Source: Butyrivibrio sp. AE3004 (GTDB lineage Bacteria > Bacillota > Clostridia > Lachnospirales > Lachnospiraceae). From it: DNA of 64,000 bases. Position 1 is the first letter of the stretch, and each line of letters opens with the position of its first letter. The DNA lies in NCBI RefSeq assembly GCF_000703165.1, contig NZ_JNLQ01000002.1, forward strand, positions 2,418,001 to 2,482,000, given 5' to 3'. Shown here piece by piece: positions 1-64,000 of the stretch. The notes under the pieces were generated by a model. That model had not been told where the DNA came from, ran no database searches, and saw only the letters and a program-made list of their open reading frames with translations. Position numbers and translations under genes: made by a program.

Positions 1-907
1 TCAGAAGTATCAGCTTGGTATCAAAAATCAGAGTCTCATTATTAAGCCCAAGACTTATATATCCGGATTTTCTCACAGCCTCAATAGCACTGACCTTCTG
101 TTCAAGATCGATTATGTTAGTCATTTTCGACCAGTCAATCTCAGTGGTAATTTTATCAACTTCTTCATTTATCTCAATCGCAGCAGCCTGCTTCATACTC
201 GGTATCAGAGTATTTGCGTAAACTGCGGCAACAAATCCGAGAGCACATGCCTGAACTCCGATTATCATGGATATAGTCCGGCTTAGCTTTGACTTCCTAA
301 GATCCGCCATTTTCATGGTAAGCTCGTCAACATCGGTTCTGTAATAGACGCCGCTGAAAAACAAAGCCTTTATCTTATTCGGCGATTTGGCAAATACCAG
401 ATACAAAACTGCCACGGAAAGAAACGCCTCCGGGAGCTCATTAATAAAATAGAAAAAGGATCTGGTCGGAATAAATTCCATAAAGCCTCTGCCCGCCAGT
501 ATTCCAAGTAAGCCTCCCCACACACTTCCGTAAAAGAACATGTAAAAAAGCATAACAAGAACTGCCTTCTTAATTTTTCCAAACATTCCGCTCATGGAAA
601 AATAATGAGTAATGGCAGCACCCAAAATATAAATGCCGGCCACAAACGCGAGCTCTTTATTAACCGATGCTTTAACAGCAAACAAAAGAAAGCATGACAA
701 AATTGAAGGTATTACGCCCTCAAACGCAGACAATATAATAAGCGGTGAAAACTTTAAAAAATACACAACCGCAAACTGAAAGGCACTTAAGCTCTCACTA
801 TTGTCTATATGCAAATTGTTATGAATAGTCAGTGTCGTTGTAACTGCGAATAATATGATCAGAACTATGTATCGCAGATAAAAGTTATAGTCGTGTTTTC
901 GGTACAT
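1..907 (-). CDS. Polytopic membrane sensor, N-terminal part (cut by window edge)
   Basis: The frame is open from an ATG at 907 to the window edge (302 codons), so only the N-terminus is present. A GAGGAA ribosome site lies 6 nt upstream. I see about six or seven hydrophobic segments in the first 245 residues, the first at residues 10-28 and the last near 225-245. A charged region then begins that would lie outside the membrane; its start (near residues 250-300) looks helical. The layout resembles a membrane sensor whose output domain is beyond the window. The gene starts 18 nt after the GGDEF-EAL stop, so they probably share a transcript and it may belong to the same c-di-GMP signalling unit. 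The family is not recognised; diguanylate cyclase, SpoIIE-type phosphatase or receptor are all possible. Confidence 0.75.
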   Translation of the reverse strand, partial: MYRKHDYNFYLRYIVLIILFAVTTTLTIHNNLHIDNSESLSAFQFAVVYFLKFSPLIILSAFEGVIPSILSCFLLFAVKASVNKELAFVAGIYILGAAITHYFSMSGMFGKIKKAVLVMLFYMFFYGSVWGGLLGILAGRGFMEFIPTRSFFYFINELPEAFLSVAVLYLVFAKSPNKIKALFFSGVYYRTDVDELTMKMADLRKSKLSRTISMIIGVQACALGFVAAVYANTLIPSMKQAAAIEINEEVDKITTEIDWSKMTNIIDLEQKVSAIEAVRKSGYISLGLNNETLIFDTKLILL

Positions 908-925
908 GGCAGTTTCCTCATCAAA

Positions 926-3286
926 TCACTGCTCTTCAAACTGTAGTCCAAGTCCTTTTCCTGCCTGCTTTGCCCTGCTCATCGCCTGGTCAGCTTTTCT
1001 GAAAAGATCATGGTAGCCTCTTCCCTGATCGGGATGTATCACATAACCTGCAGATATGGTAAAAGTAATCTTTTCTGAGTGATAGCTTACTTCGTAGGTG
1101 CTTTCGCACAATACATCTATCCTTTTCTTCAGATTATCAGGCTCCACATTTTCCACGAAAACAAGAAATTCATCCTGATCAAGGTGGCAGACAATTCCAT
1201 CTCTTCCAAAGATATCATCAAGCCTTGCGGATATTCTCCTTAAAACCTCATCTCCCGCAAAATTGCCGTATTTGTCATTAATAACTCTGAAATCATCTAT
1301 ATCAGCCATGATCATTGCGGATTTTCCGTTCTGATGCCTGTATAATCTGTTTCTTATTAGCGGTACTGCAGTATGTCTATTGTAAAGGCCTGTCAGAGAG
1401 TCTCTCTCCGCCATCTGTCTTACAAGATCCTTGGAACGCTTATATTCATCTATATCAAAAGAGAGGAAGTAAGCTATAAGCTCACCGTTATCCTCCATTA
1501 TCTGATATATGGTATGTGTCCATCTCGGTGCCATCTTGACATCCACAATCCTGTGAAACTCAAGATCATCAGAAGTTATCCCGCTGTGATAAGCAAGTAT
1601 CAGTCTTTCTTTTCCAAAAAAGTCAGCTACGTTTTCCTGCTCATCCTTGATAACCGTATTCTCAACAATCTCATCTATCATCTTCTGGTAAGATTCTTCC
1701 TGATGATAGGACTTATCCAGAATTTTTCTCTTACTGCTAAGGTGAAGCCGCATAAGCTTATCCTTTGTCAGATTTGCCACTATGAAAAATGAATGCTTCT
1801 GAAACTGTGAGTAAGAATTGTATTCCAGCAAGGATACAAACCCCCTTGCTGCAAGAGTCAGATATACAGGCGATTCAGCCATAAAAAGCTCATCATCTAT
1901 GCTTCCGATTCTTTCCTCTTCGCCCTCTTCTTCCTCTTCCTTCTTAAGTTCGATTATTTTTCTGTTATGGTCGTATGCCTCTTCATCCTTTTCTAAAAGA
2001 TTTCTATCATCCTTACGTTCTGTGACTTCATCAAGATAATCGATGCACTCTTCCTTTGTCATGGGTCTTCCGAAAAAATACCCCTGGGCTTTTTCGCAGC
2101 CGACCCTCTTAAGGAAATCCCATGCCTCAAGGGTTTCAACGCCCTCTGCAAGTGTCTGGATGCCGATTTCCTCCGCCATGTTTATTACGTTCTCCCAAAT
2201 AGCTGTCTCCTTAGGATTGGAGCCAAAGTTCTGCAAAAACTTCATATCGAATTTTAAGACATCAAATTCGTAGTCCTTTAGAAGATTTAACGAGGAATAA
2301 CCGCTTCCAAAGTCATCCATCCAAACCTGATAACCACCGCGTCTGAATTTATCGATAGTTCCCTTTAGAGTATCCTGACTGTCACCAAGAGCACTCTCCG
2401 TAACCTCTATGTGAATAAGGCTCTTTGGAATGTTGCATTTGCCTACAGCATCATTTACCACACGATACATATCCTTTTGATGAAAATCTGTACGTGAGAT
2501 ATTTATTGAAACAGGGTGGGGCTTTAATCCCTGATCCATATATTCTCTTATATCGCGGCACACCTGTCTGACTATATAGGCATCCAGCTTATATATTTTA
2601 TGGGCATCTTCAAGAATCGGAATGAAAGCTCCGGGCATAAGAAAGCCGTGTTCCGGGTCAATCCACCGGGCAAGAGCCTCAAAACCGCATACTCGTCCCG
2701 TTATAACCCTGACTACAGGCTGATAATAGACATGAATATATCCGTTTGCAACAGCTTCATCTATATGATGGATTATGTAATGATCAAGGTCTAACTGCGT
2801 TCCCAGTTCTCTGTCATAATATCTGAAAATACTGTCGTAATTCTTCTTTATGCTATTGCATGCAATCCTCGCCTTATCACAAGCGCTGCTGATATCATAA
2901 TCATCCGGTTCGATCTGATAAATGCCCGCATGCAATTCTACCCCGGAATCCGGATTATAGCTCATAATCCTTCGTCCGAGGTCATCTATTCTGGATTCAA
3001 TACTGTCAAAATAAGCAAGCGCAACAAAATGATCATCCGAAAACCTGGCAACCATAAGCTCCGGAAAGATTTTGTTTATATGTTTTGCCATATTCTGTAA
3101 AAAGCGATCCCCTGCTTCAAAACCATAGCGGGCGTTGTAATTCTTGAAATTCTGCACATCAAAATAAATGATGACAAACTCACGATCCCTGTTGCTGCGG
3201 TTTTCCATCAGTTTTTGTGCTTCTTTTCTGAACGAATACAGATTTGGCAGACCTGTTAACTGATCAATCTCCTCATTTCTAAGCAT
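926..3286 (-). CDS. GGDEF-EAL-GGDEF protein, probable c-di-GMP phosphodiesterase
   Basis: Cytoplasmic c-di-GMP enzyme of 786 residues. An N-terminal GGDEF fold (about 5-150) has its signature changed to FSDDHF near residue 80. The EAL domain (about 165-420) keeps FEALAR near 199, an N-x-S motif, EVTES, DDFGSGYSS near 323, and LAEGVE, so c-di-GMP hydrolysis is likely. A PAS-like stretch (about 520-610) follows, then a second GGDEF fold whose signature reads LDQDEF near 700. Both cyclase sites look inactive; they may bind GTP or regulate the EAL domain. I chose the ATG at 3286 because GAGGG lies just upstream; a TTG at 3328 in the same frame has no such site. It lies between the small gene at 3546 and the membrane sensor, in one presumed operon. 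Confidence 0.9.
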   Translation of the reverse strand: MLRNEEIDQLTGLPNLYSFRKEAQKLMENRSNRDREFVIIYFDVQNFKNYNARYGFEAGDRFLQNMAKHINKIFPELMVARFSDDHFVALAYFDSIESRIDDLGRRIMSYNPDSGVELHAGIYQIEPDDYDISSACDKARIACNSIKKNYDSIFRYYDRELGTQLDLDHYIIHHIDEAVANGYIHVYYQPVVRVITGRVCGFEALARWIDPEHGFLMPGAFIPILEDAHKIYKLDAYIVRQVCRDIREYMDQGLKPHPVSINISRTDFHQKDMYRVVNDAVGKCNIPKSLIHIEVTESALGDSQDTLKGTIDKFRRGGYQVWMDDFGSGYSSLNLLKDYEFDVLKFDMKFLQNFGSNPKETAIWENVINMAEEIGIQTLAEGVETLEAWDFLKRVGCEKAQGYFFGRPMTKEECIDYLDEVTERKDDRNLLEKDEEAYDHNRKIIELKKEEEEEGEEERIGSIDDELFMAESPVYLTLAARGFVSLLEYNSYSQFQKHSFFIVANLTKDKLMRLHLSSKRKILDKSYHQEESYQKMIDEIVENTVIKDEQENVADFFGKERLILAYHSGITSDDLEFHRIVDVKMAPRWTHTIYQIMEDNGELIAYFLSFDIDEYKRSKDLVRQMAERDSLTGLYNRHTAVPLIRNRLYRHQNGKSAMIMADIDDFRVINDKYGNFAGDEVLRRISARLDDIFGRDGIVCHLDQDEFLVFVENVEPDNLKKRIDVLCESTYEVSYHSEKITFTISAGYVIHPDQGRGYHDLFRKADQAMSRAKQAGKGLGLQFEEQ

Positions 3287-3309
3287 ATATCCCTCGCAGA
3301 AACAAAAGT

Positions 3310-3354
3310 TATGACTTCCTGAACACAAAAAATGAAAATGGGTTCAAGAATTTA
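3310..3354. repeat. TATGAC stem-loop repeat, copy C
   Basis: Read on the plus strand this begins TATGACTTCCTGAAC, has an A-rich loop and closes with GGTTCAAGAAT. The arms TGAAC and GTTCA pair. Four further units occur at 6230, 6270, 11535 and 29187. This copy sits in the 65-nt gap between the small gene and the GGDEF-EAL gene. Confidence 0.65.
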
Positions 3355-3546
3355 TACTTCTCTTACAGCATAATATTGGTTGTTCTTATTGATGATAACA
3401 GGCGCTGTACTAAAAACTTCATCCCCTATATAACACCTGTCCTTTTCCTCATCCAGAGTAAAAGTCCTCTCGTCAGGATCATTTTTCATAACATTTGAAA
3501 GTGCCTGGCTTAAAGTCTCATCCGGACCGCACAAATAAATTTTCAT
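3352..3546 (-). CDS. Small conserved-looking protein of unknown function
   Basis: A 64-residue soluble protein with no signal peptide and no motif I recognise. It opens MKIYLCGPDE and ends with a short beta-rich stretch (YYAVREV). A strong AGGAGA site lies 6 nt before the ATG, and the gene sits 65 nt before the GGDEF-EAL start on the same strand, which makes it a credible first gene of that operon. The CGPDE opening and the 'YIGDEVF' region suggest a compact alpha/beta fold, but I cannot assign a function. A role with the c-di-GMP enzyme is inference from position only. Confidence 0.65.
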   Translation of the reverse strand: MKIYLCGPDETLSQALSNVMKNDPDERTFTLDEEKDRCYIGDEVFSTAPVIINKNNQYYAVREV

Positions 3547-3598
3547 TTTTTCTCCTCTTTAAATATCATTTTCTATCCGGTACATCCCGGCCGGATAA

Positions 3599-3689
3599 GG
3601 ATATACTGACTGTCCTTTTGGATTGCCTAAATATCCTGCTTTCGGATATACTGACTGCCTTCTTTACTTGTCAATAATATCCTGCTCCC
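3599..3689. repeat. Two tandem 45-bp hairpin-forming units
   Basis: Each unit begins GGATATACTGACTG (3599 and 3644) and ends ATATCCTGCT (3631 and 3677). GGATAT and ATATCC are inverted repeats, so each unit can form its own hairpin. They lie in the promoter region of the minus-strand c-di-GMP cluster. Confidence 0.6.
3645..3674 (-). promoter_or_regulatory. Possible promoter of the small-gene/GGDEF operon
   Basis: On the minus strand TTGACA (3669-3674) is followed after 18 nt by TATATC (3645-3650). The -10 hexamer lies inside one copy of the tandem repeat, so a repeat-binding factor would affect promoter use. The -10 is imperfect. Confidence 0.4.
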
Positions 3690-3943
3690 CACAAATTTTG
3701 TAGTGTTAAAGACTCATTGTATGACACGCTCTTAAGTCAAAATATTGCGTTATCATACAGTAACCCTACCGTACACCTACACGAATATAATACAACGAAA
3801 AGAATATCAAATGAGCGTTTTTATGTTTTTTTAAGACTATCTAAAGTATTCCTTTACAAACTTAATAAAATCAATCAAAATAGGATGGATTGCGATTCTT
3901 CGTAGTCGATAGTCATTGTTTATATATGAGGAGATTTGTTTTT
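3690..3943. other. Intergenic region without recognised gene
   Basis: AT-rich divergent spacer between the small minus-strand gene and the YczE-like gene. It contains no convincing reading frame with a ribosome site and no clear hairpin. It presumably carries the promoter for the plus-strand gene. Confidence 0.5.
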
Positions 3944-4606
3944 ATGAGCATTACAGAAAAGATCAAACAGTATTTTCAAAAGCCCGGTTTTGCCAAAAAG
4001 TTTTGGATAATGGCACTTGGAGTATTTTTTATGGGCTTTTTTCTTTCATTTCTGATTTCGGTCAATCTCGGAACTGACCCATGCACCTTCATGAATGTAA
4101 CCGTTTCCGACCGCCTTGGCATCATGTTCGGAAACTGGCAGCTTTTTATTAATTTTATACTGTTTATTTTTGTCATTCTTTTTGACCGCCATCAGATAGG
4201 TCCCGGCACTATCGCTAACATGGTCTTCATCGGATACATCGCAGATTTTTGCCGATGGATATGGAAAAGGACCATCCCTGATTATTTCTTCAGAGAATGG
4301 CCCTATAGAGGTATTGTCTTTATTATATGTCTTCTTTGCTTTGTCGTTGCCGCATCTCTCTACATGAATGCCGACATGGGCGTATCACCCTACGATGCCA
4401 TTCCGAACATTTTAAGTCAGAGAGTATTTAAGAAGGTTCCCTTTAAATTCGTAAGAATCTGTTTTGATGCAACAGCTTTACTCATAGGCCTTTTCCTTGG
4501 AGGAATGCTGGAACCCTGCACCGTCCTCATGGTCTTCCTCCTCGGCCCCACAATTACCTTCGTCGGAAATTTCCTGAACCAGAAGGTATTCAAGTTTGAA
4601 AGCTAA
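3944..4606 (+). CDS. YczE/YitT-like integral membrane protein
   Basis: A 220-residue polytopic membrane protein with about five or six hydrophobic segments. It matches the YczE/YyaS-type DUF161-related family by length and by the paired segments carrying NLGTDPCTFM and MGVSPYDAIP, which look like an internal duplication. The substrate is unknown in this family; transport is commonly proposed. I chose the ATG at 3944 because AGGAGA lies 9 nt upstream; upstream in-frame starts would place that site inside the gene. It stands alone, divergent from the c-di-GMP cluster and convergent with the AAA+ gene, sharing the terminator at 4685. Confidence 0.8.
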   Translation: MSITEKIKQYFQKPGFAKKFWIMALGVFFMGFFLSFLISVNLGTDPCTFMNVTVSDRLGIMFGNWQLFINFILFIFVILFDRHQIGPGTIANMVFIGYIADFCRWIWKRTIPDYFFREWPYRGIVFIICLLCFVVAASLYMNADMGVSPYDAIPNILSQRVFKKVPFKFVRICFDATALLIGLFLGGMLEPCTVLMVFLLGPTITFVGNFLNQKVFKFES

Positions 4607-4684
4607 CAAGATCAGGCGTCCATCGACAACTGATGAGGATGCAGTGGATTAAGTTTTATCAAGCATATGATCGAGTTAATATAT

Positions 4685-4736
4685 AAAAGCAGCGGACTCG
4701 TCTCTTTACAGACGCATATCCGCTGCTTTTTTCTTT
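4685..4736. terminator. Bidirectional terminator between YczE-like and AAA+ genes
   Basis: AAAAGCAGCGGA (4685-4696) pairs with TCCGCTGCTTTT (4719-4730), with a small inner GTCT/AGAC stem, followed by a T-rich run on both strands. Confidence 0.85.
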
Positions 4737-4744
4737 TAAACTAC

Positions 4745-6172
4745 TTATTCATTTTCGGATGATGTATTATCGTCCTCGGTTTCTGTTACTTCTTCCGATG
4801 AGGTGCTATCGTCCATAGTTTCAGCTGCTTCTTCCGATGAGGTGCTATCGTCCTTGGTTTCTGTTACCTCTTCTGATGATACACTATCTTCCTTTTTTTC
4901 GGATAATTCAGTTTTATCCTCTGTTTTATCTTCTGTTTTTTTCTCTTCTAATGTGTTATCTACCAAATCTTCACATGTGATCATCCTGATGGTTTCAGCC
5001 GTTGGATTTTCAAGCTTAGCGATTCTTCTTGCCTGATTAGTTACAATCTCCTCAAAGAGATTTCTTACCTCTCTGGCATTTGCGAAGTTCTCAAGTCTTG
5101 TAAGCTTTCTCTGGCTTATCATCTCCCTCACATGCTTCTTGGCGTCTTCCTCAAGCTCGTATTCATACTTCTCAAGATTCCTGTTAAATATCTCCACAAG
5201 CTCGTCCACAGAATAATCCGGGAACTCAATATACTTGTTGAAACGGGACTTAAGACCGGGATTAGAGTTTATGAATTTCTCCATAGGTGCTGTGTAGCCT
5301 GCAACAATAACAACCAGGTCATCTCTGTGATCCTCCATAGCTTTGAGGATTGTGTCTATCGCTTCCTGCCCGAAAGCATCATTTTCCTGAGAAAGTGCAT
5401 ATGCCTCATCAATGAAAAGCACTCCGCCAAGAGCCTGGTTGATTTTTTCCTGTGTCTTTAATGCTGTCTGTCCTACATAACCGGCGACAAGTCCTGAGCG
5501 GTCTACTTCAACCAGCTGTCCCTTTGAAAGGACACCTATCTGCTTGTAGATTCTTGAAATAATTCTCGCAACTGTTGTTTTACCTGTTCCGGGATTACCT
5601 GTAAATACGAGGTGAAGTGAAACAGGAACGGACTTCATTCCTTCATCCTTACGCATCTTCTGAACCTTAGCAAAGTCGGTAAGCTCTTTTACATCATGCT
5701 TAATAGAGGAAAGTCCGGTAAGGTTATTTAAATCCTCCATAGGATCAGTCTCAGGCTCAGGTTCCTTTGGTGCCTCCTGCTGAACCGTCTCTGATGTAGC
5801 TGTTGCTGTCGGACGAGGTGGTACAGGCTTATCTGCATTATTAAAAAGTGCACGGGCTTCGTTTAATGCCTCATCCGCGCTTGTAAGAGAGGGCTTAGAT
5901 CTGTCCGTTACACCTTTGATATCAGAGCCTGTTTTTGATCCTCTGATATCAGGGATTATATTTGCCCCTTTTATATCAGAGAGTACCTTCTCCGCCTTTT
6001 GTTTTACCCCAATGATATCCTTGCCTTTTCTTACTCTTTCGAAATCTTCACTCACACGGTTTTTGATCTTCTCTTCCTGTTTCGGATCATCAAAAACCGG
6101 AGGTTTTCCGTCTCCGCCCGATCCCGGACCAAAGAAATCGTTGTACATGTTTCCTAATAAATTGTCTGACAT
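4745..6172 (-). CDS. CbxX/SpoVK-family AAA+ ATPase with repeat-rich tails
   Basis: 475 residues with one AAA+ core (about 140-410). Walker A GNPGTGKTT lies near residue 190, Walker B LFIDEAYAL near 249, and the sensor/arginine-finger stretch NPGLKSRF follows VIVAGY. This matches the CbxX/CfqX (SpoVK) family, which remodels protein partners; the partner here is unknown. The N-terminal region carries short DI[KR]G repeats (roughly residues 45-80). The last 50 residues are an acidic array of 14-residue units containing STSSEE and TETxDD. I chose the ATG at 6172 because GAGGAGC precedes it; the upstream ATG at 6187 overlaps that site. Its neighbours are not sporulation genes, so a spore role is not supported. 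Confidence 0.88.
   Translation of the reverse strand: MSDNLLGNMYNDFFGPGSGGDGKPPVFDDPKQEEKIKNRVSEDFERVRKGKDIIGVKQKAEKVLSDIKGANIIPDIRGSKTGSDIKGVTDRSKPSLTSADEALNEARALFNNADKPVPPRPTATATSETVQQEAPKEPEPETDPMEDLNNLTGLSSIKHDVKELTDFAKVQKMRKDEGMKSVPVSLHLVFTGNPGTGKTTVARIISRIYKQIGVLSKGQLVEVDRSGLVAGYVGQTALKTQEKINQALGGVLFIDEAYALSQENDAFGQEAIDTILKAMEDHRDDLVVIVAGYTAPMEKFINSNPGLKSRFNKYIEFPDYSVDELVEIFNRNLEKYEYELEEDAKKHVREMISQRKLTRLENFANAREVRNLFEEIVTNQARRIAKLENPTAETIRMITCEDLVDNTLEEKKTEDKTEDKTELSEKKEDSVSSEEVTETKDDSTSSEEAAETMDDSTSSEEVTETEDDNTSSENE
4752..4890. repeat. 42-bp coding tandem repeat in the AAA+ gene
   Basis: Three to four units of 42 bp encode the 14-residue acidic array (DDSTSSEEVTET-like). The best two units differ at only a few bases (for example GGTGCTATCGTCC recurs), which suggests recent expansion by slippage or unequal crossover. 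Confidence 0.75.
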
Positions 6173-6229
6173 AATATAGCTCCTCATCTATAAAGTATTT
6201 TTTCTGACTTATGTCGGTGTATTGCTCTA

Positions 6230-6313
6230 TATGACTTTTGAACGCAAAAATAAACTATGTTCAATAATCTATGACTTTTCGAACGATAACAAGGAAAAAT
6301 CGTTCAGAAATCT
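6230..6313. repeat. TATGAC stem-loop repeat, copies B1 and B2 in tandem
   Basis: B1 (6230-6269) begins TATGACTTTTGAACG and closes with GTTCAATAATC. B2 (6270-6313) begins TATGACTTTTCGAACG and closes with CGTTCAGAAATCT. The two are head-to-tail with a 40-nt period. They lie directly upstream of the AAA+ gene. Confidence 0.7.
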
Positions 6314-6403
6314 GCCTTTGGCAGACAAGCCTTTCGTTTTGCGAAAGCATGGTTCATTACGGATACCGTATTTCTTATGAAATTCGTCATTTTCTCTCAC
6401 ATG

Positions 6404-6445
6404 AAAACTGCCTCAAGCGGCAGAGCCACCTGGGGCAGTTTTTAC
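6404..6445 (-). terminator. Terminator-like hairpin after the GH25 gene
   Basis: AAAACTGCC (6404-6412) pairs with GGCAGTTTT (6434-6442). It lies 37 nt beyond the GH25 stop. Two more small hairpins follow leftward (6311-6325 TCTGCC/GGCAGA and 6331-6347 CTTTCG/CGAAAG). The T-run is weak on the minus strand. Confidence 0.5.
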
Positions 6446-6481
6446 ATCTTTTGACTTTGGATAGTCGATACCAAAGTAATA

Positions 6482-7963
6482 TTAGTTGTACCAGTTAGAT
6501 ACATCACATCTGTTTGCAACTCCGTAGCCTGTTGCACTTGATGTATACTGCCATGCAAATTTACTTCCCGAATATCCGCAATATCCTCTGTAATCAGCAG
6601 CCCATACGGAATATGGAAGCTGACTCATATCTATATTGTTGTAGAGCCAGTATGTTGATGCATAAACACCTGCAGGAATTCCTCTTGCCTGTAACTGTGA
6701 ACATGCTCCCCTTACAGCAGCTGTTCTTGCAGCCTTGGACATATTGTCGGATCTTCCTTTTCCGGTTCCGCTGCTCTCTGTATCTATAAATACAGGCATT
6801 GAAATATTCATTCCGCCAAGCAGATTCGCTATATAGTTACCTTCCTCAACACCCTCTGCCTCAGTCAGTGCAGTTGTATAAAAATATACTGAAAAAGGAA
6901 TTCCGTGCTGCTGGCAGTTGAATACATTACTTCTGAACTTAATGTCTTCATTCAATGTTCCGCCTGAATATCCGCGGTATCCGCAGCGAATAATCACGCC
7001 GTCACAGCTTTTCTTAAGCTGCTCCCAGTTACTAACTGTGTTATGACTTGAGATATCTACCAGTTTACCTGTTCTGTAGGTAAGCTTACTATAGCCTGTT
7101 CCGTTGCCTTCTTCGCTATTTGCATTTGGATCCTTAGCTGTGACTGTGCACTTAGCAATCTTATTATTTGATCCTGCCTTACAGTATATCTCACATTCTC
7201 CGTAGTCCTTTACAGTTACAAGCCCCTTATAATCTACGGTAGCAACGCTGTTATCTGTTGATCCCCAGTAAACCGGAATATTATCATACTTGTCAGGTGT
7301 TACCTCTGCTGTCAGCTGGAAAGACTTACCTTTGCCTTTCTTCTTATAGGTCTTTGAATAAGTATTTAATTTTATATCTTTGACCTTTACTGACTTAGCG
7401 ACGGTAAGATGCATAATGTATACTGTACCGTCCTTTTTATCAGTAATCGTTATGTCACACTTACCATTCTTTATAGTCTGCACAACGCCCTTGCTTGTGA
7501 CCTTTGCAATCTTTTTATTAGATGACTTAAATCTGAACTGGGATTTGTTCTTATTTGTCTTAATAAGTGTACCGTATCTCGTAGCACTTATCATAAACTT
7601 CATACCGGCCATAACTCTGACATTCTCATCCTGTGCCTCAACCACCGGAAGTGTTGAAGGATCGATGGTTGCTGAGTCAGTACCGTTTGTTGTCTTACCA
7701 TCTCCTGTAGTCTGACTGTTGTTGGTATTGTCTACTATCGTAGCAGTATCGTTGGTAGCAAGTGTGTTAACACTCAAATCTGAATTGAGTGCTGTTTTGG
7801 AAGAATCCTTCTTCGTTGTAGTTTCGACACGCTCAATCTCAATATCCTTTGTATACGTCCCTGTATATTTAATCTTTGCAGCGTTAACGTTCACGGCCGG
7901 AACGGACGTGATAATCAGAGCCGCAGCCATAACACCGGCAACTATTTGATTTTTTAATTTCAT
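6482..7963 (-). CDS. Secreted GH25 lysozyme with Ig-like (BIG2) domains
   Basis: 493 residues. A signal peptide (1-29) ends in VNVNAA. A Ser/Thr-rich linker follows, then two BIG2-type Ig-like domains (about 110-190 and 200-275, with KKIAKVTSKGVV and NSVATVDYKGLV). The glycoside hydrolase 25 domain covers about 300-493: VDISSHN at its start, IIRCGYRGY, and the acidic pair in FIDTES that corresponds to the family catalytic Asp/Glu. GH25 enzymes cleave muramic acid beta-1,4 bonds in peptidoglycan; the Ig-like modules probably hold it in the wall. The ATG at 7963 has only a GGGGG-rich ribosome site. It is monocistronic by the flanking terminators. Confidence 0.92.
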   Translation of the reverse strand: MKLKNQIVAGVMAAALIITSVPAVNVNAAKIKYTGTYTKDIEIERVETTTKKDSSKTALNSDLSVNTLATNDTATIVDNTNNSQTTGDGKTTNGTDSATIDPSTLPVVEAQDENVRVMAGMKFMISATRYGTLIKTNKNKSQFRFKSSNKKIAKVTSKGVVQTIKNGKCDITITDKKDGTVYIMHLTVAKSVKVKDIKLNTYSKTYKKKGKGKSFQLTAEVTPDKYDNIPVYWGSTDNSVATVDYKGLVTVKDYGECEIYCKAGSNNKIAKCTVTAKDPNANSEEGNGTGYSKLTYRTGKLVDISSHNTVSNWEQLKKSCDGVIIRCGYRGYSGGTLNEDIKFRSNVFNCQQHGIPFSVYFYTTALTEAEGVEEGNYIANLLGGMNISMPVFIDTESSGTGKGRSDNMSKAARTAAVRGACSQLQARGIPAGVYASTYWLYNNIDMSQLPYSVWAADYRGYCGYSGSKFAWQYTSSATGYGVANRCDVSNWYN

Positions 7964-8060
7964 GGAAAAATACCCCCGAATAAAACAAAAAAACTTTTTT
8001 ATCAGTGTAAGTATAACACAGCGGGATGGGGGTTACTAGTCTTTACTTATTACTCGCAGT

Positions 8061-8234
8061 GAAGCCATCCATTCATAAATGCGCAGTTCTCGGACGAGGA
8101 TGTTGGTTTTCAAAACGAAGTAAACAGCAAATGCCGATTTCTCTGAGCGACGTCGAAATGAGGCATTTGCTGTTTATTGAGTTTTAGAAAACCACACCGC
8201 AGACAAAAACAAGTATTTCAGAATGGATATCTTC
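8061..8234. repeat. Large nested inverted-repeat structure
   Basis: Outer arms GAAG-cc-ATCCATTC (8061-8074) and GAATGGAT-at-CTTC (8221-8234) enclose a long hairpin (8104-8194) with TGGTTTTC outer and AAACAGCAAATGCC inner arms. The region has no reading frame and no T-run, so it is not a simple terminator. Confidence 0.6.
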
Positions 8235-8249
8235 GCGGTTCGGCGTATA

Positions 8250-8284
8250 GATAAAGAAAGGCTGCCGCACTAGTGCGACAACCT
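8250..8284 (-). terminator. Terminator of the GGGtGRT operon
   Basis: AGGCTGCCGCAC (8259-8270) pairs with GTGCGACAACCT (8273-8284) with two G-U type mismatches; on the minus strand it is followed by TTTCTTTAT. Confidence 0.75.
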
Positions 8285-8315
8285 CTCATATTTGTAATAT
8301 TAAATTCTAAAAGGA

Positions 8316-9335
8316 TTAGAACTTGCCAGCCTTAGCTGCTTCCTCGATGGAAACGGCTGTAGAAACAGTCATACCAACCATCGGGTTGTTACCAGCGCCG
8401 ATAAGACCCATCATCTCAACGTGAGCGGGAACTGAAGAAGAACCTGCAAACTGAGCGTCTGAGTGCATACGACCCATAGTATCTGTCATACCGTAGGAAG
8501 CAGGACCTGCTGCCATGTTATCAGGGTGAAGTGTACGGCCTGTACCACCACCTGAAGCAACTGAGAAGTACTTCTTACCAGCCTCAGTACGCTCCTTCTT
8601 GTAAGTACCTGCAACGGGATGCTGGAATCTTGTAGGATTGGTTGAGTTACCTGTGATAGATACGTCAACGTTCTCCTTCCACATGATAGCAACACCTTCC
8701 TGTACATCGTTAGCGCCGTAGCAGTTAACCTTTGCACGAGGTGAATTTGCATCCTTTGAGTAGCACTTTCTGAATACTTCCTCTACCTCACCTGTGAAGT
8801 AGTTGTACTTTGTCTCAACATAAGTAAATCCGTTGATACGGGAAATAATCTGTGCAGCGTCTTTTCCAAGACCGTTAAGGATAACACGAAGAGGCTTTGT
8901 ACGAACCTTGTTAGCCTTCTCAGCGATACCGATAGCACCCTCAGCAGCAGCGAATGACTCGTGACCAGCGAGGAATGCGAAGCACTCTGTATCCTCTTCA
9001 AGAAGCATCTTACCAAGGTTACCATGTCCAAGACCAACCTTACGACGGTCTGCAACAGAACCGGGGATGCAGAAAGCCTGAAGACCGATACCGATTGCAG
9101 CTGCAGCGTCAGCAGCCTTACGGCAGTTCTTCTTTATAGCGATAGCAGCACCTACTGTGTAAGCCCACTTAGCGTTCTCAAAGCAGATAGGCTGAATGCC
9201 TTCGATGAGGCTGTAAACATCAATGCCTGCTGCCATTGTAATTTCTTTACATTCTTCTATAGAAGAAATCCCATACTCCTTAAGGCAAGCCAGGATCTGG
9301 GGCTCTCTTCTTTCATATGATTCAAATAAAGCCAT
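8316..9335 (-). CDS. GGGtGRT protein (conserved, function unknown)
   Basis: 339-residue cytoplasmic protein matching the family named for its GGGTGRT signature, which is present near residue 258 in the stretch SGGGTGRTLHPDN. Glycine-rich stretches (GHGNLGK, GLIGAGNNP) suggest nucleotide or cofactor binding. The family has no settled function. The ATG at 9335 is chosen because AAGGAGG lies 9 nt upstream; in-frame upstream starts have none. It follows the IscU-like gene by 22 nt and ends at a good terminator, so the two form a two-gene operon. The constant pairing with an Fe-S scaffold-like protein suggests a role in metal or cluster metabolism; that is inference. Confidence 0.88.
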   Translation of the reverse strand: MALFESYERREPQILACLKEYGISSIEECKEITMAAGIDVYSLIEGIQPICFENAKWAYTVGAAIAIKKNCRKAADAAAAIGIGLQAFCIPGSVADRRKVGLGHGNLGKMLLEEDTECFAFLAGHESFAAAEGAIGIAEKANKVRTKPLRVILNGLGKDAAQIISRINGFTYVETKYNYFTGEVEEVFRKCYSKDANSPRAKVNCYGANDVQEGVAIMWKENVDVSITGNSTNPTRFQHPVAGTYKKERTEAGKKYFSVASGGGTGRTLHPDNMAAGPASYGMTDTMGRMHSDAQFAGSSSVPAHVEMMGLIGAGNNPMVGMTVSTAVSIEEAAKAGKF

Positions 9336-9357
9336 TATTTTTTCCTCCTTACCTTTA

Positions 9358-10050
9358 TCACTGTTTTCTGGGATCGATGAATCTAGCTGCATCTGCAACA
9401 CGTCCATACTGACCCTTAGCCTTTTCGATAGCTGTATTAGCATCATCGCCGGCCTTGATGAAGTCCATCATCTTGCCAAAGTTAACATACTTGTAACCGA
9501 TGATCTCGTCGTTCTCATCAAGAGCGAGGTCTGTGATATAACCATCTGTAAGCTCAAGATAACGAGGTCCCTTATCAAGTGTTCCGTAGGTTGTACCAAC
9601 CATTGAACGTGATCCCTTACCAAGATCCTCAAGACCTGCACCGATCTGAAGACCATCCTCTGAGAATGCGGACTGTGTTCTGCCGTACACAATCTGAAGG
9701 AAGAGTTCTCTCATAGCTGTGTTGATAGCATCGCACACAAGGTCAGTATTGAGTGCCTCAAGAACTGTAAGTCCGGGAAGGATCTCAGCTGCCATAGCTG
9801 CAGAATGAGTCATACCTGAACATCCGATAGTCTCTACAAGTGCCTCCTGGATAACACCTTCCTTAACATTAAGGGAAAGCTTGCAGCCACCCTGCTGAGG
9901 AGCACACCAGCCGATACCATGTGTATAACCGGAAATGTCCTTGATCTCTTTGGACTGAACCCACTTTGCCTCTTCAGGAATGGGAGCAGCACCATGATGT
10001 ACCCCTTGTGTTACGGGACACATATTTTTTACCTCTGTTGAGTAAATCAT
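9358..10050 (-). CDS. IscU/NifU-like iron-sulfur scaffold homologue
   Basis: 230 residues. Candidate cluster ligands are Cys in GWCAPQQGGC and in TIGCSGMTHSA; the latter resembles the GCG-x-A loop of IscU/NifU scaffolds. An N-terminal MCPVTQGVHHG segment adds one more Cys and two His. It is longer than classical IscU (about 130 residues), with a C-terminal half of unknown fold. The ATG at 10050 has AAGGAGG 6 nt upstream. It is the first gene of the operon with the GGGtGRT gene. No isc or suf genes are nearby, so it probably serves a dedicated client. It is likely cytoplasmic; the scaffold role is inferred from similarity. Confidence 0.8.
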   Translation of the reverse strand: MIYSTEVKNMCPVTQGVHHGAAPIPEEAKWVQSKEIKDISGYTHGIGWCAPQQGGCKLSLNVKEGVIQEALVETIGCSGMTHSAAMAAEILPGLTVLEALNTDLVCDAINTAMRELFLQIVYGRTQSAFSEDGLQIGAGLEDLGKGSRSMVGTTYGTLDKGPRYLELTDGYITDLALDENDEIIGYKYVNFGKMMDFIKAGDDANTAIEKAKGQYGRVADAARFIDPRKQ

Positions 10051-10190
10051 AAGTACCTCCTTAGAATCTAAGATATAGTGATTTTATAGTGATGATTATT
10101 AAAATCTATCTGCGAAGGAAGGAAAACGCTCCATGTAGAATTTGCCAAAAAGGGCGCACTCTTCCCTGCTTACTAAACACTACAATTGTG

Positions 10191-10219
10191 ATACTACCAA
10201 AAATGACTTGCTTTATCAA
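10191..10219 (-). promoter_or_regulatory. Probable promoter of the IscU-like/GGGtGRT operon
   Basis: On the minus strand TTGATA (10214-10219) and TAGTAT (10191-10196) are 17 nt apart, about 140 nt before the first start codon. Confidence 0.45.
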
Positions 10220-10282
10220 GATTTATGTGACTTTTTCCTTATAAAATATTGATAAAATCAACCAATTCATATTTGTGTATCT

Positions 10283-10777
10283 TTATTTTGAAACTCTTTT
10301 ATAGGTTCTGAATGTATAAGTGGTATCAAAATATGCCTGTTCATCGCTCTCCTCATAAAGTTCCCACTCGGGATCCTCGTCGAGATTTGTAAAAAAGCAA
10401 TCTGCTTCAAAGGTCCTGTCTATCTTGGTAACAATACAGGTATCGCACATAGGCAGTAGTTCTTCGTAAACCTTTGCACCACCGATGCAGTACACGATAT
10501 CAGTATCATATTCCTTTATTGCGTCCTGAAGTTCATCGAGGTTGTGGACTACTGTTGCATTTTTCACCTCATAATCAGGATTGGTCGAAAGAATGATATT
10601 CTTTCTTCCTTCAAGCGGCTGCTGCCCGGGAAATGTCTCAAGAGTTTTTCTTCCATATACAAGGACTTTTCCCATAGTTTCTGCTCTGAAGTTCTTCATA
10701 TCGTTGGGAATTCTAATAAGAAGCTGCCCCTTATTTCCTATTCCCCAGTGTTCATCTGCTGATAGAATTATTTTCAT
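10283..10777 (-). CDS. folA: Dihydrofolate reductase
   Basis: 164 residues, the normal length for FolA. It reduces dihydrofolate to tetrahydrofolate with NADPH. Family marks visible: the N-terminal ADEHWGIGNKGQLLIRIPND loop with the conserved Trp and acidic Asp, GRKTLETFPG, and the NADPH-binding YCIGGAKVYEELL. AGGAGG lies 5 nt before the ATG. It stands apart from thyA (11685), with a PepSY gene between; together the two make and regenerate the folate used for dTMP synthesis. The expected LP-W start motif is IRIPND here, which is common in Firmicutes. Confidence 0.95.
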   Translation of the reverse strand: MKIILSADEHWGIGNKGQLLIRIPNDMKNFRAETMGKVLVYGRKTLETFPGQQPLEGRKNIILSTNPDYEVKNATVVHNLDELQDAIKEYDTDIVYCIGGAKVYEELLPMCDTCIVTKIDRTFEADCFFTNLDEDPEWELYEESDEQAYFDTTYTFRTYKRVSK

Positions 10778-11111
10778 TGTTTCCTCCTGTCATCGATCAT
10801 AATAAGAGGTACCGCTTGGCGTGAATCCCTTATCATGTTTTACCGCTATCCATAATACATTAACTACGCCTGTTTTTCCATAAAAAGGCTTTTTTAAGAT
10901 GTGTTAAGTAGCGCCAAAAGCCCTAAATATCTGACTTTCCGGTTTGTTAAACATTTAAGTATACGGCAACCTGGCCTAAAATTTACGTAAAGCAGTCCTT
11001 TTCTCCAGTATTTATCTGCATTTTCTCCAAATGTTAATTATAAAGATTATAAACTAAAAATAGCACGAATATCAAATCTTGTTCACAAACGTTAAGTTAT
11101 GATTATATTTA
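10778..11111. other. Intergenic region upstream of the PepSY gene
   Basis: AT-rich spacer between divergent folA and the PepSY gene. Apart from the PepSY promoter at 11112-11140 I see no gene and no strong hairpin. Confidence 0.5.
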
Positions 11112-11140
11112 TTGACGCACCGCTTTAAAGCGCATATATT
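11112..11140 (+). promoter_or_regulatory. Promoter of the PepSY gene with a palindromic spacer
   Basis: TTGACG (11112-11117) and TATATT (11135-11140) are 17 nt apart. The spacer holds the perfect 12-bp palindrome CGCTTTAAAGCG (11121-11132), a likely operator. Confidence 0.6.
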
Positions 11141-11187
11141 CAAATTACAATATTTCTTACAAATTTTTTTGAATGAGGCTTTTTTCT

Positions 11188-11517
11188 ATGAAGAGAATAA
11201 TCGCAACAATATCAACAATGGCAATCGCTATGATATTCTGCTTATCACCTATGGTTACAAAGGCTGAGGCAGAAGTAGAAAATGTGGATGCTGAAGTAGT
11301 AGAAGCTGCTGCTGAGATCACAGAAGGCGATGCTCTTAATATCGCTATAGAAAAAGCAGGTTATTCACAGACTGCAGTTAAATATACAAAGGTTTGGGAA
11401 GACACAATTGATGGAACAGCAGTTTACAAGGCAGAATTCTATCTTGGACCTGTAGCTTTCTGCTATCATATTGACAAGGCTAATGGCGAAATACTTGAAA
11501 GCCATGTGAAGAATTGA
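11188..11517 (+). CDS. Secreted PepSY-domain protein
   Basis: 109 residues: signal peptide (about 1-26, ending VTKAEA), a short Glu/Val/Ala-rich linker, then one PepSY-like domain (about 45-109) with the pattern ALNIAIEKAGYS, a central beta-strand pair and the C-terminal YHIDKANGEILESH. PepSY domains are usually found as inhibitors or chaperone-like modules outside the membrane; the partner is unknown here. The ATG at 11188 is preferred because a GAGG lies 10 nt upstream; the ATG at 11173 has no site. It has its own promoter and the terminator at 11638. Confidence 0.8.
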   Translation: MKRIIATISTMAIAMIFCLSPMVTKAEAEVENVDAEVVEAAAEITEGDALNIAIEKAGYSQTAVKYTKVWEDTIDGTAVYKAEFYLGPVAFCYHIDKANGEILESHVKN

Positions 11518-11534
11518 TTAACCTTAGATAATTA

Positions 11535-11589
11535 TATGACTTCCTTGACTCAAATAAGAGAAGTGAGAGTTCGTTCAAGGATCAATATC
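11535..11589. repeat. TATGAC stem-loop repeat, copy D
   Basis: Begins TATGACTTCCTTGAC and closes with CGTTCAAGGATCAATATC. It is the most divergent copy, with a longer loop. It lies between the convergent PepSY and thyA genes. Confidence 0.5.
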
Positions 11590-11637
11590 TGAAAACTGAA
11601 TATTGTTTTTGACTGATTAGTCAATAATATAAAAAAT

Positions 11638-11678
11638 CTGCCGTATCGGAAAAATCTGATACGGCAGTTATTTTTTTT
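11638..11678. terminator. Bidirectional terminator between PepSY gene and thyA
   Basis: CTGCCGTATC (11638-11647) pairs perfectly with GATACGGCAG (11658-11667), followed by a T-run on the plus strand and by ATTTTTT on the minus strand. Confidence 0.9.
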
Positions 11679-11684
11679 ACTTAT

Positions 11685-12536
11685 TTATATAGCTATCGGA
11701 ATATCCTTTATCTGTTCTCCTGCAACTTCGTAGTTTTCAAGAGAGACATCATTTCGTGTGAATTGGTAAAAATCATGTACATCAGGATTCAGATGGAAAG
11801 TCGGTGCCGGCTTTGGCTCACGCTTAATGAGTTCCTTTATGATATCCACATGTCTGTCATATATATGCGCATCAGCAATTACATGAACCAGTTCACCAAC
11901 ATTCATGTCGCAGACCTGAGCAAGCATGTGTACCAGAACGGAATACTGAACCACATTCCAATTATTAGCCGCAAGTACATCCTGCGATCTCTGGTTCAGA
12001 ATAGCGTTAAGAGTAAGTTTATCCTCTCCCTTTTTCTGTGTCACATTAAATGTCATGCTGTAGGCACAGGGATAAAGATTCATCTCTGACAGATCCTGGT
12101 GGACATATATGTTTGTCATAATCCGTCTGCTGAAAGGATTGTTTTTAAGATCGTAGATAACTCTGTCAACCTGATCAAACCATCCCTCTTTATACTGATG
12201 CTTCACACCCATCTGGTATCCGTAAGCTTTGCCAATGGATCCGTTTTCATCAGCCCATTCATCCCATACATGACTGTGAAGGTCATTGATGTTATTCGAC
12301 TTCTGCTGCCAGATCCAGAGCATCTCATCGGTTGCACTCTTGAGTGCGGTCTTGCGAAGTGTCATTATCGGAAACTCCTCCGCAAGGTTGTATCTGTTCA
12401 CAACTCCGAATTTTTTTATGGTATATGCAGGTGTTCCATCCTCCCAGTGAGGGCGGACTTTTTCACCCTCTGTACTGGTTCCGTTTTCAAGGATGTCCTT
12501 ACACATGTTTATAAAAATCTCATCAGCTTTACTCAT
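11685..12536 (-). CDS. thyA: Thymidylate synthase (divergent clade)
   Basis: 283 residues. ThyA methylates dUMP to dTMP using methylene-tetrahydrofolate. The catalytic Cys is in LYPCAYSM near residue 156, and the conserved NQRSQDV, HIYDRHVD and FPIMTLRKT stretches are present. Compared with the E. coli type, the Cys is followed by Ala-Tyr rather than His, and the region after RS-x-D reads AANNWNV instead of the usual LGLPFN. It therefore belongs to a divergent ThyA clade; activity is likely since the Cys and Arg sites remain. A good start sits at 12536. It is flanked by terminators and probably transcribed alone. Confidence 0.92.
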   Translation of the reverse strand: MSKADEIFINMCKDILENGTSTEGEKVRPHWEDGTPAYTIKKFGVVNRYNLAEEFPIMTLRKTALKSATDEMLWIWQQKSNNINDLHSHVWDEWADENGSIGKAYGYQMGVKHQYKEGWFDQVDRVIYDLKNNPFSRRIMTNIYVHQDLSEMNLYPCAYSMTFNVTQKKGEDKLTLNAILNQRSQDVLAANNWNVVQYSVLVHMLAQVCDMNVGELVHVIADAHIYDRHVDIIKELIKREPKPAPTFHLNPDVHDFYQFTRNDVSLENYEVAGEQIKDIPIAI

Positions 12537-12581
12537 TGAATCCTCCGAATACTGCCTTTGAACTGCTGATTTTGCAGTTCC

Positions 12582-13868
12582 TTACAGTGTGTAGTACTTA
12601 GTACCTGCTGAAATCTTCTTTTTAAGAAGCTTCTTATATTTCTTCTTAAATGTCTTATCCGGGCAGTATACCTTGGTCTTTTTAGGAATCTTGTTAAATG
12701 CATCCTTGCCAATAGTATTAAGAACTCTTGACTTAAATCTGATGGTCTTTAACTTAGGGCAATTGAAAAATGCTGACTTATCAATCTTTTCTACGTTCTC
12801 ACCGATTTCAAGTGTAGTTACCTTTGCATTATTCTTGAAAGCATTTTTCTCGATTGCTGTTACCATGTATGAAATTCCGTTAATAGTTACTCTGTCCGGA
12901 ATCTTCATTGTCTTGCCGGCACTGTTCTTATCTGAAAGTCCAAGTATTGAAACTGTACCTGTTCCGTCACCCTTAACCTTAGTGATTCTGTATGTAAAAC
13001 CGTTTGACTTTGCTTCTACTTTTTTAGTTACAACTGTTGTAAAGAATTCCTGTGTGGAGTAAACGCATTTTGTAACCTGAACCTTATCTTCAAAGGCTGA
13101 TCTGTAGTTCTGAAGTGAGCCAAGTTTAATACGAACCTTTGTTGCAGGATATCCAAGAGCAATAAGATCGGCATCGTTACCTGCAAGTGTGTATGATGTT
13201 ACGCCACCGTTTCCGATGTACTTTGTCTTGGAAACATTGTTGGCATTAAGCTCAAGCTGGAATCCGTCATATGCTGAAAGGGGACTGTAAGTGTTGGCAT
13301 TCTGTACATTGCTCCAGGTAAATTCCATTGAGCCGTTCGCATTGTTCTTCATTGTAAAATTAGATGCAGGAACAAAAGGAACACATTCAACGCAAAGCTT
13401 GTTTGTTACTTCGAGCTGCTTTGAATTGTCGCCATCGTTTGTAACAACGCAAATGTAGTAATTCTTTTCCTTTTCAAGACCGCTCACGGGAAGCACTACA
13501 TCAATAGCTTTTCCGTTAAGAGTATTTCTGTAAGCAGCTCCTGCTCCGCCTGCTGTCTGCTGCTCAACAACTGTTCCGTACTGGTCCTTCACCTGTACTG
13601 TTACTGTGCCGTTTGCGGATGTACTGCCAACGATTGATGCAAGGCTTATAAGATAAATTCCCTCGGTTTTGTCTGTGCGGAATTTGTAATAATATGCAGC
13701 TTTGTCATCTACCGCAGCTTCATAATAATGAATATCGTATTTCATCTCGGCAGCATTCTGCTGCATGGAATCGCCGTGAATACGTTTCCCCTCTTCTGCA
13801 TGAACACTCATAGGGAGTGCAGCTGCAAGCATCATGCATGCAAGTGCAGTTACTAATCTTTTTTTCAT
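12582..13868 (-). CDS. Secreted protein with BspA-type leucine-rich repeats
   Basis: 428 residues. Signal peptide about 1-24 (ends SVHA). Residues about 30-290 look like beta-sandwich, fibronectin-like domains (VQVKDQYGTVVEQ, a MEFTWSNV Trp motif). The C-terminal part (about 300-400) has two to three BspA-type LRR units (AIEKNAFKNNAKVTTLEIG, KIDKSAFFNCPKLKTIRF). A basic tail with KKYKKLLKKK ends the protein. Proteins of this type are surface adhesins or substrate binders; the ligand is unknown. GAGGAAAATGGT precedes the ATG. It has no sortase motif, so wall attachment, if any, may use the basic tail. Confidence 0.82.
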   Translation of the reverse strand: MKKRLVTALACMMLAAALPMSVHAEEGKRIHGDSMQQNAAEMKYDIHYYEAAVDDKAAYYYKFRTDKTEGIYLISLASIVGSTSANGTVTVQVKDQYGTVVEQQTAGGAGAAYRNTLNGKAIDVVLPVSGLEKEKNYYICVVTNDGDNSKQLEVTNKLCVECVPFVPASNFTMKNNANGSMEFTWSNVQNANTYSPLSAYDGFQLELNANNVSKTKYIGNGGVTSYTLAGNDADLIALGYPATKVRIKLGSLQNYRSAFEDKVQVTKCVYSTQEFFTTVVTKKVEAKSNGFTYRITKVKGDGTGTVSILGLSDKNSAGKTMKIPDRVTINGISYMVTAIEKNAFKNNAKVTTLEIGENVEKIDKSAFFNCPKLKTIRFKSRVLNTIGKDAFNKIPKKTKVYCPDKTFKKKYKKLLKKKISAGTKYYTL

Positions 13869-14117
13869 ACCATTTTCCTCACTTAAAAAATAAAACTGAT
13901 TTTTTATCCCACTATAATAGTGAAATAAAAGCTAAACCTGATATGTCAAAGGACTTTATCCGTCTATGAAGGGTATAAATCTGTGAGAATAATATCATCC
14001 CACCTTTTTATAAAACCGAATATTGTGTCCGCTCGACATACTTTCCACAAGATATAGTCTACCACAAATCCCCTGTTATGTGTGACTCTTTTATAAAAGA
14101 ATTTCTCTTGCAAACAT

Positions 14118-15719
14118 CTAGTTTTCCCATTTATCGCAAAGTGAAAGAATCTGATCCGCAAATTTGGCCTTATCCTTATTGGTCATACCTTCACTTCTTG
14201 CAATAATCGCAGTAAGTCTTGCGCCTGCTGCCTTAAGTCTTGTAAATACGTCAGAAACAACCTTGGTAGTCTTCTTAGCTGCAACCTTCGGAATACCTTC
14301 TTTGACTATCCTGCCGGAAATGAGGTCGAACTCAGTTCCACTGTAAGGCGCATATGTATCATAACCGTACTCATCTCTTAAACAGTTCGCAAAAGAAGTA
14401 CAGGTACCGTCCTCACCATGTACAAGGAATACTTTCTTTGGTCTCTCGGTAAAGCCCTGAATCCATTTAATAAGTCCACCCTTGTCCGCATGACCCGAAA
14501 GTCCCGTAAGCTTGCAGATTTCAGCCTCCACATCAATAACTTCGCCAAAAAGTTTTACCTCATCAGCACCTTCTATTATGGCTCTTCCCGTTGTTCCTAT
14601 AGACTGATATCCTACAAATAGGATGGTTGATTCCGGTCTCCACAGGTTATGTTTCAGGTGATGCCTTATTCTACCTGCTTCGCACATACCTGATGCTGAG
14701 ATTATTACCTTGGGAGTTTCCTCTTCGTTTATCGCTCTTGATTCCTCGGTGGTTATAGCGAGATTAAGTCCCGGGAATGAAATGGGATTTATGTGCTTTT
14801 TTACAAGCTCCATTGCTTCCTCGTCATAGCACTCCATCGCATGATCCGTGAAAACCTCGGTTGCTTCAACAGCCATCGGTGAATCAATATATACCGGGAA
14901 ATCATCAACTGCCGTAACAAGATGATCTTTTTTTATAGTTCTCAAAAAATAGAGCATTTCCTGAGTTCTTCCAACTGCAAAGGAAGGTATGACAACATTG
15001 CCTCCACGGGCAAAGGTCCTGTTCAGAATTTCAGTGAGCTCAGCTACATAATCAGGCTTTTCTTCGCCGTGATATCTGTCTCCGTAGGTGGATTCCATGA
15101 CCACGTAGTCCGCTGTTGATGTATAAGCAGGATCCTTTATGAGTGGCTGGTCGTTATTTCCTATATCTCCGGAAAATACAATTTTCTTCTGGGCGCCTTT
15201 TTCAGTCAGCCAGACTTCGATACTTGCGGATCCAAGCAGATGTCCTATATCCGTAAACCTTATCTGTACACCCTCACACACATCAATTTTCGTCCCGTAA
15301 TCGCAGGGAACAATATGACGGAGCGTGTTGTCAGCATCCTCCATTGTATAGAGTGGTTCAATTTGCTTTATATCTTTATTTCTCTTACCTTTTCTGCTTC
15401 GCCACTCAGCCTCCTGCATCTGAATATGTGCACAGTCACGCAGCATTATGCTGCACAGATCTGCAGTGGGCCTTGTCATATAAATTTTCCCGCGAAAACC
15501 TCTTGCATATAAAAGTGGAAGATTTCCCGAGTGATCTATATGCGCATGTGTAAGGAAAACATAGTCTATTTCCGCGGCACTGACAGGTAGTTCGACATGC
15601 TCGAAAGAAATCCTTCCCTGCTCCATTCCATAGTCCACAAGGATGTGTTTGTCCATAATTTCAAGATAATGGCAGCTTCCTGTAACTTCATGGTCTGCAC
15701 CGATGAATCCCAGTTTCAT
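14118..15719 (-). CDS. MBL-fold beta-CASP RNA hydrolase
   Basis: 533 residues. The N-terminal metallo-beta-lactamase domain has the zinc motif LTHAHIDHSGN near residue 56 and the later metal ligands in IGHLLGSAS and FSGDIGN. The beta-CASP insert follows, with the conserved SASGMCEAGR and the C-terminal LSGHADKGGL. This architecture is that of Ysh1/CPSF73-like and RNase J-related nucleases, which cut RNA; the target is unknown. An additional 80 residues at the C-terminus have no clear domain. I chose the ATG at 15719, which has GAGGAGG 6 nt upstream; a GTG at 15725 would be the only alternative. It is a single gene, divergent from the SpeE-like gene. Confidence 0.9.
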   Translation of the reverse strand: MKLGFIGADHEVTGSCHYLEIMDKHILVDYGMEQGRISFEHVELPVSAAEIDYVFLTHAHIDHSGNLPLLYARGFRGKIYMTRPTADLCSIMLRDCAHIQMQEAEWRSRKGKRNKDIKQIEPLYTMEDADNTLRHIVPCDYGTKIDVCEGVQIRFTDIGHLLGSASIEVWLTEKGAQKKIVFSGDIGNNDQPLIKDPAYTSTADYVVMESTYGDRYHGEEKPDYVAELTEILNRTFARGGNVVIPSFAVGRTQEMLYFLRTIKKDHLVTAVDDFPVYIDSPMAVEATEVFTDHAMECYDEEAMELVKKHINPISFPGLNLAITTEESRAINEEETPKVIISASGMCEAGRIRHHLKHNLWRPESTILFVGYQSIGTTGRAIIEGADEVKLFGEVIDVEAEICKLTGLSGHADKGGLIKWIQGFTERPKKVFLVHGEDGTCTSFANCLRDEYGYDTYAPYSGTEFDLISGRIVKEGIPKVAAKKTTKVVSDVFTRLKAAGARLTAIIARSEGMTNKDKAKFADQILSLCDKWEN

Positions 15720-15917
15720 AGGCACCTCCTCATCTGTAAATGCATATTTATATCCCGCTTTATGCTTAATTCTTAAATTTCCGCTTCAAGATCGTATATA
15801 TGTGATAGTATGAAACTACAATAATTCCGGGACGCAAAAAAACGTTCAGGAATTACTATATTAATTTTAAATCCGACAGTTAATGCATGCAAATTAAGAA
15901 AATATAAAGAGGTTTTT

Positions 15918-16712
15918 ATGAATCTGCTCGAACAGCTTTCGCTGTACCTTTTTCCAAAGACACGGTTTAAATCTGCGGACAGGCACATTGAAATAATTGA
16001 TCACATTGAAAACGGTCGTGCAGCGAGAGTCCTTTTGTACGATGGTGTCAGAGAATCCGGAATGTATCTGGATGAATACGGCGATAGGGATCCGCTTTTT
16101 AATTATATGAAAACATTAAAGCTCATATTGGAGCTCCATCCCGGCCTTAATAACTGTCTTCTCATAGGCGGAGGCGGCTTCGTCTTTCCCAGGTTATATC
16201 TGAAAAATCATCCGGAGCGGCGAATAACAGTTGTAGAAATGGATGGTGGTTATGTGGAGCTTGCCAAAAAATTTTTCGGCCTCAATCCAAATGATAAAAG
16301 AATTACCGTAGAAATCCGTGATGGTTTTGAATACATTAAAGAGCATGCAAACGAAACTCTTTCATCAGCTTCTGATCACATTTATTCTTCTAATAGCAGA
16401 TTTGATATTTATGAAAAAAGCACTGCTTCAAAAAAAGAGGATAAAAAATTCGACTTTGTAATTTATGACGCATACACGGGAAGCACCGCCTCAAAGGGCA
16501 TCCTTTCCGAATACGCATTAAAAAGCGTATACAACATGCTCAACCCGAATGGTATATACGCTCTTAATATGATAAACGAAGCTCAGGATGTCATCTCCAT
16601 GCAAACCCACATGTTAAATGCCACTCTGAAAACAATTTTCAAGCACACCAGGATCGTCCCCTGCAAAGGTGGTGGAAACTGTATCCTTTTGGCTTCCGAC
16701 AGAAAGCTTTAA
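15918..16712 (+). CDS. Spermidine synthase-like methyltransferase-fold protein
   Basis: 264 residues in a Rossmann methyltransferase fold. The nucleotide-binding stretch is LLIGGGGFVFPR near residue 81, followed by TVVEMDGGYVELAKKFF and a DYDAYTGSTASKG-type acidic loop. These are features of the SpeE/spermidine synthase superfamily. It lacks a clear N-terminal SpeE beta-domain, and residues 140-165 are a low-complexity insert, so the true substrate is uncertain; many such proteins in Firmicutes are fused-domain relatives without shown activity. AGAGG lies 6 nt before the ATG. It is 47 nt upstream of tRNA-Leu and may share its transcript. Confidence 0.75.
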   Translation: MNLLEQLSLYLFPKTRFKSADRHIEIIDHIENGRAARVLLYDGVRESGMYLDEYGDRDPLFNYMKTLKLILELHPGLNNCLLIGGGGFVFPRLYLKNHPERRITVVEMDGGYVELAKKFFGLNPNDKRITVEIRDGFEYIKEHANETLSSASDHIYSSNSRFDIYEKSTASKKEDKKFDFVIYDAYTGSTASKGILSEYALKSVYNMLNPNGIYALNMINEAQDVISMQTHMLNATLKTIFKHTRIVPCKGGGNCILLASDRKL

Positions 16713-16719
16713 ATAATCA

Positions 16720-16749
16720 TTGACTAACCCCTTAAACAAGCAGTATATT
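16720..16749 (+). promoter_or_regulatory. Promoter of tRNA-Leu
   Basis: TTGACT (16720-16725) and TATATT (16744-16749) are 18 nt apart, about 10 nt before the mature tRNA. Confidence 0.6.
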
Positions 16750-16759
16750 AGAACAGTTA

Positions 16760-16841
16760 GCAGAAGTGATGGAATTGGCAGACATGCAGGATTTAGGTTC
16801 CTGTGCCGCAAGGCGTGTGGGTTCAAGTCCCATCTTCTGCA
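16760..16841 (+). tRNA. tRNA-Leu (UAG)
   Basis: Acceptor GCAGAAG pairs with CTTCTGC, with discriminator A. The anticodon arm CAGGA-TTTAGGT-TCCTG gives UAG. A variable arm (GCCGCAAGGC) and the T-arm GTGGGTTCAAGTCCCAT are present, as expected of a class II tRNA. The CCA end is not encoded. Confidence 0.95.
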
Positions 16842-16845
16842 TGAG

Positions 16846-16874
16846 CCCACAACATCTATCGTTGTGGGTTTTTT
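16846..16874 (+). terminator. Terminator after tRNA-Leu
   Basis: CCCACAAC (16846-16853) pairs with GTTGTGGG (16861-16868), followed by TTTTTT. It starts 4 nt after the tRNA. Confidence 0.9.
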
Positions 16875-16922
16875 ACCCCATATATTACCCCATATTGAAA
16901 AGGGCGTTTTACAACAATTAGA

Positions 16923-16958
16923 AAAGCAGGTTAATCTCTTATGAGAGAAACCTGCTTT
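16923..16958 (-). terminator. Terminator of the M20 amidohydrolase gene
   Basis: AAAGCAGGTT pairs with AACCTGCTTT, with an inner TCTC/GAGA stem; the minus strand continues into TTTTC. Confidence 0.6.
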
Positions 16959-17018
16959 AATTTATTTACTGTGCCGGTAAATAAGCATACTTAACATCAA
17001 GAGATGCTCTTTTAGGAA

Positions 17019-18473
17019 CTATATACTTGCAACCGCATCCATAGGAATGGGGCATACATAGCCTGAAGCGGTTCGCTTGTCAAACTCCTTCTTTGCTTCC
17101 TGTAATATTTCATGATTTTCATAGAGGTCAATTGCGGCCAGGCAGAGCACCTTTCCCGCATGGATAGCCGACTTGTGTCCTATAGATGTCCCAGCTGATG
17201 AAACATTCTGCCAGCTGTGCCCGGGGCATCCGTTCGGCCATGCTGCCACATGTATCTGAGCTGTCGGGCAGTTCCAGCTGACATCTCCCACATCAGTTGA
17301 GGATGGTTCAAACGCATCACCCTCAAAATGGGGAAGAAGAAATCCGTTCATACCGCTCTTTCCTGAACATTTCTCCATGAATTCTGCTCTTAGTTTCTGA
17401 GCATTTTCAGCATAATCCGCATCAAAATCGGAACCGATTCCCGGAGCTTCTCCGAATCCTTCATATGTTTCAGAAAGTCTTTTAGCAAATTCAAGCTCTT
17501 CATCTGTATAAGTGGGAACTCCCAGCTCTTCAAAGTTTTTATACAGAACCTTTTCAAGAGTTCTGTTTGTCACGGTATCCGATAGTCCGTCGACAAATTC
17601 TCTATCAAAAGTTGTCTCAGTCATAAGAGCAGCGCCTTTTGCAATTTTATCCACACGCTTTTGAAGCTCCACCGCCTCTGCCACATGATTTGACCGAACC
17701 ATGTAAAGTACCTGAGCCTTCGGCTGTACAACATTAGGACTGACTCCTCCTGCATCTGTAATTGCGTAATGAACTCTTGCCTTATCGCTCATATGCTCTC
17801 TCAGGAACTGAACTCCGATGTTCATAAGTTCCACACCATCAAGAGCACTTCTTCCTTTGTCCGGAGCACCTGAAGCATGGGATGCTATTCCATGAAAAGT
17901 ATATCTGACCTGTATGCAGGAATTGGAAGAGCCTGTCACAACTTCATTGCAGTCAGCAGGATGCCATGTAAGAGCAGCATCAAGCTTTTGCCACTCTTTG
18001 TCCCTTGCCATAAAAGCTTTGGAAGCACAGCCTTCCTCACCCGGACATCCGTAAAGTATTACGGTTCCCTTATTATCTCCCACCATTTCAAGATATTTCT
18101 TTATACCAATAACAGCTGCAAAAGCACCTGCTCCCAAAAGATTGTGTCCGCAACCATGGCCGCTTCCTCCCTGAATAACAGGCTCCTGTGAAAGACAGCC
18201 CGCCTCCTGGGATAATCCTGACAAAGCATCATATTCGGCAAGAATTCCGACCACGGGCTTACCGCTTCCATAGGATGCAGAAAAAGCTGTGGGAATATTA
18301 CAGATTCCTTTTTCTACGGTAAATCCTTCTTTTTTCAAAACGTCGCAGTACAGTTCACAGGATTTGTATTCCCGAAGTGATAGCTCTGCATATTCCCAGA
18401 TTCTGTCAGCAACATCAGTAATGATTTTTTTATGATAGTCTATTTCTGCTATTGATTTTGATTTGTAATCCAT
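17019..18473 (-). CDS. M20 family amidohydrolase, AbgB-like
   Basis: 484 residues, M20 metallopeptidase fold with two-metal ligands visible as GHGCGHNLLG (about residue 110-119), the catalytic GEEG, an HPADC segment and the later histidine-containing dimer region (SHASGAPDKGR). The best match is the p-aminobenzoyl-glutamate hydrolase subunit B type (AbgB), which releases amino acids from N-acyl or PABA conjugates; related members cleave other N-acyl amides, so the substrate is not certain. AAGGG precedes the ATG at 18473. It sits upstream of an amino-acid ABC transporter on the same strand, but the terminator at 18496 separates them, so linkage is by position only. Confidence 0.85.
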   Translation of the reverse strand: MDYKSKSIAEIDYHKKIITDVADRIWEYAELSLREYKSCELYCDVLKKEGFTVEKGICNIPTAFSASYGSGKPVVGILAEYDALSGLSQEAGCLSQEPVIQGGSGHGCGHNLLGAGAFAAVIGIKKYLEMVGDNKGTVILYGCPGEEGCASKAFMARDKEWQKLDAALTWHPADCNEVVTGSSNSCIQVRYTFHGIASHASGAPDKGRSALDGVELMNIGVQFLREHMSDKARVHYAITDAGGVSPNVVQPKAQVLYMVRSNHVAEAVELQKRVDKIAKGAALMTETTFDREFVDGLSDTVTNRTLEKVLYKNFEELGVPTYTDEELEFAKRLSETYEGFGEAPGIGSDFDADYAENAQKLRAEFMEKCSGKSGMNGFLLPHFEGDAFEPSSTDVGDVSWNCPTAQIHVAAWPNGCPGHSWQNVSSAGTSIGHKSAIHAGKVLCLAAIDLYENHEILQEAKKEFDKRTASGYVCPIPMDAVASI

Positions 18474-18495
18474 GTTTTACCCTTTTTAAATACTA

Positions 18496-18535
18496 AAAAG
18501 CTGACAAATGAATACGAGTCTCATCCGTCAGCTTA
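18496..18535 (-). terminator. Terminator of the amino-acid ABC operon
   Basis: AAGCTGAC/GTCAGCTT stem (18498-18505 and 18527-18534); the minus strand ends in TTTTTAG. Confidence 0.8.
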
Positions 18536-18606
18536 TCCGTTACATTCGGTTTCTATTCTTTAGCTTTGCAAAGAATCTGAAATTTTTTTTATTGCCACAC
18601 TTTATT

Positions 18607-19383
18607 TTACAGTACCTTACTCAAAAATTCCTGAAGTCTTGGATGCTTTGGATGATCGAAAATTTCATCGGGAGTGCCATGCTCCAAAAGCTTTCCGTCA
18701 GCCATGAAAAGGACTCTGTTTCCGACTTCTCTTGCAAAGCCCATCTCATGGGTAACAACGACCATTGTCATTCCGTCCTCAGCAAGCTGTTTCATAACAT
18801 CAAGTACCTCACCGACCATCTCGGGATCCAGCGCTGAAGTGGGCTCATCAAAAAGCATTACCTCAGGTTCCATCATGAGTGCACGAACGATGGCTATACG
18901 CTGCTTCTGTCCGCCTGAAAGCTGAATAGGATATGCATCTGCCCTGTCCTCAAGGCCTACCTTGGCAAGGAGCTCGCGTGCCTTCTTCTTTGCTTCCTCT
19001 TCAGGCACACCCTTTACCTTTACGGGAGCGAGAATCATGTTTTCCATTATTGTCTTATGTGGGAAAAGATTAAAATGCTGGAATACCATTCCCATCTTCT
19101 GTCTGTGAAGATCCATATTAACCTTTACCCATTTGTTGTTTTCATCCTTGTACTTTTTCTTGGTGATATCTACATTATCAAAAATGATCGCTCCGCCTGT
19201 AGGCTCCTCAAGTAGATTAAGTGAACGCAAAAAGGTTGACTTTCCGCTACCTGAAGGTCCGATGACAACCATTACGTCTCCTTTATCAATATCTATTGTC
19301 ACATGATCCAGAGCTTTGATAGCACCGAAATTATAATGTTTTTCCAGGTCGATTACCTGTATCAGTTTATCGCTTGTCGCCAC
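18607..19383 (-). CDS. Polar amino-acid ABC transporter ATPase
   Basis: 258 residues, GlnQ-type. Walker [11 protein letters not shown]-loop [10 protein letters not shown], signature LSGGQKQR, Walker [16 protein letters not shown] and the switch His in VVVTHEMGF are all present. It energises import through the permease at 19367. The GTG at 19383 is preferred because AGGAGG lies 7 nt upstream; the start overlaps the permease end by 17 nt, so the two are translationally coupled. A long insert between the P-loop region and Q-loop ([13 protein letters not shown]) is slightly unusual for GlnQ-type ATPases. The amino acid carried is not known. Confidence 0.93.
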
Positions 19384-20155
19384 GGCTCATCCTCCTCTCA
19401 AAATATGCAATCACTTTACTTGTAGGGAAGCACAGGCAGAAATAAATTGCCGTTGCAACTAAAAGTGGTTCAATAATAATAAATGTAGCTCCGCGTACCG
19501 CATTAACCGCAGACATAATATCCTGCACACCGATTGTGTAGGTGATAGCCGACTCCTTGATAATAACTACAAACTCGTTGGCAATCGCAGGCAGTATGTT
19601 CTTTATCGCCTGTGGAAGAATAATATACTTCATGTTCTGTAACTGGCTCATTCCAAGTGACCTTGCCGCCTCTGTCTGTCCTCCGTCAATTGACTGAATC
19701 CCCGAACGCATGATCTCACACAAATATGCTCCGGAGTTCATTCCAAGTGCAACAACACCGGGGAAAAAGCGCTCGAATTTGATAAATCCCATAAAGGTAA
19801 AATTGGGCAGTTCTATAAGCGCACCGAAAACTCCGTAATAAATGATCGCAACCTGAACAATAACCGGCGTTGATCTCAAAATCTCTACATAAGCAGTTGC
19901 AAGAAAACTAAGCGGATTAAATTTTCCTATAGCAACGCCGATTCCTCTCTCTCTCTGATGTCCTTCTTTATCCATTCCCAGAAATGCAAGAGGATAAAAT
20001 CTTGACATTCTCATGCTTGAAAGAATCAGTGCCAATACAAATCCAATGGCAACAGTAAAAAGAGAAAGCATGATGGTTACTAGTATGCCCTGCCAGAAAA
20101 GGCTGGCATACGGCGCTATTTTTGAGAAGTTCTCAATTTGTACAAAACTGTCCAT
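19367..20155 (-). CDS. Polar amino-acid ABC transporter permease
   Basis: 262 residues with about five membrane segments. The permease signature [22 protein letters not shown], where the ATPase docks, lies near residues 182-203. It belongs to the HisM/GlnP class. The single permease gene implies a homodimer. AAGGAAATATT precedes the ATG. It lies between the binding protein gene (20293) and the ATPase gene in one operon; a 28-nt hairpin in the 137-nt gap to the binding protein gene probably lowers expression relative to it. There is a longer loop after the first segment (residues 55-80, [10 protein letters not shown]). Confidence 0.92.
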
Positions 20156-20222
20156 AATATTTCCTTATCTCCATTTTATTGGTAACTTTTTTACATTATA
20201 ACATGAATAAGCGAAAAATTGA

Positions 20223-20250
20223 GACTCGGAAACAGTTCCATTCCCGAGTC
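20223..20250 (-). terminator. Attenuating hairpin between binding protein and permease genes
   Basis: GACTCGG pairs with CCGAGTC over a 14-nt loop; TTTTT follows 5 nt later on the minus strand. This arrangement commonly keeps binding-protein expression above that of the permease. Confidence 0.55.
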
Positions 20251-20292
20251 CCAAAAGAATTTGCATTCTATGAAATGTTTTCCCTTTGCAGA

Positions 20293-21252
20293 TTACTGCT
20301 GATCAAGAAGTCCCTCGATAATCTCTCCGCTTGCCTGCTCATTTGCGGTAGCAACAAACTCATCCATTTTTCCTTCTGAAATTGCCTTAGCGATAGCTTC
20401 GTTAACGCCTGCTTTAAGCGCATCGTTACCCTTGCATACACCGATTGCGGAACCTTCAGCTCCATCATAAGGAACATCAAGTACAACACAGAGCTCAGGA
20501 TAATTCTTTGCATAGCTCTCAGCAACAGCTGTCTCGATATATGCACCATCAAGCTTTCCTGCAAGAAGCTCAGCAATGATATCTGTAACCTTTGTGAGCT
20601 GGATCAGCTCTGCATCAGGGCTGTTTGTCTGTGCAAGGTCAACCTGGATTGAACCTGTCTGAGCACCAACCTCTATATCTGAGTTGTTGGTATCTTCAAG
20701 ACTTGTGAACTTATCCTTGTTAGCCTGTGTGCAAACAAACGACTGTCCGCCTTCATAGTAGATATCTGAAAAGTCCATAATTGATTCACGCTTCGGATCG
20801 GGTGAAAGACCTGCTACACCAAGATCTACTGCCTTGGTCTGAAGTTCCATAAGAACGCCGTCAAAGTCAACAGGTACTACCTCAAGCTCAAGTCCAAGAT
20901 AATCAGCTACATACTGAGCAAGCGCGATGTCAAAACCTGCAAGCTTAGGTGTGCCAGACTCATCAACAGCATAAAACTCATAAGGTGCAAAATCAGGTGA
21001 AGTAGCTACTGTAAGCTTACCGGGAGTTACTGTTGTGATCTCGGAAGCAGCCTCTGTTGCCTCTGCGTTCTCCTCTGTCGCTTCAGCTTCTGTACTGTCA
21101 GCCTCTGTTGCCTCTGCGCTGTCTGCAGTCTCTTCTGTAGCAGTACTCTCTGCCTCTGTTGCAGCTCCTGTATTATCAGAAGTATTACCGCAAGCTGTCA
21201 TTCCCACCACCATAACACCTGCCATCATAGCAGCAATAATTTTCTTCTTCAT
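20293..21252 (-). CDS. Amino-acid ABC transporter substrate-binding lipoprotein
   Basis: 319 residues. Signal and lipobox (GMTACG near 20-25) give a lipoprotein anchored outside the membrane. An acidic low-complexity linker of Thr/Glu/Ala (about 28-72) joins it to the type II binding fold (about 78-319). Family marks include PDFAPYEF, GFDIALAQYV and GSIQVDLA. It delivers polar amino acids to the permease downstream. GAGGAGG lies upstream of the start. It is the first gene of the transporter operon, with its own promoter at 21323 overlapping a palindrome. The Ala/Glu/Thr run has little other conservation. Confidence 0.92.
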   Translation of the reverse strand: MKKKIIAAMMAGVMVVGMTACGNTSDNTGAATEAESTATEETADSAEATEADSTEAEATEENAEATEAASEITTVTPGKLTVATSPDFAPYEFYAVDESGTPKLAGFDIALAQYVADYLGLELEVVPVDFDGVLMELQTKAVDLGVAGLSPDPKRESIMDFSDIYYEGGQSFVCTQANKDKFTSLEDTNNSDIEVGAQTGSIQVDLAQTNSPDAELIQLTKVTDIIAELLAGKLDGAYIETAVAESYAKNYPELCVVLDVPYDGAEGSAIGVCKGNDALKAGVNEAIAKAISEGKMDEFVATANEQASGEIIEGLLDQQ

Positions 21253-21460
21253 AATATCTATTCCTCCTCTTCATTATGCACAACTGAATGCATATTTATT
21301 CATTTCTCGTGTTGTTTTATACATAATAATACAGTTGATGTATTTTATCAACCCCTTAAATTAAAAAACATCAAAAAAATTTCAATTACATAAAGTCCGC
21401 TCCCCTTATCCATTAAACAGATAGCCATGAACATTCTTCTATAAAAGTAAAAAAAGGCAT
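21253..21460. other. Intergenic region before the binding protein gene
   Basis: Apart from the promoter and palindrome described above I see no gene, no riboswitch pattern and no other hairpin in this 200-base stretch. Confidence 0.5.
21323..21351 (-). promoter_or_regulatory. Promoter of the amino-acid ABC operon with palindrome
   Basis: TTGATA (21346-21351) and TATTAT (21323-21328) lie 17 nt apart on the minus strand. The inverted repeat GTTGAT/ATCAAC (around 21334-21352) overlaps the -35 side and could be an operator. Confidence 0.55.
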
Positions 21461-21488
21461 GAAAAAAGCGCCTGCATAACAAGCGCTT
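21461..21488 (-). terminator. Terminator of the two-component regulator
   Basis: AAGCGC (21466-21471) pairs with GCGCTT (21483-21488); the minus strand continues with TTTTTT. Confidence 0.65.
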
Positions 21489-21655
21489 CTCTCATCCTTA
21501 ATTATTATAGAGGGAACTATATAATAGAGGAAATCATTTGGGACTTTATTGTCTCATATTTAGTGTCACAAAAGTGTCACAGCCACCAAATACAGTATTC
21601 ATGAACGTCTTCCGTCTTTTACTTAAACGTTATCGACATTTTATCGTCTAATAAT

Positions 21656-22468
21656 TTACCAAATATCATCCGAAAGCTGAACCAGTTTTCCAAGTGTGGG
21701 TTCTGCCCAGCTATATTGATTCATATATTCACCCACAAATCCCGTCTCAGCCTTTTTTCCATCCAGGAAATCGAAATAATCACAGTCAAAGAAAGCCTTG
21801 TTTATAGCGGCCTCTCCCCTTCTCCTGATTAGTGCTTCAGAGCAGTTATGCTCAGCAAATATCCTTGTCATATCGGCAAAAAGATTTCTCATATAAGATC
21901 TGTGGCTTCCGGCATCATCCTCGTCCTGCCAGATTTTTTCCATAATCTGGTTAAAGGTACGCATAGCCCCGTTAGCATCTATCAGAACCGCAAGGAGTTC
22001 TCTGGTCTTACTGTAAACAAAATCAAGCGGAACCCCGTCAGGAGTAAATACTTCAAATTCTCCGAAGGTGTGAACCTTAAGCTTATTTGTATGTTGTTCA
22101 GCATCCTCTTCAACAGGGAACCTCAGATGTTCAAGCTCTGCCTTAACCTTAGCTGCAGTAACAGGCTTCATAATGTATCCACTTGCATAAATTGCAAAAG
22201 CTTCCTGCATATAATCGGAATAGCCGGTCACAAATATAATATTTATTTTGGGATTTTTCTCCTGAAGCTGTTTCGCAACATCTATCCCGTTATCTGTTCT
22301 CATTTCAACATCAAGAAAAGCCACCTGAGGTTTTATATCCTCAGCCTTCTCAATGGCCTTTTTCCCACTGGTAAACCCCTCAACCGTTGCATCCGGCTCC
22401 GTCTTCTTTATGGCATTTATGCAGCCTTCAAGCGCCAGATCTTCATCATCAACAGCAATAATCCTCAT
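21656..22468 (-). CDS. Response regulator, REC with BTAD-like wHTH output
   Basis: 270 residues. Receiver domain (about 1-125) with the acidic pocket DDED near the start, phospho-acceptor Asp in FLDVEM, Thr in FVTGYS and Lys in IMKPVT. The C-terminal half (about 140-270) has a winged-helix region of the SARP/OmpR type (KTRELLAVLIDANGAMRT). Such proteins activate target genes when phosphorylated. The ATG at 22468 is taken because GAGG lies 7 nt before it; a GTG two codons upstream is the alternative. It is encoded just after the histidine kinase gene (22576) on the same strand, so they form a two-component pair. Targets are unknown. Confidence 0.88.
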   Translation of the reverse strand: MRIIAVDDEDLALEGCINAIKKTEPDATVEGFTSGKKAIEKAEDIKPQVAFLDVEMRTDNGIDVAKQLQEKNPKINIIFVTGYSDYMQEAFAIYASGYIMKPVTAAKVKAELEHLRFPVEEDAEQHTNKLKVHTFGEFEVFTPDGVPLDFVYSKTRELLAVLIDANGAMRTFNQIMEKIWQDEDDAGSHRSYMRNLFADMTRIFAEHNCSEALIRRRGEAAINKAFFDCDYFDFLDGKKAETGFVGEYMNQYSWAEPTLGKLVQLSDDIW

Positions 22469-22575
22469 TTTCACACCTCATAAAAAAAATTTTACACCTC
22501 CGCAAAAACTTCTAAAAGGAAGAATATATGCATAAATATTTAAAAATAATGCATTTTATTCATGTAATATTCATT

Positions 22576-23865
22576 TTAAACATTTTTCGGAATTTTGATC
22601 GTCGCTTTCGTTCCGACATTCTTGGTACTTTCGATCAGAAGAAATCCCTTACACATTGTCAGAAGCCGCTCCTGAAGATTATCGATTCCTATATGAAGCC
22701 CGTCACCCTTTTTCATCTCATCAGAATCAAAGCCGACTCCATTATCCTCGACAACTATATAATAGTAATCTTCATCTGAAAAACTTGCAATATGAACATA
22801 GCCGCCTTCCTCTTTTTTATGTATTCCGTGTTTTACAGCATTTTCGACCAGAAGCTGTACGGAAAGAGCAGGCAGGAGAAACCGTTCGTCCTTTATATCA
22901 TATTTGATGTTAAGCTTTTCCCTGAATCTCATTTTTTCAAGGCCAAGATAGTTTGTAACATGCTCCATTTCTTTTTGGAGTGTTATGCATTCCGCCTTCT
23001 GAAGACTGTCCAGATTTCCTCTCAGGTAGTCAGAAAAGCGGCCAATGGCTTCCTGTGCCTCTTCCGGATTTTTTTCACAAAGCACATATATGGAATTTAG
23101 CACATTATATAAAAAATGCGGTCTGATCTGACTCAGAAGGATTTTTATCCTATCCCTGGATATTTTGTCTTCCTGTTCAAGAATGAGTCTCTCCTGTTCA
23201 TATTGAAAGGTATTATCCATAAAAATAAGCGATAAGCAAAAGCAATACGGAAGCACTTCCAGATCAGGCACAAAAGATCTTATGAAAACTCCGATCAACG
23301 GAAAAAAAACTATCGAAAGAAGCCTTAGAATATTGTTCAGCTTCAGGTACTGCCTGTACACAATCATGTACACAAAGGTCAAAAGTACAAGCGAGTAACC
23401 ACCGACCTGCCCTATAAAGTACAATGGTCCTTTCTCAAAATTCGTGCCATCAAAGGCTACAACCCCTCCCCTGAAGATATAAAAAATAAGAGTAATGCAA
23501 TAAATTCCAATAAGTGGAATTACAAAAACCCTGATTTTGAGATTTTTACCGCTCATTCTTGAAATATAGTAAGTTGTATAAAGCGAATAAAAGCCAAGTA
23601 GCATGTAAAATCCCACAAAATATATTGCATAAGCCATTGTCGAATGAAAAACACGTATTTTTTCATTGGTGATTGCAATTGCAAAGCTTTTTCCCATAAG
23701 GACAGCCACAAGCATGATGGCATCTGCTATAAGCATCTTGGTAAACTGCATACGCTCCTTATTGGAAACCTTCCTCAATCTGATATCTCCAAACAGCTTT
23801 ATAAACATAATTGCCAAAAGAAATGAAGCAATTCCTAAATTTACATAATCCATAGTATGATCCAT
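22576..23865 (-). CDS. Histidine kinase of the LytS/PF06580 type
   Basis: 429 residues with about six membrane segments in the first 210. The signature QIRPHFLYN, with the His near residue 245, and the ATP-binding N-box ENAVKHG and G-box DNGVGFD belong to the His_kinase/HATPase family (LytS/AgrC-like). It would sense an external signal and phosphorylate the paired regulator downstream. GAGGGAAGGTGG lies before the ATG at 23865; the TTG at 23886 has no site. The pair resembles regulators of cell-wall or amino-acid stress, but no neighbour proves it. Confidence 0.9.
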   Translation of the reverse strand: MDHTMDYVNLGIASFLLAIMFIKLFGDIRLRKVSNKERMQFTKMLIADAIMLVAVLMGKSFAIAITNEKIRVFHSTMAYAIYFVGFYMLLGFYSLYTTYYISRMSGKNLKIRVFVIPLIGIYCITLIFYIFRGGVVAFDGTNFEKGPLYFIGQVGGYSLVLLTFVYMIVYRQYLKLNNILRLLSIVFFPLIGVFIRSFVPDLEVLPYCFCLSLIFMDNTFQYEQERLILEQEDKISRDRIKILLSQIRPHFLYNVLNSIYVLCEKNPEEAQEAIGRFSDYLRGNLDSLQKAECITLQKEMEHVTNYLGLEKMRFREKLNIKYDIKDERFLLPALSVQLLVENAVKHGIHKKEEGGYVHIASFSDEDYYYIVVEDNGVGFDSDEMKKGDGLHIGIDNLQERLLTMCKGFLLIESTKNVGTKATIKIPKNV

Positions 23866-23972
23866 AAATAATCCACCTTCCCTCAAATGCAGATATTTCC
23901 TGCATTTGCCAAACTTTCTTACTTAATATATCAACTTTTTTAAAAAAATTCAAAATTTTTTTCAAAAAAGTG

Positions 23973-24001
23973 TTGACATACTAAGTATTAGAATATATAC
24001 T
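23973..24001 (+). promoter_or_regulatory. Promoter of tRNA-Pro/tRNA-Gly
   Basis: TTGACA (23973-23978) and TATACT (23996-24001) with 17 nt spacing. Confidence 0.85.
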
Positions 24002-24046
24002 TGTACTTGCGTTGCGGGTCAGGTAAATGAACAGAACGCTTCCAAA

Positions 24047-24120
24047 CGGGGTGTGGCTTAGCTTGGTAGAGCGCCTGGTTTGGGACCAGGAGGTCGCAGG
24101 TTCGAATCCTGTCACCCCGA
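24047..24120 (+). tRNA. tRNA-Pro (UGG)
   Basis: Acceptor CGGGGTG/CACCCCG with discriminator A; anticodon arm CCTGG-TTTGGGA-CCAGG reads UGG. CCA is not encoded. Confidence 0.96.
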
Positions 24121-24142
24121 TTGAAAATTCAATATTATACAT

Positions 24143-24213
24143 GCGGGTGTAGTTCAATGGTAGAACACCAGCCTTCCAAGCTGGATACGTGGGTTCGATT
24201 CCCATCACCCGCT
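24143..24213 (+). tRNA. tRNA-Gly (UCC)
   Basis: Acceptor GCGGGTG/CACCCGC with discriminator T; anticodon arm CCAGC-CTTCCAA-GCTGG reads UCC. It is 22 nt after tRNA-Pro and shares its promoter. Confidence 0.95.
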
Positions 24214-24219
24214 TTTAGA

Positions 24220-24256
24220 AATAAGACTTAGGTTTAACCTAGGTCTTATTTTTTTA
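24220..24256 (+). terminator. Terminator after tRNA-Gly
   Basis: AATAAGACTTAGGTT pairs with AACCTAGGTCTTATT, with one mismatch, followed by TTTTTT. Confidence 0.85.
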
Positions 24257-24291
24257 AGTAGGCGAGTTCACGCCCCCATGGTTCGGTCTCC

Positions 24292-24325
24292 GCTCCCGGC
24301 ATACAAATGTATGTCGGGAGTTTTT
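24292..24325 (+). terminator. Second terminator-like hairpin
   Basis: CTCCCGGCATACA pairs with TGTATGTCGGGAG (one G-T), followed by TTTTTG. Preceding bases GGTTCGGTCTCCGCTC resemble the repeat after tRNA-Arg (40681). Confidence 0.7.
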
Positions 24326-24544
24326 GTATATGGTTCAAAAGCTATAGCAGGATTCCCTAATGCATTTTCATTTTTATACTCAAGAAGTCATATTTATGCT
24401 TATTTAATATTTATGTGCGATAAAACATAGTAGAATTAATGAGTAATCACATATATCGGACAGAATAATTAAAACGCCTCAAAAAATCTACTTTACAGGG
24501 CAATATTTTTTCTCAGAAAAAACGGACTATATGAGGAACATAAT
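24326..24544. other. Intergenic region before oppD
   Basis: AT-rich, no gene and no hairpin seen. A promoter for the opp operon must lie here, but no site fits the usual consensus well. Confidence 0.4.
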
Positions 24545-25621
24545 ATGATTGACAGAGCTCAGGAAGTTTTAAAGATAAGTAATCTTGACATAAGCATATC
24601 CATGGGAAAAGAAAAGATACATGCCATAAGAGGCCTGGACCTCGTCCTGCGAAAAGGAGAAACTGTTGCACTTGTGGGAGAATCAGGTTCCGGCAAATCG
24701 ATTACCATGAAAGCAGTTATGGGAATATTACCGGCCGGTTCGATCATCAATAAAGGAAGCATTCTTCTTAAGGAAGGTGAGAATGACATAGATCTTCTAA
24801 AACAGTCCCCGGCATATCTAAGGAAAAATATAGTCGGAAAAAGGATTGCTATGATATTCCAGGATCCGATGACCTCCCTTAATCCCACAATGACAATCGG
24901 AGGACAGCTTAAAGCTGCTATCCTGGCCCACGCAAAACTGTCAAAGGATGCAGTTTTTGACAAATCAGTCACTCTTCTAAGGGAGGTTGGCATAACAGAG
25001 CCCGAAAGAAGACTTAAGCAATATCCGCATGAGTTTTCAGGTGGCATGCGACAAAGAATAGTCATTGCAATGGCATTGTCGTCCGATCCCGAAATACTCA
25101 TTTGCGATGAACCCACCACAGCACTGGATGTAACAATACAGGATAAAATACTCGACCTGATAATAAGTCTTCAGCAGAAAAGAGAACTGTCAGTTATATA
25201 TATAACCCATGACCTTGGAGTTGTAGCAAAGACATCTGATTATGTGAATGTCATGTATGCCGGAAGGATTATAGAATGCGGAACCATAGTTGATATCTTC
25301 TACGATCCGAGGCATCCATATACCTGGGGATTACTCTCAGCAATACCTGATACCAGCGAGAGCCACTCTGAATTATATTCAATTCCCGGAACTCCACCGG
25401 TACTCACAAAGGATCCTGATGGTGATGCCTTTGCTCCCAGAAATCCCTATGCGCTTAATATCGATTTCAAAAAGGAAGCTCCCCTATTTAAGATTTCAGA
25501 TAGTCATTATGCAGCGACGTGGCTTCTTGATGAAAGAGCAAAGCCTGTAAGTCGTCCGAAGGAACTTGAGGAGAGAATTCTTAGAATGAAGATGGAGGCA
25601 GCTGCTTATGTCAACGAGTGA
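24545..25621 (+). CDS. oppD: Oligopeptide ABC transporter ATPase OppD-like
   Basis: 358 residues. ATP-binding cassette with Walker A GESGSGKS, Q-loop FQDPMTSLNP, signature FSGGMRQR, Walker B ILICDEPTTALD and switch His in YITHDLG. The C-terminal region has the RHPYTWGLL motif typical of OppD/DppD, usually with an Fe-S cluster or Cys motif in DppD; here the equivalent cysteines are not obvious, so OppD is the better fit. It pairs with OppF to drive peptide import. GAGGA lies before the ATG. It is first in the operon oppDFABC; the 14-nt overlap with oppF suggests coupled translation. Confidence 0.93.
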   Translation: MIDRAQEVLKISNLDISISMGKEKIHAIRGLDLVLRKGETVALVGESGSGKSITMKAVMGILPAGSIINKGSILLKEGENDIDLLKQSPAYLRKNIVGKRIAMIFQDPMTSLNPTMTIGGQLKAAILAHAKLSKDAVFDKSVTLLREVGITEPERRLKQYPHEFSGGMRQRIVIAMALSSDPEILICDEPTTALDVTIQDKILDLIISLQQKRELSVIYITHDLGVVAKTSDYVNVMYAGRIIECGTIVDIFYDPRHPYTWGLLSAIPDTSESHSELYSIPGTPPVLTKDPDGDAFAPRNPYALNIDFKKEAPLFKISDSHYAATWLLDERAKPVSRPKELEERILRMKMEAAAYVNE

Positions 25622-26522
25622 AACAAGGACAAGTGAGCCACTTCTTAACGTTGAAAATCTGATAATGAAGTTTGGAAAAGGCAGAAATTCCTTTACAGCT
25701 GTAAACAAAGTGAGTTTTACAATAAACAAAGGCGAAATATATGGACTTGTCGGCGAATCAGGTTCCGGAAAATCCACGATCGGCAAGTGCGTAATAGGAC
25801 TTAATAAGTCATCTTCCGGGAAAATTATTTTTGAAGGCAAAGAACTAAAATCAATATGCCCCGACATACAGATGATATTTCAGGATCCCATGTCTTCCCT
25901 TAATCCCAAGAAAAAAATCAAGGATATTGTTGGTGCAGGACCGGATATTCACAAAATGTTTTCCTCCAAAGAAGAACGCGATGCCCGCATAATGAAAGTT
26001 CTCGAAACAGTAGGTCTGTCAAGGGAACAGGCAGAGCGATATCCGGGCCAGTTTTCCGGTGGGCAAAGGCAGAGAGTCGGAATAGCAAGAGCCCTCATCA
26101 TGAACCCGAAGCTTATTGTGGCAGATGAATGTATAGCAGCTTTGGATGCGTCTGTTCAGGCTCAGATTGTAAATATGATATCACGGATATGCAGAGAAAC
26201 AGGTACTGCATTTCTTTTCATTTCACACGACCTGTCGATGGTAAGGTATTTGTGCCAAAGGATAGGTGTGCTTCATCGCGGCTATCTCCTTGAAACCGGA
26301 GATGTGGACGATATTTTCAAGAGTCCGGCCCATCCTTATACGAGAAATCTCCTGGCCGCCAATCCGATACCAAATCCCATTGTACAGTTCAAAAAGGATG
26401 AGCATTACGACTATGAGACCTCCGGCATCCTGTATGAAAACGGTTCCTGGCATGATGTAAAGAGCAATGAAAAACATAAGGTATGGTGCACAGATAGCGA
26501 ATTTGAGAAATGGGGGCTATAG
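25608..26522 (+). CDS. oppF: Oligopeptide ABC transporter ATPase OppF-like
   Basis: 304 residues with the same ATPase motifs: Walker A GESGSGKS, Q-loop FQDPMSSLNP, signature FSGGQRQR, Walker B LIVADECIAALD, and the switch His in FISHDLSM. OppF partners OppD as the second ATPase. Note ADECIAALD in place of the usual ADEPTSALD: the Pro-Thr of the D-loop region is replaced by Cys-Ile, which may alter kinetics but keeps the catalytic Glu. GGAGG lies 9 nt before the ATG. The gene overlaps oppD by 14 nt and ends 2 nt before oppA. Confidence 0.93.
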   Translation: MSTSETRTSEPLLNVENLIMKFGKGRNSFTAVNKVSFTINKGEIYGLVGESGSGKSTIGKCVIGLNKSSSGKIIFEGKELKSICPDIQMIFQDPMSSLNPKKKIKDIVGAGPDIHKMFSSKEERDARIMKVLETVGLSREQAERYPGQFSGGQRQRVGIARALIMNPKLIVADECIAALDASVQAQIVNMISRICRETGTAFLFISHDLSMVRYLCQRIGVLHRGYLLETGDVDDIFKSPAHPYTRNLLAANPIPNPIVQFKKDEHYDYETSGILYENGSWHDVKSNEKHKVWCTDSEFEKWGL

Positions 26523-26524
26523 AT

Positions 26525-28165
26525 ATGAGCAGGAACATAAGTAAAAGATTTATAGCAGCACTGACAGCCACTCTCCTATTCCTTTGTGCTACAGCATGCT
26601 CAGGCCAAAGAGAAACCGTCGGTATAGATTCAGAAAGAGAACTCAATATCGGATACGATGCTTTACCTATTTCATTGGATGCCCAGATGGCTTTTGATTC
26701 GGCTTCCTTTGCTTATCTTAAGCCAATGGTTGCAACACTTTTCAAAGATGTGGGCGGTGAGCTAAAGACAGATTTGGCCGAGAGCTACGAGGTATCTGAA
26801 AACGGCCTTATCTACACAATAAAGCTTCGTGATGAAATAAGATACAGTGATGGAACACCAATTACCGCAGAGGACTTCGTTTATGCCATTCAGAGAATAG
26901 CAGATCCGTTATCCGGTAGCAATGCTGTTTTCGTCTTTCATGATATTTGTGAGGTCAAAAACATTGAGGCAGTTAGCACTGGGCAACTACCTTTATCCGA
27001 GCTTGGTGTTACAGCACAAGATGACAGGACTCTGGTGATAGAACTCGAAAAGCCCTGCCCGTATTTTATTAGTGCTCTCTCACTTCCGTGCTCCGCACCA
27101 TGCAGCAGGTCTTTCATCGAAAAATGGGGAAATTTGTATGCCACAAAGGCTGAATATACTTTGGGAAGCGGGCCTTTTTTCATTGATCGTTATGAACCGT
27201 TTGACACCCAGGTTCATTACAGCAAGAATCCCTATTACTACGACGAAAAATCAGTAAAGCTTCCCGGAGTTTCAATAAGATACGTACAAAGTCCGCAGCA
27301 GGCGATGATGTGCTACGAGAGCGGCGCCCTGGATGCCATATCTGTTTCCGGCCCTATCCAGGAACTGGCAGAGGGTGACAGGAACGTTTACGAAAATGCC
27401 TCCGGCAGCATATGGTATATAGGAACTGTTCCTTCTCATAACAGTGCGCTGAAAAACAAAAACATAAGACGTGCACTCACTATGTCCATTAATCGGGACA
27501 GCATTGTAAAGAATATCACTAAAAGAGGATCCGCAACGCTTGAAAGGCTTATTCCCGAAAACTTCAGCTATGATACCAAGGGCAATGATTATGTTAAAGA
27601 GCCGGATGAATATCTCGATATTTGCAGCTATGACACGAAAAAGGCTCTTGAATACTGGAATAAGGGCCTTGAAGAAATAAATGCAAAAACACTTGAGCTT
27701 TCCCTAATATTGAGGCCATCTGAAGAGACCTTAATAGAAATGATTATCAGCGAGTGGGAAAGATCTCTTCCGGGCCTTCATGTTACTGCAACTGTCATTC
27801 CCTCCAAGCAGTTTTGGAATGATCTTGATAAAAAAGAGAGCGACCTATATTTTAGCGGGTGGTCAGCTGATTATTCAGACCCCAACACTTTTCTGGCACT
27901 GTTCACATCCACATCAAAATATGATTACGCGGACCTGAAAAATGCAGAATATGACAGGCTTTTAAATGATGCAGTTATTGAAACAGATCCCATGCGCAGG
28001 TTCGATATGCTTCACAAAGCAGAGGATATACTAATGGAGGAAAGCCTGTATTTTCCAATATATGCAAGTGGTGATGCATGGCTTGTATCAAGCGAAATAA
28101 GCGATGTAGTGTTTGATTTTACAGGTGTGACTTTAGATCCGAAATGGACTTCCAAAAGCAGATAA
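26525..28165 (+). CDS. oppA: Oligopeptide-binding lipoprotein OppA-like
   Basis: 546 residues. Signal peptide with lipobox ATAC near residue 25, then the SBP_bac_5 fold. Family marks include the YDALPISLD opening, RDEIRYSDGTPITAEDFVY, and later IRRALTMSINRD and the C-terminal YFPIYASGDAWL. It captures peptides outside the cell for OppBCDF. GGGGG lies 8 nt before the ATG at 26525. It sits in the middle of the operon, after the two ATPase genes, which is less usual than the oppA-first order; the D-F-A-B-C order is intact and colinear. Peptide size preference is unknown. Confidence 0.92.
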   Translation: MSRNISKRFIAALTATLLFLCATACSGQRETVGIDSERELNIGYDALPISLDAQMAFDSASFAYLKPMVATLFKDVGGELKTDLAESYEVSENGLIYTIKLRDEIRYSDGTPITAEDFVYAIQRIADPLSGSNAVFVFHDICEVKNIEAVSTGQLPLSELGVTAQDDRTLVIELEKPCPYFISALSLPCSAPCSRSFIEKWGNLYATKAEYTLGSGPFFIDRYEPFDTQVHYSKNPYYYDEKSVKLPGVSIRYVQSPQQAMMCYESGALDAISVSGPIQELAEGDRNVYENASGSIWYIGTVPSHNSALKNKNIRRALTMSINRDSIVKNITKRGSATLERLIPENFSYDTKGNDYVKEPDEYLDICSYDTKKALEYWNKGLEEINAKTLELSLILRPSEETLIEMIISEWERSLPGLHVTATVIPSKQFWNDLDKKESDLYFSGWSADYSDPNTFLALFTSTSKYDYADLKNAEYDRLLNDAVIETDPMRRFDMLHKAEDILMEESLYFPIYASGDAWLVSSEISDVVFDFTGVTLDPKWTSKSR

Positions 28166-28175
28166 AGGTAGCAAA

Positions 28176-29114
28176 ATGGTTAAATATACTATAAAAAAAT
28201 TATTGATATCAATTATATCTCTGGTCCTTATTATTTTTATCCTGTTTATGCTGATGGAATTAATGCCGGGCTCTCCCTTTAACGACGAGAAGCTAAGCGA
28301 CGATCAGAAGCAGGTATTATATGAGGCATATGGCCTGGATAAACCGGTCATTTACAGATTTGGAATATATGTAAAAAATATACTGCATGGGGATTTTGGA
28401 GACAGCTACAGCATATCGGCCAACACTCCGGTTGCGTCACTTATCAGTACAAGGCTCCCGGTTTCCATGAAGGTTGGCGGCGCAGCGATGATTATCGGTA
28501 GTATTTTCGGCCTTGCACTTGGCTTTCTTGCAGCCTTTAACAGGGGCAAGGTCACGGACGTAATATGCATGATAATCAGCATTCTCGGAGTTTCTGTTCC
28601 ATCATATATTTTTGCGATAGTGCTGAATTATTTTGTCGGATTTAAATGGAAAGCTTTGCCACTTCTCTATGACTTCAGATCACCGGTAAAAACCTCAATC
28701 CTACCTGTAATTGCACTGTCTATAGGAGTTATGGGCGTTGTTATGAAGTTCACACGGGATGAAGCAACCTCAGTCCTTAAGTCTGATTATGTGCTTTTTG
28801 CAAGAAGCCAGGGAATTCCGGAAAAAGAGATATTGTTCGGGTATGTTCTTCGCAATTCAATGATCCCTGTAATAACAGTAATGGCTATGCTTTTGGTTTC
28901 ACTCCTTACAGGGTCTCTTGTTACCGAGAGAATCTTTTCCATCCCGGGGATAGGTGCGCTTCTTACTACCGCCATAACCGCTAATGACTACAATGTGATA
29001 ATAGCACTGAGCTTTGTTTATGCGGTCATATATGTAGTAGCAAGGCTTGTACTGGATCTGGTTTATGGCCTTATAGACCCAAGAATACGCGTATCGGGAG
29101 GAACCGGTGAATAA
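28176..29114 (+). CDS. oppB: Oligopeptide ABC transporter permease OppB-like
   Basis: 312 residues with six membrane segments. The N-terminal segment with the MELMPGSPF stretch and the later transmembrane loops with the permease motif EATSVLKSDYVLFARSQGIPEKEI match the OppB/DppB class. AAAGG precedes the ATG. It begins 10 nt after oppA. A 149-nt gap separates it from oppC, in contrast to the tight junctions elsewhere; that gap holds a copy of the TATGAC repeat and a GATTTTC/GAAAATC hairpin, so read-through to oppC may be tuned. Confidence 0.93.
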   Translation: MVKYTIKKLLISIISLVLIIFILFMLMELMPGSPFNDEKLSDDQKQVLYEAYGLDKPVIYRFGIYVKNILHGDFGDSYSISANTPVASLISTRLPVSMKVGGAAMIIGSIFGLALGFLAAFNRGKVTDVICMIISILGVSVPSYIFAIVLNYFVGFKWKALPLLYDFRSPVKTSILPVIALSIGVMGVVMKFTRDEATSVLKSDYVLFARSQGIPEKEILFGYVLRNSMIPVITVMAMLLVSLLTGSLVTERIFSIPGIGALLTTAITANDYNVIIALSFVYAVIYVVARLVLDLVYGLIDPRIRVSGGTGE

Positions 29115-29186
29115 GCCGGAACCTGTTATCTCCGACATCAATCAACAACTTAAGACTTCTTGATTTTCTGGTGAAAATCAAAAACC

Positions 29187-29234
29187 TATGGCCTCTTGAA
29201 CGAGAAGATAAAAATGAGTTCAAGAATCTATGAC
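29187..29234. repeat. TATGAC stem-loop repeat, copy A
   Basis: Begins TATGGCCTCTTGAACG and closes with GTTCAAGAATC followed by TATGAC. Arms TCTTGAAC and GTTCAAGA pair over 8 bp. It lies in the oppB-oppC gap, just before the oppC ribosome site. A second hairpin (GATTTTC/GAAAATC, around 29162-29179) is immediately upstream. Confidence 0.7.
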
Positions 29235-29263
29235 AATTTTTCAAGAAAACTGAGGGCAAGACT

Positions 29264-30274
29264 ATGGGTACCGAAAAATATGAAGACGGTTTTACCGCAG
29301 AAGATTTTGAATTAGCAGTTCGAACGAATGATATGGAAATAGATACTACCTTCTCAGGCGAAGGCAGATTTAAGGCTGCGATCAGAAGATACAAAAGCAA
29401 TAAAGCTGCAATGTTTGGGCTTATTACGCTAATACTCCTTGTTCTGTCCAGTATTATTATCCCTCTCCTTTCAGGAAGAGGAATAAATGAGCAGAATCCC
29501 GACCGAAGCTTTGTTGCCCCTAAAATCCCCGGTATTTTAAGCGGTTCAGAAAAAATCCCCTTTACAACCGGAGAAAGAATCGTTAATAAATATGAAGAGC
29601 TTTCCATAGATGATACTATTTATCTCTTTGGAACAGATCAGCTGGGAAGAGATTTGTTTTCAAGATGCTTCAAAGGCATGCAGGTATCTCTCCTTATCGC
29701 GCTTGCAGCAGGTGCTATCTCCCTTATCATCGGAATGAACTACGGAATGATATCAGGCTATATAGGTGGAAAAACAGATATGATCATGCAGCAAATAGTG
29801 GATGTGCTTAGCAGCATTCCCTCTCTGGTAGTCGTAACGCTTTTGATGCTGGTCTTCAAACCCGGTATCAGTTCAATTATCATCGCGATCATGCTTACAG
29901 GATGGATGGAAATGAGTATCATTGCAAGAGCACAGGTCTTCAGGCTGAAGGATAGAGAATATATTCTCGCAGCCAGAACCCTTGGCGCAGGTAATTTCTT
30001 TATTCTGTTCAGGGAGATACTTCCCAATATTTTTGAAGCCCTTGTAACCGAGCTTATGGTGTCCATTCCTACAGCAATCTTCTTCGAAACCTTCTTAAGT
30101 TTTGTAGGGCTTGGGCTCCCTGTCGGAGCCTGCTCCCTTGGACGCTTAATAGCTGACGGCTTTGATAATTGTCTGATTCATCCATATACACTTATTCCGC
30201 CCATGATACTTCTTGTACTTTTGATGATATCGGCAAATCTTGTAGCAGAGGGATTAAAGGATGCATTTGAGTAA
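29264..30274 (+). CDS. oppC: Oligopeptide ABC transporter permease OppC-like
   Basis: 336 residues. An N-terminal hydrophilic extension of about 40 residues precedes the first membrane segment, then the OppC/DppC core with a short extracytoplasmic loop and the docking motif LAARTLGAGNFFILFREILPN near residue 232. OppC pairs with OppB to form the channel. GAGGG lies 8 nt before the ATG. It is the last gene of the operon; its stop codon is the left arm of the terminator at 30273, which also serves the convergent flavodoxin gene. Confidence 0.92.
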   Translation: MGTEKYEDGFTAEDFELAVRTNDMEIDTTFSGEGRFKAAIRRYKSNKAAMFGLITLILLVLSSIIIPLLSGRGINEQNPDRSFVAPKIPGILSGSEKIPFTTGERIVNKYEELSIDDTIYLFGTDQLGRDLFSRCFKGMQVSLLIALAAGAISLIIGMNYGMISGYIGGKTDMIMQQIVDVLSSIPSLVVVTLLMLVFKPGISSIIIAIMLTGWMEMSIIARAQVFRLKDREYILAARTLGAGNFFILFREILPNIFEALVTELMVSIPTAIFFETFLSFVGLGLPVGACSLGRLIADGFDNCLIHPYTLIPPMILLVLLMISANLVAEGLKDAFE

Positions 30275-30295
30275 AACATGACCGGCATGTTTTTA
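30273..30295. terminator. Shared terminator of oppC and the flavodoxin gene
   Basis: AAAACATG (30273-30280) pairs with CATGTTTT (30286-30293), followed by T on the plus strand. It includes both stop codons. Confidence 0.65.
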
Positions 30296-31669
30296 GCCAT
30301 GAAGTTTTTTTGCCTTCTCTATTACTTTTTTGTATGGCATAAGCATACCCTCTGTCATTTTTGCCCCGAGCTTTTTGGAAATAGAAGGAGAAGCCATCAT
30401 CTGACCAACCGCATACATAGCAAGAATTCTGCCTGTGTGTTTTTGAGGAAAATCATAAAATCCCCTCTCTTTATAAAATCTGTGGTCCTCTCGCATGAGT
30501 CCTTGCATTGTGTAAATGAGATCTCTGAAAATTTTCATACCTCCAACGCCATAGAAGTTTTGCGGTTCCACATAATTATTCGAAATGTCATATGAAAGTT
30601 CGCATGAGAGGATCCTGATTTCTTCTTCAGCATCAGATTCATTTGTCGCAACATAAGATAAATGATTCCCACCAACCTGCGCTCTGGCTTCAAGAAGTGT
30701 CATCAGATTTTTCTCATCATGATAATATCCATCCACCAAATAACCTATTGGTTTGCCCATAGTAACTGTCCTGTGGCCATTACAGAACTGTCTGTCATCA
30801 TACATTTTAAAGGTGGCTCCCATGGAATGATCCTTAATAGAAAAGGCATAAACTATAGCATCGCTGTTTTGAATATTTTCCCTTAAAAATTTATCAAAAC
30901 CATCGGCATATATGCATTTTCCGTCACTTGCGCAGTTAAAGCAGCCAAGACACCCTCCAAGAAACGGAAATTCTCTGATATTAATGATATCTGTTTCACA
31001 GGGCATGGTCTGCTCAAAGCATCTTATCATCGAATTGAGCCTATTGTTATCCGCAGAGGCATCTGTTACTACAACTATGCGCTTTCCCTTAAGAGAATCA
31101 GGGATAGCCTTGATATTATTCTCTCCAATTCTGCATTCTTTTAATAATGTAGCTTCTTTTTTCGGCTTTGAAGCTTCTGTTCTAACATAACAGCCATTTC
31201 GAATTTCAAAAATAATACGATGAAAAAAGGCTCTTGCCTCTTTTTGCCCAGCTTTTGAGAGCAAGTCCTCCATATCGGCAGACAGGCCTTTCAAAACATG
31301 CATTCCAAGGTCTGTACAGTTTTCTTCTATAAAAGCGTGAGCGGTAATATCATAAAAATGCTTTGATGTAGTTACCTGGGTAGCATATTTCCCCTTAAGA
31401 TCAATTCTCTGTTCCTTAATAAGCTCTATAAATCTATGCAGCTGGCTTGGCACAAGAAAAGTATATACAGGATATGCAAAAATAATCAGCTCTGCACCGG
31501 CAAGCTCATTTGCAGCTTCTGTAAAATCCTTTTCCAGCTTTTTAATCATTTTCCCTGCATGACAGACATGATACGTATGCTCGGGGTAACATGTTTCCAA
31601 ATACTTTATGGTCTGATAGGTTATACTGTTTTCTCCTTTCGGAGATCCATTGATTATTAAAATATTCAA
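30293..31669 (-). CDS. Protein with two flavodoxin-like NAD(P)H oxidoreductase domains
   Basis: 458 residues. Domain 1 (about 1-180) starts with ILIINGSPKGEN, the flavin-phosphate loop of NADPH-dependent FMN reductases, and has a FAYPVYTFLVPSQL flavin-binding region. Domain 2 (about 195-400) opens GKRIVVVTDASADNN and has the CLGCFNCASDGKC motif common in iron-sulfur flavoproteins and related FMN reductases; whether it binds a cluster is unclear. The last 60 residues are helical. The TTG at 31669 fits GGAGGCGG 7 nt upstream; an ATG at 31687 in frame has no site and the upstream stretch overlaps the terminator at 31705. Substrate unknown. Confidence 0.8.
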   Translation of the reverse strand: MNILIINGSPKGENSITYQTIKYLETCYPEHTYHVCHAGKMIKKLEKDFTEAANELAGAELIIFAYPVYTFLVPSQLHRFIELIKEQRIDLKGKYATQVTTSKHFYDITAHAFIEENCTDLGMHVLKGLSADMEDLLSKAGQKEARAFFHRIIFEIRNGCYVRTEASKPKKEATLLKECRIGENNIKAIPDSLKGKRIVVVTDASADNNRLNSMIRCFEQTMPCETDIINIREFPFLGGCLGCFNCASDGKCIYADGFDKFLRENIQNSDAIVYAFSIKDHSMGATFKMYDDRQFCNGHRTVTMGKPIGYLVDGYYHDEKNLMTLLEARAQVGGNHLSYVATNESDAEEEIRILSCELSYDISNNYVEPQNFYGVGGMKIFRDLIYTMQGLMREDHRFYKERGFYDFPQKHTGRILAMYAVGQMMASPSISKKLGAKMTEGMLMPYKKVIEKAKKLHG

Positions 31670-31704
31670 TATATTAACCGCCTCCATCCGGCCTGAAAAT
31701 ATGA

Positions 31705-31744
31705 CAAAAAAGATCACCATCCCGCTACTTACGATGGTGATCTT
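31705..31744 (-). terminator. Terminator of the response-regulator gene
   Basis: AAGATCACCATC (31710-31721) pairs perfectly with GATGGTGATCTT (31733-31744); the minus strand runs into TTTTTTG. This shows that the upstream part of the flavodoxin frame is not coding. Confidence 0.85.
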
Positions 31745-31761
31745 CATCACTAAAAATATTT

Positions 31762-32157
31762 TTAATGAGAAGTGTTTTTCCTCATTTCCTCAAGCTTGTT
31801 CATACTTGATCTTATAGTATTAAGAAGTTCTTCCGCTTTTACAGGCTTCCTAAGGAACGCAAGTGCCCCATGCTTATACACTTGCATCTCAGTATCTTCC
31901 TGATCGTTTGCAGTCATAAAAATAGTGAAAATTCCGCGACCGAATTTCTCATGAAGCCTATCCATCATCTCAAAGCCATTCATCTTCGGCATCATATAAT
32001 CTGCCAGAATTATATCCGGCCGATGCTGCTCATATACCTCTATGCCCTTTTCACCGGAGTCGGCAGTATAGACCTTAAATTCATCGGATAGAATCCTTTC
32101 AAGCACCATAAGGACAGTACTATCATCATCAACAACCAGTATAGACTTCTCAAACAT
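31762..32157 (-). CDS. Stand-alone response-regulator receiver domain
   Basis: 131 residues, a single receiver (REC) domain with the acidic pair in VVDDDST, phospho-acceptor Asp in ILADYMM, Thr in FMTAND and Lys in LRKPVK. There is no output domain, so it would act by binding a partner, like CheY or Spo0F. GGAGATG lies before the ATG. It is flanked by terminators and thus likely single. No kinase gene is adjacent, so its partner is unknown. The C-terminal tail (KLEEMRKNTSH) is hydrophilic. Confidence 0.85.
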   Translation of the reverse strand: MFEKSILVVDDDSTVLMVLERILSDEFKVYTADSGEKGIEVYEQHRPDIILADYMMPKMNGFEMMDRLHEKFGRGIFTIFMTANDQEDTEMQVYKHGALAFLRKPVKAEELLNTIRSSMNKLEEMRKNTSH

Positions 32158-32294
32158 AATTTCATCTCCATTTTTCAGAATAAGACAATAGTTTACGAAA
32201 CATCTTTCAGCACTAATTGCATGGTGACTATATATATATATATCTTATCGAATCTTTAGAAGAAAATCTACAAAAAACAGTATAAGTTTTCTGT

Positions 32295-33071
32295 TTATCT
32301 TTTCATTATTATAGCAGCCTGACTTCCGCGATTGCCGCCGGTATATCTGTGAGACCAGTATTTATGCGGTATGCACATAGTACAATCTTCGATGATTTCA
32401 ATATTTCCTTCAGATAATCCGGTCCCCAGCATACTCCTTTTTACTACGCCTTTTAGGTCAAGCATGAATTTCCCGTTATCTTTTCGGTTATATAAATCGG
32501 CAGCCTTTCCATCCAGCAATCTGTTTACTTCCTCAATAACTTCCTCTCCCACTTCGAAACAGCATCTGCCTATAGCAGGGCCTATACATGCCTTGATATT
32601 TTTCTTAGACGCGCCAAGACTTACCATTTTATTTACAGCTTCTCTCTCGATGTCCTGTACAGTACTGCGCCATCCACTGTGTACCGCAGCAACGACACCC
32701 GCCTCCTCATCCGCCATCAAAAGCGGAATGCAATCCGCAATAAAGATAACCAGCGGTACGCCAGGCTCTTCAGTTACATACCCATCAGCCTGAAACAGCT
32801 CATCATAGCCGTAGGGCTTTCTAGCATGCTCTTTCCCCACTATCATCACGTTATTCCCATGCACCTGCTGACCGCAGACGAACTCCTCTGCTTCTATGCC
32901 GCAGGAATCCAGGAACCTGCGATAATTTTCTTTAACATTCCCCGGCTCATCGCCCCTGTTCATTCCCAGATTAAGTGATTCGAATATCCCTTCACTCACC
33001 CCACCTGTCCTGGTAGAAAAACCGTGAGGATATGATATAATTTGTGACTTAATTGTATTTATTTCTGCCAT
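32295..33071 (-). CDS. pgeF: Peptidoglycan editing factor PgeF (YfiH/YlmD family)
   Basis: 258 residues. Matches the family once called multicopper polyphenol oxidase: FSTRTGGVSEG near the N-terminus, CGQQVHGN, FIADCIPLLM, AVHSGWRST, and the CIGPAIGRCCFEV stretch. Conserved His and Cys residues bind a catalytic zinc in relatives; PgeF removes L-Ser-containing errors from peptidoglycan precursors, and other family members act on purine nucleosides. GGGGA precedes the ATG at 33071. It is a lone gene. Location is cytoplasmic. Confidence 0.92.
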   Translation of the reverse strand: MAEINTIKSQIISYPHGFSTRTGGVSEGIFESLNLGMNRGDEPGNVKENYRRFLDSCGIEAEEFVCGQQVHGNNVMIVGKEHARKPYGYDELFQADGYVTEEPGVPLVIFIADCIPLLMADEEAGVVAAVHSGWRSTVQDIEREAVNKMVSLGASKKNIKACIGPAIGRCCFEVGEEVIEEVNRLLDGKAADLYNRKDNGKFMLDLKGVVKRSMLGTGLSEGNIEIIEDCTMCIPHKYWSHRYTGGNRGSQAAIIMKR

Positions 33072-33124
33072 ATTATTCCCCGTTTCATGTAAGTATCATC
33101 AATATATCAGAAATAAAATATTAG

Positions 33125-33430
33125 TGCAAAGGAAGTCCCTTTCTTAAAACTTTAACCCAATCCAGGATTGTCCTGATTACCTCATTGAAACTGTCCTCTG
33201 GAGCAGAAACAAAAACGGGATATATCTATCTCTTTTTAGTTCTTTCCGCAAAGGATAAGTTATTTCATGACACATACGGATATACTAATTTTACGCCTCA
33301 TGATTTTTTAGACTTTTTAGATTGTATAGATAAAAATAAGTATTCTGAATGGTTCAAGGAAAATAACTTAACTGTAAATATAAATTATGACTATATAGAT
33401 TATTTAGCAGCAATAATTAAAGATATATAA
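33125..33430 (+). pseudogene. Possible remnant reading frame
   Basis: The frame is open for about 100 codons but has no ATG; the only start in the conserved-looking part is a TTG at 33185 without a ribosome site. It ends 16 nt before a perfect terminator. The predicted peptide is unusually Asp/Tyr/Lys-rich and AT-biased, with NYDYIDYLAAIIKDI at its end. It lies between pgeF and the truncated integrase and may be debris from a former mobile element. I do not recognise a family. Confidence 0.3.
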
Positions 33431-33445
33431 ATCATATTGATTGTA

Positions 33446-33494
33446 AAAACTTACATATCTGTTTTCCCACAAACAGATATGTAAGTTTCTTTTT
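33446..33494. terminator. Strong terminator after the remnant frame and the integrase
   Basis: AAACTTACATATCTGT pairs perfectly with ACAGATATGTAAGTTT over a 9-nt loop; T-runs follow on both strands. Confidence 0.9.
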
Positions 33495-33502
33495 ATATGC
33501 TA

Positions 33503-34234
33503 TTACCTATGCAATTTTTTCTTCCTATCTGGCGATCCCACAAGACTATCCAATGGACTAAATTTATCGTAATCATTCTGAAGATCAGAGCCGAACAAAT
33601 ACTCATCAGGATCACCACGCCGTATCATCAAATATTCCTGCAATACCTCTGATAAAGCTTTAGACAAGGGAAATAGTTGTTCCTTTCTATTCTTTGTCTT
33701 CCTGAGCCTTATATAGCCATTATCGAAGTCTATATCTCCTATCTGTATATTTAAAGCTGTACTCAATCTGTTTCCTGTCCCAAGCAGATAATTTTCGAAA
33801 ACCCATGTCTTATACTCCGTAAAGCTCGCAGTATTTCTATCAGGCTTCTTGAGTAATCTCTCTAATTCATCATCTGAATATGTTTCCTTAACTCTCTGAT
33901 CCTGCTTGATAGTATGAATTTTAAAATGACTCATATACCCACACTCCATACAGTAATAAAACAGCGCTCTAGCACTTCTTAGATAAGAGTTACAGGATGT
34001 TTCTGTTATTTCCTTTTCCTCCCTTAGAAAGAGGATATAATCATCAATATCATCCCTTGTGATATCTGCAACCATCTTATCCTCACCAAAGAATTCAAAT
34101 AGCCAATGGAAATGATTACTATAGGACTCTATAGTCTTTTCTGATAAATTCTTGATCTTGCACTTTTGGAAAAAGAGTTCCCTTGCCTCCCCAAGCGTAA
34201 CTTTTTCCTTTGGTTTCATGCTGATTTTTGCCAT
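33503..34234 (-). CDS. Tyrosine recombinase lacking its C-terminal catalytic part
   Basis: 243 residues. An N-terminal SAM-like core-binding domain (about 10-100) is followed by the start of the catalytic domain, with the first Arg in LLGTGNRLSTAL near residue 152 and the Lys of the beta-hairpin in LRKTKNRKEQL. The second part of the active site (HxxR, H/W and the Tyr nucleophile) is missing; the protein ends in SPDRKKKLHR just before a strong terminator. Full-length relatives are about 290-330 residues. GGAGG lies 6 nt before the ATG. It sits 118 nt from tRNA-Lys, a common insertion target, so it is probably a decayed integrase. Confidence 0.85.
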   Translation of the reverse strand: MAKISMKPKEKVTLGEARELFFQKCKIKNLSEKTIESYSNHFHWLFEFFGEDKMVADITRDDIDDYILFLREEKEITETSCNSYLRSARALFYYCMECGYMSHFKIHTIKQDQRVKETYSDDELERLLKKPDRNTASFTEYKTWVFENYLLGTGNRLSTALNIQIGDIDFDNGYIRLRKTKNRKEQLFPLSKALSEVLQEYLMIRRGDPDEYLFGSDLQNDYDKFSPLDSLVGSPDRKKKLHR

Positions 34235-34314
34235 TCTTGACCTCCAAATCTGAGCACTTGATTAGCTCAAAAACTACGGAAAATCAAGTATTCAAATTTG
34301 ATATAATCATGCAT

Positions 34315-34348
34315 GAAAAAAGCGCTCAACCTTATTAGTTAAGCGCTT
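34315..34348 (-). terminator. Terminator of the tRNA cluster
   Basis: AAGCGCT (34320-34326) pairs with AGCGCTT (34342-34348); the minus strand runs into TTTTTT. It lies 4 nt beyond tRNA-Lys. Confidence 0.85.
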
Positions 34349-34352
34349 CTAA

Positions 34353-34425
34353 TGAGACACGTGGGAATCGAACCCACGACAACTTGATTAAAAGTCAAGT
34401 GCTCTACCAACTGAGCTAGTATCTC
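34353..34425 (-). tRNA. tRNA-Lys (UUU)
   Basis: Acceptor GAGATAC/GTGTCTC (one G-T pair), discriminator A; anticodon arm CTTGA-CTTTTAA-TCAAG reads UUU. Last of a four-tRNA operon. Confidence 0.95.
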
Positions 34426-34461
34426 ATATATATAAACTGCAAAAGCAGTGATATATCAAAA

Positions 34462-34533
34462 CTGGGCTAGCGGGATTCGAACCCACGAGTGCAGCAGTCA
34501 AAGTGCTGTGCCTTACCGCTTGGCGATAGCCCA
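34462..34533 (-). tRNA. tRNA-Gln (UUG)
   Basis: Acceptor TGGGCTA/TAGCCCA with discriminator G; anticodon arm CAGCA-CTTTGAC-TGCTG reads UUG. Confidence 0.95.
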
Positions 34534-34611
34534 TCATACACAGCAGATGTGCTTACTTAATGATAACTCAGAATTAGTAATTTGTCCAAGTTAACGCCCT
34601 TTATAATAAAG

Positions 34612-34686
34612 GGTGGATAGTGGGACTCGAACCCACGGTCTCCAGAACCACAATCTGGCGCGCTAACCAACTGCGCCATACCCACC
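34612..34686 (-). tRNA. tRNA-His (GUG)
   Basis: Acceptor GTGGGTA/TATCCAC with the extra G-1 and C73 pair that is characteristic of tRNA-His; anticodon arm CCAGA-TTGTGGT-TCTGG reads GUG. Confidence 0.95.
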
Positions 34687-34742
34687 ATACACTCAGATCA
34701 ATACTAATGCTTGATTATCGAAAGCTGCTTCTTAATCTGAAA

Positions 34743-34816
<74 letters not shown>

Positions 34817-34847
34817 ATGCATCACTGTCTTGCAGCGACATTTAAGA

Positions 34848-34876
34848 ATTATAAAGTAGTGTACCTTGGTTGTCAA
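34848..34876 (-). promoter_or_regulatory. Promoter of the four-tRNA operon
   Basis: On the minus strand TTGACA (34871-34876) and TATAAT (34848-34853), both perfect, are 17 nt apart and about 32 nt before the first tRNA. Confidence 0.92.
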
Positions 34877-34906
34877 TACATTTTATAAATTTTTTTTATT
34901 TTTTTA

Positions 34907-35398
34907 TCAAAACAGATCAAGGTACTTGATTTCATAGTATAGTTCACCCTCATCATCTATAGTCAGAATCAGGTATGAGGGCTTTCTCCCCTCCTGCCTC
35001 GGATAAGAAAGGCTACCGGGATTAAATACATACATACCGTCTATCTCCGCCGCTACAGGTTTGTGAGTATGCCCGTAAATAACCACATCGGCTCCTCTGC
35101 AGAACGCTTCCCTTCTGATCTCATCACTACCCATATTCACCAGATATCTGTGTCCATGGGTTAGGAAAAAGGTATGCGGCCAAACTTCAAATACCTGCTC
35201 ATCCGGAAGGCTGCTGAAGAAGTCATTATTTCCCTTCACAATGCGCATAGGAGCCCCGGCAAGCTGCTGCATCTGCGTCTCGCTACCTTCTGTATCGCCG
35301 CAGTGGATCACAAGGCTTACAGGGCTTTCCTTTTCAAGAACTCTGTAAAAATTTTCATCTTTTCTGTGAGTATCACTGACTACTAATATCTTATGCAT
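34907..35398 (-). CDS. YfcE/MJ0936-type metallophosphoesterase
   Basis: 163 residues. Metal-binding motifs of the calcineurin-like superfamily: SDTH at residue 8, GDT at 33, GNND at 56, the His in LTHGH near 80, and the C-terminal GHTHKP. It matches small YfcE-like phosphodiesterases that hydrolyse model phosphodiesters; the physiological substrate is not settled. The ATG at 35398 lies inside the last codons of rdgB (8-nt overlap), as is common for this pair in Firmicutes. GAGAGG lies 8 nt upstream. It is cytoplasmic. Confidence 0.92.
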   Translation of the reverse strand: MHKILVVSDTHRKDENFYRVLEKESPVSLVIHCGDTEGSETQMQQLAGAPMRIVKGNNDFFSSLPDEQVFEVWPHTFFLTHGHRYLVNMGSDEIRREAFCRGADVVIYGHTHKPVAAEIDGMYVFNPGSLSYPRQEGRKPSYLILTIDDEGELYYEIKYLDLF

Positions 35399-36005
35399 TG
35401 AAAGAACCTCTCAACTTTTCTTCCATCATTCTGAGTGCCTTGCCTCTGTGACTTATGGCATTCTTTTCATCAGGTGATATCTCTGCCGAAGTCTTGCCAT
35501 ATTCGGGCAAAAAGAATATTGGATCATATCCAAAACCATTTTCTCCGGCAATCTCATGTCCGATAATTCCTTCCATAGTTGCCTTCACAACATATTCACT
35601 TCCGTCAGATAAAACGGCACCGATTGCACATACGAATCTGGCTGTACGCTTTTCATCTGGCACTCCTTCGAGTTTTTTAAGGATCTGAGTGTTCTTTTCT
35701 GAATAAGGTGTGTCATGTCCCAAATATCTGGCAGAATAAATTCCGGGCGCTTTATCAAGATAATCAATTTCAAGTCCCGAATCATCAGCCATGATGCAAA
35801 AATCGGTCATGCCCTTTTCTCTGCAATAAGACGCCACCGCTCTTGCCTTAATCATAGAATTTTCTTCGAATGTACTGCCATCCTCAACAATATCAATGTC
35901 AATCCCCTCATCCTTCATTGAATTGATCTCTGAAGTAAGTCCTCCGAGGATTTCCCTGATTTCACGCATTTTGTTGTTATTTCCTGTAGCAAAAATAATC
36001 TTCAT
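35391..36005 (-). CDS. rdgB: XTP/dITP diphosphatase
   Basis: 204 residues, RdgB/HAM1 family. It removes inosine- and xanthosine-containing triphosphates from the nucleotide pool. Marks include the N-terminal ATGNNNKMREI, the catalytic-site ADDSGLEID, and FGYDPIFFLPEYGKTSAEI. An 8-nt overlap with the phosphodiesterase gene downstream and a short gap to the amidase-like gene upstream indicate one operon (rlmL-like, amidase-like, rdgB, phosphodiesterase). GAGGAG lies about 12 nt before the ATG, somewhat distant. Confidence 0.95.
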   Translation of the reverse strand: MKIIFATGNNNKMREIREILGGLTSEINSMKDEGIDIDIVEDGSTFEENSMIKARAVASYCREKGMTDFCIMADDSGLEIDYLDKAPGIYSARYLGHDTPYSEKNTQILKKLEGVPDEKRTARFVCAIGAVLSDGSEYVVKATMEGIIGHEIAGENGFGYDPIFFLPEYGKTSAEISPDEKNAISHRGKALRMMEEKLRGSFNA

Positions 36006-36079
36006 TTGGCTTTAAATCTCCTCATATGTAAACACAAGTTTTATCTTTCTCATACCGGTCTGTTGCCTGTGAATCCGTT

Positions 36080-37114
36080 TTACTGCTGTATATCAGGCAC
36101 AGATTCATCCCCCGAAGGTTCCAAAGTCTCAAAGGATGCCCTTATTCCATTTGCAATACCTACCGCACAGCTTTCTAAATAACTGTCTTTTTCAAGATTG
36201 TCATGGTCAACTCTATTGTTTATATTTCCAAGTGTAACAAGTGCAGAGGGTATAACAGATGCGGAAAGCTTAGCATTGTCCTCCCCTGCAGCCGCAAGTC
36301 CAAGAGCATTGTTTCCGGCGGATGAAACTGTGTATCTCTCGAGCATATCCGCCAGCTGAACATTTCCGAACTGTCTTATAAAAAATCTGTCATTGTAGTA
36401 TGTTCTGATTCCCGAATCGCTCTCTGTGGTTTCATCAACTCCAAGTTGTATATAAAAATCCGCATTTGCCTCATTTATCAGTGCAAACGTCTCATTAACT
36501 CCTGCCTGTTTATCGTCCAGTGTTGTAAAAAATATTTTTATATTTTCTTCGCTGCTAAAAGCGCTTTTAAGATATGGCAGCAGTTCAAGCCCAACTTCAT
36601 CTATCGGATCTATTATCACAACCTTCTCATTTTCATAATCAGGCTGATTAAAGTTAACAACTATTTCCCTGTCTCCGAGCGAAGTGCTGGTTTCATATAA
36701 TCCGTCAAGCTTAAAACCAAGGCACACCATTCCCTTATCATTAAGAGGTGAAAATGTTCCGCTCTCTATACATTCCAGGTCAGAAATAACATTGTTATTC
36801 CTGTAAAAATCTGGAGTTTCCCCTCGAATATATAATTCAAACTGATGTATTCCATGCTTTTCCACAAACTGAATGTCCTCGGATGTAACTCCGCTCTCAA
36901 GAGGAATAACAAGGTTTCCTTTACCCTTTGAATCCGTTGGTTCCATGATTTTAAGCTCATATTGTCTGTTATTCTCAGCACCGGATTTATATGCATCTCC
37001 GGCTTCAGCGATAAGCACATTCTTGGTGGCCGCCCTGAAAAACATAACGCTCAGCGACAGCAACACAAAAACAACGGTCATGATCGCTGTTTTTTTGAGT
37101 CTTTCTTCAATCAT
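36080..37114 (-). CDS. Amidase_3-like membrane protein lacking catalytic residues
   Basis: 344 residues. One N-terminal membrane segment (about 9-30) anchors the protein, leaving about 310 residues outside. From about residue 165 the sequence follows the N-acetylmuramoyl-L-alanine amidase (Amidase_3) pattern: the start reads VIIDPIDEVG where active enzymes have a Zn-binding His-Gly, the second His site is ADFYIQLGVDE instead of SIHAN-like, and the catalytic Glu site reads ALVTLGNINN rather than ELGF-like. All expected zinc ligands therefore look replaced. It is likely a non-hydrolytic peptidoglycan binder or regulator. It overlaps the methyltransferase gene by 8 nt and precedes rdgB. Confidence 0.7.
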   Translation of the reverse strand: MIEERLKKTAIMTVVFVLLSLSVMFFRAATKNVLIAEAGDAYKSGAENNRQYELKIMEPTDSKGKGNLVIPLESGVTSEDIQFVEKHGIHQFELYIRGETPDFYRNNNVISDLECIESGTFSPLNDKGMVCLGFKLDGLYETSTSLGDREIVVNFNQPDYENEKVVIIDPIDEVGLELLPYLKSAFSSEENIKIFFTTLDDKQAGVNETFALINEANADFYIQLGVDETTESDSGIRTYYNDRFFIRQFGNVQLADMLERYTVSSAGNNALGLAAAGEDNAKLSASVIPSALVTLGNINNRVDHDNLEKDSYLESCAVGIANGIRASFETLEPSGDESVPDIQQ

Positions 37115-38264
37115 TATTCAAATTCCTTCTAGGCGGTTTAGGTCCCATATACTGATAAAAATATGTCTTTATCATTCCGTTATAAATCTTTCGATTCTTA
37201 TCCGCCTTTTTACCTATATCACGCTCTGCCTTGTCATAGGCAGTGATAAGATACATAGACCATGAATCCAGTGCTTTGTATCTTTCACCCAAGGTCTTAT
37301 AGAGAGCGGGAAGTTCCTTCTGTTCACCAATTCTCTCGCCATAAGGAGGGTTGGTTACGATAAAGCCGTACTTTTTTCTGTGGCTGAGGTCCGCAACGGA
37401 TCTTGCCTGAAAATGTATCATTTTATCAACACCTGCTTTTTGTGCATTGATTCTGGCAATCTCGATAACCTCAGGATCGATATCATAACCCTGTATGTCT
37501 GTTTCTACGCCATAATCTATTTCTTCCGCACATTCTTCACGAACATCCTTCCAGTTCTTTGGAGTTATGATGTGTGTCCAGTTTTCCGCAGTAAAATGTC
37601 TGTTCATTCCCGGCGCAACATTTGCCGCAATCATGGCTGCTTCAATCGGAAAAGTTCCGCTGCCGCAGAAGGGATCTACCAGAATTCTGTCAGCCCTCCA
37701 GGGAGTAAGCATCAGAAGCGCTGCTGCCAGGTTTTCAGCAATAGGTGCCTTGGCTTCCAGTTTTCTATATCCTCTTTTGTGAAGCGAATCTCCTGTTGTA
37801 TCAAGCGCAACCGTTACTTCATCCTTCATAAGGAAAACTCTTACAGGAAAGTTTTCTCCGGTCTCCTCGAATCTCCTTATTCCGTAAATGTCTCCCAGTC
37901 TGTCAACCATTGCTTTTTTCATAATGGACTGGATATCAGAGGGACTAAAAAGCTTGCTCTTTACGCTGCTCGCCTTTTTTACCCAGAATTTACCATCCTT
38001 GGGAATATACTGTTCCCAGGGAAGAGCCTTCGTTCCCTGATACAGTTCTTCAAAAGTAAGCGCCTTAAAGGAACCTATCTTTATAAGCACTCTCTCAGCG
38101 GTTCTAAGACCGATATTAGCACGGACAACAGCATCGGGGTCTCCCACAAAGATAACCCTTCCGTCCGCTACTTCTCTTATCTCATAGCCAAGGTTTATTA
38201 TTTCTTTTTTCAGTACTGCCTCCAGGCCAAAATGGCATGGAGCAATCAAATCGAATCTCTGCAT
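37107..38264 (-). CDS. THUMP-domain 23S rRNA methyltransferase, RlmL/YpsC type
   Basis: 385 residues. An N-terminal THUMP-like RNA-binding domain (about 1-150) is followed by the methyltransferase domain with SAM motif DPFCGSGTFPIEAA near 208 and catalytic NPPYGER near 318. It belongs to the YpsC/RlmL-N family that methylates 23S rRNA guanine (m2G). The ATG at 38264 is chosen because AAAGGA lies 8 nt upstream; an upstream in-frame start at 38333 has no site. It opens the operon with the amidase-like gene, rdgB and the phosphodiesterase. The C-terminal tail is basic and rich in Pro/Arg. Confidence 0.92.
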   Translation of the reverse strand: MQRFDLIAPCHFGLEAVLKKEIINLGYEIREVADGRVIFVGDPDAVVRANIGLRTAERVLIKIGSFKALTFEELYQGTKALPWEQYIPKDGKFWVKKASSVKSKLFSPSDIQSIMKKAMVDRLGDIYGIRRFEETGENFPVRVFLMKDEVTVALDTTGDSLHKRGYRKLEAKAPIAENLAAALLMLTPWRADRILVDPFCGSGTFPIEAAMIAANVAPGMNRHFTAENWTHIITPKNWKDVREECAEEIDYGVETDIQGYDIDPEVIEIARINAQKAGVDKMIHFQARSVADLSHRKKYGFIVTNPPYGERIGEQKELPALYKTLGERYKALDSWSMYLITAYDKAERDIGKKADKNRKIYNGMIKTYFYQYMGPKPPRRNLNND

Positions 38265-38680
38265 AGCATTCCTTTTAAATAACAAAAATCTACATAATCC
38301 GTTATATATTATCACATATTGATTTAAGAACAAAGAGAAGCTTGCGACTCTTTATTTGGCGATTCTAAAATTTTTTTATTTTTGCTATAAAGTTTTTTAG
38401 CTTGTTGTCGATATACTTATTGCAGAACAAAAAGGACAATCTCCTTTTCTTTATGACCGGTATGGCGTCCCCACCCATACCGGTCTCCTCCCATTAATAC
38501 GGGAATATTTATTTTTTTCCAATTTAAAACCATTTAGAAATATATTATTAAAGGATTATAAATATTCGGTTTTTAGTATTTAGCCAGCAAATAAAGGCGT
38601 AAAATACAATTAGAAATTATTTTTTATTGCAACACTTTTCATTGTTCTTTTGTAGATTGATGAAACCAAGGAGGTCCATT
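38265..38680. other. Intergenic region with two tandem hairpins
   Basis: Divergent spacer before the chemoreceptor gene. It holds AAAAGGA/TCCTTTT (38430-38449) and GACCGGTATGG/CCATACCGGTC (38455-38485), the latter a perfect 11-bp stem. The rest is AT-rich with no gene. Confidence 0.55.
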
Positions 38681-40435
38681 ATGAAAAACGGAAAAAAATT
38701 CAGTATGACTGCTGTCCTGATGTCATTGATTGTACCTCTTATGGGCGTTCTTATCTTTGCAACTATATTCTTCAGTTCAGAGTTATTAAGCATTGCCAAT
38801 TCCGACGAAGTGCTTTACTATGATCACCTTTTTACAATTTCCGAAAACCTTCTGAATGCAGACCGTGATCTGTATCAGGCAATGCTTGCAGGCACACGTT
38901 ATATTGCCTATAAAGAATACCTGGATGAAAATGCGCTTAGCGATTACAGAAGCTCTTTAAACGAAAACAAACAACAGGCTCTTGAACGAGTAGATGCAGC
39001 AGTCGCAATTACAAAAAATGACAGTTCCATCTGGACTGAGACAAAAGCTTCTGATGGAGCAAATTTCCAAACACTGTATCAGGAATTCGAAGACGCTTTT
39101 AAATCCTGGGAAGGAACTTATGATTTTTCTGCAGGTGATGGCGATATAGAGCAATTTGACAAGCAGTTTGAAATCGCCCGTGAGTATTTGAGTGAGATGT
39201 CAGAAATAACCGAAGATTGGGCAAAAGTACAGATCACTCACCAGCTTTCCGAAATAACCCGCAAAATTATATTACTCGCTATAATATTCGCAGTTATCAT
39301 TGTTGTACTCATTATTTTTGCAGTAATAATTCTAAAAATTATTATGAGAAGTATCCGTGAGCTTTCCACTGATGTGGAAAGAATTTCCGAAGGAGATTTT
39401 GTAACCAAGATAAAAAGCAGCAGTCCTATTTCAGAGTTTTCACATATCTCTGATGCCGTTGAATCCATGCGTCATGAACTCAGAAATGCTTTGGCAAAGG
39501 TTATTGATCACGCCGGTACGGTTAACGACAAAGCTGAGCTTACAAAATCCAACATATCCAATTCTCAGAAAACTACTACCGATATAAGCTCCGCTGTTAA
39601 CGATCTTGCACAGGGTGCAACCGCAATGGCCGAGGATGTACAAAATACTTCGACCATAACCATCAATATGGGTACATCCGTTGACTTTGTACGCGACTCA
39701 GCAAGCAGCAATCTTGAAAAAGGCAAAAAGGTATATGACGAGTCCAACAAAGTTAAGGATCAGCTTGAGCAGATAAAAATCCAGGACCAGAAAACCGACG
39801 AAATTGCTGGTCAGGTGGCTGAATCAGTTAATGAAACCGCAACTGTTGTTCAGCAGATCACTACTGCAGCTGAGGGTATTATTTCCATTTCAAGCCAGAC
39901 CAATCTCCTTGCACTTAACGCTTCCATCGAGGCAGCAAGAGCCGGTGAAGCCGGAAAAGGCTTTGCGGTTGTTGCCGACAACATCAAGAACCTTGCGGAA
40001 GAGAGTAACCATCTTGCAGGTGAGATTACCGGAATGCTCACAACCATTACATCTTATTCCAATAAAAACAAGGAGCTTACGGAAAGCATTAAACAAGCCA
40101 CAGCAAACGAAGCCACCGCTCTTGAAGAAATGAGTGCCTCATTTGACGAAATGCTTGCTCTATTGGAAGAGACAGAGGAAGGAAACAAGCAGATTGTTGA
40201 ACTTGTCGAGACTATGAATTCGGATAAGGAAAATATCCTTAACTCCGTAGAGTCACTTTCAAGTATTTCAGAAGAAAATGCTGCATCCACTGAAGAAACC
40301 AGTGCTTCTTTGACACAGCTTGACAGCACAATGGAATCGATCGTAGATCAGGCTGTTGATCTTCAGAAAATTGCGGAAGAGCTTACTGATAGTGTCAAAT
40401 TCTTTAAGGTTGAGCTTCCGAATAACAAGAGCTGA
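38681..40435 (+). CDS. Methyl-accepting chemotaxis protein
   Basis: 584 residues. Membrane segments near 9-31 and 194-218 bracket an extracytoplasmic ligand domain of about 160 residues that looks helical. A HAMP region follows (about 220-270), then the conserved signalling hairpin with [20 protein letters not shown] near 400. Such receptors control the CheA kinase and so flagellar motion. AAGGAGG lies 6 nt before the ATG at 38681. The ligand is unknown. The gene precedes tRNA-Arg and the HD-GYP/FapA pair. No che operon is nearby except the CheY/CheX pair at 58-59 kb. Confidence 0.94.
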
Positions 40436-40466
40436 AAATGCAAATAAAAAAAATTTAAAAAGTCTA

Positions 40467-40494
40467 TTGACATTAATCTATTAGATGCTATAAT
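40467..40494 (+). promoter_or_regulatory. Promoter of tRNA-Arg (ACG)
   Basis: TTGACA (40467-40472) and TATAAT (40489-40494), both perfect, with 16 nt spacing, about 32 nt before the mature tRNA. Confidence 0.92.
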
Positions 40495-40526
40495 GAATTC
40501 TGCTGCACGAAGTTGTTCGTGCACAT

Positions 40527-40600
40527 GTGTGTGTAGCTCAGCTGGATAGAGCGTCTGGCTACGGACCAGAAGGTCGAGGGTTCGAATCCTTTCACACACG
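40527..40600 (+). tRNA. tRNA-Arg (ACG)
   Basis: Acceptor GTGTGTG/CACACAC with discriminator G; anticodon arm TCTGG-CTACGGA-CCAGA reads ACG. CCA is not encoded. Confidence 0.95.
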
Positions 40601-40850
40601 TTGATGAAAAAAAGAAGTCATGACAATAAGTCATGACTTCTTTTTTGTTCTACGCCTATCGGCTTCGAACGGGTTCGATCTCCGCTTCGCTCCGGTCGTT
40701 GCTAAACAGAAATCCCCCGGATTTCTAGCAACCTTTCACACACGTTGAATATTTCAAATTCATATAATCAAAATTTATGACTTCTTTTTTGTTCTACGCC
40801 TATCGGCTTCGAACGGGTTCGATCTCCGCTTCGCTCCGGTAGTTGCTTAG
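40588..40850 (+). repeat. 144-bp tandem duplication including the tRNA-Arg 3' end
   Basis: CCTTTCACACACGTTGA occurs at 40588-40604 and 40732-40748, and a 70-bp block starting ATGACTTCTTTTTT recurs at 40633 and 40777. Both pairs are offset by 144 bp, so the whole unit is duplicated. The 28 bp between them differ completely (40605-40632 versus 40749-40776), and the second copy lacks the left arm of the terminator. Confidence 0.75.
40609..40646 (+). terminator. Terminator of tRNA-Arg
   Basis: AAGAAGTCATGAC (40612-40624) pairs perfectly with GTCATGACTTCTT (40630-40642), followed by TTTT. Confidence 0.93.
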
Positions 40851-40861
40851 TGTATTTTTTA

Positions 40862-42004
40862 TTACTGGCTTAAGAGGCCTCCGCCTCCGGCTGCTATGTT
40901 TGCCTCTTCTTCTGCTTTTGTACGGGCAACCATCGCTTCCATATCCGGTCTCGCAATATCAAAGCATGCAAGCATCTTGGTAGAGAATATTCCACTCTCT
41001 CCGTTCTTGATCATTTCATAAGCTTTACTTGGCGCAAATGCTGATTTATATACTCGGTCACTTACAAGTGCATCATAAACATCCGCAAGTGATGTAAGCT
41101 GTGCAGCTATGGATATTTCTTCACCCTTGAGTCCATCAGGATATCCTTTGCCATCATATTTTTCATGATGATGTCTGCAAATATCATAACTGACTTCAAG
41201 GTATTCCTTGTCCTGTAAGTCTGCCAGCATTTTTACAATCTCACATCCTCTGGTGGTATGTGATTTCATAATATCGAATTCATCTGCCGTAAGTCTTCCG
41301 GGTTTTAACAGAATTGCATCCGGAACTGTGATCTTACCGATATCATGCATCGCACTGGCATTGGTTATAACTTCTATCTTATGTGGCGTAAGTCCGAATT
41401 CAGGATAGTTTCTCATTGCCACATTCGCCAGAATCTGAACAAATCCCTTAATTCTCTTTAAGTGATATCCGGACTCCAGATTTCTGAACTCAACAATGGT
41501 ACAGATAGTATCAATTATTCTGCTATTTGTTTCTCTAAGTCTCTCTTCCTGTTTCTTAAGAACCAGGTATTGCTTTTTCAAAACCTTTGTCTGCTCATTG
41601 ACCTTCTGCTCAAGCTCCTGCCTGCTCATATTCAGGTCTATCGCTCGTTTTACCCTATGCTTTACGATAACAGTATCAAAAGGTTTGTGGATTACATCAC
41701 TTGCCCCGTTTTCATAGCATTTTCTCTCGGTTTCAGGTGAACTGTCTGCGGTTATCATCAGAACCGGAATCTTATCGGGAATCTTGTGTTTGAAGAGTTC
41801 TTCCAAAAGCCTGAAGCCATCCATTTCAGGCATAACAATATCAAGGAGAATGGCGGATATCCCACTTCTTTGATGCGCTATGATTTCAAGCGCCTTCCTT
41901 CCGTTCTCAGCCTCCAAAATATTATAATCATCCTTGAAAATTTCGCTAAGAATGCCTCTATTTATTTCTGTATCATCTACAATCAGAATACTCTTTTCAG
42001 CCAC
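40862..42004 (-). CDS. Response regulator with HD-GYP phosphodiesterase domain
   Basis: 380 residues. The receiver domain (about 1-120) has ILIVDDTEI, phospho-acceptor Asp in LLDIVMP and Lys in IHKPFD. A coiled-coil linker of about 30 residues leads to an HD domain (about 160-350) with MHDIGKI, RHHHEKYDGKGYPDG and LADVYDAL. This is the HD-GYP layout, so c-di-GMP hydrolysis is likely. The GTG at 42004 has AAGGAGC 7 nt upstream and overlaps the FapA stop closely, so the two are translationally coupled. The tail is Glu/Ala/Gly-rich. It probably acts downstream of an unlinked kinase. Confidence 0.9.
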   Translation of the reverse strand: MAEKSILIVDDTEINRGILSEIFKDDYNILEAENGRKALEIIAHQRSGISAILLDIVMPEMDGFRLLEELFKHKIPDKIPVLMITADSSPETERKCYENGASDVIHKPFDTVIVKHRVKRAIDLNMSRQELEQKVNEQTKVLKKQYLVLKKQEERLRETNSRIIDTICTIVEFRNLESGYHLKRIKGFVQILANVAMRNYPEFGLTPHKIEVITNASAMHDIGKITVPDAILLKPGRLTADEFDIMKSHTTRGCEIVKMLADLQDKEYLEVSYDICRHHHEKYDGKGYPDGLKGEEISIAAQLTSLADVYDALVSDRVYKSAFAPSKAYEMIKNGESGIFSTKMLACFDIARPDMEAMVARTKAEEEANIAAGGGGLLSQ

Positions 42005-42008
42005 CGTT

Positions 42009-44531
42009 TTAGCTCCTTGCTATGGTTTTCTCGCCATCAAGCATTACCAGGTTTCCATCCCTTCCGGTAAAGGTAATGCCTCTCGAAGTCTCCATTGTGT
42101 CATGCACTCTTAACACTCTGTTTCCGATTTTTACACAGGTACCGCTAAATATAAGCCTTGATACAATAACCTTCGCATCTTTAACCGATTCCATCTCCTT
42201 TTCGATGTTCTTTTTTCTCATATTCAGCTTTTCAAGCTCTGCCTCTTTGATTGCCGATTCGGCATTTACTTTTATCTTAAGCTGCAGTGCCTGTTTGTTT
42301 GTATTATCATTAAAAGCCGAAAGCTTAGCTCTTTGCTGCTCATAAACTTTAAGCTCCGCATAAATACGGCTGATATTCCTGAGAAGTGTCTGGTACTCGT
42401 AATCCAGTTCCTCAGTAATACCGGTTCTTATGACTGTATCCTTGATGGTTTTGCTTCCAAGAACCGCTGTTTCAAGACCGCGAAGCGAAGTTACAACACC
42501 TCCGCTTATTAGCCCCTTTTCACCGAGCATGAGCACTTTCCCCTCAGCAGAAACATTACAGTTCATACAGTCATTGGACACCAGATCCCCCTTACATTTC
42601 ACATTGGTGGTATCCAAATGTGCCGCAGCTACGAGCCCTCCTGCAGAAACGGATGATCTGTCATTAACATTTCCTACAATGCTTTTTCTAACGACAACTC
42701 TTCCACTTGCATGTATATCAGCACAGGATACGCTTCCGTCGACTACAACATCACCCTTTGCCTGAATATAAGCGTTATCAACATCGCCTCTTACCCAAAT
42801 GGTTCCGTCATAGGTTATTTTTTCTTTCACATTGATAAGAGAGTCATAAATCTTTGCCTTATCAATCCTTATCTCTCCGTTTTGAATCCTTCCTACTCCC
42901 GCAAGGGACGAAACGTAGGTCTGTTTATCACTCAAAAGCATGAAACCCTGTCCCTTTAGAATAGGTTTTCCTTTTCCTGCTTTTGCTTTAATAATCTTTC
43001 CTGTTACATCAAATCCATCCTCACCCGTAGTTGCAGGATGGTATATAGCAAGCTTGTCGCCAAGCTTTACCTCGTCAAATACCTTTACGTTTGAAAAATC
43101 GGCACTTTCACCGTTACTCATATCCGGAAGTATTTCTTCACTTAGCTTGAGAAGGTATTCATAATAGCCATCCTTGCCATCCATAGGATTTTTTCCCTGG
43201 GCAACGAGAGTTTTAACTCCGAATTTCTTATTCTCAATCATCTCTTCGATGGCTTTTCTGCTTACTCCGCGTCTGACTCTCGCTGTATACAAAAGCTTTA
43301 CAACTTTTTCCAGATTATAAGAAGCACCTTTGACACCTAGTGGCAATGTAAAATAGCACTTCATCTTGTCTTGCGAAATATCAATAAGTCTGCCTTCCTC
43401 TGTCTGAAGGAACTGCCAGGCTTTAACTTCTTCATCAGCAGGCTTATCCATCTCTTCCTGAAGCTGTCCGGAAAACAATTTGCTGAGATTACTCGGAAGA
43501 GTTTTTCCTTCAGAAAGCCATTTGCGCATGACTCTCATCTCCTGGGCAGGATGAACCATACTCTTGTACAAATTGACATCCAGGTTTTCCTCAATGCCTT
43601 TTCTGATCTCACGCATCTGATCAGCTCTGTATAGCGGTTTTGCGTAAGGTGTCACATCTATCTGATGTTCAAGTCCAAGCCTAAGCTCTCTCATCTGCTT
43701 CCAGCTATAAGCTTCATCAGCATATATTGATACATCCAGATTCTGCTCCAGTCCCTTTCTCACTTCATGCATGCATTCACCACGCATGCCAAAAAGGAAA
43801 TACCGGTTGATATCCTCTATTCCCTCCTGCTTTGCTTTTCTTATCTGTTCAAGCTGTTCTGCATCAAAATTCTTTTTTACGTACTCTGAAATATCTATTT
43901 TTTCATTATATGCTATATGTATTTGTTCCAACGTGGATGCATCCTTGGTCCTGATGGTTCTCTCATCAAATTCAAGTCCGTCCTCAAGGCTCTCACGAAT
44001 AACGCGCATCTTCATATAAGGCATATCTATACTTGCATATTGGGAAATATCGGTTCCGTTCTGTAAGCCCAGGCGAATTTCCTGCATCTGGAGCCAGTTA
44101 AATCTTGGATCCTGATAAAAAATTACAGGTACATCCGCCTTAAGTCCAAGTCTTATCTGTTTCATCTGATCCGAGAAATATTCAGGTCTTGCATATTCGG
44201 AAACATCAAGTTTTTCAGAAAGTCCCTCTCTGATTTCCGCAAGCTGCATTATATCAAAACCGGCTTCACGATAAGCAGACATATCTATTCCGCTCTGAAG
44301 CTCAAGTCTGATTTCTTCCATCTCATTCCACGGTGTTTCCGGTTTTGCATACAAGCTCACATCCACGCCGGTGGATAGCCCCTTTCTGATTTCAGCAAGC
44401 TGGTAGATATTGTAATGCTTATCTCTGTACTCTTCAGCATTGCCACCCTGCTTTTTTATCAGTAGAAGCTCATTTGATATTAAATCAGGCTGATATAAAC
44501 TTTTGTCCTCACCGGCAGTAACTACAGCCAT
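42009..44531 (-). CDS. fapA: FapA (DUF342) protein with N-terminal 26-residue repeat array
   Basis: 840 residues. The C-terminal half (about 400-840) is the FapA/DUF342 region with the beta-helical stretch GDVVVDGSVSCADI, the YDGTIWVRGDV unit and a coiled coil near 690-740. FapA has been linked to flagellar assembly and surface polysaccharide. Residues 37-349 are 12 near-perfect 26-residue units of the form [DE]-x-x-F-x-x-x-Q-M-x-E-I-R-x-G-L-x-x-x-x-D-V-S-x-Y-A (one unit is 27), with a further degenerate unit before them. I know no FapA with this array; it may bind a partner or the cell envelope. GAGGGGC lies before the ATG. It precedes and is coupled to the HD-GYP gene. Confidence 0.88.
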   Translation of the reverse strand: MAVVTAGEDKSLYQPDLISNELLLIKKQGGNAEEYRDKHYNIYQLAEIRKGLSTGVDVSLYAKPETPWNEMEEIRLELQSGIDMSAYREAGFDIMQLAEIREGLSEKLDVSEYARPEYFSDQMKQIRLGLKADVPVIFYQDPRFNWLQMQEIRLGLQNGTDISQYASIDMPYMKMRVIRESLEDGLEFDERTIRTKDASTLEQIHIAYNEKIDISEYVKKNFDAEQLEQIRKAKQEGIEDINRYFLFGMRGECMHEVRKGLEQNLDVSIYADEAYSWKQMRELRLGLEHQIDVTPYAKPLYRADQMREIRKGIEENLDVNLYKSMVHPAQEMRVMRKWLSEGKTLPSNLSKLFSGQLQEEMDKPADEEVKAWQFLQTEEGRLIDISQDKMKCYFTLPLGVKGASYNLEKVVKLLYTARVRRGVSRKAIEEMIENKKFGVKTLVAQGKNPMDGKDGYYEYLLKLSEEILPDMSNGESADFSNVKVFDEVKLGDKLAIYHPATTGEDGFDVTGKIIKAKAGKGKPILKGQGFMLLSDKQTYVSSLAGVGRIQNGEIRIDKAKIYDSLINVKEKITYDGTIWVRGDVDNAYIQAKGDVVVDGSVSCADIHASGRVVVRKSIVGNVNDRSSVSAGGLVAAAHLDTTNVKCKGDLVSNDCMNCNVSAEGKVLMLGEKGLISGGVVTSLRGLETAVLGSKTIKDTVIRTGITEELDYEYQTLLRNISRIYAELKVYEQQRAKLSAFNDNTNKQALQLKIKVNAESAIKEAELEKLNMRKKNIEKEMESVKDAKVIVSRLIFSGTCVKIGNRVLRVHDTMETSRGITFTGRDGNLVMLDGEKTIARS

Positions 44532-44749
44532 CCTATGCGCCCCTCAATCATCGTTTTCGCATTTACTTATATCACAATTGCGAATACTTTCTCAAAATTA
44601 TTCTAACACCTAAAAAATACCCACTCAACGAAATTACGCAAATTTATGGATATTTTATAATCTTTATTAACTGTTCAGATGAACATTATACGGATAAGTG
44701 TTTATGATTTTATCGTATAAGAATTACTGAATCATTTCTTAGTTGGCTG

Positions 44750-44793
44750 AAAAAAGAGCAGATACTGAACATGCCAGATATCTACTCTTTTTT
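44750..44793. terminator. Terminator of mtnA
   Basis: AAAAAAGAGCAGATA pairs with TATCTACTCTTTTTT (one mismatch) over a 14-nt loop; it lies between mtnA and fapA and can serve both strands. The rest of this 300-base gap shows no gene. Confidence 0.75.
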
Positions 44794-44834
44794 ACTATGT
44801 CTACTACAATACATTTAGTAGTATTTCAAGATAT

Positions 44835-46016
44835 TTATTTAAATAGTTTTGCAATGCTTTCATTATAAGGCGGCCTCAAAACACCATGCTCGGTAATGAT
44901 AGCTGTAATAAGTTCATTATCAGTAACATCAAATGCGGGATTATATACCTTAACACCTTCAGGTGCCATGCGCTCCTTATACCACATTTCTGTAACCTCT
45001 TCCGGCTTTCTCTGTTCGATTTTTATTTCAGCGCCAATCTCGGTATTTATATCGATTGTTGATTTTGGTGCACAGACGTAAAACGGAATATTGTATCGTT
45101 TTGCAACCGTAGCTACAACACTGGTTCCGATCTTATTTGCAGCATCTCCGTTAGCAGCAACTCTGTCACAGCCGACAAAAATTGCATCAATGAGTCCGCT
45201 TTTCATAAGTGATGCTGACATATTATCACATAAAAGTGTGGTATCTATTCCCGCCGAATGAAGTTCAAACGCAGTAAGTCTTGCCCCCTGTAAAAGCGGT
45301 CTTGTCTCATCACAATATACCTTTATTTTATAACCCTTTTCATGAGCAAGGTACATAGGGGCGGTAGCTGTCCCATATTTGCATGTAGCAAGCTGGCCTG
45401 CATTGCAGTGTGTTAGCAGACCATAACCATTTTTTATGAGTGTAAGACCATTTTCACCAATACGTCTGCATACATCTATATCTTCACTTTTAATGCGTTC
45501 TGATTCGTTTTTCATGCTGAGAATCAGTATATCTCTGATTGTCTTCATTTTACCCGAATCTGCTTTCGGAATTACCTCAACATCATTTATCCTATTCTCA
45601 ATATCTATAACCTGCTGAGTAACCAGTGGTTTTGTTATATTGGTTTCATATCCTACTTCTACTGCTTCAGCACATTCTCTTACATGATTTCTCATTCTGC
45701 CAAGCGCCCATGAAAGATTTACAGCAGTAGGTCTGGATGAGTTAAGATAATCACTCTTTTCCTTAAGTTCTCTCATGAAATCAGCATAGGTTTCAGCCTG
45801 CGTATGTTTCATAAGAATATATAGCCCAAAGCCGGCAGTCACACCAATAGCAGGTGCGCCACGTACCTGAAGCAGATAAATCGCATTCCAGATTTCTTCT
45901 CCTGTTTTTAGCAGTATAGTTTCAATTTTACCGGGAAGAAGTGTCTGGTCGATTATTTCTACAGCATCAAGATCATCTCGCAGAGCTACAGTTTCGTAAT
46001 CAAGAATTGTTTTCAT
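44835..46016 (-). CDS. mtnA: S-methyl-5-thioribose-1-phosphate isomerase
   Basis: 393 residues. It isomerises methylthioribose-1-phosphate in methionine salvage. Marks include GAPAIGVTAGFGLY near 52, the Cys in THCNAGQLATC, and the GCDRVAANGDAANKIGT stretch with the catalytic Asp. It belongs to the eIF2B-like fold. GAGGG lies 9 nt before the ATG at 46016; an upstream in-frame start at 46046 has no site. It lies after etfA but a terminator at 46078 separates them, so it is not in the butyrate operon. No other mtn genes are in the window. Confidence 0.93.
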   Translation of the reverse strand: MKTILDYETVALRDDLDAVEIIDQTLLPGKIETILLKTGEEIWNAIYLLQVRGAPAIGVTAGFGLYILMKHTQAETYADFMRELKEKSDYLNSSRPTAVNLSWALGRMRNHVRECAEAVEVGYETNITKPLVTQQVIDIENRINDVEVIPKADSGKMKTIRDILILSMKNESERIKSEDIDVCRRIGENGLTLIKNGYGLLTHCNAGQLATCKYGTATAPMYLAHEKGYKIKVYCDETRPLLQGARLTAFELHSAGIDTTLLCDNMSASLMKSGLIDAIFVGCDRVAANGDAANKIGTSVVATVAKRYNIPFYVCAPKSTIDINTEIGAEIKIEQRKPEEVTEMWYKERMAPEGVKVYNPAFDVTDNELITAIITEHGVLRPPYNESIAKLFK

Positions 46017-46077
46017 ACATATAACCCTCAATTTTTTATTGCTCACAAAATATTACTTATAAGATTTACTATAAGAC

Positions 46078-46107
46078 AAAAATAGGGCTGCGTAAATACG
46101 CAGCCCC
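46078..46107 (-). terminator. Terminator of the butyrate operon
   Basis: GGGCTGCGTA (46085-46094) pairs with TACGCAGCCC; the minus strand continues TATTTTTG. It lies about 25 nt after the etfA stop. Confidence 0.85.
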
Positions 46108-46129
46108 ATCAATATCTCTATTGAATAGA

Positions 46130-47176
46130 TTATTTTGCAGCAAGTGCAGCCTCAAGCTTCTTTGTAAGTGCAGGAACGATCTTGTTAAGATCACCAACTA
46201 CACCATAGTCTGCTACGTCAAAGATAGGAGCATTCTCATCCTTGTTGATAGCGATGATGAGATCTGACTCTTCCATACCTGCAACGTGCTGGATAGCTCC
46301 GCTGATACCGATTGCAAAATAAACCTTAGGACGAACTGTCTTACCTGTCTGACCAACCTGAAGATCCTTCGGCTTCCAGCCTGAATCTACAACTGCACGT
46401 GAGCATGATACTGTTCCGTGAAGAACCTTTGCAAGATCCTCAAGAATCTTGAAGTTCTCAGGGCTTCCAACTCCACGTCCGCCTGATACAAGGATCTTAG
46501 CTTCCTGGATATCTTCAACTTCTGAAACAGCCTTAACGATTTCAAGAATCTTTGTATAGCAAGCATTCTCTTCGAAGCCGGGATTGAACTCTACAACCTC
46601 TGCCTTTGCGCCCTTAATGGGAGCAATCTTCTGCATAACGCCGGGACGTACTGTAGCCATCTGAGGACGGAAGTCAGGGCAAGCGATAGTAGCGATTGTG
46701 TTACCACCGAATGCAGGACGAGTCATGAGGAGCTGCTGATGCTTCTGCTCCTGGCCCTCAATAGCATTAAGCGGGAAATCACCTATATCAAGCTGTGTAC
46801 AGTCAGCTGTAAGACCTGTATGAACACGTGAAGATACACGAGGACCAAGGTCACGGCCGATTGCTGTAGCACCAACAAGAAGGATTTCAGGCTTGAACTC
46901 TTTGATCACAGATGCAAGTGCGTGTGTGTAAGGCTCTGTACGATAATCCTTAAGTTCAGGATCGTCAACAACGATTACACGATCAGCGCCATACTCTGCA
47001 AGAGTATCAACGAGGTTGCCTACCTTATCACCAACCAAAACTGCTGTAACTTTTTTCTCATCAAGATCCTTTGCAAGATCTTTTGCTTTGCCCAGAAGCT
47101 CTAATGCAATGCCTGAAAGCTCATTGTCTACCTGCTGAGCAAATATAAATACACCCTTATATTCTTCTAAAGACAT
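46130..47176 (-). CDS. etfA: Electron-transfer flavoprotein alpha subunit
   Basis: 348 residues. The C-terminal FAD-binding region shows LVSGGRGVGSPENFKILEDLA near 230, SSRVHTGLTADC, and AIGISGAIQHVAGM. EtfA and EtfB form an FAD-containing dimer that carries electrons to and from Bcd. In strict anaerobes this complex with Bcd is usually bifurcating, coupling NADH oxidation to crotonyl-CoA and ferredoxin reduction; that mode is inferred from the gene set. It lacks the N-terminal ferredoxin-like extension of some EtfA proteins. AAAGGAG lies before the ATG. It is last in the operon. The three-hairpin element lies in the 175-nt gap to etfB. Confidence 0.96.
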   Translation of the reverse strand: MSLEEYKGVFIFAQQVDNELSGIALELLGKAKDLAKDLDEKKVTAVLVGDKVGNLVDTLAEYGADRVIVVDDPELKDYRTEPYTHALASVIKEFKPEILLVGATAIGRDLGPRVSSRVHTGLTADCTQLDIGDFPLNAIEGQEQKHQQLLMTRPAFGGNTIATIACPDFRPQMATVRPGVMQKIAPIKGAKAEVVEFNPGFEENACYTKILEIVKAVSEVEDIQEAKILVSGGRGVGSPENFKILEDLAKVLHGTVSCSRAVVDSGWKPKDLQVGQTGKTVRPKVYFAIGISGAIQHVAGMEESDLIIAINKDENAPIFDVADYGVVGDLNKIVPALTKKLEAALAAK

Positions 47177-47218
47177 GTTTTGTTCTCCTTTTAATATATA
47201 TAAATCTTTTGCTCTACC

Positions 47219-47343
47219 GAGCGCGCAGACTCGAAAATGCTGCTCATTTCCTCGTTGTGGCTGTTAGCCACATATTAATTCTTAAAATCCAAAATTCTTA
47301 TGCAAGCATAGAATTTTGTCTTTCAAGAATTACTGCGCGGCTC
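47219..47343 (-). ncRNA. Three-hairpin structured element, copy 1
   Basis: Lies 8 nt after the etfB stop and 42 nt before the etfA start. Outer arms (plus strand) GAGCGCGCAG (47219-47228) and CTGCGCGGCTC (47333-47343) pair with one bulge. Inside are three hairpins: one containing TATGCAAGCATA, one TGTGGCT/AGCCACA, and one around AAATGCTGCTCATTT. A related element is at 53798. On the minus strand shared strings are AACGAGGAAATG and CGAGTCTGCGC. Confidence 0.6.
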
Positions 47344-47351
47344 GCAGGTTC

Positions 47352-48143
47352 TCAGATGATGTGCTTCTCTTCGAGCTTGCCGAACAGATAATCTACAGCT
47401 TCATCAGCTGAATCTGCAACGATCTTCTCGCCGGCACCCTTCTTAACCTTATCTGAAGCCTTAGCGATCTGAGTAGGTGATCCCTTAAGACCAAGGTTAG
47501 AATCCTCAACATCCTTAAGGTCTGCTCTTCCCCATACTGTAACTTCCTTCTCGAAAGCATCAAAGATTCCGCCGGGAGTCATGTATCTGGGCTCGCCAAG
47601 TTCAGCAAGAGCTGTGATAAGGCAAGGCATCTTAGCCTCTACCATATGATAACGATCCTCGAACTGACGCTTAACAACAACAGTCTTTGCCTTCTCGTCA
47701 ACCTTGATTTCTTCAGCGTAAGAAATTACAGGAAGTCCAAGATGCTCAGAAATCTGAGGTCCAACCTGAGCTGTATCTCCATCAATAGCCTGACGGCCTG
47801 TGATTACAAGATCATACTCAAGGTTTCTGAGTGCACCGGCGATTGTTGAAGATGTTGCCCATGTGTCAGCACCACCAAGTACGCGGTCTGTAACAAGAAT
47901 TGCCTTGTCAGCACCCATTGCCATTGCTTCACGAAGAACTGCCTCTGCCTTGGGAAGACCCATGGTTACTACAGTAACTTCAGCGCCATATTCATCCTTA
48001 AGACGAAGAGCTGCCTCAAGACCTGCTTTGTCATCAGGGTTCATGATTGCAAGCATTGCTCCTCTGTCGAGTGTTCCATCGGGTTTAAACTTAACCCCGC
48101 CCTTTGTATCGGGCACCTGCTTTATGCAAACTACAACTTTCAT
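47352..48143 (-). CDS. etfB: Electron-transfer flavoprotein beta subunit
   Basis: 263 residues, EtfB fold. Marks: IKQVPDTKGGVKF near the N-terminus, the ADKAILVTDRVLGGADTWATS nucleotide-binding segment near 77-97, and the ITGRQAIDGDTAQVGP stretch. It binds the second flavin/AMP in the Etf dimer. AAGGAG precedes the ATG. It follows bcd by 54 nt and precedes etfA, with the three-hairpin element in between. Cytoplasmic. Confidence 0.96.
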   Translation of the reverse strand: MKVVVCIKQVPDTKGGVKFKPDGTLDRGAMLAIMNPDDKAGLEAALRLKDEYGAEVTVVTMGLPKAEAVLREAMAMGADKAILVTDRVLGGADTWATSSTIAGALRNLEYDLVITGRQAIDGDTAQVGPQISEHLGLPVISYAEEIKVDEKAKTVVVKRQFEDRYHMVEAKMPCLITALAELGEPRYMTPGGIFDAFEKEVTVWGRADLKDVEDSNLGLKGSPTQIAKASDKVKKGAGEKIVADSADEAVDYLFGKLEEKHII

Positions 48144-48197
48144 TTGTTTTCTCCTTATTAAAAATTGTAAATAGTCCTTTGTAAATGGTTGCGGATA

Positions 48198-49358
48198 TTA
48201 TGAAAGTAATGCTCCGCTGATAACCATTCTCTGAACTTCGGATGTACCCTCGTAGATCTCTGTGATCTTAGCATCACGCATCATTCTCTCTACTTCGTAC
48301 TCTCTGATGTAACCATAACCACCATGAAGCTGAACAGCCTTGGTTGTAACATCCATAGCTACCTCTGCAGCGAAAAGCTTAGCCTTTGCAGCTTCTACAG
48401 AGTAGCGATCCTTGTTCTTCTTAGCATCTGCTGCTGCGTAAACAAGCATCTTAGCTGCTTCACACTGTGTAGCCATGTTAGCAAGCTGGAACTGTGTATT
48501 CTGGAACTGACCGATTGAACGACCAAACTGCTTTCTCTCCTTAACATACTCAATTGTTCTGTCAAGAGCGCCCTCAGCAATACCAAGAGCCTGTGCAGCG
48601 ATACCGATACGTCCACCGTCAAGTGTATGCATAGCGATTGGGAAGCCTTTTCCTCTTGCACCAAGAAGGTTCTCTGCAGGAATATGGCAATCCTGGAAAA
48701 TGAGTTCGTATGTGGATGAACCACGGATACCCATCTTGTTTTCCTTGGTTCCGAATGTAAATCCGGGTGTACCCTTCTCAACGATGAATGCTGAGAACTT
48801 CTTTGTCTTTCTGCCTCTCTTATCCTCAACGATATCTGTGTAAGCGATGATGATATAAACGTCAGCAACTTCACCGTTTGTGATGAAGCACTTAGAACCA
48901 TCAAGAATCCACTCCTTACCGTCTTCTGAAAGAACAGCCTTAGTCTGAACACCCTGTGCATCAGTACCTGCCATGGGCTCTGTAAGACCGAAAGCACCAA
49001 GCTTCTCACCCTTTGCAAGTGGAACAAGGTACTTCTGCTTCTGCTCTTCTGTACCATAAGTCATGATAGGATCGCAGCAAAGTGATGTGTGAGCAGATAC
49101 GATAACTGCTGTTGTACCACAAACCTTTGCAAGTTCCTCTACACACATAGCGTATGTAAGAGGATCACATCCCTGTCCGCCGTATTCCTTCGGAATCGGG
49201 ATGCCCATGAAACCGTACTTCTGCATTTTTTTAACGGTCTCCATAGGGAATTTTTCTGTCTCATCCACATCTATAGCGTGTGGCTTTACTTCTTTTTCTG
49301 CAAACTCTTTGAAAAGAGCTCTAGCCATTTCATGTTGCTGATCTAACTGAAAATCCAT
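48198..49358 (-). CDS. bcd: Butyryl-CoA dehydrogenase
   Basis: 386 residues, acyl-CoA dehydrogenase fold. Visible marks: [16 protein letters not shown] (flavin/substrate region), [29 protein letters not shown], and the C-terminal catalytic base Glu in [12 protein letters not shown]. It reduces crotonyl-CoA to butyryl-CoA with electrons from EtfAB. AGGAGG lies 9 nt before the ATG. It sits between hbd and etfB in the operon. A two-hairpin element lies in the 163-nt gap upstream of it. Confidence 0.96.
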
Positions 49359-49453
49359 GAATTAGTCCTCCTAAATGTTTAAAACCCTCATCCGCCCCTT
49401 AGGGCTGCCTTCTCCCAAAGGAAGAAGGCTTTGATTTGGTGTTTTCTCTTTTT

Positions 49454-49523
49454 ATATGAAGTTCGATTCTCGCTTCGCCAGGTCGAACTAAGCAGTACAC
49501 CGGGCATCTGCCGCCTGGTGATT
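49454..49523 (-). ncRNA. Two-hairpin spacer element, copy 1 (hbd-bcd gap)
   Basis: Directly after the hbd stop. Hairpin 1: CACCGGGC/GCCTGGTG (49498-49520 on plus). Hairpin 2: AGTTCGA/TCGAACT (49460-49489). They are joined by the shared linker AGCAGTACAC. The second copy is in the crt-hbd gap at 50426. Confidence 0.6.
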
Positions 49524-50397
49524 ACTTTCTATCTGTGGGCACCTTGCCGCCATCGCTGTAATCATAGAAGCCGATGCCGGTCTTAACGCCAAGCTTCTTA
49601 CCACGAACCATCTTACGAAGAAGAGGGCAAGCACGATACTTGGAATCACCTGTCTCTTTGTAAAGAACATCCATGATTGCAAGAACGATATCAAGACCGA
49701 TGTAGTCACCGAGTTCAAGGGGTCCCATAGGATGGTTGCAGCCAAGCTTCATAGCTGTGTCAACACCCTGGATATCTGAAACACCTTCAGAATAAACGAA
49801 GATACCTTCGTTGATCATGGGAACAAGGATACGGTTTACTACGAAACCAGCTGCCTCGTTAACCTGAACAGGAGTCTTGCCAAGATCCTCAGAGATCTTC
49901 TTGATTTTCTCAACATCGGCTTCAGGTGTGTTTGCACCCTGGATTACCTCAACCAGCTTCATAACAGGAGCGGGATTGAAGAAGTGCATACCGATAACCG
50001 GCTTAGGAAGACCTGCACCAATCTCTGTGATTGAAAGAGATGATGTGTTTGATGCAAAAATGCAATCAGGATTCTTTACGATATTCTCTTCAAGCTCCTT
50101 AAAAAGGTTCTTCTTGATATCCATAACTTCAAGAGCAGCTTCTACAACGAGATCAGCATCTGTGCAGATGTCGTTAAGACCTGTCTGGATTTTGCCTGTG
50201 ATTGCGTCAGCCTTAGCCTGATCAATCTTTCCCTTTGAAACCTGTTTGTCAAGGTTCTTCTTAATTTTTGCAAAGCCACCTTCAGCGAACTCTGTCTTAA
50301 TATCGCAAAGGTAAACTTTTTCTACTGTATCTGCCTGTGCAAAAGTCTGTGCAATACCTGCACCCATTGTACCTGCGCCAATTACTGCTACTTTCAT
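49522..50397 (-). CDS. hbd: 3-hydroxybutyryl-CoA dehydrogenase
   Basis: 291 residues. N-terminal NAD(P)-binding [14 protein letters not shown] near residue 7; conserved [11 protein letters not shown], catalytic His in [27 protein letters not shown] follows. It reduces acetoacetyl-CoA to 3-hydroxybutyryl-CoA using NADH or NADPH; the cofactor is not decided by these marks. AGGAGG lies 7 nt before the ATG. It lies between crt and bcd in the operon, with two-hairpin elements on both sides. Confidence 0.96.
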
Positions 50398-50425
50398 TTA
50401 TATATCCTCCTGGAATAATTATTTA

Positions 50426-50508
50426 CATATGGAAGTTCTGCTCTCAGGGAAATGCCCTCGCCAGAACAAAGTAGTACACTAAGCTCGACAAGACCTCGCT
50501 AAGTGATT
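50426..50508 (-). ncRNA. Two-hairpin spacer element, copy 2 (crt-hbd gap)
   Basis: Directly after the crt stop. Hairpin 1: CACTAAGC/GCTAAGTG (50477-50505 on plus). Hairpin 2: GTTCTG/CAGAAC (50435-50467). Linker AGTAGTACAC matches that of copy 1 except one base. Confidence 0.6.
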
Positions 50509-50510
50509 TT

Positions 50511-51305
50511 TTACGCATTTTTAAAATCTACAACTTTAACCTTCTTGGGATCATCCTTTTTACGAAGGAAGTTAGCCATACCTTCACGCTGATCTTCTGT
50601 CTCGAAGCAATCACCGAAAATCTTTTCCTCAAGCTCGATAGCCTTATCGATGTCAAGCTGAAGACCTTCGTTGATAGCCTTCTTGCATGCACGAACTGCG
50701 ATAGGTGCATTTGCTGCGATGGTGTTAGCCATCTTCTCAGCTGCAGGAAGGAGCTCTTCAAGTGTATATACTTCATTTACAAGACCGATTCTCTTAGCCT
50801 CATCAGCTTTGATATTACGTGCTGTGTAAATAAGCTGCTTAGCCATGCCTGCACCGATAAGACGTGCAAGTCTCTGTGTTCCGCCAAATCCGGGAGTAAT
50901 TCCAAGACCAACCTCAGGCTGACCAAACATAGCATTATCAGAACAGATACGGATATCACAGCTCATAGAAATCTCGCAGCCGCCGCCAAGAGCGAATCCG
51001 TTAACTGCTGCAATTGTAGGAATAGGGAATGTCTCAAGCTTTCTGAATACGTCATTACCTTTCTTACCAAAAGCTTCACCCTCTGCCTTTGTCAGTGTGC
51101 TCATCTCTCCGATGTCAGCACCTGCAACAAATGACTTTTCTCCTGCACCTGTAAGAACAAGAGCTCTTACTGTGTTAACATCAATGCTGTCAAGAGCAGC
51201 GTTAAGGTCATCAAGGACCTGGCTGTTAAGAGCATTGAGTGCTTCAGGACGGTTGATTGTAAGAACAGCAATTTTGTCCTTAACTTCAACATTAACAAAT
51301 CCCAT
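50511..51305 (-). CDS. crt: Enoyl-CoA hydratase (crotonase)
   Basis: 264 residues, crotonase fold. The oxyanion-hole stretch FVAGADIGEM, the glycine-rich GFALGGGCEISMSCD and the second catalytic acid in FGQPEVGLGITPGFGGTQRL are present. It converts 3-hydroxybutyryl-CoA to crotonyl-CoA. AAGGAGG precedes the ATG. It follows thl by 170 nt and precedes hbd. Cytoplasmic. Confidence 0.96.
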   Translation of the reverse strand: MGFVNVEVKDKIAVLTINRPEALNALNSQVLDDLNAALDSIDVNTVRALVLTGAGEKSFVAGADIGEMSTLTKAEGEAFGKKGNDVFRKLETFPIPTIAAVNGFALGGGCEISMSCDIRICSDNAMFGQPEVGLGITPGFGGTQRLARLIGAGMAKQLIYTARNIKADEAKRIGLVNEVYTLEELLPAAEKMANTIAANAPIAVRACKKAINEGLQLDIDKAIELEEKIFGDCFETEDQREGMANFLRKKDDPKKVKVVDFKNA

Positions 51306-51434
51306 TTTCTTTTCCTCCTTATTTTCTTTATATTAAATCTATCATTTGAACCATAATCCAAACTAAATGATTTAAATATCCTTTAAAAATCCATCAATTC
51401 ATTTTCACGAAAATGTCATGATGTTTCATTACTT

Positions 51435-51463
51435 AAGCGCTGCAGGAATATCCTACAGCGCTC
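51435..51463 (-). other. Hairpin after thl stop
   Basis: AGCGCTG and CAGCGCT form a stem with inner AGGA/TCCT pairing, 13 nt beyond the thl stop. The T-run is on the plus strand, so it is more likely an mRNA processing or stability hairpin than a terminator; the genes downstream belong to the same operon. Confidence 0.5.
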
Positions 51464-51475
51464 TTTATTTTTTGA

Positions 51476-52654
51476 TTAATCGCGTTCAACGATAGTAGCA
51501 CAACCCATACCACCACCGATGCAAAGAGTAGCAAGACCACGCTTCTTGTCAGATCTCTGCATCTCATGAAGAAGAGTAACAAGAATACGGCATCCTGAAG
51601 CTCCTACAGGGTGTCCGAGTGCAATAGCACCACCGTTTACGTTAAGTTTTGAAAGGTCAAAGCCAAGGTCCTTACCAACAGCTACAGACTGAGCTGCGAA
51701 TGCCTCGTTTGCCTCATAGATATCGATATCGTCAATTGTAAGACCTGTACGATCAAGAACCTTCTTTGTAGCTGCAACAGGACCAACACCCATGATCGAA
51801 GGATCTACACCGCCAAGAGCACCTGCTACCCATGTAGCCATAGGCTTAACGCCAAGCTCCTTAGCCTTCTCTTCGCTCATAACAACAATAGCAGCAGCAC
51901 CATCATTGATACCTGAAGCGTTACCTGCAGTTGTAACACCATCCTTATTGATAGGGCGAAGCTTTGCAAGACCTTCCATTGTAGAACCCGGACGAGGGCC
52001 TTCATCTGTATCAAATACAACTGTATCCTTCTTAACCTTAACTTCTACAGGAACGATCTCATCCTTGAACTTACCAGCCTTCTGAGCTGCCTCTGTCTTC
52101 TGCTGACTGTTAAGAGCAAACTCATCAAGTTCTTCTCTTGTAAGCTTCCACTGCTCTGCTACATTATCAGCAGTCTGGATCATGTGGTAATCATTGAATG
52201 CATCCCAAAGAGCATCATTTACCATGCAATCCTTTAATACGCCGTTATTCATACGATAACCGAAACGAGCCTTGTCAAGTGCAAAAGGAGCCATAGACAT
52301 GTTCTCCATACCACCTGCAACTACGATATCAGCATCACCTGATCTAATCATCTCAGCAGCCATGTTTACGCAGTTCAGACCTGAACCACAAACAACATTG
52401 ACAGTAACTGCCGGAACCTCTACGGGAAGACCTGCCTTAATTGATGCCTGACGTGCTACGTTCTGTCCGAGACCAGCCTGGATAACGCAGCCCATAAGAA
52501 CCTCGTCAACCTGCTCCGGCTTAACGCCTGCTCTGTTTAACGCTTCCTTGATAACGATAGAGCCAAGATCTGCTGCCGGTGTGTTAGAGAGCGCTCCGCC
52601 CATCTTACCGATTGCAGTTCTGCATGCGCCTGCCAATACTACTTTCTGTGCCAT
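51476..52654 (-). CDS. thl: Acetyl-CoA acetyltransferase (thiolase)
   Basis: 392 residues. Nucleophilic Cys in [11 protein letters not shown] near 88; catalytic His in [10 protein letters not shown] near 348, and the second Cys in [10 protein letters not shown] near 378. It condenses two acetyl-CoA to acetoacetyl-CoA, the first step of butyrate formation. GGAGG lies about 9 nt before the ATG. It opens the operon; a promoter with a Rex-like imperfect palindrome lies upstream. Confidence 0.96.
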
Positions 52655-52709
52655 AGATGCTACCTCCGTTTCGGGACATTTGTCCGCAAATTATTTATTA
52701 TTTTGTTGC

Positions 52710-52729
52710 TTGTTATTTTTTTGTCACAA
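52710..52729 (-). promoter_or_regulatory. Rex-like imperfect palindrome before thl
   Basis: Plus strand TTGTTA (52710-52715) and TCACAA (52724-52729), 8 nt apart, just downstream of the predicted transcription start. Rex sites usually have six bases between these half-sites, so the spacing is off by two. Confidence 0.35.
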
Positions 52730-52736
52730 CGAATAT

Positions 52737-52766
52737 ATTATAGCATGCAGACATTTTTCTGTGCAA
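52737..52766 (-). promoter_or_regulatory. Promoter of the butyrate operon
   Basis: On the minus strand TTGCAC (52761-52766) and a perfect TATAAT (52737-52742) are 18 nt apart, about 80 nt before the thl start. Confidence 0.7.
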
Positions 52767-52884
52767 GGAAAAGCACTGTCAATATATCCTTTTTTTATTA
52801 AATTTTTGTAAAGATGTAATATTTGCACATAAATAAAAAAGTCAATATATAAAATTTATTTTAATTTTAGAAAGTTTTTAAAAG

Positions 52885-52964
52885 TTATCCACAATTTTAA
52901 AATATGGAATGCCTATTTTTCGACTTATACACGAAGTTATCCACATCATCCACATTTATCCACA
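52885..52964 (+). promoter_or_regulatory. Cluster of DnaA boxes
   Basis: Three exact TTATCCACA boxes on one strand (52885, 52937, 52956) and a one-mismatch box TCATCCACA (52946) within 80 bp, in an AT-rich stretch. The last three are nearly contiguous. Confidence 0.7.
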
Positions 52965-53065
52965 CAAAAACCAAATTTTTCCACGCTTAAAAACAAACAT
53001 ATTTTTTGTATGACTTTCACAAAAATAATAAAAAATAAAAGATTTCTAAACTAGCTTTTATTAAA

Positions 53066-53095
53066 TTGCGTATTCTTATAGATAAATGATATAAT
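53066..53095 (+). promoter_or_regulatory. Possible promoter of hpf
   Basis: TTGCGT (53066-53071) and TATAAT (53090-53095) with 18 nt spacing, about 100 nt before the hpf start; a second TATAAT lies at 53163. Confidence 0.5.
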
Positions 53096-53194
53096 TTAAC
53101 TGAATATTCAGAGAACAACTCACAAGTGACTCTCATTTCTAAAGTAATACTCTGGATAAGCTATAATATACTAAACTGCAAAGGGGATGATTGC

Positions 53195-53722
53195 ATGAAA
53201 TTCACTATTATTGGTAAGAACATCGATGTAACACCCGGACTGAGATCAGCAGTGGAGGAAAAAATCGGAAAGCTCGAAAAGTACTTCACTCCGGAAACAA
53301 ATGTCAACGTAACATTAACCGCTGACAAGGATCGTCATAAGATTGAGGTGACCATACCCGTTAAAGGTAAGATCATAAGATCCGAACAGGTCAGCAACGA
53401 TATGTACGTATCAATTGATCTTGTGGAGGAGATTATTGAACGTCAGCTGAAAAAATATAAGAGCAAACTTGTAAACAAGCACCAGACCGAAATCAGTAAC
53501 TTTAAGAAAGAATATATTGATAACGAAGATTTTGATGATGAAGAAATCAAGATCGTCAGAGTAAAGAAATTTGATCTTAAGCCAATGTATGTAGAGGATG
53601 CTGCCATCCAGATGGAGCTCCTTGGCCACAACTTCTTCGTATTCATCAATGCTGAGACAGATCAGCCCAATGTTGTTTACAAAAGAAAAGGAAATACATA
53701 CGGCCTTATTGAACCCGACTAA
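53195..53722 (+). CDS. hpf: Long-form ribosome hibernation promoting factor
   Basis: 175 residues. The N-terminal S30AE domain (about 1-100, with IIGKNIDVTPGLRSAVEEKI and DLVEEIIERQLKKYK) is followed by an acidic linker and the C-terminal dimerisation domain (about 118-175, MYVEDAAIQMELLGHNFFVF). Long-form Hpf joins 70S ribosomes into 100S dimers in slow growth. The ATG at 53195 is chosen because AAGGGGATG lies before it and the protein then begins MKFTIIGKN as expected; an upstream in-frame start at 53126 is not supported. It stands alone with its own terminator. The DnaA boxes lie 230 nt upstream. Confidence 0.95.
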   Translation: MKFTIIGKNIDVTPGLRSAVEEKIGKLEKYFTPETNVNVTLTADKDRHKIEVTIPVKGKIIRSEQVSNDMYVSIDLVEEIIERQLKKYKSKLVNKHQTEISNFKKEYIDNEDFDDEEIKIVRVKKFDLKPMYVEDAAIQMELLGHNFFVFINAETDQPNVVYKRKGNTYGLIEPD

Positions 53723-53733
53723 TTCTAATGACT

Positions 53734-53776
53734 AAAAAAACCAGATTGGATGCAAGCATCCATCTGGTTTTTTTTT
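53734..53776 (+). terminator. Terminator of hpf
   Basis: AACCAGAT-t-GGATGCAAGCATCC-ATCTGGTT stem with a long run of T. Its GGATGCAAGCATCC core recurs 135 nt downstream in the three-hairpin element. Confidence 0.92.
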
Positions 53777-53797
53777 ACAAGTCACTTAGTATTTTTT

Positions 53798-53937
53798 ATC
53801 TTCAGAGCGGAGACTCGTAAATGCTATGCATTTACTCGTTTCGGCTTCTCGCCGAATGAATTATAAAAAATAAAGACCAGTTCGGATGCAAGCATCCTTC
53901 TGGTCTTATTTTTTATAATTCGCTTGGCTCTGAAGAT
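53798..53937 (-). ncRNA. Three-hairpin structured element, copy 2
   Basis: Starts at the stop codon of the NlpC/P60 gene. Outer arms ATCTTCAGAGC (53798-53808) and GCTCTGAAGAT (53927-53937) pair perfectly over 11 bp. Inside: a long hairpin closed by ATAATTC-type arms with core GGATGCAAGCATCC, a TTCGGC/GCCGAA hairpin and TAAATGC/GCATTTA flanked by CTCG. The same order and strings occur in copy 1 (47219). Confidence 0.6.
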
Positions 53938-55274
53938 TAGAAGATTCTTCTAACTGCCAATACCTGTCTGTATCCTGCGTCTGAAATCTTGATACCTGTC
54001 TTAGCTGTGGAAGCATGTACAATCTGTCCACCACCGATATAGATTCCTACGTGACCTGAGTAACATACAATGTCACCGGCCTGTGCATTTGCAAGTCCAT
54101 CAACTGCTGCTCCGACGCTTCTGTCCGCACCACTTGAGTGAGGAAGACTTACACCAAAGTTAGCATATACGCTCATTACAAATCCTGAACAGTCTGTTCC
54201 GTTTGTAAGACTGGATCCTCCGTATACATAAGGATTACCAACAAACTGAGTAGCAAAGGAAGCAACTGCAGATCCGATAGAACTTGACTGTGTTGTATAG
54301 CTTCCTGCTGAATTATAGTTCTTAGAGCCCTTAGAACCGCCTTCTGATGAAGAACTCTTTGTTCCCTTCTTAGCCTGGGCAAGTGCTGCGAGACGAGCCT
54401 CTTCTTCTTTCTTAAGACGAGCTTCCTCTTCTGCCTTGGACTCTGCTTCAACGAACTCTGTAGAAAGCTCTACATAATCCATTGATACGTAACCTTCACC
54501 TTCTTCGATGCTGACCTTAACCCAGCCATCAAGCTCTTCGGTTACAACAAGTTCATCTTCAATCGGTACAAGTCCGAGCACTTCATCATCTGTGCTGGGG
54601 CCGCTTCTTACTTTAAGTGTTGTAGTTGTAACAGTAGCAATACGCTTACCAACCTGTTTTGCAAGCTCAACTGCATCTTCGCCTGTTACGCAATACTCTG
54701 CCTTTACATAACCCTCAACTGAACCGGACTTAATCTTGTACCATCCGTCAGCCTCTTCTATGAAAGTACCTACGGAATCATCGTAAAGCTTACCGATGAT
54801 CTCACCGTCCTCCTCGCTCGGGTTATCACGGACATTAACATAATCATTAACCTGAGCAATTACAAGAGATCTGAATCTCTCTTCTTCCTTTTCCTCTGCT
54901 GTAAGCTCCTCTTCGGCATTATCCTCAGTAACTTCCTCTTCAGTACCTGTTCCGGGTTCTTCCTGAGGAATTGTAGCTCCTGTTGCTTTCTGAATATCAT
55001 TAAGAATGTTCTCCTGCAATGTAGATGCAAGAGGTGTTGTCTCTGTAATTGTTACTGCAGAATCTTCAATTTCGTTCTCAGCAACATCTGTATCATTGTC
55101 ACCTGCAAGGTTTGAAAGTGATACCGAATCACCTGTAAGAGCATAACTAATACCTGCAGACGGTAAAACTGTCGTTACCTTAGACGCTGATGCGTTGGCA
55201 TTTATACCTACTCCTCCAATTGTTACCGCAGTAGCAACCCCCATCGCCAACAGCTGTAATCTAGTCTTTTGCAA
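53937..55274 (-). CDS. Secreted SH3-NlpC/P60 cell-wall hydrolase
   Basis: 445 residues. Signal peptide (about 1-30), an acidic Glu/Thr-rich linker, two bacterial SH3 domains (about 135-200 and 210-275, with NVRDNPSEEDGEIIGKL and LKVRSGPSTDDEVLGL), a Lys/Glu/Ala coiled stretch, and a C-terminal NlpC/P60 domain (about 330-445). The catalytic Cys is in TDCSGFVMS, with His in GHVGIYIG and a second polar residue in IVHASTAK. Such proteins cut stem peptides in peptidoglycan during growth or division. The start is TTG at 55274 with GGAGG 6 nt upstream. It has its own promoter (55321). Confidence 0.92.
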   Translation of the reverse strand: MQKTRLQLLAMGVATAVTIGGVGINANASASKVTTVLPSAGISYALTGDSVSLSNLAGDNDTDVAENEIEDSAVTITETTPLASTLQENILNDIQKATGATIPQEEPGTGTEEEVTEDNAEEELTAEEKEEERFRSLVIAQVNDYVNVRDNPSEEDGEIIGKLYDDSVGTFIEEADGWYKIKSGSVEGYVKAEYCVTGEDAVELAKQVGKRIATVTTTTLKVRSGPSTDDEVLGLVPIEDELVVTEELDGWVKVSIEEGEGYVSMDYVELSTEFVEAESKAEEEARLKKEEEARLAALAQAKKGTKSSSSEGGSKGSKNYNSAGSYTTQSSSIGSAVASFATQFVGNPYVYGGSSLTNGTDCSGFVMSVYANFGVSLPHSSGADRSVGAAVDGLANAQAGDIVCYSGHVGIYIGGGQIVHASTAKTGIKISDAGYRQVLAVRRIF

Positions 55275-55320
55275 AACGAACCTCCAAAATATTTGTTACG
55301 AATTTGTTACATCTTTTAAA

Positions 55321-55349
55321 AATATACTCTGTAAACATCAATTTGTCAA
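55321..55349 (-). promoter_or_regulatory. Promoter of the NlpC/P60 gene
   Basis: On the minus strand TTGACA (55344-55349) and TATATT (55321-55326) with 17 nt spacing, 47 nt before the TTG start. Confidence 0.8.
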
Positions 55350-55378
55350 CTCTCCTTAATCAATTTCGCGTAAAATTG

Positions 55379-55402
55379 AAAGGCTTAAATAAGCCTTTTT
55401 TT
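55379..55402 (+). terminator. Hairpin with T-run, no upstream plus-strand gene
   Basis: AAAGGCTT/AAGCCTTT followed by TTTTT on the plus strand. It lies in the NlpC-trxB gap. The rest of that gap (55403-55591) has no gene. Confidence 0.5.
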
Positions 55403-55591
55403 CAATTGAGCAATATATTAACTCAATTTACAAACAGTAAAAGAGCCAGTAACCATGCGGCTTCTGACCCTTTTCAATATGTTGTATTAAAAAAAATATA
55501 AAATACATTATTTGGTTAAATAAGTGTTTCATTAATCAAAACATATATACATTATTTCGACTATACGGTACTCAATCGGTCAACAAATTAT

Positions 55592-56527
55592 TTACTTCTT
55601 TCCAACCAGGAAATCCTGAACAGATGTAACAGCATTTGCTCCATCCGCAACTGCCGTAACAATCTGGCGGAGCCGCTTCTTTCTTGAATCTCCGGCAACA
55701 AATACGCCCGGTGTAGAGGTTACTCCACTCTCGTCAGCGATGATATATCCGGTACCATCCATGTCTGCAAGTCCTGCAAAAGACTCAGTAAGAGGATGGA
55801 TACCAATTGCAACAAAAAGAGCATCTGTTTCAACATCCTTTGTTTCACCTGTCTTAACATTTTTAACAGCAACAGATGAAACTTTGGTGTCACCCTTGAC
55901 CTCTTCGATCACGCTATCCCATATAACTTCAACATTTGGCAGTGACAATAATTCATCCTGAAGTATTTTTGCAGCGCGAAGCTCATCTCTTCTATGAACC
56001 AGATATACCTTTTTACAGCCCCTTGCAAGAAAAATAGCATCTTCAACAGCAACATCACCACCGCCATTTACAACTGCCACCTTATCCCTGAAAAAAGCGC
56101 CGTCACAGGTCGCACAATATGAAACTCCACGTCCTGTAAATTCCTCCTCGCCTTTAATTCCAAGTTTGTTATGAGATGCGCCTGTAGCAAGTAAAACAGT
56201 TTTAGTTTCGTATTCTCCCTGGTCTGTTACAACCTTAAAAACAGGTGCCTCCTTTTCGTTTCCTTCTTTTTCTATTAATATAGAAGAAACACAACCTTCT
56301 GCAAATTCCGCCCCAAGCTTATCCGCATGTTCACGGAACTTCATTCCCATATCAAAGCCATTTATTCCGGGAAGTCCTAAATAATTATCCACCTCATATG
56401 TTATAAGTATCTGTCCGCCGCTAACGGGATCCTTCTCGATCACAAGTGTATTAAGTCCTGCTCTCTTAGCATAAACGGCAGCTGAAAGTCCGGCAGGACC
56501 GGAACCTATTATTACAAGATCTCTCAT
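55592..56527 (-). CDS. trxB: Thioredoxin reductase
   Basis: 311 residues, FAD/NAD(P)H reductase of the low-molecular-weight TrxB type. N-terminal FAD motif GSGPAGLSAAVYAKRAG near residue 9, redox pair in YCATCDGAFF near 133, NADPH motif GGGDVAVEDAIFLA near 155 and the C-terminal FVAGDSRKKRLRQIVTAVADG. It reduces thioredoxin for ribonucleotide reductase and thiol repair. GGAGG lies 9 nt before the ATG at 56527; a start at 56551 would bury that site. No trxA is adjacent. Confidence 0.95.
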   Translation of the reverse strand: MRDLVIIGSGPAGLSAAVYAKRAGLNTLVIEKDPVSGGQILITYEVDNYLGLPGINGFDMGMKFREHADKLGAEFAEGCVSSILIEKEGNEKEAPVFKVVTDQGEYETKTVLLATGASHNKLGIKGEEEFTGRGVSYCATCDGAFFRDKVAVVNGGGDVAVEDAIFLARGCKKVYLVHRRDELRAAKILQDELLSLPNVEVIWDSVIEEVKGDTKVSSVAVKNVKTGETKDVETDALFVAIGIHPLTESFAGLADMDGTGYIIADESGVTSTPGVFVAGDSRKKRLRQIVTAVADGANAVTSVQDFLVGKK

Positions 56528-56693
56528 ATTAAATAACCTCCATTTTGTCATTCAGGCATAGCAATGGTACATCATTTCTTAAATAAAGTTTTGTCTGACT
56601 ATCTTAAGTCTAATTACAAAGATAATGTTTTCATTCGAAAAATAACATTTTATAATTTGTTCTTAATTCAATTGTGTACAATTATTATTTATA

Positions 56694-56712
56694 GGGTATA
56701 TAATACCCTCAA
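56694..56712 (+). promoter_or_regulatory. Promoter-like palindrome before the SDR gene
   Basis: GGGTATATAATACCC contains a -10 like TATAAT inside a perfect inverted repeat, with ATTGTGTACAAT (56671-56682) just upstream. The order is compatible with a repressor site, but the -35 is not clear. The remaining bases of the trxB-SDR gap hold nothing I can assign. Confidence 0.35.
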
Positions 56713-56799
56713 AAGTCTGATTTGTAAATACCTTTTTATGTTAAGATATAAGCAAATCTACATTTATAAATATAATAAAACCATGGAGAAAACAAAAAA

Positions 56800-57546
56800 A
56801 TGAATTCAAATAAAGGTCCGGTTCTGATAACAGGTGCATCAAGAGGCATAGGCAAAGCAATCGCAGAAGTATTCGCCAAAAACGGTTATAATCTGTATCT
56901 TTGCTGTAAAAACAGTATTGAATCGCTAAACGAATTTTCAGAGAAGCTTTCTACAATGTACAAAATAACATCTCATGCATTCCAATGCGATGTTTCGGAT
57001 GAAAACAGCGTAATATCCCTTTTTATCTCCATCATGGATAAATGCGGACAATCCCCCGAAATAGTCATAAACAACGCAGGAATAGCATGGTATGGTCTTC
57101 TGACCGATATGACCTCAGATGAATGGCACAAGGTTATGAGTACCAATCTGGATTCAGTTTTCCATGTTTGTAAAAATGCCGTTCCTTATATGGTAAGAAA
57201 CGGGCATGGAAAAATCATAAATATATCTTCTGTATGGGGCAATGTAGGCGCTTCCTGCGAGGTCGCATACTCAGCCTCAAAGGGTGGAGTCAATTCCTTT
57301 ACAAAAGCTCTTGCAAAAGAACTTGCTCCCAGTGGAATTCAGGTAAATGCTATCTCCTGCGGTGTGATCGATACAGAGATGAACAGATCACACCTGTCAG
57401 AAGAAAATCTGAATGAACTTGCTTCAGAGATACCTGCTGACAGAATCGGAACTCCTGAGGAAGTCGGTGAATTCGCTGTATCTCTTGCATCTTCACCATC
57501 ATATCTCACTGGTCAGATCATCACTATAGATGGCGGATGGATTTAA
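56800..57546 (+). CDS. Short-chain dehydrogenase/reductase, FabG-like
   Basis: 248 residues. N-terminal cofactor motif TGASRGIGKAIAE near 12, NNAG near 90, catalytic Ser in INISSVWG near 140, Tyr/Lys in AYSASKGG near 154, and the C-terminal ITIDGGWI. The fold fits 3-oxoacyl-ACP reductase and related SDRs; the substrate cannot be set from these marks. GGAGAAAA precedes the ATG. It is isolated from fab genes in this window, so a FabG role in fatty acid synthesis is only possible. Cytoplasmic. Confidence 0.88.
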   Translation: MNSNKGPVLITGASRGIGKAIAEVFAKNGYNLYLCCKNSIESLNEFSEKLSTMYKITSHAFQCDVSDENSVISLFISIMDKCGQSPEIVINNAGIAWYGLLTDMTSDEWHKVMSTNLDSVFHVCKNAVPYMVRNGHGKIINISSVWGNVGASCEVAYSASKGGVNSFTKALAKELAPSGIQVNAISCGVIDTEMNRSHLSEENLNELASEIPADRIGTPEEVGEFAVSLASSPSYLTGQIITIDGGWI

Positions 57547-57575
57547 GCCGGTATACTATAACAATACGCTGTAAA

Positions 57576-58328
57576 TTAAAATCTCATATCAAGCTTTGGA
57601 GCTGCCAAGAAGAGAAACGCCCCAATAGAAACAATCACAAATGAGATTATCTGTGAGGTTGAAAGCACCCCAATACTTCCTCTGTAATCAGCCCGGAAAA
57701 ACTCAATTATAAATCTTCCGATTCCGTACATAACAAGATACATTGCTGCTGTTCTTCCTTTTGTTTCTGTTTTACCTGAAAACCATATCAGAAATGCACC
57801 TATAAGAAAGTCACCTGCTGATGACATAAGCTGTGTCGGAATAAGCTGTACACCGTTTGGTGCAAAATCGGAATGTGTAAATACAACATGAAAAGGACTC
57901 GTCGTTTCAGCACCGTAGCAGCACCCTGCGCAAAAACATCCTATACGACCAAAGCCCTGAGCAATCGCGACTGCAGGCATAACAACATCAAAATATTTCA
58001 AAAAATCTTCATGTTTTCTCTTAACATAAATATAGCTTGCCAGGATCCCTCCTATGATTCCTCCATATACAACATAACCGTTTGCGAAGTCCCAAAAGAT
58101 AGAGGGATCTTTCATTATATTCGGCAGCTCTACAACATAAAACAGAAGCCTGCAACCAAGCAGGCCTCCGATTATTGCGCAATAGAAAATACCATATATC
58201 GTATCTTCCGATAGGCCCTTCTTTATTCCTCTTTTTAGTACAATCATGAGAGCTGTCAGAAATCCGACAGCAATCATAAGGCCGTACATGTGTAATGTAA
58301 CAGGTCCTATCTTTATATCATTAAACAT
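57576..58328 (-). CDS. lgt: Prolipoprotein diacylglyceryl transferase-like protein
   Basis: 250 residues with about seven membrane segments. The Lgt hallmark is GRIGCFCAGCCYG near residue 125, where typical enzymes read GRIGNF-x-NG-E-x-YG; the substitutions to Cys suggest the variant clade seen in some clostridia. The later LIPTQLM stretch replaces the usual HPSQLYE and lacks its His, so the enzyme might differ in activity. Lgt attaches diacylglycerol to lipobox Cys; the window encodes two likely lipoproteins. GAGGAATT lies before the ATG. It is downstream of the CheY gene and on the same strand, with a 31-nt gap. Confidence 0.82.
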   Translation of the reverse strand: MFNDIKIGPVTLHMYGLMIAVGFLTALMIVLKRGIKKGLSEDTIYGIFYCAIIGGLLGCRLLFYVVELPNIMKDPSIFWDFANGYVVYGGIIGGILASYIYVKRKHEDFLKYFDVVMPAVAIAQGFGRIGCFCAGCCYGAETTSPFHVVFTHSDFAPNGVQLIPTQLMSSAGDFLIGAFLIWFSGKTETKGRTAAMYLVMYGIGRFIIEFFRADYRGSIGVLSTSQIISFVIVSIGAFLFLAAPKLDMRF

Positions 58329-58344
58329 AATTCCTCATTTCCAA

Positions 58345-58376
58345 GCATTACTTTTGCATTACTTTTGCATTACTTT
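58345..58376. repeat. Triple 11-bp repeat at the CheY stop
   Basis: GCATTACTTTT is repeated three times (58345, 58356, 58367), overlapping the last codons and stop of the CheY-like gene. Confidence 0.7.
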
Positions 58377-58721
58377 ATCTATCGCGGATATCACCGTATC
58401 CTCATCCAGCGGCTTGGTTATGAATTCTGCTGCGCCACTTTCAATGGCTTCCTTTACTTTCTCATTCTGACCTGCTGCCGTTATCATAATAACCCTGGCA
58501 TCAGGATAAGCCTTATGAATGAGCTTCAAGCCCTGGATTCCATCCATAACCGGCATAGTAATATCCATAGTTACAATATCGGGATTGTATTTTCCGTAAT
58601 CATCGAAGCCCTCCTGCCCATTGGTAGCTTCATCAACAACAATGTGGCCATGCCTCTCAAGCATGTCCTTCAGTACTCTTCTGGAAGTTCTTGAATCATC
58701 AACAATAAGAATCTTTGCCAT
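58359..58721 (-). CDS. CheY-like response regulator
   Basis: 120 residues, single receiver domain with ILIVDDSRTS, phospho-acceptor Asp in TMDITMP, Thr in MITAAG and Lys in ITKPLD. CheY proteins bind the flagellar motor or a phosphatase when phosphorylated. GAGGAG lies before the ATG. It lies 12 nt after the CheX-like fusion on the same strand, which suggests that the pair works in chemotaxis; a CheX-type protein would dephosphorylate this CheY. Cytoplasmic. Confidence 0.9.
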   Translation of the reverse strand: MAKILIVDDSRTSRRVLKDMLERHGHIVVDEATNGQEGFDDYGKYNPDIVTMDITMPVMDGIQGLKLIHKAYPDARVIMITAAGQNEKVKEAIESGAAEFITKPLDEDTVISAIDKVMQK

Positions 58722-58733
58722 AGCCGCTTCTCC

Positions 58734-59621
58734 TCATTTTACAGTAGTGTTACTGTGTGCAGAAACAATAAGAAGTACCTCCGTATCACAACAGTATACG
58801 GGCATAATACGAATATCCTCTCCGTCAATCTCACCAAACTTTGTTATAAAGTAAGGCGGTTCAAGTTCAATCTTCTTACCCTTTTTACTTCTATCTGTAG
58901 CATACAGACCGTTTATACAGTTAATAAGCTCACACATGGCATCAAGCGCATCTTCTTCAGTTTCAATGAATTCTTCCTTGGTATAGCTTTTTGCAAGCTT
59001 TTGAAGATTTTCATTTTTACCGATAAGAGCTACCGTAGCCTTAACATCTCCATCAAAAGATTGATATGCTATACATTCTTCTTTAATGTTATGAACTGTA
59101 TATACATTACCCAGATAAAGATGTGTATCAACAAGTCTGTACAGATTCTTTATTCCATAATCGAAAAGCGCATTGTATTCCGGATCATCAGTTCCGGAAA
59201 AAATTGGAACAATCAGTTCGATGTCTCCGCTTTTTAAAGCAGTCATCTGCTCGTCATTAAGTCCCTTTTCCTGCTGATACATCTTAAGAGTCTCATCTAA
59301 TTCCTCAAGACTCATCATCTCCTTAGCAATAAGCGCAGATGTAAATGTCTGAAACTCATTGCCCTGAAGCGATAAAAGATAACCAACCTGTATTTCAGAA
59401 AGATACCCTCTCTCTATGGCAAGATCACCAAAGCGCTTATCCATTGTAGCCTGGAGTGCATTAATCTCCTCCGCCTGCGCAACAGTCATTAGCTTCTCGT
59501 TGACAGCTATGACACCAAGCTTAGCTCTTTTTGACTCCTGCACCTGGTAAGCCAGAGACAGCTGAGCTTTTGAAAGCTTTCCTCTGTCTAAAAGGTATTT
59601 TCCCATGATTCGGTCGAACAT
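58734..59621 (-). CDS. CheX-like phosphatase with N-terminal helical hub repeats
   Basis: 295 residues. The N-terminal half (about 1-125) has three helical units with the pattern GKYLLDRGKLSKAQL, FGDLAIERGYLSEIQVGY and SALIAKEMMSLEEL, like the MshEN/GspE N-terminal modules. The C-terminal half (about 150-295) has the CheX/CheC fold with the phosphatase E-x2-N motif in CELINCIN. GGAGG lies 8 nt before the ATG. It is paired with CheY downstream. No MshEN and CheX fusion is known to me; the helical part may recruit it to a polar or pilus structure. Location cytoplasmic. Confidence 0.75.
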   Translation of the reverse strand: MFDRIMGKYLLDRGKLSKAQLSLAYQVQESKRAKLGVIAVNEKLMTVAQAEEINALQATMDKRFGDLAIERGYLSEIQVGYLLSLQGNEFQTFTSALIAKEMMSLEELDETLKMYQQEKGLNDEQMTALKSGDIELIVPIFSGTDDPEYNALFDYGIKNLYRLVDTHLYLGNVYTVHNIKEECIAYQSFDGDVKATVALIGKNENLQKLAKSYTKEEFIETEEDALDAMCELINCINGLYATDRSKKGKKIELEPPYFITKFGEIDGEDIRIMPVYCCDTEVLLIVSAHSNTTVK

Positions 59622-59699
59622 AATCCCCCTCCATGCTTAGCAAAGAAAAATACAATTAACCTATCATTAATAATATCACAAAATGTAGTAGTACACTAT

Positions 59700-60989
59700 T
59701 TATTCTTCATCTGATGCTTTCGCTGCAATTCCCTTACCGCTCATTGCTGACTGAACTGCCGCTTCAGTTTCGGAAAGCTTTTTCTTTTGTGTCTTTGTGC
59801 CGGCATTCTTACCTGCAGATGCAGCCTGAGCTGCCATATGCAGAGCAAGCATTCTGTCTCTTGGAATCATAACCTTCTGACCATTGGGATTAATTATGAT
59901 ACCATTCTTATCTCCAACAAATTTCAGAATATCTCCAAATCCAAAAACCGCGCCCTTGTAATCGGTATTTCTGAAAGCCTTACTAAACTCTATTCCATCT
60001 GTAAATACCGGAAGAAAATGTTTTTCATCCGAGCTCTTGATTTCAGGGAATCTAATCTTTGTATCCGCAGTAAATTTATATCTGCCATCATCCAGAACCT
60101 CAACAGGTCCCTCATGCATCATAGGCACAATATAATGTGCAGCCTGGGCTGCCTGAGCCATGCGCATCTCCTTGGCTGCCAGAACAGCATCTCTCTTCTC
60201 ATACTTAACCGGCCATCTTGCTTCTCCAAGAAAGTCAAGAATCGCAAAAACAAGCTCAGGATTTTTGGGAGATTTATCCCCACCATTACCCCAGTCTCCG
60301 GGTGCAGCAACAATCTCATTTCTCTTAAAGTGCGCTCTGTAAAAACCATTATCAACAATGAAATTTTCAGCACCTAAGTAGTAAAGATAATCAAAGAATG
60401 TTCTTCTCTCACTTGCTGACTCAGCATCATTATCGGCCTTGCAGGGACGCACTATAAGCTTTCTGAACTGCTTGGAGAAAGCATTCACAGCAGCCTGGGC
60501 ATATTCCTCGCTTGAATATATATTTATATATCCGTGATCAATAAAGGGATATCCTGTCATAGAATCAAAGAGCACATAAAGTGTCTTTGCATCTCTTACC
60601 CTGCCAAGAATCTCATTGTAAACCTTTCTGTGATTTGCTTCGTATCCCGGAATGGGTGCAATCCTCTGATACCCCTCCTGAACAGTCAAAAGGAATAAAA
60701 GCTCCTGCATGGAAAAGAATTTGATAGTATCAAGATTAAGATCCTCTTCATATACAAGCTGTCCGATTTCATCTTTTCTCTCATCTGAAAGGGGATCTTC
60801 AAATTCCAGATTCTCCTGTCCCTCTATCCTTATGGGATTTAGCTTTCCGGGAGACGGCCATCCCAAATCTTTATGCTTCTCCTTAAGCTCTTCAAGAGCT
60901 TTTTCTCTCTGCTCTGCTTCCTGTTCCATAAGAAGAGCTTCTTCCTCTTCCCTATTCTTCTTATTACCCAAAAAATCAAAAAGTCCCAT
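59700..60989 (-). CDS. SseB-like domain protein
   Basis: 429 residues. The N-terminus (1-40) is Glu/Lys-rich. A central region (about 60-220) and a C-terminal region (about 300-390) look like SseB N- and C-domain copies; the last includes HFLPVFTDGIEFSKAF and INPNGQKVMIPRDRML. SseB-type proteins are enhanced-serine-sensitivity factors with no known enzymatic role. GGAGATA lies before the ATG. It lies upstream of the CheX-like gene on the same strand with a 78-nt gap, and downstream of apeB; a link with chemotaxis is only positional. The tail is Lys/Ala-rich. Confidence 0.75.
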   Translation of the reverse strand: MGLFDFLGNKKNREEEEALLMEQEAEQREKALEELKEKHKDLGWPSPGKLNPIRIEGQENLEFEDPLSDERKDEIGQLVYEEDLNLDTIKFFSMQELLFLLTVQEGYQRIAPIPGYEANHRKVYNEILGRVRDAKTLYVLFDSMTGYPFIDHGYINIYSSEEYAQAAVNAFSKQFRKLIVRPCKADNDAESASERRTFFDYLYYLGAENFIVDNGFYRAHFKRNEIVAAPGDWGNGGDKSPKNPELVFAILDFLGEARWPVKYEKRDAVLAAKEMRMAQAAQAAHYIVPMMHEGPVEVLDDGRYKFTADTKIRFPEIKSSDEKHFLPVFTDGIEFSKAFRNTDYKGAVFGFGDILKFVGDKNGIIINPNGQKVMIPRDRMLALHMAAQAASAGKNAGTKTQKKKLSETEAAVQSAMSGKGIAAKASDEE

Positions 60990-61016
60990 GAAAAAATATC
61001 TCCGTTCTATAAAAAA

Positions 61017-62309
61017 TTAAGCCTTTATATCAGCCTCGAAAAATGTCTTTGAAAAATCAATCAGATACTGAACATCTTTAACACCTGCAGTCTCATATGG
61101 TGAATGCATTGCAAGCTGTGCCATACCTATATCAACTGTGCGAACTGCAACCTGTGTTCCCGAAATATTACCAAGTGTTGATCCGCCTGCAACATCCGAA
61201 CGATTCGTAAAGGTCTGATAAGGGACCTTTGCTTTATCGCAGATCATCTTACAAATAGCGCCGGAAACAGCATCGGTTGTGTACTTCTGGTTAGCATTGT
61301 ATTTGATAACAATTCCTTTGTTCATCTGTGGTCTGTTAACAGGATCTGCTTTTTCAACATTATTGGGATGAACTGCATGGGCATTATCGGCAGATACCAT
61401 AAAGCTGTTGGCGATTGATACAAGATAATCTTCTCTGTTCTTTCCGAAGAAATCATTGATCCTCAGAAGAGTATCCTTTAAGAAGGTCGATGCCGCACCC
61501 TGTCTTGTAGTGCTTCCCACCTCTTCATTGTCAAATACCACATGCATTATCACGTTCTTTTTATTGGAAGCGTTTATAAAACCTTCAAAGGATCCGTAGC
61601 AGCACTCAAGATCATCTAACCGTCCCGATGACACATACTCTTCATCGGCTCCCCATACTGAAGGCTCCACTCTGTTGTAAAGGAAAAGATCATGTGAAAC
61701 TATATCACCTTCCTCTACTCCGGCCTCTTCTGCAATGAGCTTCATAAATTTATCCTTGCTGTCTGCATCACCAAAAATGGGAAGCATATCCTTCTGAGCA
61801 TTGTACTTATGTCCATCATTAGCTTCTCTGTCCATATGTATAGCAAGAGAAGGAAGCATAACAAGATCTCTGTCCACATTTACAAGTCTGGATGAAACAC
61901 CGATTGCATCACCCTCCTTAGCCTTGACCATCACTCTTCCGGCAATGGAGAGCGGTCTGTCAAACCATGGAGCACAGAGCATCCCACCGTACTTTTCCAC
62001 ATTGAGTATCACGTAAGCGGAAGCTGATTCAATTTCAGGATTCTCCTTTATCTTAAAACTGGGAGAATCGCTGTGACTTGCTATCATATAAAAACCATTG
62101 TAATCATCCGCCGGAATCTTAAATGAAATAATGGAAGAGCCTGATCTTGTAACAAAATAATTGCCGCCCTTCTCAAGCTCCCATTTTCGATCTTCCTTAA
62201 GTTCTGTAAACCCTTCCTCAAGAAGTCTCTTTGACATCACTGAAACTGCATGGTATGCAGTAGGACTTTCCTTAATAAAATCCGTTAATCCTTTTATTGT
62301 TTCTTTCAT
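61017..62309 (-). CDS. apeB: M18 family aminopeptidase
   Basis: 430 residues. Metallopeptidase marks: ASHSDSPSFKIK near 77, the metal ligand pair around SSGRLDDLECCYGSF near 220, HVVFDNEEVGSTTRQGA near 250 with the catalytic Glu pair, and HAVHPNN. M18 enzymes release acidic amino acids from peptides and are typically dodecameric. AAGG-rich RBS upstream of the ATG at 62309. It sits between the CmpB-like gene and the SseB-like gene on the same strand. Peptide breakdown here fits the opp transporter. Confidence 0.93.
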   Translation of the reverse strand: MKETIKGLTDFIKESPTAYHAVSVMSKRLLEEGFTELKEDRKWELEKGGNYFVTRSGSSIISFKIPADDYNGFYMIASHSDSPSFKIKENPEIESASAYVILNVEKYGGMLCAPWFDRPLSIAGRVMVKAKEGDAIGVSSRLVNVDRDLVMLPSLAIHMDREANDGHKYNAQKDMLPIFGDADSKDKFMKLIAEEAGVEEGDIVSHDLFLYNRVEPSVWGADEEYVSSGRLDDLECCYGSFEGFINASNKKNVIMHVVFDNEEVGSTTRQGAASTFLKDTLLRINDFFGKNREDYLVSIANSFMVSADNAHAVHPNNVEKADPVNRPQMNKGIVIKYNANQKYTTDAVSGAICKMICDKAKVPYQTFTNRSDVAGGSTLGNISGTQVAVRTVDIGMAQLAMHSPYETAGVKDVQYLIDFSKTFFEADIKA

Positions 62310-62396
62310 TTCTTCACCTTCTGTTCTCTTGCCCTCTGAATATCTCTTGAAAAGGATTTCTTCGGGCAGTTCTTTTATTTTTCAAACAAACTTACA

Positions 62397-63227
62397 CTAT
62401 CTCTCATTGCCGGTTATTCTATCCTGAAGACCTTTGTAAAACTCTGACATTCTGTCTGTATTCAACTTCCTGCCACCTCTGAAGACAGGGCGTTTAAATC
62501 TGAAATTCTTTATATTCTTAAGCTGATATCTCTGTCTGAAGTCCAATGATTCCGCTGCTGATGCTATAGCCTCTCTTGCTCTTGCGGGAACAGCGGTAAT
62601 TGCTTCCTTAGCCCTTACCGGTGTAGCTGCAGCTGTCTGATACACATCCTCCATCTTTTCATCAAATTCTGCCATCGCTCCCTCGACCATATCAAGAAGA
62701 TGAATAAGACTTGACACCGTAAGAACAAGATCCGCTGCAAGATATGCCATAAGCAAAAGCGCAATAACTTCTGCTACATACGGATTCACCATTGCCTTAA
62801 CTTTCTCAGAAAAAGGAAGGACAAATCTGGTAACAAGCACACCCGCAACACCAAATCCTACTGTTGCCGGGACGCATACACGTCCGTTAATATTCAGCGG
62901 AATGTCGTTATATTCCCACCAAACCGCGTGGAATCTTTTCTCAAGAAAATATGATGTGCTGTATTCAAGAATAATACTGCCCACTGCACAAATAAGAAAA
63001 ATCTTCCAAATTGGAATCATGTTGTATGGTATTCCTCTAAACCACGGAAGATACCCAAACACAATAGAGCATAGCACAGCTCCTGTACCATAAATAGGAC
63101 AGATAGGTCCAAATAAAAAGCCTCTGTTTCTCCAATGTCCTTCCTTGACTGTGCAGTAAATACATTCATATACCCAGCCAACAAAACTATATATTACAAA
63201 CTCTATAAAAAGTTTACTTATAAACAT
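62397..63227 (-). CDS. CmpB-like integral membrane protein (PF06541 type)
   Basis: 276 residues with about six membrane segments in the first 190. The pattern YSFVGWVYECIYCTVKEGHWRNRGF with later CPIYGTGA, EYSTSYFLEKRFHAVWWEYND and GRVCVP matches PF06541, annotated as putative ABC transporter permease but with no shown substrate. A basic cytoplasmic tail of about 75 residues (FRQRYQLKNIKNFRFKRP) follows. GGAG lies 11 nt before the ATG. It lies between nth and apeB. Confidence 0.8.
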   Translation of the reverse strand: MFISKLFIEFVIYSFVGWVYECIYCTVKEGHWRNRGFLFGPICPIYGTGAVLCSIVFGYLPWFRGIPYNMIPIWKIFLICAVGSIILEYSTSYFLEKRFHAVWWEYNDIPLNINGRVCVPATVGFGVAGVLVTRFVLPFSEKVKAMVNPYVAEVIALLLMAYLAADLVLTVSSLIHLLDMVEGAMAEFDEKMEDVYQTAAATPVRAKEAITAVPARAREAIASAAESLDFRQRYQLKNIKNFRFKRPVFRGGRKLNTDRMSEFYKGLQDRITGNER

Positions 63228-63296
63228 TTACTAATATGCTCCCCTGTAAAACAGTTATGCTTGTCGCAAGCCATTATCCATACTTTACGGTAAGCC

Positions 63297-63935
63297 TTAA
63301 GCATTTTTCTTTCCATACTTACAGATATCCTTCAGACAGCAATTACTGCAATCAGGCCTTCTTGCAACACAGACTTTCCTCCCATGCCACACAAATCTAT
63401 GGCATAAGCTGTTACCTTCTTCAGGAGGGATTATTTTCCATAAAGCTTTCTCAACCTTTGCGGGATCCTTCTCATCATCCACAAGTCCTATCAGGTTACT
63501 GAGCCTTATGCAATGTGTATCGGTAACTATTGCGGGCTTGCCAAAAACATCTCCCATAACAAGATTGGCACTTTTTCGTCCTACACCTGGAAGTGCCAGT
63601 AATTCCTCCATGTTATCAGGGACTTTGTCATCATATTTTTCATGAAGCATTTTCATGCATGCACTGATATCTCTCGCCTTGGATTTTCCTAGGCCACATG
63701 GTCTTACGATCTCCTCAATCTCCGAAGGATCGGCATTTGCAAGAGCCTCCACAGTCGGAAATTTCTCATACAAAAGCGGAGTTGTCTTATCAACCCGTGC
63801 ATCAGTGCACTGAGCAGCAAGCCTTACACTCACAAGGAGTTGCCATGCCTCACTGTAATCAAGAGTACAATCCGCATCGGGATACTCTTTTCTCAGCCTG
63901 TTTATCACTTCCAATGCTAACTGTTTTTTTGTCAT
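63297..63935 (-). CDS. nth: Endonuclease III
   Basis: 212 residues, as usual for Nth. The helix-hairpin-helix motif is LPGVGRKSANLVMG with catalytic Lys, followed by catalytic Asp in IVTDTHCIRL. The iron-sulfur cluster Cys set is C-x6-C-x2-C-x5-C in CVARRPDCSNCCLKDIC. It removes oxidised pyrimidines and nicks at AP sites. The ATG at 63935 gives the normal length; an in-frame TTG at 63971 would add 12 residues and has no ribosome site. The bases from 63936 to the window end are spacer and unassigned. Confidence 0.94.
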   Translation of the reverse strand: MTKKQLALEVINRLRKEYPDADCTLDYSEAWQLLVSVRLAAQCTDARVDKTTPLLYEKFPTVEALANADPSEIEEIVRPCGLGKSKARDISACMKMLHEKYDDKVPDNMEELLALPGVGRKSANLVMGDVFGKPAIVTDTHCIRLSNLIGLVDDEKDPAKVEKALWKIIPPEEGNSLCHRFVWHGRKVCVARRPDCSNCCLKDICKYGKKNA

Positions 63936-64000
63936 AAAAACACACCCATCTATTTTATCGCATATTCCCAAAAAAAACGAGTCCGAAAAGCAAAAGCCTC

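Follow-up and report, generated by a model that had tools for sequence, protein, structure and literature searches.

A second, lineage-specific FapA of Lachnospiraceae with an N-terminal array of 26-residue repeats, encoded beside a response regulator/HD-GYP gene in Butyrivibrio sp. AE3004

The window, by which we mean the whole stretch of 64,000 nucleotides of Butyrivibrio sp. AE3004 that was analyzed, encodes on its minus strand a large fusion protein in which the two domains of FapA follow an array of 26-residue repeats. The fusion had been recognized in the initial annotation, and it is borne out by the open reading frame (ORF) and by the Pfam scores of both FapA parts, which exceed their cut-offs (126.3 bits against 27 for FapA_N, and 138 bits against 31 for the FapA beta-solenoid domain). 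The gene sits between an mtnA-like gene, so named by eye, and a response regulator/HD-GYP gene; the latter had been placed in the same translational unit, in agreement with the short intergenic distance and the ribosome-binding motif listed below. The features are as follows.

42009..44531, minus strand: array-FapA fusion ORF, 840 amino acids (ORF and Pfam domains)
43464..44480, minus strand: array, residues 18-356, a cap followed by 12 units, each of 26 residues apart from one of 27; alpha solenoid by prediction
43776..44012, minus strand: three irregular central units of the array, residues 174-252
42885..43385, minus strand: FapA_N domain (PF20250), residues 383-549 (Pfam)
42084..42818, minus strand: FapA beta-solenoid domain (PF03961), residues 572-816 (Pfam and predicted fold)
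42183..42413, minus strand: predicted pair of long helices inside the FapA domain, residues 707-783 (model)
40862..42004, minus strand: response regulator/HD-GYP ORF, 380 amino acids, GTG start 4 nt after the fusion stop
41663..41989, minus strand: receiver domain (PF00072), residues 6-114 (Pfam)
41003..41437, minus strand: HD domain (PF13487), residues 190-334, with HD and GYP motifs (Pfam)
42013..42018, minus strand: AAGGAG, Shine-Dalgarno-like sequence for the HD-GYP ORF, within the end of the fusion ORF (by eye)

The repetitive nature of the N-terminal region was evident when residues 37-349 were compared with themselves: the identity was 26.8% at an offset of 26, 26.1% at 52 and 20.4% at 78, while the best value over all offsets from 5 to 79 in 1000 shuffled sequences was 13.8%. 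The region is thus, as had been claimed, not of low complexity; this period test, together with the helix-turn pattern, also excluded a coiled coil. The periodicity exists only in the protein, since Tandem Repeats Finder returned no matches in the DNA, and a DNA tandem repeat was therefore discarded as its basis. A simple pattern recovered nine units in the window protein, and the register between them was filled in by eye, giving unit starts at residues 44, 70, 96, 122, 148, 174, 200, 226, 253, 279, 305 and 331, of which the unit at 226 has 27 residues and the one at 331 is weak. The array consists of a degenerate cap at 18-43, followed by eleven units of 26 residues and one of 27, and ends at residue 356. 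The initial count of twelve units at 37-349 with nearly invariant spacing therefore stands in number and period, with the corrections that the extent is slightly wider (18-356), that a cap is added, and that one unit is a residue longer. The units at 174, 200 and 226 deviate from the consensus; a P-[YF]-[ML]-K-M-R motif at residues 171-176 is retained in 21 of 22 aligned rows. Gapless units, 477 in all, were cut from 57 aligned proteins at nine regular positions, the irregular ones being left out; their consensus is QMREIRLGLEAGIDVSKYAKPGYDAD, and its most constant residues are Y18 (92%), D14 (88%) and R6 (86%).

Structure prediction of the region, proposed at the outset, gave a regular alpha solenoid when AlphaFold2 was applied to the array alone (pLDDT 89.5, pTM 0.74), such that of the original wording, a solenoid-like or coil-like domain, only the first term is supported. 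The model of the full-length fusion had a pLDDT of 83.3, with beta strands predicted at residues 571-703. Neither the full model nor the array matched a solved structure in Foldseek at E<=0.001, and by sequence the solved-structure relatives were limited to weak matches to the FapA part. The repeat did not prove to be an already named domain of FapA proteins: no Pfam, NCBIfam or PHROG model lay over the window array above its cut-off or better than E 0.1. TIGR02167, which we take to be the bacterial surface protein 26-residue repeat, was absent from the NCBIfam matches up to E=1 and shares just the unit length with the array. In the open-access literature, at the level of titles and abstracts, neither an array-FapA fusion nor this 26-residue repeat was named. 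What emerges is a repeat that has no model in the searched copies of Pfam, NCBIfam and PHROG and whose predicted fold is a regular alpha solenoid.

The arrangement of the units was then compared among relatives. The array is 338-344 residues long in all 30 loci of the genus that were compared (our own and those of 29 congeners). Across the 57 aligned proteins, units of the same index had a mean identity of 54%, against 26% for units of different index within one protein, and in 591 of 728 tests a unit matched best with its same-index counterpart. The units are orthologous by position, and both unit order and array length are fixed within the genus. Compared with the window protein, the distant congeners (L016-L034) are 50-54% identical in the array, 37-44% in FapA_N and 29-39% in the FapA beta part. 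The same trend was seen in another congener, L014 (57, 53 and 44%, respectively), but not in L015 (42, 47 and 39%), where the array does not rank highest; in the close congeners (L006-L013) conservation of the array does not clearly exceed that of the FapA part, as in L007 (86, 84 and 90%). Of the 17 fusion loci in other genera, the majority had nine unit matches, two had ten, and three had three to six. Because of the fixed order and the conservation, we infer that the predicted acidic solenoid, of constant length in the genus, would offer a surface on which a specific protein partner docks. The fusion represents a second FapA, a lineage-specific form of Lachnospiraceae, in a genome that also has a canonical copy, and we consider it very probable that it carries such a docking solenoid.

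The fusion is widespread in the genus. Its closest named relative, 87% identical, is from Butyrivibrio sp. LC3010, among the best 80 of 354 array relatives, which were used as the named loci. It was found in 35 of 36 congeners (in one of them, G029, a contig end leaves the first part of the fusion), and the genome of the sole exception, G015, is 81% complete. FapA_N was detected in all 57 aligned proteins (E<=0.001), which had been preselected for containing both FapA parts. In a sample of the order, the array occurred in 46 of 392 genomes (E<=1e-5); 18 of these are Butyrivibrio, all with fusions containing both FapA parts (L150-L167), and the other 28 comprise 15 genomes of nine genera with 17 fusion loci, 10 with array proteins devoid of FapA, and three (L194-L196) in which no unit match reached the unit-profile cut-off. 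Fusions were thereby seen in ten genera of Lachnospiraceae in the order sample, and the four array genomes of the order outside this family were all without one. A sample of the phylum gave an array match in five of 398 genomes, namely our own, one congener, the array-only G087, and two genomes from outside the order, whose frames have 178-274 amino acids; no fusion was seen outside Lachnospiraceae in either sample. A search of the AE3004 genome for further proteins with the array or its 26-residue unit, as had been envisaged, came back empty at E<=0.01.

The neighboring gene product has the receiver and HD domains, with HD and GYP motifs, of what is presumably the RpfG/NosR type of response regulator, a label that we apply with two qualifications: its NosR-family score, 160.6 bits, is below the cut-off of 400, and its gene, unlike those of RpfG/NosR-type systems, adjoins array-FapA. 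The residues H220, D221, H279, G287, Y288 and P289 are invariant in all 44 linked HD-GYP proteins with frames over 330 amino acids; the phospho-acceptor aspartate of the receiver, D55 in the window protein, is retained in 35 of them and not in the other nine. The window ORF is therefore a putative c-di-GMP phosphodiesterase with intact active-site motifs. A methyl-accepting chemotaxis-like protein, so named by eye, is encoded at 38627-40435, convergent to the HD-GYP gene.

How consistently the two genes stay together was assessed in several sets of genomes. Among the named loci (the best 80 of 354 relatives), the response regulator/HD-GYP gene lies downstream in 31, including L149, where the FapA frame is disrupted and the HD-GYP gene is farther away. 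Of the 49 unlinked loci, 45 belong to one Butyrivibrio clade (SH-aLRT 100 in a quick tree), in which L122 has too little DNA for linkage to be judged; at the remaining four (L089, L108, L119, L148), a contig end truncates the locus. In the other genera, the HD-GYP gene was downstream on the same strand at 16 of 17 fusion loci, with -86 to 37 nt between the open frames; it appears as short frames in L199 and L208, and at the one exception, L210, an HD-GYP gene is found elsewhere in the genome. The obvious question is whether this is plain synteny. Of the 80 named loci, 20 have an mtnA-like gene (by eye) nearby, and HD-GYP is present at 19 of these 20; since this neighbor is also common in Butyrivibrio, part of the HD-GYP adjacency there is plain synteny. 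As a full account, however, synteny fails in the other genera, where the mtnA-, etfA-, etfB- and methyltransferase-like neighbors of the window (all named by eye) were found at none of the 17 fusion loci, so that the link to HD-GYP exceeds inherited gene order. Recounting the neighbors thus made the linkage argument weaker inside Butyrivibrio and stronger in other genera.

Loss of linkage in the Butyrivibrio clade was not loss of the gene: an HD-GYP orthologue, 66-68% identical, was kept in all 11 genomes searched, at 12 loci (G036 has two). It has an etfA-like gene upstream at 10 of the 12 loci, a methyltransferase-like gene downstream at nine and an mtnA-like gene at five, together with a thiolase-like gene directly upstream at all 12, which is absent in the window. 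As these surroundings resemble those in the window, it is the array-FapA gene, rather than the HD-GYP gene, that seems to have moved. Conversely, neither FapA nor array was found near any of 14 HD-GYP relatives not known as linked, the closest of which is 56% identical to the window protein; these loci were chosen from strong matches in a search whose counts are lower bounds, with four candidates scored per genome. On a tree from which four near-identical rows were left out, linked and unlinked HD-GYPs are intermixed, with eight changes, at least five of them forced. Because HD-GYP relatives occur without the fusion, the dependence is one-sided at most, and strict interdependence of HD-GYP and array was discarded. 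The earlier suggestion that the array links c-di-GMP control with an assembly machine is therefore upheld in part: the HD-GYP neighbor is conserved across genera, which makes a c-di-GMP link reasonable, but linkage was lost in a Butyrivibrio clade, and 'assembly machine' is here no more than a family name, since this FapA is not encoded in the flagellar/chemotaxis operon.

Put together, the juxtaposition of array-FapA and HD-GYP suggests an undescribed link of the c-di-GMP signal to a protein scaffold. The FapA_N/FapA part, whose domains are observed and whose fold is predicted, would form a scaffold of the beta-solenoid type that bears a helical hairpin; given the conserved adjacency, the likeliest partner of the array would be the HD-GYP enzyme of the same operon. 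The fusion would then place the putative phosphodiesterase where FapA sits, or HD-GYP may regulate the fusion; from the V. vulnificus FapA, the site could be the flagellar pole. We give this reading as a whole, i.e., a second FapA with a docking solenoid, HD-GYP as partner and a FapA site that is possibly polar, slightly less than even credence, and its central step, direct contact of HD-GYP with the array, is more tentative. The analysis points to a recurrent two-gene module of rumen and gut bacteria in which a FapA scaffold is encoded beside an HD-GYP enzyme. To our knowledge, the control of c-di-GMP and of flagella has been little studied in such bacteria.

A serious alternative, to which we assign the same tentative weight as to direct HD-GYP contact, is that the array docks another protein, such as a polar landmark, chemotaxis or motor protein, and that HD-GYP is a mere operon neighbor. 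HD-GYP relatives without the fusion and the survival of the fusion after loss of linkage both speak in its favor, as do the known contacts of the V. vulnificus FapA, which, by the title of a paper, is reportedly recruited by HubP. According to PMC6877527, Vibrio FapA binds dephosphorylated EIIA-Glc. Such a partner would not account for the finding that HD-GYP alone of the tested window neighbors stays with the fusion in other genera, nor for the retention of both genes in every unlinked genome searched.

Whether the second FapA, with or without HD-GYP as its direct partner, still belongs to the flagellum is best judged against the canonical copy of the same genome. The latter has 527 amino acids and no array, in keeping with the 450-650 residues originally quoted for array-less FapA, and its gene adjoins a fliA-type sigma factor and cheA/W/C/D-like genes (named by eye). 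Among 21 array-less FapA loci (our own and 20 picked from the congener search), a fliA homologue is adjacent at 14, none of the tested neighbors at the other seven (L212-L215, L221, L224, L225), and neither HD-GYP nor array at any. Near the canonical fapA in L064 (563-2131) there are minC-/minD-like genes, named by eye, of which the minC-like one is a third, sub-threshold match of the FapA model. A flagellar setting is described in PMC11607428: the fapA gene of Borrelia, BB0267, shares an operon with flgV, flhG and flhB, and in other lineages fapA and the flagellar sigma factor belong to one sub-module. The fusion has both domains of FapA/DUF342 (PF20250 and PF03961), as exemplified by V. vulnificus FapA and Borrelia BB0267, and differs in that it alone adds the alpha-solenoid array in front and that its gene adjoins HD-GYP, away from the flagellar genes that PMC11607428 describes for fapA and that adjoin the canonical copy. 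No fliA, che or flhFG gene lies beside the window fusion; it is to be noted that these are the typical context of fapA and not part of the domain definition.

It could be asked whether the second FapA no longer belongs to the flagellum and has become a surface, biofilm or cell-shape scaffold under c-di-GMP control. Beta-solenoid scaffolds do serve in the cell envelope, the MinC_C model also matches the FapA part of 15 of the 57 array-FapA proteins, and the location outside a fliA/che-like operon, unlike that of the canonical copy, points the same way. Against it stands the co-occurrence with flagellin, which is present in 242 of the 392 genomes of the order sample, and in all 33 fusion genomes against 209 of the 359 others (uncorrected for kinship, 18 of the 33 being from one genus). 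We regard such a scaffold as unlikely on balance. A flagellar role of array-FapA would fit the flagellin count, and the most specific form of the preferred reading, in which the docking solenoid holds the phosphodiesterase on FapA as a local flagellar or polar c-di-GMP switch in Lachnospiraceae, is, if anything, a shade less likely still; if true, it would be a signaling module not described before, with a likewise undescribed repeat fold as its basis. With the canonical and the array-bearing FapA encoded separately in one genome, what FapA does, as yet poorly defined, can be tested by removing the genes.

The array itself is not exclusive to FapA, an idea discarded once it was found without FapA on plasmids and gut contigs. 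The plasmid search yielded two records, the mobilizable Finegoldia magna plasmids NC_010371.1 (L065) and NZ_CP085956.1 (L066), with at least 34 and at least 38 matching places; by tblastn and unit profile, their array proteins and those of the gut contigs have the same unit as the fusion, and those of Finegoldia, unlike the fusion, have no FapA domain. Two array-only proteins gave whole-protein scores over a model cut-off (L065, DUF6188, 35.2 against 27.1; L185, Organ_specific, 24.4 against 22.5), which, in the absence of any single passing stretch, were taken as summed chance matches of the repeat. On L066, two small array proteins are encoded directly after DpnD/PcfM-family genes. Arrays are thus also found with neither FapA nor HD-GYP, and what the array does may be unrelated to both. 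These FapA-less proteins, recurring many times on the two plasmids and also on gut contigs, would suit a mobile repeat module from plasmids or other elements that is tolerated on FapA without a specific role; the fixed array length and unit order in the genus, and the better conservation of the array than of the FapA part in distant congeners, make this very improbable. A nucleic-acid-binding superhelix like that of TAL effectors was judged more improbable still.

The search of a phage collection returned three human faecal contigs with the array, and of seven stretches in viral contigs that fitted the pattern none was confirmed. One faecal contig, MT836110 (L067), carries at 4812-7913 an array within the length range of the genus that continues into the beginning of FapA_N within a single open frame, and an HD-GYP-like frame further on; it is filed as phage and looks bacterial, and it may be a fusion outside Lachnospiraceae. 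Two array-FapA genes each, none beside HD-GYP, are present in Butyrivibrio sp. AE2015 (L114/L134) and Su6 (L115/L137). Lastly, in another human faecal contig (L069, 4902-6188), array units are joined to a BspA-type leucine-rich repeat region.
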